52,064 nt of DNA from an uncultured Anaeroplasma sp. (GTDB taxonomy: Bacteria > Bacillota_I > Bacilli_A > Acholeplasmatales > Anaeroplasmataceae): positions 1 through 52,064 of the forward strand of contig CANQDJ010000008.1 of the NCBI GenBank assembly GCA_947592005.1, read 5' to 3'. Within the stretch, counting starts at the first letter, position 1; each line of letters starts with the position of its first letter. The position numbers and the translations under genes were made by a program. Shown piece after piece: positions 1 to 52,064 of the stretch. The notes under the pieces were generated by a model. It was not told where the DNA came from, ran no database searches, and saw only the letters and a list, made by a program, of their open reading frames with translations.

Positions 1-53
1 AGTGAGGCTCTAAATTCTTTCTTTTACCCCACAATTTGGTAAAGCTCATTTAA

Positions 54-161
54 AACCCCACAAAAAATTATATTACTCATAATTCTTCTAGTCCAGTTCC
101 TTCTCCACAACCGAGTGAGGAGGCAGGCTCTCCAGGTTTAAGTTCACCTGAAGATGAATAA
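54..161 (+). pseudogene. Pro/Ser-rich C-terminal coding tail, gene unrecognised
   Basis: An open frame ends in TAA at 159-161 and reads as a proline-, serine- and glutamate-rich tail (SSSPVPSPQPSEEAG, then SSPEDE). An in-frame TAA lies at 51-53 and no start codon with a ribosome site is visible, so this is either the end of a frameshifted gene or chance coding. A strong terminator follows directly, which suggests that a + strand transcript really ends here. I do not recognise the family and the upstream part is outside or broken. Confidence 0.25.
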
Positions 162-171
162 TTTAAAAAAG

Positions 172-198
172 GAATTCCCGAAATTTCGGGAATTTTTT
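172..198 (+). terminator. Rho-independent terminator
   Basis: The 22-bp perfect palindrome AATTCCCGAAATTTCGGGAATT is followed by a T run. It ends whatever + strand unit enters from the left of the window and insulates fprA. Confidence 0.85.
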
Positions 199-269
199 AT
201 TGGTAAAAATAAGAAATTATAATTGCTTTCATAAATCATTTTAATTATAATTATGTAGGAGGTCTTTTT

Positions 270-1409
270 ATGGATATGAAGAAAGATATTTATTATATCG
301 GAGTAAATGATTTAAAGATTGATTTATTTGAAGGGCAGTATAGAGTCCCTAACGGAATGATGTATAATTCTTATTTATTATGGGATACATATAAGGTTAT
401 ATTCGATACGGTGGATTTGAATTTTGCGGAAGAATGGTTAAATAATATAAAACAAATTCTTATGGATGAGAACCCCGATTATTTGATTATTCAACATATG
501 GAACCGGATCATTCTGGTAGTATTAAGAAATTCATGGAAGTATATCCGAATACTACTTTGGTTGGAAATGTGAAAACTTTTACTATGATTCAACAATTTT
601 TTTCTGATTTACGGATAAATAAAAAAATAGAAGTGAAAGATGGAGAAGTTTTGGAAGTAGGAAAACATAGTTTACGATTTATTTTCGCTCCTATGGTGCA
701 TTGGCCGGAAGTTATGGTTACCTATGACAGTACAGATCATTGTTTGTTTTCTGCCGATGCGTTTGGTCGTTTCGGAACGGAATTGGAAACGGATTGGGTA
801 GAGGAAGCCAGAAGATATTATTTTGGTATTGTCGGAAAATATGGTAGTTCCGTAAAGGCTTTATTTGCTAAAATTGCAGATAAGAAGATAGATTGTATTT
901 ATCCGTTGCATGGACCGATTTTAGAAAAGGATCGTTTGACAGAGGCTTTAATGTATTATAAGAAATGGTCGAATTACGAAGCGGAAGAAGACGGAGTATG
1001 TATTGCTTATTGTTCGATTTATGGGAATACAAAAAAAGCGGTGGATTTCCTTATTAAGAATTTAAAAGGAAAGTATGTTGTTTTTGATTTGGCTCGTTGT
1101 GATTTACCACAGGTAATTGGATATGCGTTTAAATATTCCAAACTTGTTTTGGCTACTCCTACATATAATGGAGAAGTATTTCCACCAATGGAGGCTTTTT
1201 TACATGGATTGATTGAAAGAAATTATCAAAATCGAACGGTTGGAATGATGGAAAACGGCAGTTGGGCACCAATGGCTATAAAGTATATGACAAAGTATTT
1301 GGAGAAGGCGAAAAATATTCATCTTTTGGAACAAAGTGTAACGATTCGTTCCGGATTGAATTTACAGAATGAAGAAGAAATCAAAGCGTTGGCAGATGCT
1401 TTAAAATAA
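270..1409 (+). CDS. fprA: A-type flavoprotein, FprA family (flavodiiron protein)
   Basis: Cytoplasmic flavodiiron oxidoreductase that reduces O2 (or NO) to water (or N2O) with electrons from rubredoxin-type donors, an oxygen-defence enzyme of anaerobes. The N-terminal metallo-beta-lactamase-like domain (about 1-240) carries the di-iron ligands H76-x-E78-x-D80-H81 (HMEPDHSG), H144, D163 and H214. The C-terminal flavodoxin domain starts near 246 with the FMN loop SIYGNTKKA. The 379-residue length is normal for the two-domain form and no fused rubredoxin is present. The start is ATG 270, seven bases after TAGGAGG. The gene appears monocistronic or heads a short unit with the two small proteins downstream. 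O2 versus NO preference cannot be read from the sequence. Confidence 0.93.
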   Translation: MDMKKDIYYIGVNDLKIDLFEGQYRVPNGMMYNSYLLWDTYKVIFDTVDLNFAEEWLNNIKQILMDENPDYLIIQHMEPDHSGSIKKFMEVYPNTTLVGNVKTFTMIQQFFSDLRINKKIEVKDGEVLEVGKHSLRFIFAPMVHWPEVMVTYDSTDHCLFSADAFGRFGTELETDWVEEARRYYFGIVGKYGSSVKALFAKIADKKIDCIYPLHGPILEKDRLTEALMYYKKWSNYEAEEDGVCIAYCSIYGNTKKAVDFLIKNLKGKYVVFDLARCDLPQVIGYAFKYSKLVLATPTYNGEVFPPMEAFLHGLIERNYQNRTVGMMENGSWAPMAIKYMTKYLEKAKNIHLLEQSVTIRSGLNLQNEEEIKALADALK

Positions 1410-1430
1410 GGAAATATTTTCTATTTTAAA

Positions 1431-1461
1431 CCTCATTATTATTCAAATAATAGGAATGAGG
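1431..1461 (+). promoter_or_regulatory. Hairpin covering the ribosome site of the next small gene
   Basis: CCTCATT (1431-1437) pairs with AATGAGG (1455-1461), and ATTATT (1438-1443) pairs with AATAAT (1446-1451), leaving AGG bulged. The 3' arm overlaps the Shine-Dalgarno GAGGTGAT of the 1469 gene. It has no T run, so it is more likely a translational or RNA-stability element than a terminator. Confidence 0.5.
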
Positions 1462-1468
1462 TGATAAA

Positions 1469-1657
1469 GTGAATAAAAAAGAATTTCTAAAAGAAATAGA
1501 ATCGCATCAAAAAGAAAAGGAAAGAACGGAAGAACTTCGAAGATTAAACGATATTCGCAATAAAGTAATCGTAGGTTCTTTTCCTTATCGTTATGAATAT
1601 GCGGAAGAATTCTTTTTGGTAGAACCTCATGATAATGATATGTATATCGAAAATTAG
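1469..1657 (+). CDS. Small charged protein of unknown function
   Basis: A 62-residue acidic/basic protein starting with GTG just after GAGGTGAT. Residues 1-32 are a highly charged stretch (KEFLKEIESHQKEKERTEELRR) likely to form a helix. The C-terminal half is aromatic and acidic (YRYEYAEEFF, ending DNDMYIEN). There is no signal peptide, membrane segment or recognised motif. It sits between fprA and a cysteine-rich small protein on the same strand, 59 bp after fprA, and its ribosome site lies in a hairpin. I do not recognise the family; the coding call rests on the ribosome site and an open frame that fills the gap. Confidence 0.6.
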   Translation: MNKKEFLKEIESHQKEKERTEELRRLNDIRNKVIVGSFPYRYEYAEEFFLVEPHDNDMYIEN

Positions 1658-1688
1658 ATACTTATTATTTTAAAACGGAGGTGAAACG

Positions 1689-1871
1689 ATGAAAGATAAG
1701 GTAGTATGTCGTCCTTGTAAGGAACAAAATAATTGGGAAATTCAAGATCCGAATGGTGTTGTTTTGACAAAGCATTATGATACGAAAGATGCTTGCGTAT
1801 GTGCAGGTAAACGTTTAGCCGAAGAATGTGGTTGTGAACTTTGTGTAGAGGATTCTTGTTGTGAAGAATAG
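1689..1871 (+). CDS. Cysteine-rich DUF2188-like small protein
   Basis: A 60-residue protein. Its core, NWEIQDPNGV followed by YDTKDACVCAGKRLAEECGCEL, resembles the DUF2188 pattern (tryptophan strand, then a T-K-x-A helix). Unusually it carries nine cysteines (C7, C10, C36, C38, C47, C49, C52, C57, C58), mostly spaced as CxC, CxxC or CC, which suggests metal or Fe-S binding or redox buffering. The ribosome site GGAGGTGA lies five bases before ATG 1689. It ends in a strong terminator, so fprA, the 62-residue protein and this gene may share a transcript. The DUF2188 assignment is by pattern recognition only. Confidence 0.65.
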   Translation: MKDKVVCRPCKEQNNWEIQDPNGVVLTKHYDTKDACVCAGKRLAEECGCELCVEDSCCEE

Positions 1872-1878
1872 AGAAGGA

Positions 1879-1910
1879 AAATAAAGTAGCAAATTTGCTA
1901 CTTTATTTTT
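1879..1910 (+). terminator. Rho-independent terminator
   Basis: The long palindrome around AAAGTAGCAAATTTGCTACTTT is followed by TTTTT; it lies eight bases after the cysteine-rich small gene. Confidence 0.9.
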
Positions 1911-1991
1911 ATATGGTAAAACATTGAAAAAAAAGAGATAATATTTTATAATTATTATACTTTAAAATAAAAAAAGAAAGGAATGAATTAT

Positions 1992-4880
1992 ATGAATAAT
2001 TATACAAAAGTAAAAGAAAAATATATTGAAGAAATTCAATCCAATGTAGTAATATATCGGCACAATAAAACAAAAGCCAGAATTTGCACGATTTGTAATG
2101 ACGATACAAATAAAGTGTTTTCCATTGCTTTTCGAACTCCGCCTATGGATAACACGGGATTAACGCATATTCTTGAACATTCGGTATTATGTGGTTCGGC
2201 AAAATATCCTGTGAAAGATCCGTTTGTGGAATTATTGAAAAGTTCGTTAAATACGTTTTTGAATGCTTTTACCTTTCCGGATAAAACGATGTATCCTTGT
2301 GCGAGTCAAAATGATAAAGATTTTAATAATCTAATGAGTGTATATATGGACGCAGTATTTTATCCTCGGATTTATCAACATGAAGAAATATTTATGCAGG
2401 AAGGTTGGCATTATCAATATAAAAATGAATCCGATCCGATTACATATAACGGTGTGGTTTATAACGAAATGAAAGGAGCGTTTTCCGATCCTGAACAAGT
2501 TTTATTCCGGAATATTATGCATTCTTTATATCCGGATACTTCGTATGGATTTGAAAGTGGTGGAGATCCGAAATATATTCCGACGTTAAGTTATGAACAA
2601 TTCAAAGAATTTCATCAGAAATATTATCACCCTTCCAATTCATATATTTTCCTTTACGGAGATTGTGATATGGAACAACGATTAGATTGGTTGGATAAGG
2701 AGTATTTATCTCATTTTGATTATAATGGATTTGATACGAGAATTGTACCTCAAAAGCCGTTTGAAAAGCCTATTTATCAAACACAGTATTACGCAGTTGG
2801 TAAAGAAGAAAAATTGACGGATAAAACATTCTTGTCTTATAACATTGTTTTACCTACCACATTAGATAAAAAGTTAATGATTACGATGTCTATTTTGGTT
2901 ACGGCATTGTTTGAGAATCCGGGTGCCCCAATTAAAGAAGCGTTGATTGATGCTCAGTTGGGACAAGATGTAGAAACGATGTTCGATGATGGATTACTTC
3001 AACCGCTTTTGGCTATTGTGGTTATGAATTCCAATGAAGAAAAGGAAGAAGAATTTATTTCTTTGGTTAATGAGAAGTTACAAGAGCAAGTGAAAAACGG
3101 TTTGGATAAAGAAAATCTTTTATCTTTAATCAATTTTGCCGAGTTTAAGGCAAGAGAACGTATGTTTTCTTCTAGAATGCCTCAAGGGTTGGAAATAGAA
3201 ATGGCTTGTTTATCTTCTTGGTTGTATAGTGAAGAAGAACCTTTCCAAAAGTTAGAAGTATTGGACGTATATGAAGAGTTGAAACAAGATTTAAAAACGA
3301 ATTATTTTGAATCGGTTATTCAAAAATATTTCTTGGATAATCCACATAAATCTTTTGTTAAATTGGTTCCATCTTATACTTGCGGAGAAGAAGCCAAGAA
3401 GAGTTTGGAAGATAAATTAAATCAATATAAAGAATCTTTAAGTCAAGAACAACGGAAAATTCTTATTCAAAAGAATCATGATTTACAGGATTATCAAGCC
3501 CAACTTTCCACAAGAGAAGAGATTGATACTCTTCCGAAATTGAAATTGGAAGATATTCCGGTAGAAGTCGAGAAATTGAATTGTCAACGATTAAATCATA
3601 CCTATCCGGTGTTATTCTGTGAATATCATACCAACGATATAGGATATGTAAATTATTATTTTGATATTTCTTCTACGAATAATGAAGATCTTCAATATGC
3701 TCAATTGTATTCTGATTTATTTACTTATCTTTCTACCGAAACGATGCATTATAAGGATATACATCAATCTATTATGAAAAATACAGGTGGATTAAAAGCG
3801 GTTGTTTATGCCGGGACTTGTATGGATAAAACATCAAAAACGTATTTCCGAATTGCGTATAGTGCGATAACGGAACGGATTCAGATAGTGAATGATTTGG
3901 TAGTGGATATATTGAATCATACAAAATGGGATAAAAAGAGATTATATGAACGGTTATGTGAAATAAAGTTGAATATGGAAATGGGTATTTCCAATATCGG
4001 ACATATTCAAGCGGCAAAGAGAGCGGGTTCACATTGTAATGAAACTTTTTATCGGAGTGATTTAATTTCCGGAATCGGATATTTGGATTTTTTAACGGAT
4101 CTATTGAATCATTTTGAACAAAAGTGGGAAGGAATTGTATCCAATTTAAGTCATTTGGTGAATCGGTTGTGTACAAAGAAGAATTTTATTATCGGATTTA
4201 CCGGCGATAAGAATCAATATCAAAAAGCAGAAGGTGTTTTTGACGATTTCTATCAAGGGTTAAAGGAAAAACCGCAATATCCGATGGTTCAATTTGTTCC
4301 GAATAAAAAGAATGAAGGAATCAAAACACAATATGATGTAAATTTTGTTGCCAAAGCGGGAATGTACAGTCAAAAATTCAATGGGGCTATGCATGTGTTG
4401 AGAAATGCGTTGAGTTTGGATTATTTGTGGATGCAGGTTCGTGTTCATGGTGGGGCTTATGGTTGTAATTTAATGACTCGTCAAGATGGATTTTTGGCAT
4501 TTACCAGTTATCGGGATCCTTCGATTGAAAGGACGGAAAAGGTATATTCCGATGTTGTTTCTTATATTCGAGGATTAAATCCTTCGGAGGAAGAATTGTT
4601 AAAATTCAAAATCGGTGCGATTGGTTCTTTAGAATCAGTTATGCACGTCAGTGAAAAGGGTTTAACGGCTCAACAAAATATGTTGATGGGAATTACCGAT
4701 GAGATAAGAAAACAACAAAGAGTGGAAATTTTGAAAGCGACAAAAGAAGATTTAATCGCTTTGGCGGATTGTTTCGAAGAAGCGTTGAAAGACAGTACAC
4801 TTTGTGTAATTGGTAATGCTGATAAGGTAGAAGAGGCAAAGAATTTATTTGATTCTGTTCGGAATTTGGTAGTGGAATAA
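1992..4880 (+). CDS. M16C insulinase-family zinc metallopeptidase (PreP/Cym1-like)
   Basis: Large single-chain peptidase of about 962 residues, the size of presequence protease/falcilysin-type M16C enzymes, which degrade short unstructured peptides in a closed chamber. The inverted zinc motif H59-I-L-E62-H63 sits in GLTHILEHSVLCGS, and the third ligand glutamate is in YNEMKGAFSD. The C-terminal half carries the second, non-catalytic M16 repeat with the family's arginine/tyrosine region (WMQVRVHGGAYG). No signal peptide is present, so it is probably cytosolic. ATG 1992 is preferred over ATG 1983, because the ribosome site AAAGG ends at 1981, only one base before 1983 but ten before 1992. It is flanked by terminators and appears monocistronic. 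Confidence 0.92.
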   Translation: MNNYTKVKEKYIEEIQSNVVIYRHNKTKARICTICNDDTNKVFSIAFRTPPMDNTGLTHILEHSVLCGSAKYPVKDPFVELLKSSLNTFLNAFTFPDKTMYPCASQNDKDFNNLMSVYMDAVFYPRIYQHEEIFMQEGWHYQYKNESDPITYNGVVYNEMKGAFSDPEQVLFRNIMHSLYPDTSYGFESGGDPKYIPTLSYEQFKEFHQKYYHPSNSYIFLYGDCDMEQRLDWLDKEYLSHFDYNGFDTRIVPQKPFEKPIYQTQYYAVGKEEKLTDKTFLSYNIVLPTTLDKKLMITMSILVTALFENPGAPIKEALIDAQLGQDVETMFDDGLLQPLLAIVVMNSNEEKEEEFISLVNEKLQEQVKNGLDKENLLSLINFAEFKARERMFSSRMPQGLEIEMACLSSWLYSEEEPFQKLEVLDVYEELKQDLKTNYFESVIQKYFLDNPHKSFVKLVPSYTCGEEAKKSLEDKLNQYKESLSQEQRKILIQKNHDLQDYQAQLSTREEIDTLPKLKLEDIPVEVEKLNCQRLNHTYPVLFCEYHTNDIGYVNYYFDISSTNNEDLQYAQLYSDLFTYLSTETMHYKDIHQSIMKNTGGLKAVVYAGTCMDKTSKTYFRIAYSAITERIQIVNDLVVDILNHTKWDKKRLYERLCEIKLNMEMGISNIGHIQAAKRAGSHCNETFYRSDLISGIGYLDFLTDLLNHFEQKWEGIVSNLSHLVNRLCTKKNFIIGFTGDKNQYQKAEGVFDDFYQGLKEKPQYPMVQFVPNKKNEGIKTQYDVNFVAKAGMYSQKFNGAMHVLRNALSLDYLWMQVRVHGGAYGCNLMTRQDGFLAFTSYRDPSIERTEKVYSDVVSYIRGLNPSEEELLKFKIGAIGSLESVMHVSEKGLTAQQNMLMGITDEIRKQQRVEILKATKEDLIALADCFEEALKDSTLCVIGNADKVEEAKNLFDSVRNLVVE

Positions 4881-4881
4881 G

Positions 4882-4910
4882 AACGACGGAATTGTATCCT
4901 CGTTTTTTAT
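4882..4910 (+). terminator. Probable terminator after the M16C peptidase
   Basis: AACGA-c-GG pairs with CCTCGTT across an eight-base loop and is followed by TTTTT. Confidence 0.65.
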
Positions 4911-4929
4911 ACTAGATTATCTAATTATA

Positions 4930-4958
4930 TTGACTTTATGTAAAAAAGACTATATAAT
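4930..4958 (+). promoter_or_regulatory. Sigma-A-type promoter of the hemolysin III gene
   Basis: TTGACT (4930-4935), 17-base spacer, TATAAT (4953-4958). Initiation near 4965 would give a leader of only about 14 bases, with the ribosome site ATAGGAG at or next to the 5' end. Confidence 0.7.
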
Positions 4959-4978
4959 GTAGTATAGGAGTTTGGGAT

Positions 4979-5761
4979 ATGGAAGAGAATAAGGAGTTCT
5001 TGGAAAATGAACGGAAACAACAAAAATTGAATCGTAAGAATGAAAAAGTAGAAGAAAAAGAGAGTAAGAAACGGAAAAAGAGAGAAAAAGAACTTCGTCT
5101 ACAGCCGATTAAAGAAGAACGGAGAAAGAAAAACAGTCCACCTGAACGTGGACTGTTGGAAGAAATCGGGAATTCCGTAACGCATGGTGTCGGAGCGATT
5201 TTGGCGATAGTCGGATTGGTTTTACTTTTATTGAAATCCGCAACACCTTTACAGTATTTGGCATCTATTGTTTATGGGTTATGTATATTCATTATGATGG
5301 TAATGAGTTGTTTATATCATGCCTTTAAAAGTGGTTCTACCGTAAAACGACTTTGGCGTAGATTCGATTACTCCTCTATTTATCTTTTAATTGGTGGTAC
5401 ATTCGCCCCTATTTATTTGGTGTATTGGGGAAATACATTGGGAATTGTTTTGTTTATCATTCAATGGGTTTTGATTGTTACAGGAATTACTTTTGTTTGT
5501 ATTTTCGGGCCTGGAAGATTGCGGATACTGCATTATACGATGTATTTTGCGATTGGGTGGAGCGGATTGATGTTTATTCCGGATTTTATTAAGAATAATT
5601 TGAATTTGTTATGGATGATTCTTGCCGGTGGTGTGGTATATACGTTGGGTATGATTCCTTTTGCGAAAAGGGGAATGAAGAATGCTCATTTTATATGGCA
5701 TTTCTTTGTGCTTGCCGGAGCGATCATTCAATATATAGGAATTTTATTATTTATTTATTAA
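4979..5761 (+). CDS. Hemolysin III / PAQR-family integral membrane protein
   Basis: A 260-residue protein. The first 65 residues are an unusually long, charged lysine/glutamate tail (ENERKQQKLNRK and similar), followed by seven predicted membrane helices. Family signatures are EEIGNSVTHGVGAI, the SCLYHAFKS histidine, RFDYSSIYLLIGGTFAPIY and IWHFFVLAGA; conserved serine, histidine and aspartate residues form the proposed metal-dependent hydrolase site of the CREST/PAQR group. In bacteria the group is annotated as YqfA/HlyIII and its physiological role is unsettled. The canonical family starts close to the EEIGNSVTHG motif, so the N-terminal tail is an added cytoplasmic region. The start follows ATAGGAG. 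Confidence 0.9.
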   Translation: MEENKEFLENERKQQKLNRKNEKVEEKESKKRKKREKELRLQPIKEERRKKNSPPERGLLEEIGNSVTHGVGAILAIVGLVLLLLKSATPLQYLASIVYGLCIFIMMVMSCLYHAFKSGSTVKRLWRRFDYSSIYLLIGGTFAPIYLVYWGNTLGIVLFIIQWVLIVTGITFVCIFGPGRLRILHYTMYFAIGWSGLMFIPDFIKNNLNLLWMILAGGVVYTLGMIPFAKRGMKNAHFIWHFFVLAGAIIQYIGILLFIY

Positions 5762-5800
5762 TTTGATTTTTTAAGCATATACTATATGGGTGATTTTCGA

Positions 5801-6940
5801 ATGAAGAAAAAGAACATATATAGGATATGCTTATTTTCTATTATAGGGATAGGATTATTGATGATTTATTCCGCTTCTGCTGTATGGGCGGAATTTAAGA
5901 CAGGAAATCCGTATTATTATTTAATAAGACAGGGTTTATTTTTTATGGTCGGTTTTATTTTATATTGTATTGGAAGTAAGATTCCGTATATTTTTTGGAA
6001 AAAACACGCCAATCTTCTTTTTTTCGGTTGTTTGGGGTTGTTGATTTTGGTTTTGATTCCAGGAATCGGTATTGTAAGAGGTGGGGCTCGTTCTTGGATT
6101 GGGATTGGGGATTTTTCGATTCAACCGGCCGAATTTATGAAATTGGGATTTGTTATTTTTACGGCTAAATTTTTAGCCAATAATGAAGGAGTTATGCAGA
6201 AGAACCGATATTTTTATTTATATATGATGATTATAGGAATGATTTTTGGTTTAATTTTATTACAGCCTGATTTCGGAAGTGGCATGATATTGGTTGCTGG
6301 TGTTGTTTTGATGTTGTTTGTCGGTGGAATTCAAATTAAAAATATAGTATTGGGTATTGTCGTTGCCGGAATCGGAATTGCGGGAATGATTTGGATTGCC
6401 CCATATCGAATGGAACGGATTGAAGCATTTTTGGATCCTTGGAAAGATCCATTGGGAAGTGGATTTCAAATCATTCAATCTTTATATGCCATATCCCCTT
6501 CCGGATTATTCGGGTATGGATTATTTCAAAGTAAACAAAAGTATTTTTATCTTCCGGAACCGCAAAATGATTTTATTTTTGCGATAATATGTGAGGAGTT
6601 GGGAATTGTCGGCGGAATTATTGTTTTGTTTTTGTTTTTTGTTTTGATTGTGATTGGATATCAACTTTCCAAAGCGACAAAAGATTTGTTTGCGGGATAT
6701 ATGGTTTTCGGTTTTACGAGTTTGTTGTTGGTTCAAGTATTTATCAATATAGCGGTTGTCATAGGATTGATTCCCGTTACGGGGGTAACGTTGCCTTTTG
6801 TTTCTTACGGAGGAAGCAGTTTGGTTATTTCTATGTTTATGATGGGAATCATTGTTAATGTGTTAAATACCTGTGAGTTGGATTTAAGTTTTGAATTCGG
6901 TCAACCGAAGAGGGTTTCCTTTTTTAAGAGGAAGAGATAG
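5801..6940 (+). CDS. SEDS-family peptidoglycan glycosyltransferase (FtsW/RodA/SpoVE)
   Basis: Polytopic membrane protein of about 379 residues that polymerises lipid II into glycan strands together with a class B penicillin-binding protein. Hallmarks visible are GGARSWI with IQPAEFMKLG, the catalytic-loop region around PYRMERIEAFLDPW, QNDFIFAIICEELG, and the C-terminal VTLPFVSYGGSS. ATG 5801 is chosen over ATG 5786 because GGGTGAT at 5788-5794 lies seven bases before 5801. No partner penicillin-binding protein is in the window, so division, elongation and sporulation roles cannot be separated. It follows the hemolysin III gene by only 39 bases and may be co-transcribed with it. Confidence 0.92.
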   Translation: MKKKNIYRICLFSIIGIGLLMIYSASAVWAEFKTGNPYYYLIRQGLFFMVGFILYCIGSKIPYIFWKKHANLLFFGCLGLLILVLIPGIGIVRGGARSWIGIGDFSIQPAEFMKLGFVIFTAKFLANNEGVMQKNRYFYLYMMIIGMIFGLILLQPDFGSGMILVAGVVLMLFVGGIQIKNIVLGIVVAGIGIAGMIWIAPYRMERIEAFLDPWKDPLGSGFQIIQSLYAISPSGLFGYGLFQSKQKYFYLPEPQNDFIFAIICEELGIVGGIIVLFLFFVLIVIGYQLSKATKDLFAGYMVFGFTSLLLVQVFINIAVVIGLIPVTGVTLPFVSYGGSSLVISMFMMGIIVNVLNTCELDLSFEFGQPKRVSFFKRKR

Positions 6941-6943
6941 ATA

Positions 6944-6972
6944 TTTACAAAAGAAAGAAAAAAGATTATAAT
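6944..6972 (+). promoter_or_regulatory. Promoter of the pantothenate/CoA operon
   Basis: TTTACA (6944-6949), exact 17-base spacer, TATAAT (6967-6972). Initiation would be near 6979-6980, so the transcript begins at the hairpin that starts at 6981. Confidence 0.75.
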
Positions 6973-6980
6973 ATATACGA

Positions 6981-7042
6981 TTAGATGGTATTCACTCTGA
7001 AACCTAACTAAAGAAAACTGGATAGAAAATCCGATAATTCTT
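6981..7042 (+). ncRNA. Candidate pan-motif cis-regulatory RNA
   Basis: At the predicted 5' end of the pan operon transcript a hairpin forms from TTAG-A-T-GGT-A-TTC, loop ACTCT, GAA-ACC-TA-A-CTAA (6981-7011), with adenosines left unpaired in the stem. A second hairpin follows: AAGAA / GGAT-AGAAA-ATCC / TTCTT (7011-7042). The described pan motif consists of one or two hairpins with bulged adenosines and lies upstream of panB, panC or panD in Firmicutes. Position and shape fit. The assignment is by reasoning, not by a covariance-model search. Confidence 0.5.
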
Positions 7043-7080
7043 AAAAATGATATTTTGAATTATATTTTAAGGAGCGAAGT

Positions 7081-7914
7081 ATGAGAATTGGATTTGTAGG
7101 AGCAGGAAAGGTAGGCTGTTCACTGGCAAAGTATTTGAAAAATCACTGTTGGGAAATAGTGGGGTTTTATTCTTTGTTGAAAGAGGATAGTCTATTTGCG
7201 AAAGAATTTGTAGGTACAGAGTGTTACAATACATTGCCCGATTTGGTGCGAGATTGTGATACTCTTTTTTTAACGGTTCAAGACGATTCGATTGAGAATG
7301 TTGTTGATTCTCTTATAGAATTAAAAATCAAGGACAAAATAATAATACATACGAGTGGTGCGAAGTCGAGTGAGGTATTTAAGGATTTGAATAAGAATAA
7401 TTTTTGTTATTCGTTACATCCGATATATGCTTTTTCGAATATAGAAGATGCCCAAGAAGGATTGAAAAAAGTTTGTTTTACTTTGGAGGGAAATCCGAAG
7501 TTCTTAACGGAATTAAAAGAATCTTTTAATAAGATGGGAAATCCCGTAACTGTTATTCAAAAAGAAGATAAAGCGATGTATCATGCTTGTTGTGTAATGG
7601 TATCGAATTTTATTACGGGATTGTGTTTTATAGCGGAGGAATTGTTGAAAAAGATAGGTTTTGAAGATTTATCCTTTTTTATGCCTTTGATAGAACAAAA
7701 CGTATTCCAAATTAAAAAACATGGAGTTTTGGAATCTTTAACAGGACCTATTGTTCGAAATGATGTATCAACAATACAACAACATTTAGCGGTTTTACCG
7801 CCGGAAGAGGAAAAGATTTATCGGGAACTATCCGAAGTTTTAGTTCGAATTAGTGAAATAAAAACAGGAAAATCATATAAAGAAATGAAGGAAATATTGG
7901 AGGAAAAGAAATGA
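7081..7914 (+). CDS. panG: Rossmann-fold DUF2520 protein, probable ketopantoate reductase
   Basis: A 277-residue NAD(P)-binding protein with the dinucleotide loop GAGKVG (7-12) at the N-terminus and a C-terminal helical DUF2520 domain ([14 protein letters not shown], then [12 protein letters not shown]), resembling 6-phosphogluconate dehydrogenase-like reductases. It is the first gene of an operon with panB, panC and panD, overlaps panB by the four bases ATGA, and no classical panE lies in the window. PanG, the alternative ketopantoate reductase described in Francisella with homologues in clostridia and enterococci, belongs to this kind of protein. The symbol and reaction (ketopantoate to pantoate with NADPH) are inference from context and family. 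The ribosome site AAGGAG precedes ATG 7081. Confidence 0.75.
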
Positions 7915-8735
7915 AAAAAACAGTAAATACGTTGAAAGAAGCCAAAGGGAAACGGAAATTTACGATGCTTACGGCATATGATTATCCGACAGCCAAATGT
8001 ATAGATGAAGCGGGAATTGATGCGATATTGGTCGGAGATTCTTTGGGAAATGTGATTTTAGGATATGAAAACACGTTATCGGTAACCGTTGAGGATATGA
8101 TACATCATGGAAAAGCCGTTTGTCGTGGTGCGAATGAGGCGTTGGTGGTTGTGGATATGCCTTTTATGTCTTATCAGGGAAGTGTATATGATGCGGTTAT
8201 GAATGCTGGTAGGATAGTTAAAGAAACGGGTTGTCAAGCAGTCAAATTGGAAGGCGGAGCGGTTTATGCCGACCGAATTAAAGCGATTACCGATGCAGGA
8301 ATTCCTGTCGTTGCCCATATCGGATTGACTCCTCAATCTGTTCATTCATTTGGTGGATTTAAAGTTCAAGGGAAAAGTATAGAAGCGGCGACTAAGTTAA
8401 TGGAAGATGCTCTTGCGGTAGAAAAAGCGGGAGCGTTTGCGGTAACGTTGGAATGTGTACCGGACAAGTTGGCAAAGAAGATAACGGAAAAATTGACAAT
8501 TCCGACGATTGGTATTGGGGCAGGGAATTCTTGTGATGGACAAGTTTTGGTTTATCAAGATATGCTTGGATATACAAATGGCTTTTGTCCGAAATTCGTG
8601 AAACGATATGCGAATGTATATGATGTGATGCAAGGAGCATTTAAACAATTTAAAAAAGAAGTGGAAGAAGGGCAATTTCCTTCTAAAGAACATACATTTT
8701 CCATTTCCGACGAAGTATTGGAAAAATTATATTAG
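7911..8735 (+). CDS. panB: 3-methyl-2-oxobutanoate hydroxymethyltransferase
   Basis: Adds a hydroxymethyl group from methylene-tetrahydrofolate to 2-ketoisovalerate to form ketopantoate, the first committed pantothenate step. The TIM-barrel signatures are complete: [24 protein letters not shown] (metal-binding Asp), [32 protein letters not shown] and PTIGIGAG. The 274-residue length is standard. It overlaps the DUF2520 gene at ATGA and is followed after 12 bases by panC, so translation is probably coupled. The substrate ketoisovalerate is produced by the ilv enzymes encoded at the far end of this window. Confidence 0.97.
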
Positions 8736-8747
8736 AGGTATAGAAAA

Positions 8748-9599
8748 ATGAAGTTGGTTAAAACGATTGAAGAAGTACGTCAAATTGTAAAAGAATGGCG
8801 GAAACAAGGACTGACGGTAGGTCTTGTTCCGACAATGGGATATCTGCATGAAGGCCATCAAAGTTTGATTCGAAAGTCTGTTGAACAAAATGATAGAACG
8901 GTTGTTTCTATCTTTGTAAATCCGATTCAATTCGGACCGAATGAAGATTTGGCTTCTTATCCGAGAGATATAAAAAGAGATATGGCTTTGGTAGATGAAA
9001 CGTGTGGGGATTTGATTTTTAATCCCGAACCAAATGAAATGTATCCAAGTCATTTTACGACCTCGGTTCAAACGACAGAAGTTACCGAATTGTTATGCGG
9101 AGCGAGAAGACCGGTTCATTTTGGTGGTGTTTGTACGGTCGTTTCAAAATTGTTTCATATTGTCGCACCGGATAGAGCATATTTCGGGCAAAAAGATGCT
9201 CAACAGTTAGCGGTTATTCGTCGTATGGTACGGGATTTGAATTTTGATATCGAGATTGTTGCCTGTCCTATTGTAAGAGAGGCAGATGGTTTGGCAAAAT
9301 CAAGTAGAAATACATATTTGAATCCGCAAGAACGGATTGCTGCTAGAGTATTATCACAAAGTTTAAAGTTGGGATTAGAACAGATAGAAAAGGGAGAAAG
9401 GGATTGTAAAAAGATTATTCAAACGATCACCGAACATTTACAAACCGAACCTCTTGCCAAAGTGGATTATGTTGAGATAGTAGATAATGAAAATATTCAA
9501 AGAGTGGATAGAATTCAAAAGGAAGTATTGGTCGCTATTGCGGTATATATTGGCAAAACAAGATTGATTGATAATTTTATTTATAAATGTGAGGATTAA
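8748..9599 (+). CDS. panC: Pantoate-beta-alanine ligase (pantothenate synthetase)
   Basis: ATP-dependent condensation of pantoate and beta-alanine to pantothenate. Nucleotidyltransferase-fold signatures: [10 protein letters not shown] (28-37, with the HxGH-type histidines 34 and 37), [17 protein letters not shown], then [15 protein letters not shown] and SSRNTYL, the region equivalent to KMSKS. Length 283 residues, normal. Ribosome site AGAGGT before ATG 8748. It lies directly between panB and panD with gaps of 12 and 2 bases, making one translational unit. Confidence 0.97.
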
Positions 9600-9601
9600 G
9601 T

Positions 9602-9994
9602 ATGAATGTAGTTATGCTAAAATCGAAAATACATCGGGCGACGGTAACACAAGCGGATTTGGATTATGTAGGAAGTATTACCATAGATAGTGCTTTATTA
9701 GAGGCTTCGGGAATTTTGGAATATGAAAAGGTTCAGGTTGTGGATATAAATAATGGTAATCGGTTTGAAACATATACGATTGCGGGAAAAAGAGATAGTG
9801 GTGTTATTTGTTTAAACGGTGCGGCAGCAAAATGTGTGTCGGTTAAAGATAAAATCATTATTATGGCGTATTGTGGATTAGAGGAATCCGAAGCGAAAAC
9901 GCATAAACCGAAGGTGGTCTTTGTCAATTCAAACAATCAAATCGAACGGATTGCGAATTATGAAAAACATGGTCGCTTGGAACAACAAGAGTAG
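9602..9994 (+). CDS. panD: Aspartate 1-decarboxylase precursor
   Basis: Pyruvoyl-dependent enzyme making beta-alanine from aspartate. The proenzyme self-cleaves between G24 and S25 in DYVGSITID, where serine becomes the pyruvoyl group. [11 protein letters not shown] at the N-terminus, NGAAA and MAYCGLEE are typical. The 130-residue length is usual. It starts two bases after the panC stop. Maturation factors (PanM/PanZ) are not in the window and are normally not needed outside enterobacteria. Confidence 0.96.
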
Positions 9995-10005
9995 GAGTTG
10001 AGATT

Positions 10006-11214
10006 ATGTTAAAGGGGAAAACGATTCTTTTGGGAGTTACAGGTAGTATTGCGGCGTATAAAATTGCCAATTTGGCTTCTATGTTAAAGAAATTAAATGC
10101 GAATGTGGAAGTAATTATGACAAAGAATGCTTGTAATTTTATCCACCCGATTACATTTGAAACATTGACGGGAAATAAGTGTTTGGTAGATACTTTTGAT
10201 AGAAATTTTGAATTTAAAGTAGAACATATCGCTTTGGCGAAAAGAGCGGACATTGTTTTAATCGCTCCTGCTAGTGCGAATTGTATTGGTAAATTGGCAA
10301 ATGGAATTTGCGATGATATGCTTACAACGACGGTGTTTGCCTGTACCTGTCCTATTTTGATTGCTCCGGCAATGAACAGCAATATGTTTTTAAATCCGAT
10401 TTTACAAGATAATTTAAAAAAGTTGGAAGGGTATCAGTATAAAATTATTACTCCGACTACGGGACATTTGGCGTGTGGAGATATCGGTATCGGAAAGATG
10501 CCTTCGGAAGATTTATTGTTGGAGTATATTTTGGAATATAGTTTAAAAACCGAAGAATTAAAAGGGAAATCGGTTTTAATTACTGCCGGTCCAACTAGAG
10601 AAAATATTGATCCTGTTCGTTATATAACCAATCATTCTACCGGTAAAATGGGTTACGCTTTGGCCAAACAAGCATATTTAATGGGAGCTGAAGTTATGCT
10701 TATTTCGGGAGAAGTGGAAATTAAGGCGTTTCATGGAATTCAAGTGGTACCTGTTGTTTCTGCAAAGGATATGTTTGATTGTGTAAAAGAAAAATATAAG
10801 AAGTATGATTATATCATTATGTGTGCTGCGGTAGCGGATTATACTCCCGAAATCTATTCCAATCAAAAGATAAAGAAAACGGATAAAGATATGGTAATTT
10901 CTTTAAAAAGAACGGAAGATATTTTGATGTATTTGGGACAACATAGAACCAAACAACAAAAATTGATTGGATTTTGTATGGAAACAGAAGATGTTTTGAC
11001 TCGGGCAAGAAAAAAATTAAAAGATAAAAATGCGGATATGATTTGTGCGAATTTGGTTTCCGATACCACGGGTTTCGGAGTGGATACGAATCAAATCACT
11101 TTGATTACCGAAAACAATGAAATGGTTTTACCGCTGATGTCTAAAGAACAAACTGCTCGACAAATTTTGGAAGCGATGATGCACTTGGAGGAATCAAATG
11201 ATATTGGCTGTTGA
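10006..11214 (+). CDS. coaBC: Bifunctional phosphopantothenoylcysteine decarboxylase/synthetase
   Basis: Flavoprotein joining cysteine to 4'-phosphopantothenate (CoaB) and decarboxylating the product to 4'-phosphopantetheine (CoaC). The CoaC domain (1 to about 180) shows LGVTGSIAAYK for FMN, catalytic H74 in VEHIAL, PAMNSNM (121-127) and the active cysteine C157 in LACGDIGIGKM. The CoaB domain begins with KGKSVLITAGPTRENIDPVR near 185 and carries NHSTGKMGYA, AAVADYTP and the CTP/acyl region IKKTDKDM. At 402 residues it is full length. The ribosome site AGGAGTTGAG precedes ATG 10006, and the gene overlaps coaX by 17 bases. Confidence 0.96.
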   Translation: MLKGKTILLGVTGSIAAYKIANLASMLKKLNANVEVIMTKNACNFIHPITFETLTGNKCLVDTFDRNFEFKVEHIALAKRADIVLIAPASANCIGKLANGICDDMLTTTVFACTCPILIAPAMNSNMFLNPILQDNLKKLEGYQYKIITPTTGHLACGDIGIGKMPSEDLLLEYILEYSLKTEELKGKSVLITAGPTRENIDPVRYITNHSTGKMGYALAKQAYLMGAEVMLISGEVEIKAFHGIQVVPVVSAKDMFDCVKEKYKKYDYIIMCAAVADYTPEIYSNQKIKKTDKDMVISLKRTEDILMYLGQHRTKQQKLIGFCMETEDVLTRARKKLKDKNADMICANLVSDTTGFGVDTNQITLITENNEMVLPLMSKEQTARQILEAMMHLEESNDIGC

Positions 11215-11968
11215 TATTGGGAATACGAATATAGTTATCGGAATATTGAATGAAACACAAGTTTTGGCTTCCGGAAGGATTGGAACGGAAAAAAATAAGA
11301 CGAGTTTGGATTATTTGATTCAGTTTAAAATCATGTTTGATGTGTTTCACATTAATATCGAACAGATTGAAGGCGGAATTCTTTCTTCTGTTGTTCCTGA
11401 ACTTACTCATCAAGTTTTAACGGCAATGGAAGAAATTTTAGGAAAAAAAGTTTGGAATGTCGGTGCCGGAATTAAGACCGGTTTGAACATCAAGATCGAC
11501 AGTCCGCAAACGTTGGGTGCGGATCGAGTAGCGGACGGAGTAGCGGCAATAGAAGAATATGAAGGCCCGATTATTATTATTGATATGGGAACGGCGACGA
11601 CAATCAGCGTTATAGATAAGAATCGAACCCATATCGGGGGAATGATTATTCCGGGAATGAAAACCTCGTTAGAGGCATTGACTCATAGTGCTTCTCAACT
11701 TCCTACAATCTCTTTGGATATTCCGAAAAAGGTTATTGGGAAAAATACGGTAGAGTGTATGAGAAGTGGTATTCTTTATGGAACGATAGCGATGATAGAC
11801 GGATTGATTGATAAAATTCTTGCCGATTTGGGATATTCTTGTACGATTATCGCCACAGGCGGTTTATCGAAAGGAATCGTGCCGTATTGTAAACATAAGA
11901 TTATTATTGAAGAGAATTTATTGTTGAAGGGTTTGTATTATATTTATAAAAAGAACTGTGAAGGTTAA
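11198..11968 (+). CDS. coaX: Type III pantothenate kinase
   Basis: Phosphorylates pantothenate to 4'-phosphopantothenate, the step between panC and coaBC. It is an ASKHA-fold kinase: phosphate loop AVDIGNTNIVIG (4-15), SVVPELT, the GADRVAD motif, IIIDMGTATT and GGMIIPGMKTS, with adenosine-side ATGGLS. Length 256 residues is normal. Type III kinases need a monovalent cation and resist feedback by CoA, so flux control may rest on the operon leader instead (inference). The start overlaps the coaBC end, and GGAGG just upstream of ATG 11198 serves as ribosome site. Confidence 0.96.
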   Translation: MILAVDIGNTNIVIGILNETQVLASGRIGTEKNKTSLDYLIQFKIMFDVFHINIEQIEGGILSSVVPELTHQVLTAMEEILGKKVWNVGAGIKTGLNIKIDSPQTLGADRVADGVAAIEEYEGPIIIIDMGTATTISVIDKNRTHIGGMIIPGMKTSLEALTHSASQLPTISLDIPKKVIGKNTVECMRSGILYGTIAMIDGLIDKILADLGYSCTIIATGGLSKGIVPYCKHKIIIEENLLLKGLYYIYKKNCEG

Positions 11969-12020
11969 AAAAGGGACTGTGAATCTAACTTTAAAAAGAA
12001 AGGTTTCATAGCCCCTTTTT
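11967..12020 (+). terminator. Terminator of the pan/coa operon
   Basis: AAAAAAGGGACTGTGAA pairs, with two G-U pairs, with TTTCATAGCCCCTTTTT across an A-rich loop. The final T run lies within the 3' arm. Confidence 0.85.
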
Positions 12021-12063
12021 GATAGTATTCCTATTAATAGAAAAGAACTTTAAAACGCTCCTC

Positions 12064-12092
12064 TTTTCATTTGTCTGGCAAAATGATATAAT
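12064..12092 (+). promoter_or_regulatory. Promoter of the alarmone synthetase gene
   Basis: TTTTCA (12064-12069), 17-base spacer, TATAAT (12087-12092). The predicted start near 12099 coincides with the ribosome site GGTGAG (12099-12104). Confidence 0.55.
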
Positions 12093-12108
12093 ATTTTCGG
12101 TGAGAATA

Positions 12109-12804
12109 ATGATTTTACAAAAAACGGAGAAAATCAATCGAAATCGATTAAATAATATACCGAATTTCAATGAACAAACGAAAGAGATTATTTTAAAATA
12201 TTTATCTATTGAAAACGAATATGGATATGCGTTAAGAGAAATGTCTGCCAAATTGGAGAATTTAGATGATTATTGTCAAAATCATTTCGATCATAATCCG
12301 ATACATCATATTGAGTCCCGAATTAAGAGTCCGGAAAGTATAATAGAGAAAATGATCCGCAGAGGATATGATTTAACGTTTGAATCTTTAAGAAAAAATA
12401 TATATGATATAGCCGGAATTCGAGTTATTTGTAAGTATATTCGAGATATTTATCAAATCATTGATTTGTTGATATCCCAAAAGGATTTAAAAGTTTTATT
12501 GAGAAAAGATTATATTGCCAATCCCAAAGAAACGGGATATCGAAGTTTACATTTGGTTTTATCCATTGAATTATATATCGGGAATGAAGTTAAAACTGTT
12601 CCCGTAGAAATTCAATTCCGAACACTTGCGATGGATATGTGGGCTTCTTTGGAACATGAATTACGATATAAAAGTAAAAATAATTTACCTCTTTCCGATC
12701 AAGAGGCGTTAAAACAATATTCGGAAGATTTATATCATGTTGATACGGAAATGGAAAAGATATATGTTTCAACGACAAAGGGGGTAAAATATAATGGAAT
12801 ATAA
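12109..12804 (+). CDS. Small alarmone synthetase (RelA/SpoT synthetase domain, RelQ/YjbM type)
   Basis: Single-domain GTP/GDP pyrophosphokinase producing (p)ppGpp; no HD hydrolase, TGS or ACT domain is present. Of 231 residues, the synthetase core shows RIKSPESIIEKM, DIAGIRVICKYIRDIY (with the catalytic Asp), KETGYRSLHLV (substrate loop) and VEIQFRTLAMDMWASLEHELRYK. The C-terminal helical region matches the tetrameric RelQ/RelP group. ATG 12109 is chosen because GGTGAG lies just upstream and the extra 30 residues of the longer frame are atypical and would need translation from inside the promoter. It overlaps map by 11 bases, an arrangement that couples alarmone synthesis and N-terminal methionine removal in one transcript. 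Confidence 0.9.
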   Translation: MILQKTEKINRNRLNNIPNFNEQTKEIILKYLSIENEYGYALREMSAKLENLDDYCQNHFDHNPIHHIESRIKSPESIIEKMIRRGYDLTFESLRKNIYDIAGIRVICKYIRDIYQIIDLLISQKDLKVLLRKDYIANPKETGYRSLHLVLSIELYIGNEVKTVPVEIQFRTLAMDMWASLEHELRYKSKNNLPLSDQEALKQYSEDLYHVDTEMEKIYVSTTKGVKYNGI

Positions 12805-13594
12805 AGAGATGGTTCGAAGGTTTCCAAATGAAAAAGTTCCGACCGAGAAAATGATTAAAACAGAAGAACAAATCGAAGGAATTCGGCAGGCCGGAATTAT
12901 CAATACAATGGTATTGGACGAAGTGGAAAAGAAAATTCATATCGGTATGTCTACTGAAGAAATCGATAAAATCGTAGTTGAAACTACGAAAAAATTAGGC
13001 GGTATTCCAGCTCCTTTTGGATATGAAGGTTTTCCGAAAAGTTGTTGTACGTCAATCAATGATGCCGTATGTCACGGTATTCCCAATGAAAAAGATATTT
13101 TGGAAGAAGGGGATATTATCAATGTCGATTGTACGACAATCTATCATGGGTATTATGCCGATGCGTCACGAATGTTTTGTATGGGAAAATGCGATGAAGA
13201 AGCCGTTCGGCTTGTTCGTACGACGAAAAAAGCGTTAGATTTGGCGGTTGAAGAATTAAAACCGTATTCTAAATTGAGAGATATTGGATATACGATTGAA
13301 AAATATGTGAAATCGCAAGGATATAGTGTAGTTCATGAAATCGGTGGGCATGGTGTTGGGATTGAATTCCATGAAGATCCGTTTATTTATCATTATGGCA
13401 AAAAGAATACGGGAATGGTTTTATTTCCCGGTATGGTTTTTACTATAGAACCTATGGTAAATGAATTTTCAAGAGATGTTTTTTTGGATAGTTCTAATAA
13501 TTGGACGATTTATACGGAAGATGGGGGTTGGTCTGCCCAATATGAATATACGGTATTATTAACGGAAGATGGAGTAGAGATTTTATCTCATTAG
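12794..13594 (+). CDS. map: Methionine aminopeptidase, type I
   Basis: Removes the initiator methionine from nascent proteins. All catalytic and metal residues of the pita-bread fold are present: H94 (AVCHGIP), D112 (VDCT), D123 (ADAS), H186 (GGHGVG), E219 (TIEPM) and E251 (QYEYT). At 266 residues it has a roughly 20-residue N-terminal extension (RRFPNEKVPTEKMIKTEEQ) relative to the shortest enzymes and no SEC-C zinc finger. The ribosome site AAGGGGG lies upstream of ATG 12794 inside the alarmone synthetase gene. A bidirectional terminator follows. Because map is away from the ribosomal protein cluster, a second copy may exist elsewhere. Confidence 0.96.
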   Translation: MEYKEMVRRFPNEKVPTEKMIKTEEQIEGIRQAGIINTMVLDEVEKKIHIGMSTEEIDKIVVETTKKLGGIPAPFGYEGFPKSCCTSINDAVCHGIPNEKDILEEGDIINVDCTTIYHGYYADASRMFCMGKCDEEAVRLVRTTKKALDLAVEELKPYSKLRDIGYTIEKYVKSQGYSVVHEIGGHGVGIEFHEDPFIYHYGKKNTGMVLFPGMVFTIEPMVNEFSRDVFLDSSNNWTIYTEDGGWSAQYEYTVLLTEDGVEILSH

Positions 13595-13601
13595 ATGCAT
13601 A

Positions 13602-13624
13602 AAAAAGGGGCTCAAGCCCCTTTT
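13602..13624 (+). terminator. Bidirectional terminator between convergent genes
   Basis: AAAAGGGGC-TCAA-GCCCCTTTT is followed by A/T on both strands. It serves map on the + strand and the ABM monooxygenase gene on the - strand, whose stop codon lies inside it. Confidence 0.85.
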
Positions 13625-13913
13625 AAATATGTGTTAATTTTTCTGTTTTCATATGTAAATGATATTTATTTCTTAAAACCGATATTTCTTTCATCATTTG
13701 GGATTGGTGATGTTTATCCAATGCTTCTTGATCTTTCCATTTATCGATTAATAGAACGGTTTCTTTATCATTTATCGGATAAAAATAATCATATTGTTCA
13801 TTTCCTTCTTCCTTTCGGATTTGATCGACAATCCCTTTGGAAATCATTTCTTCCACAAATTTTTTCGCACTGCCATTTTGACCTGTATAATAAATATGTA
13901 TAATCAAACTCAT
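13623..13913 (-). CDS. Antibiotic biosynthesis monooxygenase (ABM) domain protein
   Basis: A 96-residue ferredoxin-like ABM protein of the putative quinol monooxygenase type (YgiN-like). N-terminal MSLIIHIYYTGQNGSAKKFVEEM is the first beta-alpha unit, YDYFYPINDKETVLLIDKWKDQEALDKHHQS holds the conserved E-x-W-K-D and H region, and a C-terminal strand region follows. Cofactor-less ABM proteins oxidise quinols or act on small aromatic or electrophilic compounds. ATG 13913 is preferred to an upstream TTG at 13934: AGG lies about eight bases before it and the added residues are not family-like. It is the last gene of the MarR operon, five bases after the nitroreductase stop. Confidence 0.85.
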   Translation of the reverse strand: MSLIIHIYYTGQNGSAKKFVEEMISKGIVDQIRKEEGNEQYDYFYPINDKETVLLIDKWKDQEALDKHHQSQMMKEISVLRNKYHLHMKTEKLTHI

Positions 13914-13917
13914 ATTT

Positions 13918-14424
13918 CTACCTGTATTCGACAATATCTTGTAGATTTTTTCTTTTTAGATGCATAGGAGAAGGAGTACAGTCGTCGCTTTTATAACCGA
14001 GAGGAATAATACAAACCGGTTCAATATTTTGCGGTATATCGAATTGTTGTTTTAATATGGTTTTATCGAATAATTCTATCCAAATACTATTTAATCCCAG
14101 ATTCGTGGCTTCCAACATCATATGTTTAGCGACAATACAAGCGTCCATTTCATAAGTGGAATGTCCGTCTTTAGACCATGCGGTAAGCGTGTCACCGGCA
14201 ACGATTAAACAAACCGGGGCATTGTATCTACAAGGAGTTGCCATATCCAATTTATGTAATCCTTCTTCGGATTGAATAACATAAATTTTTTGAGGTTGAT
14301 TGTTTTTGGCTGTTGGGGCAAGATTTCCGGCTTCCAATATGTTATGGATAAGAGAAGAGGGAACAGTTTGGTTTTTAAATTTTCTTACGGAAAATCTTTG
14401 TTTGATCACTTGTTCAAAATCCAT
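13918..14424 (-). CDS. Nitroreductase-family FMN oxidoreductase
   Basis: A 168-residue small nitroreductase. Signatures: QRFSVRKFKNQTVPSSLI (FMN phosphate-binding arginines), EAGNLAPTAKNNQPQKIYVI, MDACIVAKHMMLEATNLGLNSIWI and IIPLGYKSDD. These FMN dimers reduce quinones, nitro groups or enones with NAD(P)H. The substrate cannot be read from sequence; the operon partners (flavodoxin, quinol monooxygenase type, MarR) favour quinone or electrophile handling. AAAGGAG lies upstream of the start. It follows the flavodoxin gene by 12 bases. Confidence 0.92.
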   Translation of the reverse strand: MDFEQVIKQRFSVRKFKNQTVPSSLIHNILEAGNLAPTAKNNQPQKIYVIQSEEGLHKLDMATPCRYNAPVCLIVAGDTLTAWSKDGHSTYEMDACIVAKHMMLEATNLGLNSIWIELFDKTILKQQFDIPQNIEPVCIIPLGYKSDDCTPSPMHLKRKNLQDIVEYR

Positions 14425-14436
14425 TTTTTATCTCCT

Positions 14437-15000
14437 TTATATTTTTAAAGTATCTATAAATGTTTCTATGTCCGTTTCCTTTGCGTTCGAAGAGAATCTT
14501 TTTCCTTGTAAAACTTCCGCATTCGGTTCACATTGTTTTATTTCCTCAATACTGGTTTGAATTCCACTGCCTCCCGAAGTGCAAAATGGGATAATAGTGT
14601 AAGAATTCAAATCGTATGTTTCTAAAAACGTATATATGATTTTAGGTAATTTTCCCCACCAAATCGGATAACCTAAAAAGATAGTATCTATATCGGTAAG
14701 ATCTATTGTGTTTTGAATTTCCGGTCGGGCGTTTATATCGTTTTGTTCTATATTTGCTCTAGAAGAATTATTGTTATAATTCAAATCGGCGTCGGTATAA
14801 GGTTGTAGTGGAAGAATTTCTTCAATAGAACAATTTAAATAATTTGAAATTTTATTTGCTACTTTTTCAGTGTTGTTTGTACAACTGAAATAAATCACTT
14901 TTATGTTACTATGTTCTGTATAAGTTGTTTTATTTTTATTTGTTGAACAGGCAGATAAAAATAAAAATAGAAATAGAAGAAGAATAAATTTTATTTTCAT
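14437..15000 (-). CDS. Flavodoxin-domain lipoprotein
   Basis: A 187-residue protein with a lipoprotein signal peptide: K-rich start, hydrophobic core FILLLFLFLFL and lipobox LSAC with C18 as the lipidated cysteine. The mature part is a flavodoxin: VIYFSCTNNTEKVANKI (phosphate-binding loop SCTNNTEK), TIFLGYPIWWGKLP and IIPFCTSGGSGI (FMN ring-side loop). The anchor places an FMN electron carrier on the outer face of the membrane, an uncommon place for a flavodoxin, whereas the neighbouring nitroreductase lacks a signal. It is part of the MarR operon, 12 bases from its neighbours. Confidence 0.9.
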   Translation of the reverse strand: MKIKFILLLFLFLFLSACSTNKNKTTYTEHSNIKVIYFSCTNNTEKVANKISNYLNCSIEEILPLQPYTDADLNYNNNSSRANIEQNDINARPEIQNTIDLTDIDTIFLGYPIWWGKLPKIIYTFLETYDLNSYTIIPFCTSGGSGIQTSIEEIKQCEPNAEVLQGKRFSSNAKETDIETFIDTLKI

Positions 15001-15012
15001 AACAGTATTTCC

Positions 15013-15768
15013 TTATTTTAATTTATTATATTCTTCGTCCGTAACAGGTTCTAACCATTCATTTGATGTTTCTTCTCCAGGAACTTCGATTGCCAAATGG
15101 GAAAACCAACTGTCTTTTGCCGCTCCATGCCAATGTTTAACACCTGCTGGAATATTGATACAATCTCCAGGATTCATTTCAATGGCTTCTTTTCCGTATT
15201 CTTGATAATATCCTCTACCACCTATACAAATAAGAATTTGTCCGCCATTTTTTTTAGAATGGTGAATATGCCAATTATTTCGGCAACTTGGTTCGAACGT
15301 TACATTAAATATTCCGACTTGACTCTTCGAAATAGGATAAAGATAACTTTGTCCGATAAAGTATTGTTTAAAACCATCGTTTTTTTCACCAATTGGGAAC
15401 ATAATACTATTTTGATAAATATCTTTTTCATTGTTTTCTTTTATTTTCTCATTCCAAACCTCTTTGGCTAACCGAAATACTGCCCACGCTTTCGGCCAAC
15501 CGACATAAAATCCGCAATGGGTGATAATTGCTACAATTTCTTTTTGACTGACTCCGTTATTTTTGGCATTTTGTAAATGATAAATCAAAGAAGTATCTGT
15601 TATTCCCGAAGACATAAGAGATACGATTGTTATAATACATCTAGTTTTGATATCAATATCCGTATTATTCCAATTTTCACCAAATAAGACATCATCATTA
15701 AAATGAGCAAAGTCCGGTGCGAAATCTCCTAGTTGTTTTCTTCCTGCATCTTGTGTTATTTTTTTCAT
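15013..15768 (-). CDS. Carboxymuconolactone decarboxylase-cupin fusion protein
   Basis: A 251-residue two-domain protein. The N-terminal CMD domain (about 1-115) has FAPDFAHFNDDVLFGENW, TRCIITIVSLMSSG and ITHCGFYVGWPKAWAVF but lacks the CxxC of AhpD-type peroxidases. The C-terminal cupin (about 135-240) has NWHIHHSKKNGGQILICIGG and NIPAGVKHWHGA, giving the usual metal-binding histidines and an acidic position in the strand between. Such fusions are common beside MarR regulators and reductases in gut Firmicutes; the reaction is unknown. The start overlaps the marR stop as ATGA, so the two are translationally coupled. Confidence 0.88.
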   Translation of the reverse strand: MKKITQDAGRKQLGDFAPDFAHFNDDVLFGENWNNTDIDIKTRCIITIVSLMSSGITDTSLIYHLQNAKNNGVSQKEIVAIITHCGFYVGWPKAWAVFRLAKEVWNEKIKENNEKDIYQNSIMFPIGEKNDGFKQYFIGQSYLYPISKSQVGIFNVTFEPSCRNNWHIHHSKKNGGQILICIGGRGYYQEYGKEAIEMNPGDCINIPAGVKHWHGAAKDSWFSHLAIEVPGEETSNEWLEPVTDEEYNKLK

Positions 15769-16205
15769 TCTGTTTTTCCTCCGTTTGATATAATTTGTAT
15801 ATGCTGAGTTAAATTTTTTAAAATATGTAATATTTCTTCCGCATTCGATATATTTTTATACACCTCTTTCTCTTTACAATATAAATCATTCAAAAGTGTA
15901 TCGGCATATTCCTTTCCACTTTTTGTCAAAATGATATTTAATTCCCTTCGTTTTCCTTTAATTTGAACCAAAGAAATATATCCTTTTTCTTCTAATTCCT
16001 TTATTATAGTATTCGCAGTGCTTCTCGGAATAGACCAATCATCACAAATTTGTCTTTGACTATGTTCTTCCCCGTCATTCAATGAATATAAAATCCAAAG
16101 CAAATTCGGGGAACTTATTTTACAATTTCTTCCATAATTTTGATATATGCCATCTATTTGATATATCACCTTTCCAAGTTCATAAAAAAATTTTCTTTCA
16201 TTCAT
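15765..16205 (-). CDS. MarR-family transcriptional regulator
   Basis: A 146-residue winged-helix regulator and first gene of the - strand redox operon. The N-terminal dimerisation helix (FFYELGKVIYQIDGIY) is followed by LLWILYSLNDGEEHSQRQICDDWSIPRSTANTIIKELEEKGYI, the helix-turn-helix with recognition helix near IPRSTANTIIKEL, then the wing KGKRRELNIILTKSGKEYAD. It probably represses its own operon through the duplicated 20-bp sequence in the promoter just upstream and releases on binding a small ligand or thiol modification; one cysteine lies near the N-terminus (RNCKI). AGGAG at 16211-16215 (read on the - strand) gives a strong ribosome site. Confidence 0.92.
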   Translation of the reverse strand: MNERKFFYELGKVIYQIDGIYQNYGRNCKISSPNLLWILYSLNDGEEHSQRQICDDWSIPRSTANTIIKELEEKGYISLVQIKGKRRELNIILTKSGKEYADTLLNDLYCKEKEVYKNISNAEEILHILKNLTQHIQIISNGGKTE

Positions 16206-16216
16206 AATTTACTCCT

Positions 16217-16266
16217 ATAATTCTATTTCGTATTTTAATTATAATTCTATTTCGTATTTTTGTCAA
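16217..16266 (-). promoter_or_regulatory. Consensus promoter with duplicated operator of the MarR operon
   Basis: On the - strand TTGACA (16266-16261), an exact 17-base spacer and TATAAT (16243-16238) form a perfect sigma-A promoter. The 20-base sequence AAAATACGAAATAGAATTAT occurs twice without mismatch (16260-16241 and 16236-16217), 24 bases apart. The first copy fills the spacer and overlaps the -10; the second covers the start site. This is the expected geometry for MarR autorepression. Confidence 0.85.
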
Positions 16267-16302
16267 ATATAATTTTAATATTTACAAAATTAAAAAAGAA
16301 GA

Positions 16303-16370
16303 AGTAGGTTTTATAATAAATTTAACCAAACATAAAACACCCAAGTAACACTTGGGTGCGAGATAAGAAA
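16303..16370 (-). repeat. Inverted repeat copy A (about 60 bp), with terminator
   Basis: Read on the - strand, from TTTCTTAT through hairpin CACCCAAGT-GTT-ACTTGGGTG (16358-16338), GTTTTATG and TTAAATTTATTATAAAACCT. A near-identical sequence lies in the opposite orientation at 18919-18986. The hairpin plus T run also terminates the AlbA_2 gene that ends at 16375. Confidence 0.75.
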
Positions 16371-16374
16371 AAAT

Positions 16375-17877
16375 TTATTTTAAAATCCACTTTCCACCTT
16401 TATTAGATGTTTTACCTAATAGAAACTTTCCATTTTTCAATTCCTCTATCGCTCTACTAACTGATGCCATACTAATTTCTAATTTTTCCGCAATTTGAGG
16501 TTTAGAGATAAATGGATTTCTCTGTATTTCTTTATAAACTATTTGACTTAATTTAGAAAGACTTTTTATCGTATCATTTATCGTATCATTTATCGTATCA
16601 TTTATCGTATCATTTCCAATTTCTTTTGACTTATCTTTTAAGATTAAAGTCAGAATAGTTCTATCTATTCCTATCTCTTCTGTGATTATAGGAGTTGGGT
16701 AATTCTTTTCTTTGAAAGCCTTAACAATGGTAGGAATACCAGAACCAGCACGTTCTCCTACCCCTAATAAGTTAAAACATTTTAATATGTTACCATTCCG
16801 TGGTAAAGAAATACCACCTTTATAGGCATCTTCAATAGAAATCCTTAATGAACCTGGATTTTCAATAATAATTCGGTCGATATATCTTTTTATAACAATT
16901 CCTCTAGGAAAAGAGAAATCAGCATTTGTAATACAGTTTGCTAAAGCTTCACGGATAGCTTCATGTAAAGCAGTATCATTTTTTCTATATATACTATTTT
17001 CTTCTAATTTAAAAGGTAGAGGCAAATCTACACTTATTTTCGCATAAACTCGATTATAAAAATCAAATAAATTTCCACTCCATTCTCCATTATCAGAAAC
17101 AATCCTATCTGTATATCTAATGTCAGGATCAAGTGTTAAATGCTCCTGATAATCTAAAAAGTATTCTGGAAGATATAAAGTAATATTATAGTCATTACCA
17201 AAAAACAAGAAACCAAATAATGTAGGATGAAGTATATTGTTTTCATCATATGCAACAGCACCTATAACTCTTAAAAATTCATCTTCAGAAAGATTATGCC
17301 AAGGATGATTTGGCTTCTTGAACTTAAATTGTTCTCTAAAAGAATGAACGGTTTTCATATTGAAAGTATCATCACGTAGTGGAATATCTTTTAAAATACG
17401 ATGATCCACATTTTTTTCTTGGTCTCTTATCATTGCAACTACTTCAGTTTTTGTGCAATGATAATCTCCATCCTTATTTCTTCTAAAGGTTCCATTAAAT
17501 ATATCATTGTTAATGTATATTGGCTTTTGAAAATAAGAAGCCATAGGAATCTCAATGACAACTATGAAAGAAGAATTAATTTCTTCAATGTGAACGTTTT
17601 TTTCTTGAATTAGATTCAAATTTACTTTTTTATTATTGTGAATTATATTCCAAAAGGAAGTGATAAGATTATCACACTCGTTAAATGATAAACCAACAGG
17701 ATATAAGGTCTTATCTTCTTTTTCGGCAACACCTAAAAGAATTGTACCACCATGTGTATTAGAAAAACTACTATATGTTTCCCAAATACTATTTGGTAAA
17801 CCACCCTTAGCAGTTTTAACCTCTAATTGATTGTTTTCTCTTAAAGAATACAACTTACTAATATCAAACATACTCAT
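16375..17877 (-). CDS. ATP-binding AlbA_2 domain protein with C-terminal winged helix
   Basis: A 500-residue protein of the RecG-like/AlbA_2 regulator group. N-terminal AlbA_2 domain (about 5-130): RENNQLEVKTAKGGLPNSIWETYSSFSNT and GGTILLGV. The middle region includes the GHKL-like HATPase_c_4 module with HEAIREALANCITNADFS, RIIIENPGSLRI and GVGERAGSGIPTIVKAF. Near residues 420-435 four NDTI units come from a 12-bp tandem repeat. The C-terminus (PFISKPQIAEKLEISMASVSRAIEEL) is a winged helix. Function is unknown; the family is often linked to mobile regions. ATG 17877 follows AGGA by four bases; GTG 17880 and ATG 17871 are alternatives. It sits alone in the inverted-repeat-bounded segment. Confidence 0.88.
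   Translation of the reverse strand: MSMFDISKLYSLRENNQLEVKTAKGGLPNSIWETYSSFSNTHGGTILLGVAEKEDKTLYPVGLSFNECDNLITSFWNIIHNNKKVNLNLIQEKNVHIEEINSSFIVVIEIPMASYFQKPIYINNDIFNGTFRRNKDGDYHCTKTEVVAMIRDQEKNVDHRILKDIPLRDDTFNMKTVHSFREQFKFKKPNHPWHNLSEDEFLRVIGAVAYDENNILHPTLFGFLFFGNDYNITLYLPEYFLDYQEHLTLDPDIRYTDRIVSDNGEWSGNLFDFYNRVYAKISVDLPLPFKLEENSIYRKNDTALHEAIREALANCITNADFSFPRGIVIKRYIDRIIIENPGSLRISIEDAYKGGISLPRNGNILKCFNLLGVGERAGSGIPTIVKAFKEKNYPTPIITEEIGIDRTILTLILKDKSKEIGNDTINDTINDTINDTIKSLSKLSQIVYKEIQRNPFISKPQIAEKLEISMASVSRAIEELKNGKFLLGKTSNKGGKWILK
16568..16617 (-). repeat. 12-bp tandem repeat encoding NDTI units
   Basis: The + strand reads four units of ATCGTATCATTT, in frame with the AlbA_2 gene on the other strand. 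Unit-number changes would lengthen the linker before the winged helix without a frameshift. Confidence 0.9.
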
Positions 17878-17971
17878 CACATCCTATAAATCATTTTATC
17901 ATAAAACGCCTTAATTATCTATCCTAAACAAAATTTATTTTGCGATATAATTATTTAAAAAGGAGTAACAA

Positions 17972-18127
17972 ATGAAATCCGTATTTGTGGTGTTAAATTC
18001 TAAATATGGTTTTCAAAAACTGAATAAAATAGTAAAATCCTATAACAAATTGGCCACCAAAGAAACTGGTGGTTTTTACTATGTAAAAAGACCACCTATT
18101 AATTTAGCAAGTGGTCTTTTTAGGTAA
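17972..18127 (+). CDS. Possible 51-residue peptide, unrecognised
   Basis: ATG 17972 lies six bases after AGGAG and opens a 51-codon frame (MKSVFVVLNSKYGFQKL start, ASGLFR end), basic with no membrane segment. Against it: two hairpins, one an 11-bp terminator-like stem, lie inside the 3' half of the frame. It may be a leader peptide, a remnant or chance. Confidence 0.3.
   Translation: MKSVFVVLNSKYGFQKLNKIVKSYNKLATKETGGFYYVKRPPINLASGLFR
18054..18077 (+). terminator. Hairpin with T run
   Basis: CCACCA-AAGAAAC-TGGTGG followed by TTTTT. The GGTGG arm could instead pair with CCACC at 18091-18096, so this and the next hairpin are partly exclusive. Confidence 0.5.
18085..18121 (+). terminator. Rho-independent terminator upstream of tRNA-Lys
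   Basis: AAAAAGACCAC (18085-18095) pairs perfectly with GTGGTCTTTTT (18111-18121). The symmetry allows termination in both directions. Confidence 0.75.
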
Positions 18128-18166
18128 GATGAACTATAAAATAACTATAAAAATCAGGAAAAGAGG

Positions 18167-18194
18167 TTGACAAAGGAATTAATTTTGATATAAT
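18167..18194 (+). promoter_or_regulatory. Strong promoter of tRNA-Lys
   Basis: TTGACA (18167-18172), 16-base spacer, extended -10 TGATATAAT ending at 18194. Initiation near 18201 is about 14 bases before the mature tRNA. Confidence 0.88.
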
Positions 18195-18214
18195 TGTTAG
18201 TGCAGTAAAGAATT

Positions 18215-18290
18215 GGACCCTTAGCTCAGTTGGTAGAGCAACTGACTCTTAATCAGTGGGTCTGGAGTTCGAGTCTCCAAGGGTCCACCA
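18215..18290 (+). tRNA. tRNA-Lys (anticodon CTT), CCA encoded
   Basis: Complete cloverleaf: acceptor GGACCCT/AGGGTCC, D-arm GCTC/GAGC, anticodon stem ACTGA/TCAGT with loop CTCTTAA (anticodon CTT, reads AAG), variable GGGTC, T-arm TGGAG/CTCCA with TTCGAGT, discriminator A and encoded CCA at 18288-18290. It has its own promoter and terminator, and no other tRNA is adjacent. Confidence 0.96.
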
Positions 18291-18305
18291 GATAAAATAA
18301 GTAAG

Positions 18306-18337
18306 ATTGATACAAGGATAGTATCAATTTATTTTTT
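18306..18337 (+). terminator. Terminator of tRNA-Lys
   Basis: ATTGATAC-AAGGATA-GTATCAAT followed by TTATTTTTT. Confidence 0.85.
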
Positions 18338-18357
18338 ATAAGATATTTTAAAAAGTT

Positions 18358-18402
18358 AGGTCTTAGAAGGTGTAAAAGTGCACCGATTCTAAGACCTTTT
18401 TG
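18358..18402 (+). terminator. Second terminator-like hairpin
   Basis: AGGTCTTAGAA (18358-18368) pairs perfectly with TTCTAAGACCT (18387-18397); an inner GGTG/CACC stem and a following T run are visible. On the - strand it could terminate whatever gene the 18444-18598 fragment came from. Confidence 0.7.
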
Positions 18403-18443
18403 TTTAACTTAAATAAATGTGTGACGATTGGTAAATTTCATTA

Positions 18444-18598
18444 TTACCAATTTTCCATCAGTAAGAAATCCACTATGTGAACCACTTTAATTCCATTGAT
18501 ATTCTGCACATCGTTGCGATTTGTGGTCACTACATATTTATGATTAAAATCATTAATTGAACTCAAGTTTTGGATTTCCAAACCAAAAAACTTATATT
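18444..18598 (-). pseudogene. C-terminal fragment of a DUF4143-type AAA ATPase
   Basis: On the - strand an open frame ends at 18444 and reads FFGLEIQNLSSINDFNHKY, then VVTTNRNDVQNINGIK, then VVHIVDFLLMENW. The pattern (short helix, strand, glycine turn, strand ending in a hydrophobic I-DFLL) is that of the extreme C-terminus of DUF4143 AAA_14 ATPases. An in-frame stop lies just upstream and nothing of the ATPase core remains, so it is a remnant. Family identity is by pattern only. Confidence 0.5.
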
Positions 18599-18620
18599 AA
18601 AGTATAAACTTTTTTGGTTT
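18580..18620. repeat. Palindrome at the broken end of the ATPase fragment
   Basis: AAACCAAAAAA (18580-18590) and TTTTTTGGTTT (18610-18620) are perfect inverted arms, with partly complementary TTATA/TATAA inside. It coincides with the point where the coding fragment stops making sense. Confidence 0.6.
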
Positions 18621-18760
18621 CAACCTTAAAAACTTAAGAAAATTACGATATTAAAGAAGAATTGGGAAGAGATAAATCAAAATAAAGATATAAATGATAA
18701 AACAGTCTAATTTTTGTAAATTTGATTTCAATTTATAGATATTTTAAAGAAAATTAATCA

Positions 18761-18807
18761 TTTATGTGTCACAAATTCAAAAAAATTTCGAATTTGTGAC
18801 ACATAAA
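18761..18807. repeat. Perfect 18-bp inverted repeat (operator-like)
   Basis: TTTATGTGTCACAAATTC (18761-18778) and its exact reverse complement (18790-18807) are separated by 11 bases. The right arm covers a -35-like TTGTGA. Confidence 0.85.
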
Positions 18808-18822
18808 TATATGTTTTATAAT
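18794..18822 (+). promoter_or_regulatory. Promoter-like site overlapping the inverted repeat
   Basis: TTGTGA (18794-18799), 17-base spacer, TATAAT (18817-18822), pointing right. No intact gene follows before murE, so it may be an orphan promoter or may drive murE. Confidence 0.5.
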
Positions 18823-18918
18823 GAAACATGGGGGAATTTATCCATATCTAAACCTAGAAATTAGTACTGTATCAGTTGGTTATAGATGAATTTTATAATA
18901 AAAGTGGGGAATGTATTT

Positions 18919-18986
18919 TTTCTTATTTGGCACTCAAGTATGACTTGGGTGTTTTTTATGATGGATTAAATTTATTATAAAACCTT
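18919..18986 (+). repeat. Inverted repeat copy B (about 60 bp), with terminator
   Basis: TTTCTTAT, then hairpin CACTCAAGT-ATG-ACTTGGGTG (18931-18951, one mismatch), TTTTTTATG and TTAAATTTATTATAAAACCT. It matches copy A at 16303-16370 in opposite orientation along its whole length, with few differences. Confidence 0.75.
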
Positions 18987-19041
18987 TTATGCTTGTGTTA
19001 AAAAAAGTAGGAGTTTTCATAGAATAATATAGGTGAATGGA

Positions 19042-20487
19042 ATGAGGGTAAATACTTTGTGTAAAAGGTTTTTTTTACCGAGATTGGAAAATAATCATAT
19101 TATATTTATGATTACAGATGATAGTAGGGAATGTATAGTGAATTCTGTGTTTTTTGCGATAGAGGGAAATACGGTAGATGGAAATGATAAGATAGAAGAG
19201 GCTATACATAATGGAGCAAAGACGATTGTTACAGAGAAAAGAGGGATAGAACATAAGGGAATCAATTATATTTATACGGAGAATGCGAAACGATTGTTGG
19301 CAATGAGTTTGGCTTTTTTTTATAGAAAGACTATTCGAAATTTGAGATTTATTGGTGTAATCGGAACGAATGGAAAGACGACGACGTCTACGTTAATATA
19401 TAAGTATTTTATATATACGCATCATAATAGTATGTTGATTGGCAGTAATGGGTGTTTTGCGAGGAATTATTATTCGAAACATAATAATACGACTCCGAGA
19501 ATTGTAGATCTGTATCAGTATTTTTCTTATGCGAAATATAAAAAAATACGGTATGTCATTATGGAGGTTTCCAGTGTGGCTATTGAGGAATGGCGAGTAA
19601 TGGGAATTCCTTTTGAATTTTTGGTGTTTACGAATTTCAGTGAGGATCATTTGGATTATCATTTGACGATGGAACGATATTTTTGGGCAAAGGCGATTCC
19701 TTTTTATAAATTGAAAGAATCGGGATATGCGATAATTAATTTGGACGATGAAAAGGCTATGGATATCGTGAAGCATACTTCGGCAAATGTGCTTTTTTAT
19801 GGTATGAAAAAGGAGTGTGCTATACGGGCGAAGAATTTGGTTTGTAATACAAATGGGATTCAGTTTGAAGTGGATAACCACAAGATTTTGACGAATTTGA
19901 TTGGTAGATTTAATGTATATAATATTTTACCTTTATTTTATTTTCAAAGAATTTTAAATATGAATATAGAAAGTGTTTGTTCTTTTTTGAGAGATTTTAG
20001 GCAGGTAGAAGGAAGAATGAATTTGGTAGAATGTAGAAATAGGAATGTGATTATTGATTATGCTCATACTCCTGAAGCGATAAATCAAGTTATTCAAGAG
20101 GTTAAAAGTTTACCGAATAATAAGGTTTTTGTGGTTATTGGTTGTGGAGGAAACAGAGAAAAAGAAAAAAGGAGTAAGATAGGAAAGATTTTAAATGATT
20201 CGGGGTGTGAGATTATTTTGACAAGTGATAATCCGAGATATGAAAAGCCTATGGACATTATAGAAGATATAAAGAAGGGATTATCTAAAGAAGTAAAAGT
20301 GATAGAAGATAGAAAAGAAGCGGTAATATATGCGTTAAATGAGGCTACGTTAGAAGATTATGTATTGATTTTGGGAAAAGGGTGTGAAGAATATATGGAA
20401 ATAGAAGGGCATAAAAAAAGATATAGTGATTGGAATGTAGTGGAAGAGTGGAACAGGGATAATTTTCATTCTGATTGCATAATATGA
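19042..20487 (+). CDS. murE: UDP-MurNAc-tripeptide ligase MurE (probably meso-DAP-adding)
   Basis: Adds the third stem-peptide residue to UDP-MurNAc-L-Ala-D-Glu in the cytoplasm. The Mur-ligase domains are intact: N-terminal uridine-binding TDDSRECIVNSVFFAI, ATP loop GTNGKTTT (108-115), EVSSVAI, the probably carbamylated lysine in YFWAKAIPF, and the C-terminal GRMNLVECRN with DYAHTPEAI. The specificity motif DNPR (396-399) with a following glutamate is that of meso-diaminopimelate enzymes, not the lysine type. ATG 19042 lies five bases after AGGTGA; the GTG at 19033 is inside that site and is rejected. mraY follows after 12 bases. Confidence 0.94.
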   Translation: MRVNTLCKRFFLPRLENNHIIFMITDDSRECIVNSVFFAIEGNTVDGNDKIEEAIHNGAKTIVTEKRGIEHKGINYIYTENAKRLLAMSLAFFYRKTIRNLRFIGVIGTNGKTTTSTLIYKYFIYTHHNSMLIGSNGCFARNYYSKHNNTTPRIVDLYQYFSYAKYKKIRYVIMEVSSVAIEEWRVMGIPFEFLVFTNFSEDHLDYHLTMERYFWAKAIPFYKLKESGYAIINLDDEKAMDIVKHTSANVLFYGMKKECAIRAKNLVCNTNGIQFEVDNHKILTNLIGRFNVYNILPLFYFQRILNMNIESVCSFLRDFRQVEGRMNLVECRNRNVIIDYAHTPEAINQVIQEVKSLPNNKVFVVIGCGGNREKEKRSKIGKILNDSGCEIILTSDNPRYEKPMDIIEDIKKGLSKEVKVIEDRKEAVIYALNEATLEDYVLILGKGCEEYMEIEGHKKRYSDWNVVEEWNRDNFHSDCII

Positions 20488-20499
20488 AATGGTGATTCT

Positions 20500-21414
20500 A
20501 TGAGATTATTGATATTGGCTCTTTGTTCTGTGTTTTTATATACTTTTTATATTCGGTTTTTTAAAAGAATCCAACAATACGAAAGAGAAGAAGGATTGAT
20601 TTCTCATAGAAGTAAAACAGGGACTATTACAATGGGAGGTATTATATTTGTAATCCTTCCTTTGTTTTTTATTTTTTATGATTTAAAGACAATGAATATT
20701 GCGTTAACGATATTTTTATATGGTTGTTTAGGGTTTGTGGACGATTTATTGATTACTTTAAAACATAATAATAAAGGAATTTCTCCGACAGTGAAATTGA
20801 TTTTACAAATCGGTATAGCGGGAATATCTTTTGTTTTGTTTTTGGAGAGTAATATGTCTACGAAAATAGATCTTTTCGGATATTCTTTGGATATCCGTTG
20901 GATATATGGGCTTTTAATGTTGGGGATATTGACTTCATCAACCAATGCCTTTAATTTAACGGACGGAGTAGATGGATTATGTAGTGGGTTATCGTTGTTG
21001 TTATCTTTGGGATTTTTATATATCAGTTATCAAAAAAAGGAATGGAGTATTTTTTATATGATAATTTGTATTATGATTCCTTTATTTATTTTTTGGTGTT
21101 TGAATTATCCAAAGGCATTTCTTTTTATGGGAGATACGGGGTCTTTGTTTTTAGGGGCTTTTTATGCGATGTTGGCATTATATTTGAATGCCATAGTTCC
21201 TTTTATTTTAATGGGGGCATTATTCATTTTCGAAACGCTTTCCGTTATTCTTCAAGTTTGGTACTATAAAAGAACAAATGGGAAAAGAATCTTTAAAATG
21301 GCACCATTTCATCATCATTTAGAGGCTTGTGGATATTCGGAATTGAAAGTGGATTTTATATTTTACGGGATTCAAATTCTTTTGATTGTTTTAATGGTTT
21401 TATTCTATCGTTGA
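20500..21414 (+). CDS. mraY: Phospho-N-acetylmuramoyl-pentapeptide transferase
   Basis: Membrane enzyme forming lipid I from UDP-MurNAc-pentapeptide and undecaprenyl phosphate. About ten membrane helices are interleaved with the conserved motifs KTGTITMGG, FVDDLLITLKHNNKGISPTVK (the Asp pair and magnesium/lipid residues), NAFNLTDGVDGLCSG, FMGDTGSL and MAPFHHHLE (uridine/tunicamycin-site histidines). Length 304 residues is near the short end of the family. Ribosome site GGTGATT. The promoter for mntP overlaps its stop codon. Confidence 0.94.
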   Translation: MRLLILALCSVFLYTFYIRFFKRIQQYEREEGLISHRSKTGTITMGGIIFVILPLFFIFYDLKTMNIALTIFLYGCLGFVDDLLITLKHNNKGISPTVKLILQIGIAGISFVLFLESNMSTKIDLFGYSLDIRWIYGLLMLGILTSSTNAFNLTDGVDGLCSGLSLLLSLGFLYISYQKKEWSIFYMIICIMIPLFIFWCLNYPKAFLFMGDTGSLFLGAFYAMLALYLNAIVPFILMGALFIFETLSVILQVWYYKRTNGKRIFKMAPFHHHLEACGYSELKVDFIFYGIQILLIVLMVLFYR

Positions 21415-21439
21415 CAGATATATGGAATTATGATATGAT
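21411..21439 (+). promoter_or_regulatory. Promoter of the mntP riboswitch transcript
   Basis: TTGACA (21411-21416, overlapping the mraY stop), 17-base spacer, extended -10 TGATATGAT ending at 21439. Initiation near 21446 is at the riboswitch 5' end. Confidence 0.85.
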
Positions 21440-21443
21440 AAGA

Positions 21444-21531
21444 ACATCTTAAGGGAGTAGTCGGCGATTATCGTGATAAATCAACATACTGGTGAAAGCC
21501 TGGTTTATCTTAATTGACAAGACTTAAGTGT
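21444..21531 (+). ncRNA. yybP-ykoY manganese riboswitch
   Basis: The conserved halves are present: 5' AAGGGAGTAG near 21451 and 3' GACAAGACTTAAG near 21516, closed by ATCTTAA/TTAAGTGT, with an internal arm containing ACTGGTGAAAGCC. It lies directly upstream of mntP, the classic partner. Mn2+ binding would favour the antiterminated form; a terminator hairpin follows. Confidence 0.88.
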
Positions 21532-21558
21532 AGCATTGGGCTATACTTATGTCTATTG

Positions 21559-21590
21559 GAGTGTGCTTAATGCATACTCTTATTTTTTTA
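21559..21590 (+). terminator. Expression-platform terminator of the manganese riboswitch
   Basis: GAGTGTGC (21559-21566) pairs with GCATACTC (21572-21579) with one G-U pair, followed by a T-rich run. It lies between the aptamer and the mntP ribosome site. Confidence 0.8.
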
Positions 21591-21607
21591 CGGGGGGGTG
21601 ATAGACT

Positions 21608-22174
21608 ATGTTTTGGATTATTCAAAGTATTCTATTGGGAATTTCTTTGGCTATGGACGCATGTGCTGTCAGTATGGGAGATGGATTAATAGAACCGCAA
21701 ATGAAAAGAAGAAAAGGAATAGGGATAGCGGTAAGTTTTGGGGTATTTCAAGGGGTTATGCCTTTGATTGGCTATTTATTCGGTAATCTTTTTGAACAAT
21801 GGATTTCTTCTGTTATTGCGATTATAGGATTTGTCATTTTGATGTTTTTGGGAGTTAAAATGATTATAGAAGCACTGCGTCATTCTCCGGAAGATGTGAA
21901 GGCTTTGTCTGTTAAAACCATTTTGATTCAAGCGATTGCCACATCGATAGATGCTTTAACGGTGGGACTTGTTTATGTCGGAAGCCCCAAATCGGAAGTA
22001 TATATTACGTTTTTATGTATTGCGTGTATTACGTTTTTATTATGTATTTTTGCTTTAGAAATTGGAAAGAAATTTGGAACAAAATTATCCGATAAAGCGG
22101 AGATATTGGGTGGTATTATATTGATATGTATTGCGGTTAAAATATTGGTAGAATATTTGATAGAAACGCTTTAA
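21608..22174 (+). CDS. mntP: Manganese efflux pump MntP
   Basis: Six-helix membrane exporter of 188 residues removing excess Mn2+. The two-fold repeat with conserved acidic residues is seen as ISLAMDACAVSMGDG and IQAIATSIDALTVGLVY; the second repeat ends with GGIILICIAVKILVEY. Strong ribosome site GGGGGGTGAT. Control is by its own promoter and the manganese riboswitch, independent of the murE-mraY pair before it. It separates mraY from murD, which are usually adjacent. Confidence 0.95.
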   Translation: MFWIIQSILLGISLAMDACAVSMGDGLIEPQMKRRKGIGIAVSFGVFQGVMPLIGYLFGNLFEQWISSVIAIIGFVILMFLGVKMIIEALRHSPEDVKALSVKTILIQAIATSIDALTVGLVYVGSPKSEVYITFLCIACITFLLCIFALEIGKKFGTKLSDKAEILGGIILICIAVKILVEYLIETL

Positions 22175-22227
22175 GATTTCCGGTTTTATTTTTTTTGGTA
22201 TTCACATATAGTTATATGGTGATAGGT

Positions 22228-23457
22228 TTGAATATTTTATTGTTGGGTAAGGGTGTAACAAATAACGGTTGTAAAAGATTATTGGAAAAACATAATATGC
22301 AATATACTTATGAAAATATCGATGAATTGACAAGTTTTGAATATGATTATATTGTTAAATCTTCGGGAATTCGTCTACAAGATCCGGTTTTTTCGAAATT
22401 AAAAGGAACGATTATATCGGATATAGAATTGTGTTATTTATTAGAACACCCCTATATTATCGGGGTTACAGGATCAAACGGGAAAACCAGTGTGGTTTCA
22501 ATGCTGGGACATATATTAAGTACGAAATTCGATGTGGTTGTTTGTGGAAATATCGGATATAGTGTTTGTGATGCGGTAGTGGATCACCCTTTGGCGGATA
22601 TTTTTATTGTTGAACTTTCCAGTTTTCAGTTGGAAGCCATTCGGACGTTGGATTGTAATATCAGTGTTTTATTGAATATTTCCCCTTGCCATTTGGATCA
22701 TCACCCAACATTAAAAGAGTATGTGGACGCTAAATGTAATATAGCATATAAACAAAGTTATGATCATTATACGGTTTATAATATGGACGATTCCTTTTTA
22801 AAAGATTTGGGAAAATATATAGAGGCAAAACCGATTGGGTTTTCTTATTGTAGTACGATCAGTCGGATTTATGTTTTGAATGATTATATTTATTATAAAA
22901 ATAAAAGAATTTATCATTTAACGAAAAAAGAATGGAATTCCAAACATAAAATCGAGAATTATTTAGCAGTTTTAACGGTGATTTCTTTATTGGATTTTAA
23001 TATAAAAAGAGCTTGTAAACTTTTAAAAGGATTTAAAGATGTTCCTTATCGGCTCAATTTGATTGATACATATGTATATAACGATGCGAAAAGCACAAAT
23101 TGTGCCTCTACTATGGCTGCCATTCAATCATTAAATGATATCCATTTGATTTGTGGGGGATATGACCGAAATATGGATATTCAGTTAGATGTAGGGTGCT
23201 TAACCAAATTGATTTGTGTATATGCGTATGGACAGACAAAAGATAAAGTGGTGGAGTATTTTAAGAAAAGAAATATAGAGTGTTTTCGCTTCGAAACATT
23301 GGAAGAAGCCCTTCATAGTGCGTATATTAAACGGCAGAATAAGGAAGTTATTTTATATTCTCCAATGTTTGCCTCTTTCGATCAATATAAGAGTTACGAA
23401 CAAAGAGGAGAAGAATTTAATCGGTTATATAAAGAATTAAAATTAAATAAAAAATAG
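22228..23457 (+). CDS. murD: UDP-MurNAc-L-alanine:D-glutamate ligase
   Basis: Adds D-glutamate to UDP-MurNAc-L-alanine. N-terminal domain with LGKGVTNNGCKRLL, ATP loop GVTGSNGKTS, VELSSFQLE, NISPCHLDHH and C-terminal DVPYRLNLIDTYVYNDAKSTN then GGYDRN. About 409 residues, somewhat short for the family (near 450). No ribosome site precedes ATG 22216, whereas GGTGATAGG lies directly before TTG 22228, which also gives the expected N-terminus (NILLLGKG). TTG 22228 is therefore preferred, with ATG 22216 the alternative. It lies 53 bases after mntP and may depend on read-through from the manganese-controlled transcript. Confidence 0.93.
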   Translation: MNILLLGKGVTNNGCKRLLEKHNMQYTYENIDELTSFEYDYIVKSSGIRLQDPVFSKLKGTIISDIELCYLLEHPYIIGVTGSNGKTSVVSMLGHILSTKFDVVVCGNIGYSVCDAVVDHPLADIFIVELSSFQLEAIRTLDCNISVLLNISPCHLDHHPTLKEYVDAKCNIAYKQSYDHYTVYNMDDSFLKDLGKYIEAKPIGFSYCSTISRIYVLNDYIYYKNKRIYHLTKKEWNSKHKIENYLAVLTVISLLDFNIKRACKLLKGFKDVPYRLNLIDTYVYNDAKSTNCASTMAAIQSLNDIHLICGGYDRNMDIQLDVGCLTKLICVYAYGQTKDKVVEYFKKRNIECFRFETLEEALHSAYIKRQNKEVILYSPMFASFDQYKSYEQRGEEFNRLYKELKLNKK

Positions 23458-23477
23458 GATCGGGGTAGATCCTATTT
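23452..23477. terminator. Hairpin between convergent murD and acyltransferase genes
   Basis: AAATAGGATC / GATCCTATTT with a GGGGTA loop. The T runs are weak; it overlaps the stop codon of the - strand gene. Confidence 0.55.
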
Positions 23478-24227
23478 AAAATAATCACTGTGTGCTTCAA
23501 AATAATCAGACATTATTTTTTGTAAATCTTTGGCTGCGGTTTCTAATGTAATTCTTCGATTTCCATAATCTTTTAAAGTATAAGGAGGTAAGATATTATA
23601 CCGCATACAAGGTTTTTTTCTTCTGGTTAATTTATATAATCCTTTTGGTTTATGATAGGTAATTACACTTGGAATAATAGTGGCTTTCGCATCTAACGCA
23701 AAATGAAACGCTCCCGGTTTGAAAGAACGTATATGATCACAATATGGCATTAATGCCGCTTCGGGATAAACCAAAATATTATATCCTTTATTTAATGTTT
23801 CCGTTGTTTCTTTATTAAATTTTTTAAATAATTTAATATCTTCGGGAATTGGAACGGCACCACCGCAACGGAAGTATTTGGATATGATTCCGAAACCCAT
23901 ATTGGATTGTAGAGTTGTGATATACAATTTTTTCCAAGGTAGAGAAGTAGAGATAATTAAGGCATCTAGTTGATGGGTGTGATTGGAAATTAATAAAAAT
24001 CCTTTTTGTTTTTTTATATTTTTTTTGCCGATTATCCGATATCCCCATACCAGTTTTTTAGGAAAAAACAAGAAAAACTTGGTAAGCCAAAATATGATTC
24101 TATTTATCAGTCGAAAGAAAAAATCATGACGATAAAAAACGTAGGTGTCTTTTAATTTTACTTCTTTCGGATGAAATCCATTGTCATATGTATGTTCATT
24201 TTCGTTTTTTGTTTCTTCGTTTTCCAT
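23472..24227 (-). CDS. PlsC-type 1-acylglycerol-3-phosphate acyltransferase family protein
   Basis: A 251-residue glycerophospholipid acyltransferase domain protein. The catalytic HxxxxD box is HTHQLD in LLISNHTHQLDALI, and the substrate box appears as VYPEAALMP, with Ala-Ala in place of the usual Gly-Thr after PE, so the acceptor may differ from the classical lysophosphatidate enzyme. A hydrophobic segment near residues 38-55 (IIFWLTKFFLFFPKKLVWG) anchors it at the membrane. An acidic N-terminal 25 residues precede it. ATG 24227 follows AAGGGTGG; an upstream GTG at 24236 is inside that site. Divergent from mnmA. Confidence 0.85.
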   Translation of the reverse strand: MENEETKNENEHTYDNGFHPKEVKLKDTYVFYRHDFFFRLINRIIFWLTKFFLFFPKKLVWGYRIIGKKNIKKQKGFLLISNHTHQLDALIISTSLPWKKLYITTLQSNMGFGIISKYFRCGGAVPIPEDIKLFKKFNKETTETLNKGYNILVYPEAALMPYCDHIRSFKPGAFHFALDAKATIIPSVITYHKPKGLYKLTRRKKPCMRYNILPPYTLKDYGNRRITLETAAKDLQKIMSDYFEAHSDYFK

Positions 24228-24320
24228 AAAAACCACCCTTTTTAAAGTTAATTATATGTTTTTTTAGTGATAATTTCAATAGAATATGTTACAATTAATA
24301 TGATTTATGGTGGTGATACA

Positions 24321-25448
24321 ATGAAGGTAATTTTAGGCCTTTCCGGCGGAGTGGACAGTTCAGTGGCATTTAAACTTTTAAAGGATCAAGGATATGATGT
24401 CGAAGGGGTATTTATGCGAAATTGGGATTCCGCAACCAATAACGATATATTGGGGAATCCGGATATAAATAATGAAGTATGTCCTCAGGAAATGGATTAT
24501 AAAGACGCCAAAGCCGTTGCCGATGTGTTGGGTTTGCCATTGCATAGGGTGGATTTTATCGAAGAATATTGGAATACCGTATTTTCTTATTTTTTGGAAG
24601 AATATCGAAAAGGAAGAACACCGAATCCCGATATTATGTGTAATAAATATATTAAATTCAATGCCTTTTTAAAGTATGCGGAACAGTATCATGCGGATTA
24701 TATAGCGATGGGGCATTATGCTAGAGTTCGTCATGAAAAAGAAAAAAGTTATCTACTTCGTGGAGTAGATGGGAATAAGGATCAAACGTATTTTCTTTGT
24801 ATGTTGAAACAAAGTCAGTTAAGAAAGGCGTTATTTCCGATTGGACATTTAACCAAAGAAGAGGTTCGTAAGATTGCCGAAACGGCAAATTTGCCTACGG
24901 CTTTTAAAAAAGATTCTACCGGTATTTGTTTTATCGGGGAACGAAATTTTAAGAAGTTTTTACAGAATTATCTTCCTGCCAAACAAGGAAATATCGTTAC
25001 GATGGACGGAACGATATTGGGTAGACATGACGGACTGATGTATTATACGATTGGGCAGAGAAAAGGATTGGGCATCGGCGGAAATAATCATTTTGAAAAT
25101 GCCGCTTGGTTTGTTTGTGGGAAAGATTTAGAGAAAAACGAATTATTGGTCGGACAAGGCCATGATAGTCAATATTTGATTTCGAATCGTTGTATCGCAA
25201 GCGATTGTAATTGGATAGCCGATATTCCGTCTGAAAATAAAAAATATACGGCTAAATTTCGCTATCGTCAGGCAGATGAATCCATTACGTTTCACTTTTT
25301 ACCCAACAATCAAATCGAAGTTTTTTATCCGCAAGGTATTCGGGCGGTAACGCCGGGACAAGCGGTTGTCCTTTATGATGGAGAGATTTGTATGGGTGGA
25401 GCGATTATCGATACGGTTTATTTTAATGAAGAAAGAAGAAAATACTGA
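24321..25448 (+). CDS. mnmA: tRNA-specific 2-thiouridylase MnmA
   Basis: Thiolates the wobble uridine of tRNA-Lys, -Glu and -Gln. The PP-loop is SGGVDSS (8-14). The catalytic cysteine pair is in NPDIMCNKYIKF and STGICFIGERNF. Other signatures: GHYARV, KDQTYFL and TIGQRKGLGIGG. Length 375 residues. ATG 24321 follows GGTGGTGAT; the frame extends 18 codons further up without a ribosome site. The stop overlaps the recD2 start by one base (TGATG). Confidence 0.95.
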   Translation: MKVILGLSGGVDSSVAFKLLKDQGYDVEGVFMRNWDSATNNDILGNPDINNEVCPQEMDYKDAKAVADVLGLPLHRVDFIEEYWNTVFSYFLEEYRKGRTPNPDIMCNKYIKFNAFLKYAEQYHADYIAMGHYARVRHEKEKSYLLRGVDGNKDQTYFLCMLKQSQLRKALFPIGHLTKEEVRKIAETANLPTAFKKDSTGICFIGERNFKKFLQNYLPAKQGNIVTMDGTILGRHDGLMYYTIGQRKGLGIGGNNHFENAAWFVCGKDLEKNELLVGQGHDSQYLISNRCIASDCNWIADIPSENKKYTAKFRYRQADESITFHFLPNNQIEVFYPQGIRAVTPGQAVVLYDGEICMGGAIIDTVYFNEERRKY

Positions 25449-27721
25449 TGGATAAAGAAGTAGTTGTGGGATATATTACGAATTATATTTATTCTGTTCC
25501 GGATTCTTTATATAAAGTATGTGTTTTAACGACGTTGGATAAGGAAGAAATTACGATAATAGGTAATTTTCCAAAGTTGGAAGATGGATTGATTTATGAA
25601 TTCGTAGGTGTTCGTAAAGTTCATATTAAGTACGGTGAACAATTTTTTGTGGAATCGTATGCCAAAAGTAATAGTTTTACAAAAGAAGGATTGATTCATT
25701 ATCTATCGGGAGAAAAGTTTTATGGTATTGGAGAAAAAACTGCGGAAAATATCGTTGAAGTTTTGGGATTGGATTGTATCCATATTATATTGAATGATCC
25801 GAAGCGGTTGGACGAAGTAAAAGGTTTAACTTTATCGAAAAAGGAAATGTTGGAGCGAGTTTTAAAAGAAAATTATGATTCCGAACAAGTTTTTATTCGT
25901 TTATATGGGTTTGGGTTGACACCGAAAATGGTTCAAAGATTGTATGATGTTTATGGAGTTCAAGCGGCAAATAAAATCGAAGAGAATCCGTATTGTTTGA
26001 TTGAAGAAGTAGAGGGATTCGGATTTAAGAAATGTGATGCGTTGGCATTAAATATGGGATTTAAGAGAGAGGATCCTTTGCGAATTCGTTCCGCTATCCT
26101 TTATACGGTAAGTGCGGTTTGTTATCAACAAGGATTCACATTTTTGACGATGGAACAGACGATTCATTCGGTTTTGAATTTATTGGGAGATAGCGAAATA
26201 AGTTCTTTGAATATTGAAAATGAGATATCTTATTTACGGGATTCGGGGAAATTGAAAGTAGAAGAGGATCGGATTTTTGAATCGAATTTGTATTTTTTTG
26301 AAACGAAGTGTGCGGAAAAACTTTTAAAACTTTCCAAAGGTGGAAAAGAGAATTTTAAAAAAGAGCGGTTAAAAGAATCTTTAAAAGATATAGAAAAACT
26401 TTTAAATATTACATATACACCTCAACAAAAAGAGGCAATATTGGAAGCCCTTGCTAATAAATTATCTATTATAACAGGTGGACCGGGAACGGGGAAATCT
26501 ACGATTTTAAATGGAATTTTAACGCTATATGCGAAAATGCATAATGCGTCTTTAAGTGATGATGTTATGCAATATAAGATTTTATTGGTCGCTCCGACGG
26601 GAAGGGCCGCTAAGAGAATGAGCGAAGCTACGCATTTTAAGGCTTCGACGATTCATAAGGCTTTGGGATATAGTTATGACGGCGGATTCGAACACAATGA
26701 AATGGCACCATTATCTTGTGGATTGGCGATAATTGACGAGGCTTCTATGTTGGATATCGAAATGGCATATCGGTTTTTTACGGCATTGCCGAATTCTTGT
26801 CAGGTTATTTTGGTAGGAGATGTTCATCAACTCCCTTCGGTTAGTCCGGGGAATGTGCTTTTCGATTTGATTCAAAGCGATATTTTTAAGACAACCGAAT
26901 TGACACAAATTATGCGACAAGCGGAGAATTCGGATATTGTATCGTTATCGTATATGATTTTGGCAGAACGGATTTATTATCCGATTTTCAATAATAAAAA
27001 AGAGGTATTTTTTTATAATTACGATACCAAAGATGTCATTAAAGGTATTTTTCGTATTTTTGATAATTTTATTGAAAGCGGAGGAGATCTTTTAACGGAT
27101 ATTCAGATTTTGGTTCCGATGTATGCAGGAGTTGCTGGAATCGATGCGATCAATTCTGCCATTCAGGCAAAATATAATCCAGAAACGGAAAAAATAATAA
27201 AGAGAGAGAATTTGTTATTTAAGAAAAACGATAAGGTTTTACAGTTAAAAAATGATAGTGAACTCGATATAATGAATGGCGATATTGGAAAAATAATAGA
27301 TGTTATCCAATTCAAAGATAAAGAAATGTTATGTATTGATTTTTACGGAAGAATCGTACAATATCCGATAAGTTCTATCGAAAATTTAAAGTTGGCTTAT
27401 GCGATTTCCATTCATAAATCTCAAGGCAGTGAATTTAAAAATGTGATTTTACCGATTTTACCGAGTTATCAAATTATGTTGAAAAAGAAGATTTTATATA
27501 CCGCTATTACTAGGGCGAAGGAAAAATTGATTCTTTTGGGAAAACCGGAGGTACTGGAACGGGCGATTCATACCGTAGAATACGGTAGACAAACGACGTT
27601 ATATTCTCGGGTTCAACAAAAACAGAATGAAGAAGAAAAGATCTTCGATGAATCGATTCCTTTTGATACGTTTGGGGAATATGATATGGAAGATATAACA
27701 CCGTATAGTTTTATGGATTAA
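25448..27721 (+). CDS. recD2: RecD2-type ATP-dependent DNA helicase
   Basis: SF1B 5'-3' helicase of 757 residues, the RecBC-independent form found in Firmicutes, acting in DNA repair and fork processing. The N-terminal OB-like and helix-hairpin-helix region (about 1-220, with YLSGEKFYGIGEKTAENIV and VEGFGFKKCDALA) is followed by Q motif TPQQKEAI, Walker A GGPGTGKST (344-352), VAPTGRAAKRMSE, IIDEASMLD, LVGDVHQLPSVSPG and TELTQIMRQ. The C-terminal 2A/2B part has SIHKSQGSEF and YTAITRAKEKLIL. Complete. It is translationally coupled to mnmA. Confidence 0.95.
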   Translation: MDKEVVVGYITNYIYSVPDSLYKVCVLTTLDKEEITIIGNFPKLEDGLIYEFVGVRKVHIKYGEQFFVESYAKSNSFTKEGLIHYLSGEKFYGIGEKTAENIVEVLGLDCIHIILNDPKRLDEVKGLTLSKKEMLERVLKENYDSEQVFIRLYGFGLTPKMVQRLYDVYGVQAANKIEENPYCLIEEVEGFGFKKCDALALNMGFKREDPLRIRSAILYTVSAVCYQQGFTFLTMEQTIHSVLNLLGDSEISSLNIENEISYLRDSGKLKVEEDRIFESNLYFFETKCAEKLLKLSKGGKENFKKERLKESLKDIEKLLNITYTPQQKEAILEALANKLSIITGGPGTGKSTILNGILTLYAKMHNASLSDDVMQYKILLVAPTGRAAKRMSEATHFKASTIHKALGYSYDGGFEHNEMAPLSCGLAIIDEASMLDIEMAYRFFTALPNSCQVILVGDVHQLPSVSPGNVLFDLIQSDIFKTTELTQIMRQAENSDIVSLSYMILAERIYYPIFNNKKEVFFYNYDTKDVIKGIFRIFDNFIESGGDLLTDIQILVPMYAGVAGIDAINSAIQAKYNPETEKIIKRENLLFKKNDKVLQLKNDSELDIMNGDIGKIIDVIQFKDKEMLCIDFYGRIVQYPISSIENLKLAYAISIHKSQGSEFKNVILPILPSYQIMLKKKILYTAITRAKEKLILLGKPEVLERAIHTVEYGRQTTLYSRVQQKQNEEEKIFDESIPFDTFGEYDMEDITPYSFMD

Positions 27722-27780
27722 CAAAAATTACCTTTATAATACATGTATTCCGAAGAAAAATAATTACGGGTGATGGAAAT

Positions 27781-27894
27781 ATGAAAAAATTATGTGCCTT
27801 TATGGCGGGAATGGTACTTGGAATGGCGGTTTATAGTTGTAAATGTAAGCCTTCTAAGGTAAAACAATTTTTAAGAAAAATCAATATAGAATAA
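27781..27894 (+). CDS. 37-residue membrane-associated peptide
   Basis: ATG 27781 is preceded by GGGTGATGG at a good distance and opens a 37-codon frame: KK, hydrophobic segment LCAFMAGMVLGMAVYS (about 4-19), CKCKPSKVK, and a basic tail. It looks like a single-span membrane peptide with a cysteine pair at the exit, the layout of the small YtxH/DUF-like peptides found in Clostridia. It is followed directly by a terminator. Function unknown. Confidence 0.55.
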   Translation: MKKLCAFMAGMVLGMAVYSCKCKPSKVKQFLRKINIE

Positions 27895-27895
27895 A

Positions 27896-27928
27896 AATAG
27901 GTCGGTGAAAAAACCGACTTATTTTTTT
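27896..27928. terminator. Bidirectional terminator
   Basis: AATAGGTCGGT / ACCGACTTATT with one G-U pair, and T runs on both strands. It serves the 37-residue peptide gene and the convergent XRE gene. Confidence 0.85.
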
Positions 27929-28125
27929 AAAACGATTTCAGTAAAATCTATATCCAATAAAATACAGATTTGTTGGAGTTGATAAAAGGTAGGTTCTTGA
28001 ATCCCGTTTTCAATCCGATAATAGGTAAGGGGTTTGGTAGGGATTTTAAGAGCAAATTCCTTTTGAGTAATGAATAAATTTTCTCTTTTGTTTTTGATTA
28101 TATTTGCGAATTCTTTATAGGTCAT
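27919..28125 (-). CDS. Small XRE-family helix-turn-helix regulator
   Basis: A 68-residue stand-alone Cro/C1-type HTH: FANIIKNKRENLFITQKEFALKI is helices 1-2 and KPLTYYRIENGIQEPTFYQLQQICILLDI covers the recognition and following helices. The ribosome site GGAGAG precedes the start. It is divergent from rpsB, and its promoter region overlaps the AT-rich stretch before the rpsB promoter. Targets unknown. Confidence 0.88.
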   Translation of the reverse strand: MTYKEFANIIKNKRENLFITQKEFALKIPTKPLTYYRIENGIQEPTFYQLQQICILLDIDFTEIVLKK

Positions 28126-28211
28126 AGTATTCTCTCCGTTTTTAGTATATATTAGTGTAAAATTTAAAAAAAGTCAAATTGGAAAAATTCTTTATTTTTT
28201 TTATTTTTTCA

Positions 28212-28240
28212 TTGAAAAGACAGTAAAAATATGGTAACAT
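28212..28240 (+). promoter_or_regulatory. Promoter of the rpsB-tsf unit
   Basis: TTGAAA (28212-28217), 17-base spacer, extended -10 TGGTAACAT ending at 28240; initiation near 28247. Confidence 0.75.
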
Positions 28241-28246
28241 TGAATA

Positions 28247-28361
28247 GGCACAAAATACACATATTCTCGGAGTTTGCCATCGTGTGCAAGTAAAATTGAT
28301 GGGGGCAAGCGTAGAAGAGGATAGAGGACATAACAAAAATAAAATGGAGGAAAAGAAAAAA
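28247..28361 (+). promoter_or_regulatory. Structured leader of rpsB, candidate S2 autoregulatory RNA
   Basis: About 115 untranslated bases. TTTGCC-ATC (28273-28281) pairs with GAT-ggg-GGCAAG (28298-28309), leaving three G bulged; TTTGC can alternatively pair with GCAAG (28286-28290), and ACAC near 28256 with GTGT (28282-28285). Mutually exclusive helices upstream of a ribosomal protein gene suggest feedback by S2, as known for other ribosomal protein leaders. Inference. Confidence 0.45.
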
Positions 28362-29291
28362 ATGTCTGAATCAGTAGTTTCAATGAAACAATTATTAGAG
28401 TCTGGTGTTCATTTCGGACATGCGACTCGCAGATGGAATCCGAAGATGCAGAAGTATATCTTTACTGCTAGAAATGGGATTTACATCATCGATTTGCAGA
28501 AAACCGCAAATGAAATCGAGAAGGCGTATGTTGCCTTATTAAACATCGTTAAAGATGGTGGTAAGGTATTATTTGTCGGAACGAAAAAACAAGCCCAAGA
28601 AGCCGTTAAGGAAGAGGCGATTCGTTGCGACCAGTATTATGTTAATCAAAGATGGTTGGGTGGTACGTTAACCAATTTCAAGACCATTCGTAAAAGAATT
28701 AAGAAACTTCAAGATTTGTATAAAATGGAAGAAGATGGCGAGTTTGCCAAACTTCCGAAGAAAGAAGTTATCAAGTTGGTTGCCGAAAGAGATAAATTGG
28801 AAAAATTCTTAGGCGGAATCAAAGAAATGAAGAAAGTTCCGGAGGCTTTGTTTATCGTAGATCCACGCAAGGAACATAATGCGATAATGGAGGCTCGTAA
28901 ATTAAATATTCCTGTGTTCGGTATTGTGGATACGAACTGTGATCCGGATGATGTGGATTATGTTATTCCCGCAAACGATGATGCGATTCGTGCGGTTCGG
29001 CTTGTTACTTGGGTTATGAGTAATGCGGTAATCGAGGCAAATGGCGGTGTTGTGGAGAAGTTTGAAGAAACCGAAGATGTGAATTTAACGGAAGAAATTC
29101 AAAAGGAAAAAATCGTTCTTAAAGAAAAAGAAGTAAAGGCAGAACCTGCTCCTACGGTAAAGAAGCCGGCAGCGAAGAAAACTACGGCTAAGAAAACCGC
29201 TGTAAAGAAGACAGAGGAAGTAAAGGAAGAACCCGTTAAAGAAGAAGAAGTTAAAGAAGAGGCTGTTGTTGCCGATTCCGCAACAGAATAG
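28362..29291 (+). CDS. rpsB: 30S ribosomal protein uS2 with C-terminal extension
   Basis: Core small-subunit protein binding the platform region. [53 protein letters not shown] and [13 protein letters not shown] are canonical. The core ends near residue 240; a further 65 residues rich in lysine, glutamate, alanine and proline follow ([20 protein letters not shown], then repeated EEPVKEEE units), resembling histone-tail-like disorder. ATG 28362 lies 11 bases after GGAGG; upstream in-frame codons are not translated in homologues. tsf follows after 16 bases. Confidence 0.97.
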
Positions 29292-29307
29292 TTTTGGAGG
29301 AAAGAAT

Positions 29308-30213
29308 ATGGCGAATATTACTGCACAAATGGTAAAAGAATTGCGAGAACTTACCTCTGCCGGTATGTTGGATTGTAAGAAGGCATTGACCGCTACGGAC
29401 GGAGATATGGAAGCGGCGGTAACTTGGTTGAGAGAAAAGGGTATTGCGAAAGCCGTTAAAAAAGAAGGGGCAATCGCTGCGGAAGGATTGTGTTCTTATA
29501 ATATTTTAAATAATAAATGTGTAATGTTTGAATTGAATTCTCAAACCGATTTTGTGGCTCAGAATTCTAAATTTATTGATTTGTTAAATCAAGTTGGAAA
29601 TATTTTGGTTCAATCTGATGCTGAAAATACGGAAGATGCGTTAAAGGTTGTATCCAATGGTAAAACTTTGGAAACGATTATTTTAGAGGCTTCCGGAGTA
29701 ATTGGTGAAAAATTATCTTTACGTCGTGTTTCGGTTTTGAATAAAGCCGATGATGAATTATTCGGTGCGTATAAGCATATGGGTGGCCGTATTGTTACCG
29801 TTGTTGTTTTGAAAGGCGGAAATGAAGAGGTTGCCAAAGATGTTGCGATGCATGTTGCGGCATTGAGTCCGAAATATGTTTCTAAAGATGATATTCCTGC
29901 GGACGAAATTGCCAAAGAACGTGAAGTTATTTTAGCGGCTGCGTTGAATGAAAATGCCGCTTCCAATAAACCAAAGCCGGAAAATATCATTGCTGAACGT
30001 ATTGTTCCGGGCCGTTTGGATAAAAATTTAAAAGAGATTTGTTTGTTATCTCAAATGTTTGTCAAGAATACTGATCAGACAGTAGAAGCGTATGTAAATT
30101 CCGTAAAAGGAACGGTTCAGACTTTTGTTCGTCTTGAGGTAGGAGAAGGAATTGAAAAACAAGTTAGCGATTTTGCTGCCGAAGTAGAAGCACAATCTGC
30201 TGCGTATAAATAA
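29308..30213 (+). CDS. tsf: Translation elongation factor Ts
   Basis: Guanine-nucleotide exchange factor for EF-Tu. Hallmarks: N-terminal UBA-like VKELRELTSAGMLDCKKAL, the EF-Tu-contacting NSQTDFVAQNSKF (TDFVA motif), HMGGRIVTVV, AMHVAAL and a complete C-terminal coiled-coil/dimerisation part. Length 301 residues is normal. ATG 29308 follows GGAGG; the longer frame upstream overlaps rpsB and is not used. It shares the rpsB transcript. Confidence 0.97.
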   Translation: MANITAQMVKELRELTSAGMLDCKKALTATDGDMEAAVTWLREKGIAKAVKKEGAIAAEGLCSYNILNNKCVMFELNSQTDFVAQNSKFIDLLNQVGNILVQSDAENTEDALKVVSNGKTLETIILEASGVIGEKLSLRRVSVLNKADDELFGAYKHMGGRIVTVVVLKGGNEEVAKDVAMHVAALSPKYVSKDDIPADEIAKEREVILAAALNENAASNKPKPENIIAERIVPGRLDKNLKEICLLSQMFVKNTDQTVEAYVNSVKGTVQTFVRLEVGEGIEKQVSDFAAEVEAQSAAYK

Positions 30214-30228
30214 TAAAGGGACAATTTT

Positions 30229-31087
<859 letters not shown>

Positions 31088-31096
31088 GAGTATAAT

Positions 31097-31648
31097 ATGG
31101 AAGAATTAGAAATGGTCCTTTTAGAGGGCGAAGATAAAATGGATAAGGCAATTTCAGCCTATGGAAAAGAATTGTCAACTGTAAGAACGGGAAGAGCCAA
31201 TGCCTCTTTGTTGGATTCGATTCAAATCGACTATTACGGAGTGATGACGCCTGTTAAACAGATTTCTTCCATAACGATTCCCGAAGCCAATCAACTATAT
31301 ATTAAGCCGTATGATAAATCTTCAATGAAACAGATTGAAACGGCCATTTTGGCTTCTCCTTTGGGGCTGACACCGCAAAGTGATGGAAATGGAATTCGTT
31401 TGGTTTTACCAAAGATGACGGAAGAAAGAAGAAAAGAATTGGTAAAATTGGTAGGTAAGATGGAAGAACAAGCCAAGATAGCCATTCGTAATATTCGTCG
31501 AGATGTAAATGAAGAAATCAAAGGATTGGATTTGCCGGAAGATACGGAAAAAAGTTATTTGGAAGATGTTCAAAAATTGACGGATAAAAAGATTGAACAA
31601 ATTCAACAAGTTACAGAACAAAAAAATAAAGAATTATTGGCAATATAA
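31097..31648 (+). CDS. frr: Ribosome recycling factor
   Basis: Splits post-termination ribosomes with EF-G. The L-shaped three-helix bundle is recognised by LSTVRTGRANASLLDSIQIDYYG, PVKQISSITIPEA, SPLGLTPQSDGNGIRLVLPKMTEERRKEL and the C-terminal coiled helices. 183 residues, full length. Ribosome site TAGGAG. The usual tsf-pyrH-frr order is kept, but a terminator and a new promoter follow where uppS is often found. Confidence 0.97.
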   Translation: MEELEMVLLEGEDKMDKAISAYGKELSTVRTGRANASLLDSIQIDYYGVMTPVKQISSITIPEANQLYIKPYDKSSMKQIETAILASPLGLTPQSDGNGIRLVLPKMTEERRKELVKLVGKMEEQAKIAIRNIRRDVNEEIKGLDLPEDTEKSYLEDVQKLTDKKIEQIQQVTEQKNKELLAI

Positions 31649-31654
31649 TAATAA

Positions 31655-31697
31655 AATCCAGTAGTATAGAAGGTCGTTCTTTTCTACTGGATTTTTT
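31655..31697 (+). terminator. Terminator after frr
   Basis: AAAATCCAGTAG / CTACTGGATTTT with a long run of T at the 3' end. Confidence 0.9.
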
Positions 31698-31707
31698 TTA
31701 ATATTAA

Positions 31708-31716
31708 TGGTATAAT
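31708..31716 (+). promoter_or_regulatory. Extended -10 promoter of cdsA
   Basis: TGGTATAAT at 31708-31716; the -35 region is poor. A leader of about 47 bases follows. Confidence 0.5.
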
Positions 31717-31770
31717 GGTATGCGTATTCTTTTACTTATGTAAAAGGAATTTGATTTTGGAGGTGTCTTA

Positions 31771-32721
31771 ATGAAAAAAAGGATTATAACCGGAATCATT
31801 ATGGGAGTTATTTTGATTCCTGTATTGATTGTTCCGGAATTGATTAATATATTTGAACTTTTGATAATTTTATTTTCTATTCTTGCGGGAATGGAAATTT
31901 TAAATATGTATGACAAGCAGAAAAATATACCATTATCGGTAAAGATAGTCAGTATTGTTTGTACAGAGTTTTTGTATTTTTCGGTGGTAAATAATTTTGA
32001 TATATGCAGTCAAACTTTAATTTATCGGGCTATTTCCCATTTTGGGTTTAAATTGGATATGTTTTTGACTTTGGCATGTATTTTCTTGGTTTTAATGTCT
32101 TGTATGGTATTTATCAATGGATTTGATGCGTCCGATGCGGGAAAGTGTCTTTTGGAAATTATTTATATCGGTATAACTTTTGCCTCTTTTACGGTGTTAC
32201 GATCCTATGGTGTACGGTTTATTATGTATTTATTGATTATAACGGTAAGTACCGATATTTTCGCATTGGTTTTCGGTTTGAATTTCGGAAAACATAAAAT
32301 GGCACCGCATATTTCTCCGAAAAAGTCTTGGGAAGGGGCAATCGGCGGAACGGCAGTAGCCCTTATTATCGGATTCTTGTTTTTATTCTTTTATCCGAAA
32401 TTCGCTCCTGTATTTCATGGAGAAAAAATCAGTTTCTTTGAAGGAGTATTCGAATATGATACTTTATCGCCGGCTGGTTTGATTGTGTTTATGATTCTTT
32501 TGACGTTATTTATGTCTATTTGTTCCCAAATCGGTGATTTGGTCGCTTCGAAATTGAAAAGAACGTATGGAATAAAAGATTATTCGAATTTATTCCCCGG
32601 CCATGGAGGAGTATTGGATCGGTTTGATTCCGCATTGTTTACTTCGACCATATTATTGGTATTTTTACAATTCGAATCTATTATCTTTCCGGCTTTGTCA
32701 GCCCTTACAGGTGAATTATGA
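31771..32721 (+). CDS. cdsA: Phosphatidate cytidylyltransferase
   Basis: Membrane enzyme making CDP-diacylglycerol from phosphatidate and CTP. About eight membrane helices; the signature region is SICSQIGDLVASKLKRTYG, then KDYSNLFPGHGGVLDRFDS, containing the metal-binding aspartates. KKSWEGAIGG is also conserved. 316 residues including a longer N-terminal membrane part than the shortest forms. Ribosome site GGAGGTG. It overlaps dxr by four bases (ATGA). Confidence 0.94.
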   Translation: MKKRIITGIIMGVILIPVLIVPELINIFELLIILFSILAGMEILNMYDKQKNIPLSVKIVSIVCTEFLYFSVVNNFDICSQTLIYRAISHFGFKLDMFLTLACIFLVLMSCMVFINGFDASDAGKCLLEIIYIGITFASFTVLRSYGVRFIMYLLIITVSTDIFALVFGLNFGKHKMAPHISPKKSWEGAIGGTAVALIIGFLFLFFYPKFAPVFHGEKISFFEGVFEYDTLSPAGLIVFMILLTLFMSICSQIGDLVASKLKRTYGIKDYSNLFPGHGGVLDRFDSALFTSTILLVFLQFESIIFPALSALTGEL

Positions 32722-33866
32722 GATATTTGTATATAGCAGGGGCTTGTGGCTCTATCGGCAGACAGACATTGGATATTGTCCGCAATAACAATGAATTATG
32801 TGTTGTAGGAATTTCGGTCGGAAGAAATTTGGAATTGGCGAAGTTTATCATAGAAGAATTTAAACCGGAAATCATCTGTTTTCGAAAAAAAGAAGATATT
32901 TTTCTTCCTTCTTATCCTGCCGATATTGTGTACGGAGATGAAGGACTTTTGACTTTGGCGGAATTTCATAAATATGAGAATGAAGTGTTTGTCAATGCGT
33001 TGGTTGGAATTGCGGGATTGATGCCGACGGTATCGGCGATTCGTAGTGGAAAGACGATTTGTTTGGCCAATAAAGAAACATTGGTTGTCGCCGGTGATAT
33101 AATTATGGATATGGTAAATCAATATCATGTGGATTTGATTCCAATCGATTCCGAACATTCGGCTATTTTGCAATGTATTCAAGGAGAAAATAAGAAACAA
33201 ATCAAGAATTTGATTATTACGGCAAGCGGTGGATCTTTTAGAAATAAAACAAGGGAAGAATTAAAAAATGTAACAAAAGAAGAGGCCCTTTCTCACCCGA
33301 ATTGGGATATGGGAGAAAAGATAACAATCGATAGTGCTACTATGATGAATAAAGGGTTTGAAGTGATAGAAGCCCATCATTTATTTGGTATTCCTTATGA
33401 AAATATTAAGACGATTCTGCATCCGCAAAGTATCGTTCATTCTATGGTTGAATTTGATGACGGGACAATAAAAGCCCAACTCGGTTCCGCAGATATGCGT
33501 ATTCCGATTGCGTATGCTTTATTTTATCCGAATCATATATTGACGATCGATAATCCTTTGAATTTCGTCGGATTGAATTTGGAATTTAAAGAATTGTCTG
33601 TTCAACGATATCCTTGTTTGGATTATGCGTATTATGCTGTTATGAAAAAGGGAGTTTATCCTGCCGTTTTGAATGCGGCAAATGAAGCGGCTGTCTATTT
33701 ATTTTTGAATCATTACATAGATTTCTTAAAAATAGAAAATATTATATTTGAGGAAATAAGGAATAATGATTATGAAAAAGTTGAATATACTTTAGAGAAT
33801 GTACTTTCATTGAGTCGGTCTATTATGACTAAAATTTTACATCGATATGGAGCGGATAAAAAATGA
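32718..33866 (+). CDS. dxr: 1-deoxy-D-xylulose 5-phosphate reductoisomerase
   Basis: Converts DXP to MEP with NADPH, the first committed step of the methylerythritol pathway. The nucleotide loop reads GACGSIGRQTLDIV, where most enzymes have GSTGSIG, so two residues of the loop are substituted. Metal ligands are in PIDSEHSAI (Asp, Glu) and in MNKGFEVIEAHHLFGIPYENI; substrate residues lie in ASGGSFR and HPQSIVHSMVEF. 382 residues. It overlaps both cdsA and rseP at ATGA, a tightly coupled trio. Confidence 0.95.
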   Translation: MRYLYIAGACGSIGRQTLDIVRNNNELCVVGISVGRNLELAKFIIEEFKPEIICFRKKEDIFLPSYPADIVYGDEGLLTLAEFHKYENEVFVNALVGIAGLMPTVSAIRSGKTICLANKETLVVAGDIIMDMVNQYHVDLIPIDSEHSAILQCIQGENKKQIKNLIITASGGSFRNKTREELKNVTKEEALSHPNWDMGEKITIDSATMMNKGFEVIEAHHLFGIPYENIKTILHPQSIVHSMVEFDDGTIKAQLGSADMRIPIAYALFYPNHILTIDNPLNFVGLNLEFKELSVQRYPCLDYAYYAVMKKGVYPAVLNAANEAAVYLFLNHYIDFLKIENIIFEEIRNNDYEKVEYTLENVLSLSRSIMTKILHRYGADKK

Positions 33867-35542
33867 TTTTGGCATTGAGTGGAGTTCCTTTGGTTATAGT
33901 TTCAATCATTGCGTTTATTTTAATATTGGGAATTATTATTATTGTTCATGAAGGCGGACATTTCTTTTTTGCGAAAAGAGCGGGAATTCTTTGTCATGAA
34001 TTTTCTATCGGTATGGGACCGGTTATTTATAAAAAACAATTCGGGGAAACGATGTTTTGTATTCGGGCGATTCCGATTGGCGGTTTTGTTTCTATGGCAG
34101 GAGAAGAAATCAGTGCGGATTTAATTAAGATTGGAGATAAAATCGGAATCAATATCGAAAATGATCAGGTAGTAGAGATTATTTTCGACGAAAACAAAGA
34201 TTGTCAAATTCGAGGAGAAGTTCTTGAAGCGGATTTATATGGTAAGGATCAAAATTTATTTATTCGTTTGGTTGACGATATGAAAAACGAACACTATTAT
34301 ACGGTTAAACCGGACGCAATGTATATTTTTGAAAAAAATAAGACTATGCAACTTTCTCCTTATAATCGGAGTATGGAATCGAAGAGTTTATGGCAAAGAT
34401 TTATTACTCTTTTTGCCGGTCCGATGATGAATCTGATTTTGGCATTTATTATTTATTTGATTGTCGCTTTCGCTACCGGTGTTCCCAATTATAAATCTAC
34501 GAAGATCGGAGAAGTTTCGGAAGGATTGAGTTCAGAAGGAATATTGGAAGTCGGAGATAAGATTTTGGCGGTTAATGGGAATTCGGTTTCTACTTGGACG
34601 GAGTTCTCTCAAGCATTGGATAAAGAATATGAAAAGAATTTGACTACGATTACAATTCGAGTAGAACGAGATGGAAAAACGGAAGAATATGATATTGAAA
34701 CGATTACATATATTGCCTCTATCGGTCTTTCGAATATTCAGGCTTCGACGGATCCGTTGGAAGTAGACGGACTTCGAGTTGGAAATATTGCGATAAGATA
34801 TAAAAATGATAAGAAAAAGGGAGAATATCCTATTTCGAGTGGCGATATTCTTACGAAAATGAGAGTGGATAAAGTAGAAAATGGTAAGGTAATCGAGGGA
34901 GATGTTATTTCATTAACAAAAGATTCTTGGTCAGATTTGATAAGAATATTTAAAGATACCAATTTATGTAATGTTTATTTTGAATATTATTCTTTGGAGA
35001 AAAACGGAATCGTAACGATAGATGAATGTTTGGAAAATAACGTGGTAATTGAATCATATACGAATGAAGTTTTGGAAAATCAAAGAATTGAAAAGATTCA
35101 ACAAAGAGTTGGAGTATCTCCGTCTATGCATTTTAGTTTTTTCGGATCGTTTGGTACGGCGGGAGAGAATTTTTGGAATGACTTCACATTAATTTTCCGA
35201 ACGTTAAAATTATTGATTGCCCCAAGTGATGTTCGTCAAGTCGGGGTTTCCGATTTGTCTAGTTTTGTCGGTATATTTTCTATGGTTGAAAGTTATATCG
35301 GTGCGGGTTTCTTGGCTTTGTTGTCTTTTATGGCTTTGTTGTCTGTAAATATAGGAGTAATGAATTTATTGCCGATACCGGCATTGGACGGTGGAAGAAT
35401 TGTCTTTTTGGGATATGAATTAATTACGAGAAGAAAGCCAAATAAAAAAGTGGAAAATATAATCAATAATGTATTCTTTATCTTGATTTTGATTTTGTTT
35501 GTCTTTATAACATATAATGATATTGTTCGATTGTTTAGGTAG
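33863..35542 (+). CDS. rseP: RseP-like M50 site-2 intramembrane protease
   Basis: Zinc intramembrane protease that cleaves membrane-bound regulators such as anti-sigma factors. Zinc motif H29-E30-x-x-H33 (VHEGGHFFFAKRAG), family motif FAGPMMN near 184-190 and the third ligand D509 in LLPIPALDGGR. A PDZ domain follows the second helix (near 210-280, IGEVSEGLSSEGILEVGDKI), and a second PDZ-like stretch continues to about 400. At 559 residues it is far longer than the usual 350-450: about 85 extra residues (85-170) lie between the first helix and FAGP, rich in charged strands. GH43 follows after ten bases. Confidence 0.92.
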   Translation: MILALSGVPLVIVSIIAFILILGIIIIVHEGGHFFFAKRAGILCHEFSIGMGPVIYKKQFGETMFCIRAIPIGGFVSMAGEEISADLIKIGDKIGINIENDQVVEIIFDENKDCQIRGEVLEADLYGKDQNLFIRLVDDMKNEHYYTVKPDAMYIFEKNKTMQLSPYNRSMESKSLWQRFITLFAGPMMNLILAFIIYLIVAFATGVPNYKSTKIGEVSEGLSSEGILEVGDKILAVNGNSVSTWTEFSQALDKEYEKNLTTITIRVERDGKTEEYDIETITYIASIGLSNIQASTDPLEVDGLRVGNIAIRYKNDKKKGEYPISSGDILTKMRVDKVENGKVIEGDVISLTKDSWSDLIRIFKDTNLCNVYFEYYSLEKNGIVTIDECLENNVVIESYTNEVLENQRIEKIQQRVGVSPSMHFSFFGSFGTAGENFWNDFTLIFRTLKLLIAPSDVRQVGVSDLSSFVGIFSMVESYIGAGFLALLSFMALLSVNIGVMNLLPIPALDGGRIVFLGYELITRRKPNKKVENIINNVFFILILILFVFITYNDIVRLFR

Positions 35543-35552
35543 GTGAAAGAAT

Positions 35553-37028
35553 ATGCGGTATAATAATCCCATTATTTTAAGTGACTATAGCGATCCTGAT
35601 GTGATTCGTAGAAACGATACGTATTATATGATTGCGTCTAGTTTTAATCATACACCGGGAGTGCCGGTATTAAAGAGTAAGAATTTGGTGAATTGGAAAT
35701 TGATTGGGTATGTTATGGATAAATTGCCATTTCCGAAATTTAATTCAGTTTGTCATGGAGAAGGGGCATGGGCTCCGTCTATTCGATATCATAAAGGGTT
35801 ATTTTACGCTGTGATTCCTTTTCCTGATGAGGGAATTTATGTTAGTTGTACTGACGATATAGAAAAAGGAAATTGGTCTGAGCCATGGTGTTTGATTGAG
35901 GCGAAAGGAATAGAAGATCCTTGTCCGATTTGGATAAAAGATAAATGTTATTTAGTGGTTGGGTTTGCCAAGAGTCGAATTGGATTTAATTCCGTATTGG
36001 GTGTTTTTGAGGTTAGTCCTGATTTGAAAACCAAATTGAGTGACTATAAGATTGTTTTCGATGGTCATCATACACAACCTACTATTGAAGGACCGAAGTT
36101 TTATCAACGAAATGGGTATATTTATATTATGGCTCCGGCAGGAAGTGTAAAAACCGGTTGGCAGACTTGTTTGAGAAGCAAAGATGTATATGGCCCTTAT
36201 GAAGAAAGAATCGTTATGATGCAAAATGATTCTAAAATCAATGGGCCACATCAAGGGGCTTTAATTGATATTCATAAAGATAAGTGGGCTTTTATTCATT
36301 TTCAAGATAAAGGACCTTATGGACGAGTTATTCATTTACAACCCGTTCAATGGGTAGATGATTGGCCATTATGCGGAGAGGTTAAAGATTCGTTGTTGGC
36401 AGGAACACCATACAGTAGTTATGATTATATCATTGATAAAAAATCGAATTATCGTATTCCGAGTTCCGATTCTTTTGAAGGAAATACATTATCTTTGATA
36501 TGGCAAACACCGGCAAATAAGACGGGGCATTGGTATGATGTTCATAATGGCTTAACTTTATATTGTGTATATCATGATGATAAAGCCTATAAAGCCTTAA
36601 ATATGACTCCGAATTTGTTTTTAACTAAAATTGTTTATGAATCTTTTACGGTTCGGACAAGTTGTATTCTGGATTTGCAGAATGAAGGCGATGAAGTTGG
36701 ATTATGTTTTATGGGGAAGAATTATCAGTATATTTGTGTCAAACGTATTCAGGGAAAAAATCATCTTCAAATCAAGCAAGGATATTTTAATCAAGATAAT
36801 GATGTTGTTTTATTTGATAGTGTTTATCAAGATTTTGAGATAGAATTTATGATGAAATACAGTTCTTTTGATCAGTATCAATTTGGTTTTAATAAGAGTT
36901 ATTTGAAATTTAATTTTACGGCTGTTCCGGGAAGATGGATCGGTGGTAAATACGGTATTTACGCTAAGGGACTAAAAACGGGAGGCAGAGCGATATTTCG
37001 GTATTTTAATGTAAAGAAGGTTAGGTAA
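35553..37028 (+). CDS. Glycoside hydrolase family 43 (beta-xylosidase/arabinofuranosidase type)
   Basis: Five-bladed propeller glycosidase with a C-terminal beta-sandwich. Catalytic residues are visible: general base D14 in DYSDPDVIR, pKa-modulating D122 in IEDPCPIW and general acid E179 in PTIEGPKFY. FNHTPGVPVLKSKNLVNWKLIG is the typical first-blade sequence of xylan-active members. The C-terminal 170 residues match the concanavalin-like domain of GH43 beta-xylosidases. No signal peptide, so it acts on imported oligosaccharides. No sugar transporter or regulator is nearby; it lies between rseP and an rRNA methyltransferase. Ribosome site AGGTGA. Exact substrate uncertain. Confidence 0.9.
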   Translation: MRYNNPIILSDYSDPDVIRRNDTYYMIASSFNHTPGVPVLKSKNLVNWKLIGYVMDKLPFPKFNSVCHGEGAWAPSIRYHKGLFYAVIPFPDEGIYVSCTDDIEKGNWSEPWCLIEAKGIEDPCPIWIKDKCYLVVGFAKSRIGFNSVLGVFEVSPDLKTKLSDYKIVFDGHHTQPTIEGPKFYQRNGYIYIMAPAGSVKTGWQTCLRSKDVYGPYEERIVMMQNDSKINGPHQGALIDIHKDKWAFIHFQDKGPYGRVIHLQPVQWVDDWPLCGEVKDSLLAGTPYSSYDYIIDKKSNYRIPSSDSFEGNTLSLIWQTPANKTGHWYDVHNGLTLYCVYHDDKAYKALNMTPNLFLTKIVYESFTVRTSCILDLQNEGDEVGLCFMGKNYQYICVKRIQGKNHLQIKQGYFNQDNDVVLFDSVYQDFEIEFMMKYSSFDQYQFGFNKSYLKFNFTAVPGRWIGGKYGIYAKGLKTGGRAIFRYFNVKKVR

Positions 37029-38381
37029 ATGAAAAAAGGAGAGCATTTGAATCTGGATATAAGGCGATTGGGTATCAATGGTGAAGGAATCGGTTTTTAT
37101 AACAGAATGGCAATATTTGTGGAGAACGCCATTCCTTCGGAAAAACATGAAGTGGTTTTAACTCGTTGCGAGAATAAAATGATTTTTGCCAAAAGTGTGC
37201 AGTGTCTTAAAACAAGTCCTAGTCGCAAGAAAGCGGAATGTCCTTACTATGAATCTTGTGGCGGTTGTTCAGTGATGCATATTGATTATAATAAGATGTT
37301 GGAGTTAAAAAGAGATATTTTAATTGAATCTTTAAACCGATATACAAAATTGAATGTTCGTTCTTTTGAAATCCGTCCGACGATTCCTTCCGAACTGTTT
37401 TTTCATTATCGAAATAAATCGCAATTACCGCTAAAAAAAATCAACGATAGTACTATGATTTGTATGACTCGCCCGCAAAGTACGGATTTGATTCCGATTA
37501 AAGAGTGTATGGTGAATGATTCGTTGATTAATGAATTGTATGAAAAGATATTAAAATATATAGATGAATTGCATATTTCTTCTTATTTATATAAATTCAA
37601 AAGAGGAGTTTTACGTTATTTGGTTATAAGGGTAAATAAACAAAATGAGGCTCAAATTTGTTTTGTTTGTGCCGAAAAAAGTGAAAAGATTCGTATGCTT
37701 GCCAAGAAGGTAATAGAAATAGAAGAAGTAAAATCGGTTTATGAGAATTTTAATGATTCGAAAAAACAAGCCCTTATTTTCGGAGAAAAGACCAATTTAT
37801 TGGCAGGAGAACCTTATATAACGGAAACTTTGGGAAATGTTCGCTATCAACTTTATCCAACAACTTTTTTTCAACTGAATTCTTATCAAGCGGAACAAAT
37901 GTATAATGTTATTTTGAAGTCTTGTAAATTATCTCATAAAGAAAGAGTTTTAGACGCTTATTGCGGTGTTGGAGCGATTGGGTTATATCTTGCTAAACTT
38001 GCTAAAGAAGTAATCGGTATAGAAAATAATCCCGTTTCGGTATATGCTGCTAAAGAAAATGCGAAAATGAATAAGATAAAAAACGCTGAATTTTATGTCG
38101 GCGATGTGGAAAAACTTCTTCCTGAATTTATTGAAAAAGGTATTTGTTTCGATGTGGTTGTTTGTGATCCGCCGAGAGGTGGATTGGGAAAGGATTTGAT
38201 TCAAACACTTTTGAATGCCGAAATTCGTCGCATTGTTTATGCTTCTTGTAATCCGGCGACCTTTTCCAAAGATTTGGATATGTTATCCACTAAATATACT
38301 GTTCAATGTATAACACCTTTAGATATGTTTCCTCAAACACCCTTGGTTGAAAGTGTATGTCAGTTAGCATTGAAAGATTAA
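37029..38381 (+). CDS. 23S rRNA (uracil-C5)-methyltransferase, RlmD/RlmCD type
   Basis: SAM-dependent methyltransferase of the TrmA/RumA family, 450 residues. N-terminal TRAM-like region, then Fe-S cluster cysteines C71, C77 and C80 (CPYYESCGGC). Catalytic domain: YPTTFFQLNSYQAEQMYN, SAM loop LDAYCGVGAIGLYLA, DPPRGGL and the nucleophile C407 in VYASCNPATFSKDL. Firmicute members may modify U747 and/or U1939; which one cannot be told here. The start directly abuts the GH43 stop, with an internal ribosome site provided by the end of that gene (AAGGTTAGG). Confidence 0.94.
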   Translation: MKKGEHLNLDIRRLGINGEGIGFYNRMAIFVENAIPSEKHEVVLTRCENKMIFAKSVQCLKTSPSRKKAECPYYESCGGCSVMHIDYNKMLELKRDILIESLNRYTKLNVRSFEIRPTIPSELFFHYRNKSQLPLKKINDSTMICMTRPQSTDLIPIKECMVNDSLINELYEKILKYIDELHISSYLYKFKRGVLRYLVIRVNKQNEAQICFVCAEKSEKIRMLAKKVIEIEEVKSVYENFNDSKKQALIFGEKTNLLAGEPYITETLGNVRYQLYPTTFFQLNSYQAEQMYNVILKSCKLSHKERVLDAYCGVGAIGLYLAKLAKEVIGIENNPVSVYAAKENAKMNKIKNAEFYVGDVEKLLPEFIEKGICFDVVVCDPPRGGLGKDLIQTLLNAEIRRIVYASCNPATFSKDLDMLSTKYTVQCITPLDMFPQTPLVESVCQLALKD

Positions 38382-38401
38382 ACGAAATATATCAAGAGGG
38401 G

Positions 38402-38430
38402 AATAGCTGCGACATATCGCAACTATTTTT
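38402..38430 (+). terminator. Terminator after the rRNA methyltransferase gene
   Basis: AATAG-C-TGCGA / TCGCA-A-CTATT with one mismatch, followed by TTTTT. Confidence 0.8.
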
Positions 38431-38563
38431 GGTTCTCTAAAGTATAAAAGGTATAAGGGGAATGTGATAATAGAATAATTGTGGAGATATTTAATGTTTT
38501 TGAATCGTGTGTTACTGATAAATGTTATATATTGAAACAATAATTTTTACATCGTTATGCCGT

Positions 38564-38574
38564 TTTTATGCACT
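38564..38574. repeat. 11-bp direct repeat left of the RloAB cassette
   Basis: TTTTATGCACT occurs here and exactly again at 40788-40798 on the other side of the cassette. Confidence 0.55.
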
Positions 38575-38655
38575 TTTTTTGCAAAAATAATCATTAAGGC
38601 ATTTACTTTTGAATATAATAATAGTAAAATAAGTGTAATAAAGGAGAAGATTACT

Positions 38656-39960
38656 ATGTTAATAAATTTCAATTTTTCAAACTCTAGGTCTTTTTATGAA
38701 ACAGCATCTTTAAGCATGCAAGCCACTAAAGATGAAGAATTAAAACAAATTAACACTTTTACTATTGATGAAAATTTAATGCCTAAAGGAGAAAATACTC
38801 TTTTAAAGTCTGCTATTATTTTTGGTGGAAACGCTTCAGGAAAATCTAATATTTTCAAGTCTTTAGCATATATGAAGAATGTTATATTATATTCAGCATC
38901 TCAATTACCTATAGTACAAAGTAATGAAACATATGCATTTTATGAAAACACAATAAAGGAAGATAGTTTATATGAAGTTGAATTTATTCAAAATAATACA
39001 TATTATAAATATGGTTTTATTATAAATGATTGTATTGTTAAAAAAGAATGGTTAGAAAAAAGAAAAGAAAGATTAACTACTGTTTTTAAACGTTCTGAAA
39101 AGGGCTTGGAAATCATAGGCCCAGATAAAGCAGCATCAAAACTAATTAATCTTAGTCCAACATCCTTATTTTTATCTGTGGGTAAAAATTTTCATTTAGA
39201 TATAACGAAACATTTAAATGATGTAATGACATGGTTTCAAAGACTACTTATTGTTTTTGAGAATAATGCAAACAGTTTAGATATTTATACTATGGAAAAT
39301 GGAAAGTACAAGGAACAAGCTTTAAAGATATTATCACTTGCTGATATTGGAATTAAAAATATTGATGTTGTTAAGGATAAAATAGTTAATATGGCAGGTT
39401 TTAATGATGTATTACGTTTTAATACCGAACTACAAATTCAACCTAAACCTTTATTAGGGCAATTGAAGCAAGAAGAAAACAATATATTCAATATTGATAT
39501 GCGTACGTTCTTTGATGTCTATGATTCAAAGAGTAAAAAGCCTATTTCTAAAAAAGAAATTATGTTATTAAAGGACGCAGGATTTAATTCTGAAGGTACA
39601 CAAAGACTATTATTTTATTTGGGGTGGATTCTTGCTGCTTTAGATCAAGGAAGAGTAATTGTGATAGATGAAATAGATGCAAAACTACATTTTTTAGTGG
39701 CTGACTATTTAATTAAATTATTCAACTCTATTGATAAAAATCCCAAAAACTCTCAATTGATATGTACTGCACATAATGTAATGCTTATGGATGAAGATTT
39801 AAGAAGAGATCAAATTTATTTTACTAGCAAAGATACATTTGGTGAAAGTTCTTTGGCCGCTTTAAGTGACTTTAAAAATGTTCGTAAAAAGAATTTATTC
39901 AGTAAACGGTATTTGGCTGGGTTTTATTCTAAATTACCTGATATGAATAAAGAAATATGA
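38656..39960 (+). CDS. RloA/AbiLi-like AAA ATPase of a phage-defence pair
   Basis: A 434-residue ABC-type (SMC/OLD-like AAA_15) ATPase. It starts with the family's MLINFNFSNSRSFYETASLSM, Walker A GGNASGKSN (57-65), a long central helical insertion, a signature-like SEGTQRLLFYLGW, Walker B VIVIDEIDAKLH (D338, E339) and H373 in TAHNVMLMD. ATG 38656 follows AAGGAG by nine bases; the frame extends 33 codons upstream without a ribosome site. It overlaps or abuts the RloB gene. Such pairs (RloAB, AbiL) sense phage infection and trigger abortive growth arrest; that role here is inferred from family and pairing. Codon use is more A/T-rich than in neighbouring housekeeping genes. Confidence 0.87.
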   Translation: MLINFNFSNSRSFYETASLSMQATKDEELKQINTFTIDENLMPKGENTLLKSAIIFGGNASGKSNIFKSLAYMKNVILYSASQLPIVQSNETYAFYENTIKEDSLYEVEFIQNNTYYKYGFIINDCIVKKEWLEKRKERLTTVFKRSEKGLEIIGPDKAASKLINLSPTSLFLSVGKNFHLDITKHLNDVMTWFQRLLIVFENNANSLDIYTMENGKYKEQALKILSLADIGIKNIDVVKDKIVNMAGFNDVLRFNTELQIQPKPLLGQLKQEENNIFNIDMRTFFDVYDSKSKKPISKKEIMLLKDAGFNSEGTQRLLFYLGWILAALDQGRVIVIDEIDAKLHFLVADYLIKLFNSIDKNPKNSQLICTAHNVMLMDEDLRRDQIYFTSKDTFGESSLAALSDFKNVRKKNLFSKRYLAGFYSKLPDMNKEI

Positions 39961-39971
39961 GGCAATTAGAG

Positions 39972-40568
39972 ATGGCTAGAAGCATTAAAGAAATAAAAAC
40001 AAGAGATACATTTTATATTTTGACTAATGGTAAGGAAACAGAATATAATTATTTTGATCTTTTAAAATCAAAGAAAAGTATATATAATGTGAAAGTTATT
40101 TATTTCCATAAGGATCCTTATGCATTAATAGAACAAGCAAAAACTTATTTATCCAATGCGAATCAAGATTGGGCTGTCTTTGATATTGATAACACCTATG
40201 AAGAAAATAGATTGATTCCAACTTTAAAACTAGCATCTCAAAATGGAATAAAGTATGCTTATTCTAATTTAGCTTTTGAAGTGTGGTTAATTATGCATTT
40301 TAAAGAGTGTTTCAAGGAAATGGACACGAAAGAGCACAAGCGTGTTTTGGATAAATATCTAAATGAAAAACAAGCAGGCCTTTCTTATAATAAGAGTGAT
40401 AAAGAAATTCTAAAGAAGTACTTTATTCCTTACTATAAAACCGCAATGCAAAATGCAAAAATAAATTATCAAAGTCGTGTAGCGGAGCATAACAGATATA
40501 GTGAAAATACTCAAATGAAGATATGGGAATGGAATTCTTCAACAAATGTTTATAAACTTATTTATTAG
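39972..40568 (+). CDS. RloB/AbiLii-like TOPRIM-fold effector
   Basis: A 198-residue partner of the upstream ATPase. RloB signatures: GKETEYNYFDLL near 20-31, VFDIDNTYEEN (D71, D73) and KYAYSNLAFEVWLIMHF (95-110). The canonical first motif is EGxKTExxYF; here the glutamate of EG is N19, so a metal-binding TOPRIM acid is substituted while the DxD is kept. ATG 39972 is chosen, nine bases after GAGG and giving the family-like MARS start; ATG 39957, overlapping the ATPase stop as ATGA, is the alternative. Probably a nuclease or tRNA/DNA-acting toxin activated by the ATPase (inference). Confidence 0.85.
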   Translation: MARSIKEIKTRDTFYILTNGKETEYNYFDLLKSKKSIYNVKVIYFHKDPYALIEQAKTYLSNANQDWAVFDIDNTYEENRLIPTLKLASQNGIKYAYSNLAFEVWLIMHFKECFKEMDTKEHKRVLDKYLNEKQAGLSYNKSDKEILKKYFIPYYKTAMQNAKINYQSRVAEHNRYSENTQMKIWEWNSSTNVYKLIY

Positions 40569-40731
40569 TTATTTTGTTTTAGCACTTTAGTTGGGAAATC
40601 AAACGTAAATCTTTGATTATTAATTTTGGCGATAGAAATGATTAAATTTTATTAAATATAATTATTGATACTATATTTTTAAGTATTTTTTCTTTGCCAA
40701 AGTTTGCTTGAGTTTTGTAAGATGAGATATA

Positions 40732-40779
40732 AAAAAAGTCCATAGTAGAGCCGTTAATTGTGCTTTTACGGGCTTTTTC
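40732..40779 (+). terminator. Terminator downstream of the defence pair
   Basis: AAAAAGTCC / GGGCTTTTT with a G-U pair, and an inner CCGT/ACGG stem. It lies 160 bases after the RloB stop. Confidence 0.65.
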
Positions 40780-40788
40780 AGTCTTTAT

Positions 40789-40814
40789 TTTATGCACTAC
40801 ATTTATGCACTACA
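40789..40814. repeat. Tandem repeat TTTATGCACTACA x2
   Basis: Two exact adjacent 13-bp copies (40789-40801 and 40802-40814). The first contains the 11-bp repeat also found at 38564-38574. Confidence 0.85.
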
Positions 40815-40989
40815 TACATTAAACACATTTTGAAATATTGGCTGTAGCAAAATTATTAAAGGAAATAAAGGTATATTATAATTATAAACATTGGCTAAGT
40901 TTTATAGAAAATATGAGTTATGATTATTCTTACCTACGAGTTTCAAGAACGATAGATAATGATATGGGTTAAATCTTACAGAAGAAAGA

Positions 40990-41127
40990 GAGTACAGTCA
41001 CTTGAAACAATTAAAGATGGATACTCTAAGTATTTTTTGACATTGGGTAAACTTCTTCCAAAAGGGAGCGGAGTCAAGCATCTTAATATCATAGATAGGA
41101 TTACCAATCATATGGATTTATCTTAGA
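40990..41127 (+). pseudogene. Fragment resembling a DUF4143-type AAA ATPase C-terminus
   Basis: One frame reads QSLETIKDGYSKYFLTLGKL, then LPKGSGVKHLNIIDRITNHM, ending at TAG 41125-41127. A helix with I-KD-YSKY, a strand, a glycine turn and HLNIID match the last 40 residues of DUF4143 ATPases. Upstream sequence is broken by stops. It is a second decayed copy in this window, not identical to the fragment at 18444-18598. Confidence 0.5.
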
Positions 41128-41295
41128 ATTTTAAGAAATATCTTTCATTTGTTTTTTCTAATTACCTTAAATTAAAAAACATTATAAAATAAGAACTGGT
41201 TTTTCAAAATGTTTTTAAGTATTTTTGTTTTGTCTTTATATCGTTTTACCTAAAACAAAGTTCATATACTGCATATTTATACATTAGGTGATGGT

Positions 41296-42012
41296 ATGCA
41301 AAATATAGTTATGGGAATATTGATTCCGCTCATAGGAACATCTTTTGGGGCTTTTTTGGCTTTGTTTTTTAAAAAGAACATGAAAGATTTTATCCATAAA
41401 ATGATGATGGGATTTGCCGCAGGAGTAATGATTGCGGCAAGTATTTGGAGTTTGATTTTACCATCTATCGAATTATCGGGAGATAATCCCTTTACTTGTT
41501 ATCTACCTGCAACGATTGGTTTTATTTTGGGTATGGGCTTTTTGATGTTATTTGATCAAGTGATGGCTAAAAGAAAAATCAATATGTTGAATTTTGCGGT
41601 AATTATACATAATATACCGGAAGGGTTTAGTGTTGGTGTGGCTTTTGCTGCTGCATTGAGTGGAGATACTATACTTATGACTTCGGCATTTTTGTTGAGT
41701 ATTGGTATTGGTATTCAAAATATTCCCGAAGGAAGTATTATTTCATTGAATATGCTGAAAGGGTGTTCTAAAGCGAAAGCAATATGGATTGGAGTGGCAT
41801 CGGGAATTGTTGAACCGATTGCCAGTGTAATCGCTATTGTGTTGATATATTTTATTCGACCGATCTTGCCATACACGTTGGCTTTTGCCGCAGGAGCGAT
41901 GATATATGTTGTGGTTGATGAATTGATTCCAGAATCCAATGGAATTTATGGAAATATTGGAGTTTGTATTGGGTTTTGTATCATGATGATTTTAGATGTA
42001 ATGCTTGGCTAG
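41296..42012 (+). CDS. ZIP-family metal ion transporter
   Basis: A 238-residue divalent-metal (zinc/iron) transporter with eight predicted helices. Helix IV carries H105-N-I-P-E109-G, and helix V has QNIPEG, where the usual histidine of HxxPEG is Q141; that ligand change may alter metal preference. A short variable loop follows helix III (MAKRKINML). ATG 41296 follows GGTGATGG. Monocistronic; no metal riboswitch or regulator is visible upstream. Confidence 0.92.
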   Translation: MQNIVMGILIPLIGTSFGAFLALFFKKNMKDFIHKMMMGFAAGVMIAASIWSLILPSIELSGDNPFTCYLPATIGFILGMGFLMLFDQVMAKRKINMLNFAVIIHNIPEGFSVGVAFAAALSGDTILMTSAFLLSIGIGIQNIPEGSIISLNMLKGCSKAKAIWIGVASGIVEPIASVIAIVLIYFIRPILPYTLAFAAGAMIYVVVDELIPESNGIYGNIGVCIGFCIMMILDVMLG

Positions 42013-42099
42013 ATTACTGTAAAAAATAATACTATATATTTATTTCATAATATGGTATAATTACAATATATGGGAATATGATATATTAGAGGAATGCTT

Positions 42100-43026
42100 A
42101 TGGAAGATAAAGAAAAAGAAAGGGATAGTTTTTTAAAAAAAGCAATTTTGGGCTTTTTTATCGGACTTGCCGTTATTGTTCCGGGAATCAGTGGTTCAAC
42201 TATTGCTATTATTTTTAAATTGTACAAAAAAATTTTATATGCTATTGCCCATTTTATAAAAGAATTTAAGTATAGCGTTATGTTTCTTTCTCCGATTATA
42301 GTGGGAGCGGTAATCGGTGTTTTTGTCGGTTTTTTTACTGTGCAAAAATTGATTGATTTGATTCCTTTCGCTATTATCTCTCTTTTTGGTGGATTGATGT
42401 TGGGGGCAATTCCTTCTCTAAAAGATGAAGTAAAAGGAGTAGAAGTTAAAAAATATCATATTGCTTTTATTGTTTTAGGGATAATAATACCGCTTATTAT
42501 GACGATTATTCCTATTTTAATTGCGTTGAATTCCGATATTCAGGAAAATCGTTTAACGATTAATTTCCCTTCTTTTTGTGTATATCTTGTTTTGGGCTTT
42601 TTGGTCGCCGCTACTCAATTTATTCCCGGTTGTTCCGCTACGGCAACTTTAATGGCACTTGGTTATTTTATGCCTATTATGCGTTCTTTGACGCTTTCTT
42701 ATATAACGAATAATCCGATGATTTTAGTTGTATATTTATTCTTGATTATCGGTTTTGTGGTAGGTTGTGCTGTGTTGGGTAAACTTTTAAATCATTTGAT
42801 TGAACGATTTAAAAATATAATGTATTTTTTGTTTATTGGTTTATCTTTGGGTTCGATTATATGTTTATTTCTTAATTCCGATATGCTTTTGCTTTATCAA
42901 GGTTGGGCAAAATCCGCAACTTTCCCATTTTTAGATGTCTTTTTGGGAGTGGGATTATTTATAGTAGGAACGATTATTGCATATGAATTGGTTTTATTTA
43001 TGAGAAGAAAAGGAAGCAAAGAGTAA
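42100..43026 (+). CDS. DUF368 polytopic membrane protein
   Basis: A 308-residue membrane protein with about eight helices. DUF368 signatures: ILGFFIGLAVIVPGISGSTIAIIFKLY near the N-terminus, and the internal-repeat partner FLVAATQFIPGCSATATLMALGYF. Members of this group (PopT-like) have been proposed as flippases for C55 undecaprenyl phosphate, which would fit the peptidoglycan genes nearby; that is family knowledge, not shown here. ATG 42100 lies six bases after AGAGGA; ATG 42094 touches the ribosome site. A terminator includes its stop codon. Confidence 0.88.
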   Translation: MEDKEKERDSFLKKAILGFFIGLAVIVPGISGSTIAIIFKLYKKILYAIAHFIKEFKYSVMFLSPIIVGAVIGVFVGFFTVQKLIDLIPFAIISLFGGLMLGAIPSLKDEVKGVEVKKYHIAFIVLGIIIPLIMTIIPILIALNSDIQENRLTINFPSFCVYLVLGFLVAATQFIPGCSATATLMALGYFMPIMRSLTLSYITNNPMILVVYLFLIIGFVVGCAVLGKLLNHLIERFKNIMYFLFIGLSLGSIICLFLNSDMLLLYQGWAKSATFPFLDVFLGVGLFIVGTIIAYELVLFMRRKGSKE

Positions 43027-43048
43027 ATTGCTTCCTATCTTTTTATTT
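43011..43048 (+). terminator. Terminator after the DUF368 gene
   Basis: AGGAAGCAA (43011-43019) / TTGCTTCCT (43028-43036), followed by a T-rich run; the stop codon is in the loop. Confidence 0.88.
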
Positions 43049-43055
43049 TAAAATA

Positions 43056-43064
43056 TGATATAAT
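43056..43064 (+). promoter_or_regulatory. Extended -10 promoter of the cytidylate kinase-like gene
   Basis: TGATATAAT at 43056-43064; the -35 region is weak. It lies just after the preceding terminator and gives a leader of about 19 bases. Confidence 0.5.
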
Positions 43065-43089
43065 AAAATTAAAGAAAGGGTGAAGCGAT

Positions 43090-43692
43090 ATGAAGTATAT
43101 TATTACGATTGGCAGAGAGTATGGAAGTGGTGGAAGATTTATCGGTAGATTGTTGGCGGAGAAGTTGAAAATCGCTTTTTATGACAATGAATTATTGACT
43201 AAGGCTGCGAGGGAATCCGGTTTGTCTGAACAAATTTTTAAGACTTATGATGAGAAAAAAGATAGTTTTTTAACGGCAGGTATCGGATTGTATTCATATG
43301 ATATGTCTTTGGGGCAAAAAGTGTTTTTGGCACAGTTTGACGCTATTCGAAATATTGCTGATACGGAGTCTTGTGTGATAGTCGGAAGGTGTGCAGATTA
43401 TGTTTTGAAAGATTATCCGAATGTGGTAAATATCTTTATTTGTGCTCCACTGGAAGATAAAATAAAAAGAGCGGTAAAATATTATGGAATTAATGAAAAT
43501 AAAGCGGCTTCTATATTAGCGAAGATGGATAAAAAAAGAAAAGGATACTATAATTTTTATACAGATCGGGATTGGGGCAAAGCCAGAAATTATGATTTAT
43601 GTATTAATTCCAAAATCGGCATTGAAGAAACGGTAGATGCGATATACGGATATGTGGTAAAATTATTGAAATTGGATAAAAATGAAGAATAG
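43090..43692 (+). CDS. Cytidylate kinase-like family protein
   Basis: A 200-residue P-loop kinase. ITIGREYGSGGRFIGRLLAEKL gives the nucleotide-binding loop (8-19), and FYDNELLTKAARESGLSE is typical of the cytidylate kinase-like family, distinct from canonical Cmk. VIVGRCADYVLKDYPNVVNIFICAP and the lid region KMDKKRKGYYNFYTDRDWG are intact. The substrate is unproven. It overlaps the next gene by 11 bases, so the kinase, the aminopeptidase and the Smr-like gene form one operon. Ribosome site AAAGGGTGA. Confidence 0.9.
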   Translation: MKYIITIGREYGSGGRFIGRLLAEKLKIAFYDNELLTKAARESGLSEQIFKTYDEKKDSFLTAGIGLYSYDMSLGQKVFLAQFDAIRNIADTESCVIVGRCADYVLKDYPNVVNIFICAPLEDKIKRAVKYYGINENKAASILAKMDKKRKGYYNFYTDRDWGKARNYDLCINSKIGIEETVDAIYGYVVKLLKLDKNEE

Positions 43693-44767
43693 ATATATAG
43701 AATATATTATAAAAAATGGCTTGAATTTACAACAAAATCAAATTGTTGAAATTGTAGGCAGTCGCTTTTTGGAAAAGTTTATAAATGAATTAAAAGTTGC
43801 TTGTCTTTCTTTTGGGGCAAGCACTGTTTCTATTTGTTATACGGATAGTTTGGAACTTTTGGATAAAATCAATAGAGGATATTCTTTCTATATTGAGAAA
43901 GATGTGATGTATTATAAAGATTTGATTTCTAAGGGTTTCTGTCGAATTGTGTTGCATTCGCCTTTTTTGCCTTCCGAATCGATTTCTTGGAAGAAACAAA
44001 CGGAATATAAAAATTGTTTGAAACAGTTGAGTTTTGTTTCTCAATATTTTATGGATCGGTGCTCGCAAAAAGTGATATGTTCCGTTGTTAATCCATATTG
44101 GGCCTCTAAAGTAAATAAGACGGAAGAAGAATTGGAAAACGATATTGAGCGATTGGTTTTTGGAATTTATGAAGCGGAAGACAGCATGGCTTTTTTAAAT
44201 CGTAAACAAATAGAAACGTTATGGTTTAAAAATGCAAGAGGAACGGATTTAAAGGTGGGTTTGACTTCGAATTTTGAATTTCAAGGGAAGAAGGCTGTAA
44301 CGAAAAAAGGGATAATTTTTGAACCTAATATTCCTTGTTTGGAAATATATACGGCTCCAAAAAAAGAAAAAGTGGAAGGAAAGATATATTCTTCTAGACC
44401 GTTTTATTATCGAGGGATAGAGTATAAAGATCTTATATTGGAATTTAAAAACGGGAAATTATGCCAATATAAAAATGTGAGAGAGATTTTGAATTTAGAA
44501 GATAGTTTATATTATGTTGGAGAGATTGCGTTGGCGGAGCATTTGGAGAATACGATATATTATTCGACGTTATTAGATGAAAATGCCGATTGCCATTTGG
44601 CACTTGGAATGGCATATCCTTATGGTATTACCGAGTTAGAAGATGTCAATATATCAAATTATCATATTGATATTGTTTTTGGTTCGAAGGATATGCAAGT
44701 TATTGGTCAAAAAGGAGAAGAATCTTTTGTTATAATGGATAAGGGGAAATTTGTTTATAAAAAATAA
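43682..44767 (+). CDS. M29-family aminopeptidase (AmpS/PepS type)
   Basis: A 361-residue metallo-aminopeptidase, shorter than the usual 400-415. Ligand motifs are present: glutamate in LEIYTAP (family FPxGExFTAP), glutamate in YVGEIAL, histidine in NADCHLALG and the HxD in SNYHIDIVFGSKDM. The N-terminal substrate-domain part is reduced. These enzymes release N-terminal residues of peptides and use two divalent metals. It starts inside the kinase-like gene and is followed by the Smr-like gene after 15 bases. Activity is likely but the short length leaves some doubt. Confidence 0.87.
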   Translation: MKNRYIEYIIKNGLNLQQNQIVEIVGSRFLEKFINELKVACLSFGASTVSICYTDSLELLDKINRGYSFYIEKDVMYYKDLISKGFCRIVLHSPFLPSESISWKKQTEYKNCLKQLSFVSQYFMDRCSQKVICSVVNPYWASKVNKTEEELENDIERLVFGIYEAEDSMAFLNRKQIETLWFKNARGTDLKVGLTSNFEFQGKKAVTKKGIIFEPNIPCLEIYTAPKKEKVEGKIYSSRPFYYRGIEYKDLILEFKNGKLCQYKNVREILNLEDSLYYVGEIALAEHLENTIYYSTLLDENADCHLALGMAYPYGITELEDVNISNYHIDIVFGSKDMQVIGQKGEESFVIMDKGKFVYKK

Positions 44768-44782
44768 GAAAGGAAAAGATCG

Positions 44783-45112
44783 ATGTTTACTAGAGATATT
44801 CATTCGAATAAAGAAACGGTAGATACTGCTTTATATGAATTGAAACAGAGTATTATATTGACTAGAAAACAAAAGGAAAAGGTTCTTTGTTTGATTGTGG
44901 GATATGGTTCTACCGGTAAAACACATAAGATACATACGGCAGTGAAAAATGAACTTGCGGTTATGAAAGAGAAGAAACAAATTCGGGATTTTATTGAAGG
45001 AAATGAATTAGATATTTTTTCTGTTGTTTATCAAAAATTTCCTTATAAAGATTGGATTGGAGAAGAAGAGAAAAGAAAGAAAAATCCGGGAGTAATTTAT
45101 GTAATTGTATAA
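44783..45112 (+). CDS. Small Smr-like domain protein
   Basis: A 109-residue protein: short lead DIHSNKETVDTALYELKQSI, then VLCLIVGYGSTGKTHKIHTAV, close to the Smr pattern (LDLHG-like start and the G-x-G-S/T-G loop of the MutS2/Smr nuclease fold), with FIEGNELDIF later. The aspartate-histidine of the canonical LDLHG is DIH here. Smr proteins are nucleases or RNA-binding modules. Last gene of the kinase-peptidase unit, with AAGGAAAAG as ribosome site. Family by pattern only. Confidence 0.6.
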   Translation: MFTRDIHSNKETVDTALYELKQSIILTRKQKEKVLCLIVGYGSTGKTHKIHTAVKNELAVMKEKKQIRDFIEGNELDIFSVVYQKFPYKDWIGEEEKRKKNPGVIYVIV

Positions 45113-45136
45113 GGAAATGAATTTATAAAAATGGGA

Positions 45137-45187
45137 ATCCGAAAAATAAAACGTTTTCATTCTAATGAATTTAATTTTAAAATATTC
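45137..45187 (+). terminator. Weak terminator-like hairpin after the Smr-like gene
   Basis: ATCCGAA...ATAAAA pairs imperfectly with TTTTAAAATATTCGG and is followed by TTTTT. The loop is long. Confidence 0.4.
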
Positions 45188-45299
45188 GGTTTTTCGCTAT
45201 AAAACGAATAAATATTTTGAATAAATGTTAATTTATATTATAAAATTTTATTTTATACTTATTTTGAAAAATGCTGTTCGTTTATCAAAAATCCTTGCG

Positions 45300-45327
45300 T
45301 TGACAATTCTTTTAGAAATGTTATAAT
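45300..45327 (+). promoter_or_regulatory. Promoter of the ilv-leu operon
   Basis: TTGACA (45300-45305), 16-base spacer, extended -10 TGTTATAAT ending at 45327; initiation near 45334. The 56-base leader has no T-box and no leader peptide rich in branched-chain codons. Confidence 0.85.
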
Positions 45328-45389
45328 AAATTATATCATCGTTATTTATATATATAAATATATATAATGGATAAAGAAAGGGTGAGAAA

Positions 45390-45893
45390 ATGGCAAGACA
45401 CACGTTGTCTGTTTTGGTGAATAATCATATGGGTGTGTTATCTAGAGTATCGGGCTTGTTTAGTCGGAGAGGATTCAATATCGAAAGTCTGTCAGTCGGA
45501 GTTACGGAAGATAAAACGATTTACAGAATGACAATTATTGTAGATTGCGAAGAAGAAATATTTCTACAGATTAAGAATCAACTACAAAAGTTGATGGACG
45601 TTATTGCCATATATGAATTCGAAGAATCTATTTCGGTTAAAAGAGAGTTGGCTTTGGTAAAGATAGAAGCCGAGCATGATAAGCGTACACAAATTTTAGA
45701 GATTGCTAATATATTTCGGGCCCATGTTATTGATGTTACCAACAACTCTATGATTTTAGAAGCGACGGGGGATCAAAGTAAAATAACAGCGATGATTTCG
45801 ATGCTTCAAGAGTTTGGAGTAAAAGAAGTAATCCGTACAGGGGTTACCGCAATTTCCAGAGGAGATACGGAATTAAAAAAGATGAAGGAGTAA
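45390..45893 (+). CDS. ilvN: Acetolactate synthase small (regulatory) subunit
   Basis: A 167-residue regulatory subunit with an N-terminal ACT domain (HTLSVLVNNHMGVLSRVSGLFSRRGFNIESLSVG, where valine binds) and a C-terminal domain (RELALVKIEAEHDKRTQILEIANIFRAHVIDV, then GVTAISRGD). It activates the large subunit and gives valine feedback. The large subunit is not adjacent; the operon starts here, and the catalytic gene may lie after ilvD beyond the window. Ribosome site AAAGGGTGAG. Confidence 0.95.
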   Translation: MARHTLSVLVNNHMGVLSRVSGLFSRRGFNIESLSVGVTEDKTIYRMTIIVDCEEEIFLQIKNQLQKLMDVIAIYEFEESISVKRELALVKIEAEHDKRTQILEIANIFRAHVIDVTNNSMILEATGDQSKITAMISMLQEFGVKEVIRTGVTAISRGDTELKKMKE

Positions 45894-46925
<1,032 letters not shown>

Positions 46926-46936
46926 AAAGTAAAGAT

Positions 46937-46963
46937 GAAAGTGGAAATCAGTCTTTCCACTTT
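46937..46963 (+). terminator. Hairpin between ilvC and cimA
   Basis: AAAGTGGAAA-TCAGTCT-TTCCACTTT, followed by TGTTGTGTTTTTT. The interrupted T run suggests partial termination or mRNA stabilisation inside the operon. Confidence 0.5.
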
Positions 46964-46991
46964 TGTTGTGTTTTTTGGGAGGTGATTCTTC

Positions 46992-48560
46992 TTGGTTACA
47001 CATATATTTGATTCCACTCTCCGAGATGGGGCTCAAGCCGAAGGAATTAGTTTTTTGGTAAATGATAAAATAAAGATCGCAAAGGCATTGGACGAATTGG
47101 GAATTGATTTTATCGAAGCCGGTAATCCCGGTTCTAATCCTAAGGATTTGGAGTTTTTTCAAGAGGCAAAGCGATTAAAATGGAATCATTCTAAACTAGT
47201 GGCATTCGGCAGTACGAGAAGATGTAATGAAAAAGCCGAATTTGATGCGAATGTCATAGCGTTATTGGCTGCCGAAACGGAATATGTTTGTATATTCGGT
47301 AAATCTTGGGATTTTCATGTGGAACGCATTATACATACAACAAAAGAAGAAAATTTGAATATGATTTTTGATACGATACAGTATTTGAAACAACAAGGGA
47401 AAAATGTATTTTTTGATGCTGAACATTTTTTTGATGGATATAAAGCAAATAAAGAATATGCGTTGAAAACAATCCAAACAGCAGAAAATGCCGGAGCCGA
47501 ATGTATTGTTTTATGCGATACGAATGGTGGAACGTTTCCCGATGAAATCGTCGAAATTATCAAAGAGGTCAAAAAAGAAATTAAGACTCCGTTAGGAATA
47601 CACGCTCATAATGATTCGGGAATGGCAATCTCTGTCAGTGTTATGGCGGTTTTAGCGGGTTGTGAACAAGTTCAAGGAACGTTTTTGGGATATGGAGAGC
47701 GCTGTGGCAATGCCAATCTTTCGGCAATTATTGCGAATTTGGAATTAAAGCGAGGCTATCGATGTTTACCGCATGGTAATATTTCCAAACTTACCGCTAC
47801 TGCCCATCTCATTGCCGAAATTTCCAATTTTGAATTGGGGGATACTTTACCATATGTCGGAAGAAGTGCTTTTGCCCATAAGGCAGGAATGCATATAGAC
47901 GGAGTTTATAAAGATTCGAAATCTTTCGAACATATTTCTCCGGAAACGGTAGGGAATGAAAGAAAGTTTTTAATCAGTGAAGTAGCAGGGAAATCTACGG
48001 TTTTGGCTAAAATTCAAAAGATTTATCCGGAAATTGCTAAAAATGATCCTAAATTGGAAGAGATTATTTCTATTATTAAAGATTTGGAATATGGCGGATA
48101 TCAATTTGAAGGAGCGGACGCTTCGTTTGAACTTATTGTTCATAAGGCATTAAAAAAGTTTAATCCGTATTTTTCAGTAGAAAATTTTAAAATTATTGGA
48201 GAAGGACCTTCGGAATTGGAACAATATTCCGCTTCAGCGATTATCGTTGTCAAAGTAGAAGGGGAAATTGAAGTAACAGCCGCTAACGGGAACGGACCGG
48301 TAGATGCGTTGAATAAAGCGTTGCGTAAAGCCATAGGACGGTTTTATCCGGTTTTAAATGAAGTACGTTTGGCAGATTATAAGGTTCGTATTTTAGATGG
48401 GAAAGAATCGGCTACGGCGGCGACGACTAGAGTTATTATTGAGTCAACGGACGACAAGACGAGTTGGTCAACCGTTGGGGTATCCAAAGATATTATTGAA
48501 GCGTCATTTAAGGCAATCATAGATTCTATAGATTATAAATTGTTTAAGGAGAAGATGTAA
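46992..48560 (+). CDS. cimA: Citramalate synthase
   Basis: Condenses pyruvate and acetyl-CoA to (R)-citramalate, opening a threonine-independent isoleucine route. [21 protein letters not shown] and [16 protein letters not shown] match the CimA subfamily, not isopropylmalate synthases. Metal site [23 protein letters not shown] and [14 protein letters not shown] follow, and a C-terminal LeuA-type regulatory domain (about 390-522). 522 residues. The start is TTG 46992 after GGGAGGTGAT; no ATG fits. Because LeuCD and LeuB follow, those enzymes probably also process citramalate. A separate leuA may exist elsewhere. Confidence 0.92.
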
Positions 48561-48561
48561 T

Positions 48562-49836
48562 ATGGGAATGACAATGACACAAAAAATTTTAGCGGCTCAC
48601 TCTGGATTGAGTAAAGTTTCAGCCGGACAGTTAATTGAGGCAAATTTGGATTTGGTATTAGGGAATGATATCACAACTCCTGTTGCGATAAAGGAATTTA
48701 ATAAAATCGGGGTGGATAAGGTATTTGATAAAAATAAGGTAGTTATCGTACCCGATCATTTCGCTCCGAATAAGGATATTAAATCTGCCGAACAATGTAA
48801 ATTCATTCGAGAGTTTGCTAGAAGCAAAGAAATTGTAAATTTTTTCGAAGTCGGACAAATGGGAATTGAACATGCTCTTATTCCAGAAAAGGGATTGGTA
48901 GTGAGCGGAGATGTGGTAATCGGTGCGGACTCTCATACTTGTACCTATGGTGCTTTGGGAGCATTTGCCACAGGTGTAGGTTCAACGGATATGGCTTGCG
49001 GAATGGCTACAGGGAAAGCGTGGTTTAAAGTACCGGGAGCGATTCGATTTAATTTGGTGGGAAAACCGAGTAAATATGTAAGTGGTAAAGATGTGATTCT
49101 ACATATTATCGGATTGATTGGAGTAGATGGTGCCTTATATAAATCTATGGAATTTGGTGGAGAAGGATTAAAAAGTTTAAGTATGGATTCCCGCCTTTCT
49201 ATGGCTAATATGGCAATCGAAGCCGGTGCGAAAAACGGGATTTTCGAAGTAGATGAAAAAACTCTTGAGTTTTGTAAGGAACACTCTTTAAAAATTCCGG
49301 TAATTTATAAAGCGGATTGTGATGCCGTTTACGATAAAGAATATACCATCGATTTATCTAAAATACGTCCGACGGTGGCTTTTCCACATTTGCCGGAAAA
49401 TACAAAGACGGTCGATGAAATCGGCAAAGAAGAAATTAAAATCGATCAAGTGGTTATCGGTTCTTGTACAAATGGAAGAATGGAAGATTTAAGAATTGCC
49501 AGAGATATTTTAAAGGGAAAGAAAGTTCACCCGTCTATTCGTTGTATAGTTATTCCGGGGACGCAGAAGATTTATTTACAAGCGATTATGGAAGGAATCG
49601 TTACGGATTTGGTTGAGGCAGGGTGTGCTTTTTCCACTCCGACTTGCGGACCTTGTTTGGGAGGACATATGGGAATATTGGCAGCCAAAGAACGGTGTGT
49701 TTCCACAACCAATCGAAATTTTGTCGGTCGAATGGGTCATATCGATTCGGAGGTATATTTGGCAAGTCCTGCCACTGCGGCAGCGTCTGCCATAACAGGA
49801 TATATAACCAATCCGGAAATAATGGAGGAAAAATAA
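48562..49836 (+). CDS. leuC: 3-isopropylmalate/citramalate dehydratase large subunit
   Basis: Aconitase-superfamily large subunit of the two-subunit HacA/archaeal type, 424 residues. Substrate and cluster residues: [36 protein letters not shown] (first cluster cysteine), [10 protein letters not shown] (CxxC), and C-terminal [12 protein letters not shown]. It forms a [4Fe-4S] enzyme with LeuD and converts 2-isopropylmalate, probably citramalate too. It starts one base after cimA and is followed by leuD after one base. Confidence 0.95.
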
Positions 49837-49837
49837 A

Positions 49838-50350
49838 ATGAAAGTAAAAGGTACAGTTTTACGTTATGGAAATGATATAGATACAGATGTTATTATACCG
49901 GCAAGATATTTGAATACGTCGGATCCGAATGAATTGGCAAGACATTGTATGGAAGATTCGAAAGAAGATATCAATGCCGGAAAGGCTCCTTTCTTTGAAA
50001 GAGTAAAAAAAGGGGACATTATTGTAGCCGATAAAAATTTCGGTTGTGGATCTTCTAGAGAACACGCTCCTTTGGCAATAAAAACAGCCGGTATCTCTTG
50101 TGTAATTGCGAGAACATTTGCCAGAATTTTTTATCGAAATTCTATTAATATCGGCCTGCCAATTTTAGAATGTCCTGAGGCGTGTGATAATATAAAGGAC
50201 GGAGATGTTGTTTCTGTTGATTTTAATACGGGAGTTATCGTAAATGAAACGACAAAACAAAGTTTTAAAGCGGAACCATTTCCCGAATTTATGCAAGGAA
50301 TTATTACGGCTGGTGGATTGATTAATAAAATAAAAGGAGAAAACAAATAA
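49838..50350 (+). CDS. leuD: 3-isopropylmalate/citramalate dehydratase small subunit
   Basis: A 170-residue small subunit. [23 protein letters not shown] is the family start, [43 protein letters not shown] carries the substrate-binding GSSREHA loop and conserved arginines. The short length matches the LeuD2-type partner of the two-subunit LeuC. Ribosome site GGAGG lies in the end of leuC. The stop overlaps the leuB start (TAATG). Confidence 0.96.
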
Positions 50351-51435
50351 TGAATTATAAAATTGTTACTTTACCGGGGGATGGAATCGGTCCGGATATT
50401 GTTAGAGAAGCGGTAAAGGTTATTCAAAAAATCGGAAAATTATACGGACATACTTTTCAAATTGAAGAAAAATTGATGGGTGGTTGTGCAATTGATGCGG
50501 TAGGGTGTTCTTTACCGCAAGATACGATTGATGCCGCTTTGGCTTCTGATGCAGTTCTTTTGGGAGCGGTCGGCGGTGCGAAATGGGATAATTTGCCGAA
50601 TGGCGATCGTCCGGAGAAAGGACTTTTGGGAATTCGTGGAGCGTTAAAATTGTTTGCGAATTTAAGACCCGCTGTTTTATATCCCCAGTTAAAGTTTGCT
50701 TCTCCGCTAAAAGAATCGGTGATTGGTGATTCTTTGGATATTTTGATTGTAAGAGAATTGACAGGAGGTATGTATTTCGGTGAAAAAGCGAACTCTCCGA
50801 AATACAATCCGGAAGATCCTGCTTGTTGGGCATCGGATACGGAAAAATATTCTGTGTATGAAATCGAACGAATTCTTCGAGTTGGATTCGAAGCGGCAAT
50901 GAAAAGAAAGAAGAAAGTATGTTTGGTAGATAAAGCGAATGTGTTGGAATCTTCGAGATTATGGCGAAGAGTGTGTGAACGGGTATGCAAAGATTATCCG
51001 GAAGTGGAAGTATCTTATCAGTATGTAGATAATGCCGCTATGCAGTTGGTTGGAAATCCCCGTCAATTTGATGTTATTATTACTTCGAATATCTTCGGTG
51101 ATATTTTATCTGATGAAGCATCGAGAGTTACAGGTTCTATCGGAATGTTGGCATCTGCGTCTTTGGGTTCCGAAACATTGGGGTTATATGAACCGATTCA
51201 TGGTTCCGCACCGGATATTGCCGGTCAAAATAAAGCAAACCCCATTGCGACAATTTTATCGGTTTCTATGATGTTTCGGTATTCTTTCCATTTGGAAAAA
51301 GAAGCCCAAGCCATCGATAATGCAGTTATGGCGGTTTTAGATGCCGGCTACCGGACGGGAGATATTTATAGTGAAGGTATGAAATTGGTTGGCACTAAAG
51401 AAATGGGCGACTTAATTGTAAAGGAATTGAAATAA
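50350..51435 (+). CDS. leuB: 3-isopropylmalate dehydrogenase
   Basis: NAD-dependent oxidative decarboxylase, 361 residues. [43 protein letters not shown] and the metal/NAD motif [39 protein letters not shown] are complete. With a citramalate synthase upstream it probably handles both 3-isopropylmalate and erythro-3-methylmalate. It overlaps leuD by one base. Confidence 0.96.
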
Positions 51436-51448
51436 GAGGAGGATTCCT

Positions 51449-52064
51449 ATGAATAGTGATGTTGTTAAGGTTGGAGTTGAACGAGTTCCGAATCGGTCTT
51501 TGTTGAAGGCTTTGGGGTATACCGATGAAGAAATAAAACGACCTTTTATTGGAGTGATTTCGGCAAAGAGTGAAATTGTTCCGGGACATATGATGTTAGA
51601 TAAAGTAAGCGATGCGGTAAAACGAGGTATTTTAATGGCAGGTGGAACACCGATTGAAATTCCCGCTATCGGAGTATGTGACGGAATTGCGATGGGACAT
51701 TCCGGTATGAAATATTCTTTGGTTACCAGAGAATTGATTGCCGATTCTATGGAATGTATGACTATGGCTCACGCATTAGATGGGCTTGTCTTAATTCCGA
51801 ATTGTGATAAGATTGTTCCGGGAATGTTAATGGGAGCGTGTCGAATGAATCTTCCGACTGTCGTATGTTCGGGAGGACCGATGCTTGCGGGAAGAGTAAA
51901 AGGACAAAAGACTTCCCTTTCCTCTACTTTTGAAGCGGTCGGGAAATATAATAGTGGGAAAATTACCAAAGAAGAATTAGATGAATATGAAAATCATTCT
52001 TGTCCGGGTTGTGGATCTTGTTCCGGAATGTACACTGCCAATTCTATGAATTGTATGTGTGAAG
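51449..52064 (+). CDS. ilvD: Dihydroxy-acid dehydratase (cut by window end)
   Basis: The first 205 residues of the [Fe-S] dehydratase acting after IlvC in valine and isoleucine synthesis. [69 protein letters not shown] (first cluster cysteine) and [21 protein letters not shown] (CPGxGxC cluster motif) are present. The start follows AGGAGGATTCCT. The frame is open to the end of the window. It is 13 bases from leuB, so still within the operon. Confidence 0.95.

Follow-up and report, generated by a model that had tools for sequence, protein, structure and literature searches.

How did a two-gene defence cassette come to lie between housekeeping genes of a Mollicutes-like gut bacterium, and what might it do there? 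In the window (the whole stretch of 52,064 nucleotides analysed here), two co-directional ORFs separate a gene that we take to encode a TrmA/RlmD-like methyltransferase from a ZIP transporter gene recognised with Pfam. The original prediction, made from the letters of the DNA, was of a stand-alone RloA/RloB (AbiL-like) pair that had been inserted as a unit, an event thought to be marked by an 11-bp direct repeat on either side. We conclude with good, though not full, confidence that an abortive-infection operon of the AbiL type occupies 38518-40562 and was probably acquired as a unit by horizontal transfer; AbiLi would restrain AbiLii, and the repeats are uninvolved. The features on which this rests are collected in Table 1.

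Table 1. Features of the AbiL locus, in window coordinates.
Feature	Position	Strand	Description
Block shared with L146, where it lies at another locus	38518..40562	+	blastn; upstream region, abiLi and nearly all of abiLii
Left 11-mer TTTTATGCACT	38564..38574	+	inside the block shared with L146; L146 reads ATTTTTGCACT
Upstream region kept in L146	38576..38630	+	sequence and alignment; palindrome and promoter-like pair
abiLi	38656..39960	+	434-aa AAA_21/ABC-type ATPase, ATG at 38656; Pfam AAA_21, PADLOC AbiLi
abiLii (RloB-family effector)	39972..40568	+	Pfam RloB, PADLOC AbiLii
IS1634-family 3'-end copy	40697..40814	- (strand of the lost transposase gene)	includes the right 11-mer together with the tandem 13-mer
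Probable 5'-end remnant of the same IS, fused directly to the 3' end	40815..40834	-	28 of 32 columns agree with the IS 5' end over 40803-40834

The two genes form a stand-alone AbiL pair

Judged by its sequence, the locus is a stand-alone RloA/RloB (AbiL-like) pair and an ordinary representative of an established defence family. The product of the first gene matches the PADLOC AbiLi model at E 8.8e-77 and Pfam AAA_21 at E 5.5e-27; the predicted ATPase therefore stands, but its assignment to the AAA_15 type does not (26 bits against a cut-off of 32.1). As expected of an AbiLi-type AAA/ABC ATPase, it carries a Walker A (GGNASGKS) and a Walker B (IDE) motif, and GxNASGKS and IDE are among the conserved columns of the AbiLi alignment. 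The second product is the anticipated RloB partner (Pfam RloB, E 9.2e-26) and matches PADLOC AbiLii at E 1.3e-19, the only PADLOC family that it matches at E ≤ 0.01. Its gene follows directly on the same strand, with 11 bases between the abiLi stop and the ATG at 39972. The longest abiLii frame opens at 39957; we take 39972 as the likely start because two related loci, L146 and L147, begin at the corresponding Met in the alignment. The adjacent ATPase and RloB genes, their order and their matches to both PADLOC models are those of AbiL of Lactococcus lactis. That system is a lactococcal plasmid system, whereas the pair described here occupies a chromosomal spacer in a Mollicutes-like gut MAG.

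The surroundings of the pair also agree with what had been predicted. Housekeeping genes lie on both sides, and the two genes are A/T-richer (GC 0.27 versus 0.34 for the window). A PADLOC scan of all 44 ORFs of at least 150 aa in the window matched 24 families at E ≤ 1e-8, none of which bears a restriction-modification name. Among these matches there is also no sign of hsd genes alongside, as there would be for an RloA/RloB pair within a type I restriction-modification operon. An NCBIfam search with the AbiLi and AbiLii proteins gave no match, and an Rfam search of 38300-41400 gave nothing at E ≤ 1.

Spacers of 274 bp on the left (38382-38655) and 727 bp on the right (40569-41295) flank the pair. 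The left spacer contains a 12-bp palindrome, TTTTTGCAAAAA, at 38576-38587 and a promoter-like TTTACT-17-TAAAAT (38602-38607 and 38625-38630), which we called by eye; both are kept in L146. Further upstream, the 27-base stretch 38430-38456 resembles (88-89%) sequences of the host genome (G000) at C57:5443, C19:24242 and C38:12535, where its counterparts precede terminator-like DNA.

The pair occupies another locus in a related genome

When the AbiLi alignment was scanned against genome contigs, the best 80 of 395 confirmed stretches corresponded to 79 distinct loci, and RloB follows abiLi in 66 of these. Among the 13 loci without an adjacent RloB, L149, L162, L196, L223 and L224 end 0-300 bases from abiLi, RloB overlaps abiLi at L207, a split RloB lies on the other strand at L178, and the RloB profile finds none at L148, L150, L151, L185, L198 and L221. 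The nearest locus among these best stretches, L146, belongs to a MAG named 'uncultured Anaeroplasmataceae bacterium isolate Lapin-005__bin41' (genome G060). By blastn, window 38518-40562 aligns with L146 5866-7910 at 86.9% identity over 2048 columns, the only other L146 match being one of 149 columns at window 14889-15031. Identity per 100 bp is 0.69-0.96 over 38582-40581 and 0.34-0.55 from 40582 on. The genes flanking the L146 pair differ from those in the window, and our best estimate of the transferred unit is 38518-40562.

AbiLi is 94% and AbiLii 76-77% identical between the two loci. In a comparison covering 400 kb of the about 1.3 Mb of G060 plus two loci, 18 other proteins with reciprocal best hits in the window were 38-86% identical (median 57%). 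Because some housekeeping proteins reach 84-86%, the 94% of AbiLi is by itself no proof of transfer; it is chiefly the different location in L146 that makes horizontal transfer of the pair likely. Comparison with genus-mates adds a near-empty spacer: in G004 the same flanking genes (methyltransferase 65% and ZIP 57% identical) stand 46 bp apart, versus 2914 bp in the window. Together, the different locus in L146 and the absence of the pair between the same genes in G004 support the predicted insertion as a unit. G011 has a 684-aa ORF without a Pfam match between these flanking genes. In G002, close to the end of the contig, a Fic-family gene that seems to be broken comes next after the methyltransferase gene. 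The position downstream of the methyltransferase gene may be a variable site.

Is the pair maintained? Comparison of the window with L146 gives a dN of 0.034 and a dS of 0.444 for abiLi, and a dN of 0.132 and a dS of 1.11 for abiLii, whose dS is near saturation. That dN falls far short of dS in both genes suggests a pair that is under selection and functional.

Relatives of AbiLi are thinly spread in the genus. Among 26 genus-mates, AbiLi was found at 51% identity in G026 and as weaker or partial matches in G001, G017, G020 and G023; it was not found in the other 21, and many of the 26 are incomplete MAGs. Plasmid records (172) and phage records (8) also contain AbiLi relatives, all less than 60% identical, and a 73% identical AbiLi is encoded at L147, in a Clostridia MAG. 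At that locus abiLi begins 123 bp after the end of a serine recombinase (Resolvase and Recombinase domains), and L147:8004-10769, downstream of the pair, encodes a 921-aa SMC/AAA-like protein whose best PADLOC match is Ppl (E 1.6e-17). The host itself has a second AbiL system from G000:C19:22222 onward (L055:10235-12144), with an intact AbiLi (PADLOC AbiLi, E 1.8e-87) and an RloB spread over three frames, adjoining a TraG/VirD4-type coupling protein gene. At L056:6712-9014 (G029, the contig of L150), the gene downstream of an AbiLi relative (45%) encodes an RNA ligase (PF09414, E 1.5e-20) instead of RloB.

The 11-bp repeats do not bound the block shared with L146

The two repeat copies are real. 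Exact TTTTATGCACT occurs at 38564-38574 and 40788-40798 and nowhere else in the window, and the right copy overlaps, as had been noted, a tandem 13-bp repeat, TTTATGCACTACA (2.1 copies, 40789-40815). Elsewhere in the window, 16565-16615 is a perfect tandem 12-mer array, TTTATCGTATCA, of 4.2 copies. Could a unit 38564-40798 have inserted as such and left the 11-mers as its target-site duplication or as a recombination scar? The 11-mers are unique in the window, they enclose the operon with its promoter-like region, and the AbiL pair is a late arrival, all of which would suit such a scar. We nevertheless consider it extremely improbable, and it is already contradicted by three lines of evidence.

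First, the caveat that chance might produce the repeat proved well founded. In dinucleotide-preserving shuffles, the longest exact word shared by the spacers was at least 11 bp in 123 of 400 cases, and 24 of 123 sliding segment pairs of the same geometry within the window share a word of at least 11 bp. The expectation of 0.03 for the 11-mer applies to a word fixed beforehand, whereas this word was chosen afterwards as the longest; two-copy 11-bp repeats number five in the 3.1 kb searched, TTTTATGCACT among them. The 11-bp repeats around the AbiL pair look coincidental.

Second, the repeats are in the wrong places. The edges of the shared block are at 38518 and 40562, so that the junction lies elsewhere, the outcome named beforehand as speaking against the repeats. 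The left 11-mer lies 46 bp inside the block, beside the palindrome, and L146 has no exact copy of it there, whereas 226 bp separate the right 11-mer from the block. A single 11-mer had been expected at an empty site, but TTTTATGCACT was not found on either strand in the 9 kb around the G004 site, nor at the L146, L147 and L148 loci. The repeats are thus neither at the edges of the inserted block nor present as a single copy at the empty site.

Third, the right copy is insertion sequence DNA that is found elsewhere without AbiL (see below). The shuffles, the L146 block edges and this IS origin together lead us to reject the TTTTATGCACT pair as a target-site duplication. When the left 11-mer was tried as a second IS end, alignments to both IS ends on both strands all failed to span the whole 11-mer; the best of them involved the A/T-rich stretch 38519-38543, treated below. 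The left 11-mer is cassette sequence, the right 11-mer is part of a decayed IS1634-family element between abiLii and the ZIP gene, and the 11-bp repeats play no part in the mobility of the AbiL pair.

The right repeat belongs to a decayed IS1634-family element

Searched against the host genome, the right spacer gave two strong secondary matches, C68:4425-4536 (84%) and C30:16715-16810 (76%), the other matches (48 at E ≤ 10) having E 0.0017 or weaker. The C68 copy holds the exact 11-mer and follows a presumably secA-like gene and a short ORF, unrelated to AbiL genes; the C30 copy follows what we take to be a homoserine-dehydrogenase-like gene. Across the genus, 40690-40815 is matched at E ≤ 0.01 in five of 27 genomes, host included (G000, G001, G009, G026 and G008, where the match spans 21 bases only). 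In an alignment of 11 copies, the ten besides that of the window share the outer end ACCSGAGTTTGCC, and the inner side runs into a gene end wherever the contig is long enough. In G001:C3 the gene beside the IS end encodes 606 aa that match NF033559, a transposase model for the IS1634 family, at E 3.3e-69, and the other end of that element carries the inverted terminal repeat AGGCAAACTCGGG. Of four exact copies of this 13-mer in the host, two are on the 3' ends in C30 and C68; the two at C41 and C51 are followed by different sequence and are read as IS 5' ends. Three further host sites with one mismatch do not continue like the IS.

The right-repeat region of the window therefore has the sequence of an IS1634 3' end, equal to the end that adjoins the NF033559 transposase in G001. 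In contrast to that element, the window copy has a degraded outer end and no transposase ORF in the right spacer, and is therefore a remnant rather than an intact IS. The IS1634-type end also occurs where there is no AbiL gene.

What became of the rest of the element? The window 3'-end copy stops within the second 13-mer and gives way to 20 bases similar to the IS 5' end, where the same word, TTATGyACTACAT, is also present. For the part after this word, 2 of 20,000 random window 21-mers score equally well. Speaking against a 5' end, 40815-41295 alone scores 28.5 in local alignment with the IS 5' end, which does not exceed shuffled sequence (mean 27.6, maximum 41.5, n = 200). We regard the 3' end at 40697-40814 as firm and its fusion to a 5' end at 40815-40834 as likely but short of certain; the simplest inference is that the transposase gene was lost from between the two TTATGyACTACAT words. 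RNA folding of 40700-40800 is not special (z -1.33). A suspected DUF4143 gene remnant at 40956-41126 had no Pfam match at E ≤ 1, scored against the host's own DUF4143 protein no better than 52 of 500 shuffles, and matched two plasmid records at E 0.08; it is not claimed.

With an IS relic 129 bp past abiLii, the pair might have moved inside an IS1634 element or between two copies. The A/T-rich stretch 38519-38543, just inside the left edge, agrees with the G001 IS 3' end at 21 of 25 positions, a score that 5 of 300 shuffles reach. However, the relic lies outside the block shared with L146, and 38519-38543 aligns less well with the IS end of the host itself (score 26.5 versus 32.0) and corresponds to the interior of the IS rather than its terminus. 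To the left of abiLi, the search for an IS end gave nothing convincing. We thus judge carriage by the IS very unlikely, and the likeness of 38519-38543 to the IS is probably due to chance.

AbiLii has an altered motif I

In the predicted model, AbiLii position 24 comes immediately after the first strand, where TOPRIM proteins presumably have their catalytic Glu. Of the 67 RloB rows having a residue there, 63 have Glu and four have Asn: those of the window, L146, L147 and L152, the last being an ORF that represents G026, on the same contig, by its N-terminal part only. The window AbiLii thus differs from AbiL at the motif-I Glu and keeps D76 and D78 (DxD), T28, E29, E108 and W110 (FExW). Its C-terminus is six residues shorter than that of L146. 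Given both changes, AbiLii could be altered or weak.

Is the pair then a decaying copy, or one whose effector has lost its chemistry? Besides Asn24 and the shortened C-terminus, the greater divergence of AbiLii than of AbiLi (77% versus 94%), the split RloB of the host C19 copy and an in-frame stop in G026 point this way. We nonetheless find this unlikely: dN is well below dS in both genes, with the reservation on abiLii saturation made above, the other motif residues are kept, and Asn24 is common to four loci and so is not a fresh lesion. Another reading is that the AbiLii proteins of the window, L146, L147 and L152 form a subclade of re-tooled effectors, in which the change from Glu to Asn would come with an altered metal site and possibly a different substrate or chemistry; these effectors would have spread between gut Mollicutes-like bacteria and Clostridia. 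The kept DxD pair and the purifying selection between window and L146 are consistent with this, which we put forward as a rather doubtful possibility.

Broken effector genes were seen at other loci: RloB has an in-frame stop in G026 (L054, G026:C60) and is cut short at L148, and AbiLi is intact in both. In these two cases the effector seems to decay before AbiLi.

A restrained effector as the likely mode of action

What would the pair do? The predicted structure of AbiLi (pLDDT 84) resembles Rad50, SMC heads, PtuA and the OLD nuclease ATPase, and the core of the AbiLii model (pLDDT 82) consists of alternating strands and helices. The 28 and 22 sequences in the structure alignments were hand-picked from the 79 AbiLi loci and two genus loci. 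A PDB sequence search gave 10 weak rows for AbiLi, the best an AAA family ATPase (E 5e-4) with PtuA and RecF chains lower, and none for AbiLii at E ≤ 1. A PDB fold search with the AbiLii model gave none at E ≤ 0.001. On a second look at the fold, the OLD C-terminal region ranked 38th (Z 7.2, rmsd 4.3, 141 aligned), below unrelated folds of up to Z 9.0; AriB and RNase M5 were absent among the best 50 matches, which excludes nothing. The best viral match of AbiLii is an RloB-like phage protein (E 6.2e-09).

Two systems offer a guide. According to PMC10440598, RloB is related to OLD TOPRIM domains, and the TOPRIM_OLD(D44):AAA(D29) pair of Clostridium algidicarnis, an RloB-homologous toxin domain with an AAA partner to which we liken the window pair by description, was tested by toxicity neutralisation and validated as toxin and neutraliser. 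In PARIS, according to PMC12409363, AriA sequesters AriB, and phage detection leads to release and tRNA cleavage. By analogy with these systems, we infer sensing, release, nuclease action and abortive infection for the window pair: (i) AbiLi, an SMC/Rad50-like ATPase, would hold the RloB effector AbiLii inactive; (ii) phage infection would be sensed, and AbiLi would release AbiLii; (iii) the released AbiLii would act as a TOPRIM-type nuclease, its favoured substrate, judging from AriB of PARIS, being an RNA such as tRNA; and (iv) this action would stop the infected cell.

How closely might the pair follow PARIS? In the detailed version, an AbiLi oligomer would sense a phage protein and free AbiLii, and tRNA would be cut. 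The plan of an ABC-type ATPase with a separate TOPRIM-type effector is that of AriA/AriB (PMC12409363, PMC10440598), and the PADLOC AriA models, although they match AbiLi weakly, are its next best after AbiLi. On the other hand, the partner in the window is an RloB rather than an AriB-type protein, the two being different families; AbiLii has no significant fold match to a solved nuclease and lacks the motif-I Glu, and its target might instead be DNA, as for OLD proteins. The detailed PARIS-like route is therefore tenable but falls somewhat short of probable.

Implications

Under the reading that we prefer, an AbiL-type operon probably acquired as a unit, the AbiL pair has different locations in distinct gut genomes, and comparison sets the bounds of the shared block. 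The locus also illustrates how a decayed insertion sequence can imitate the direct repeats of an insertion. Finally, Asn at an otherwise conserved position of AbiLii would provide a simple test of the residues that an RloB effector needs.
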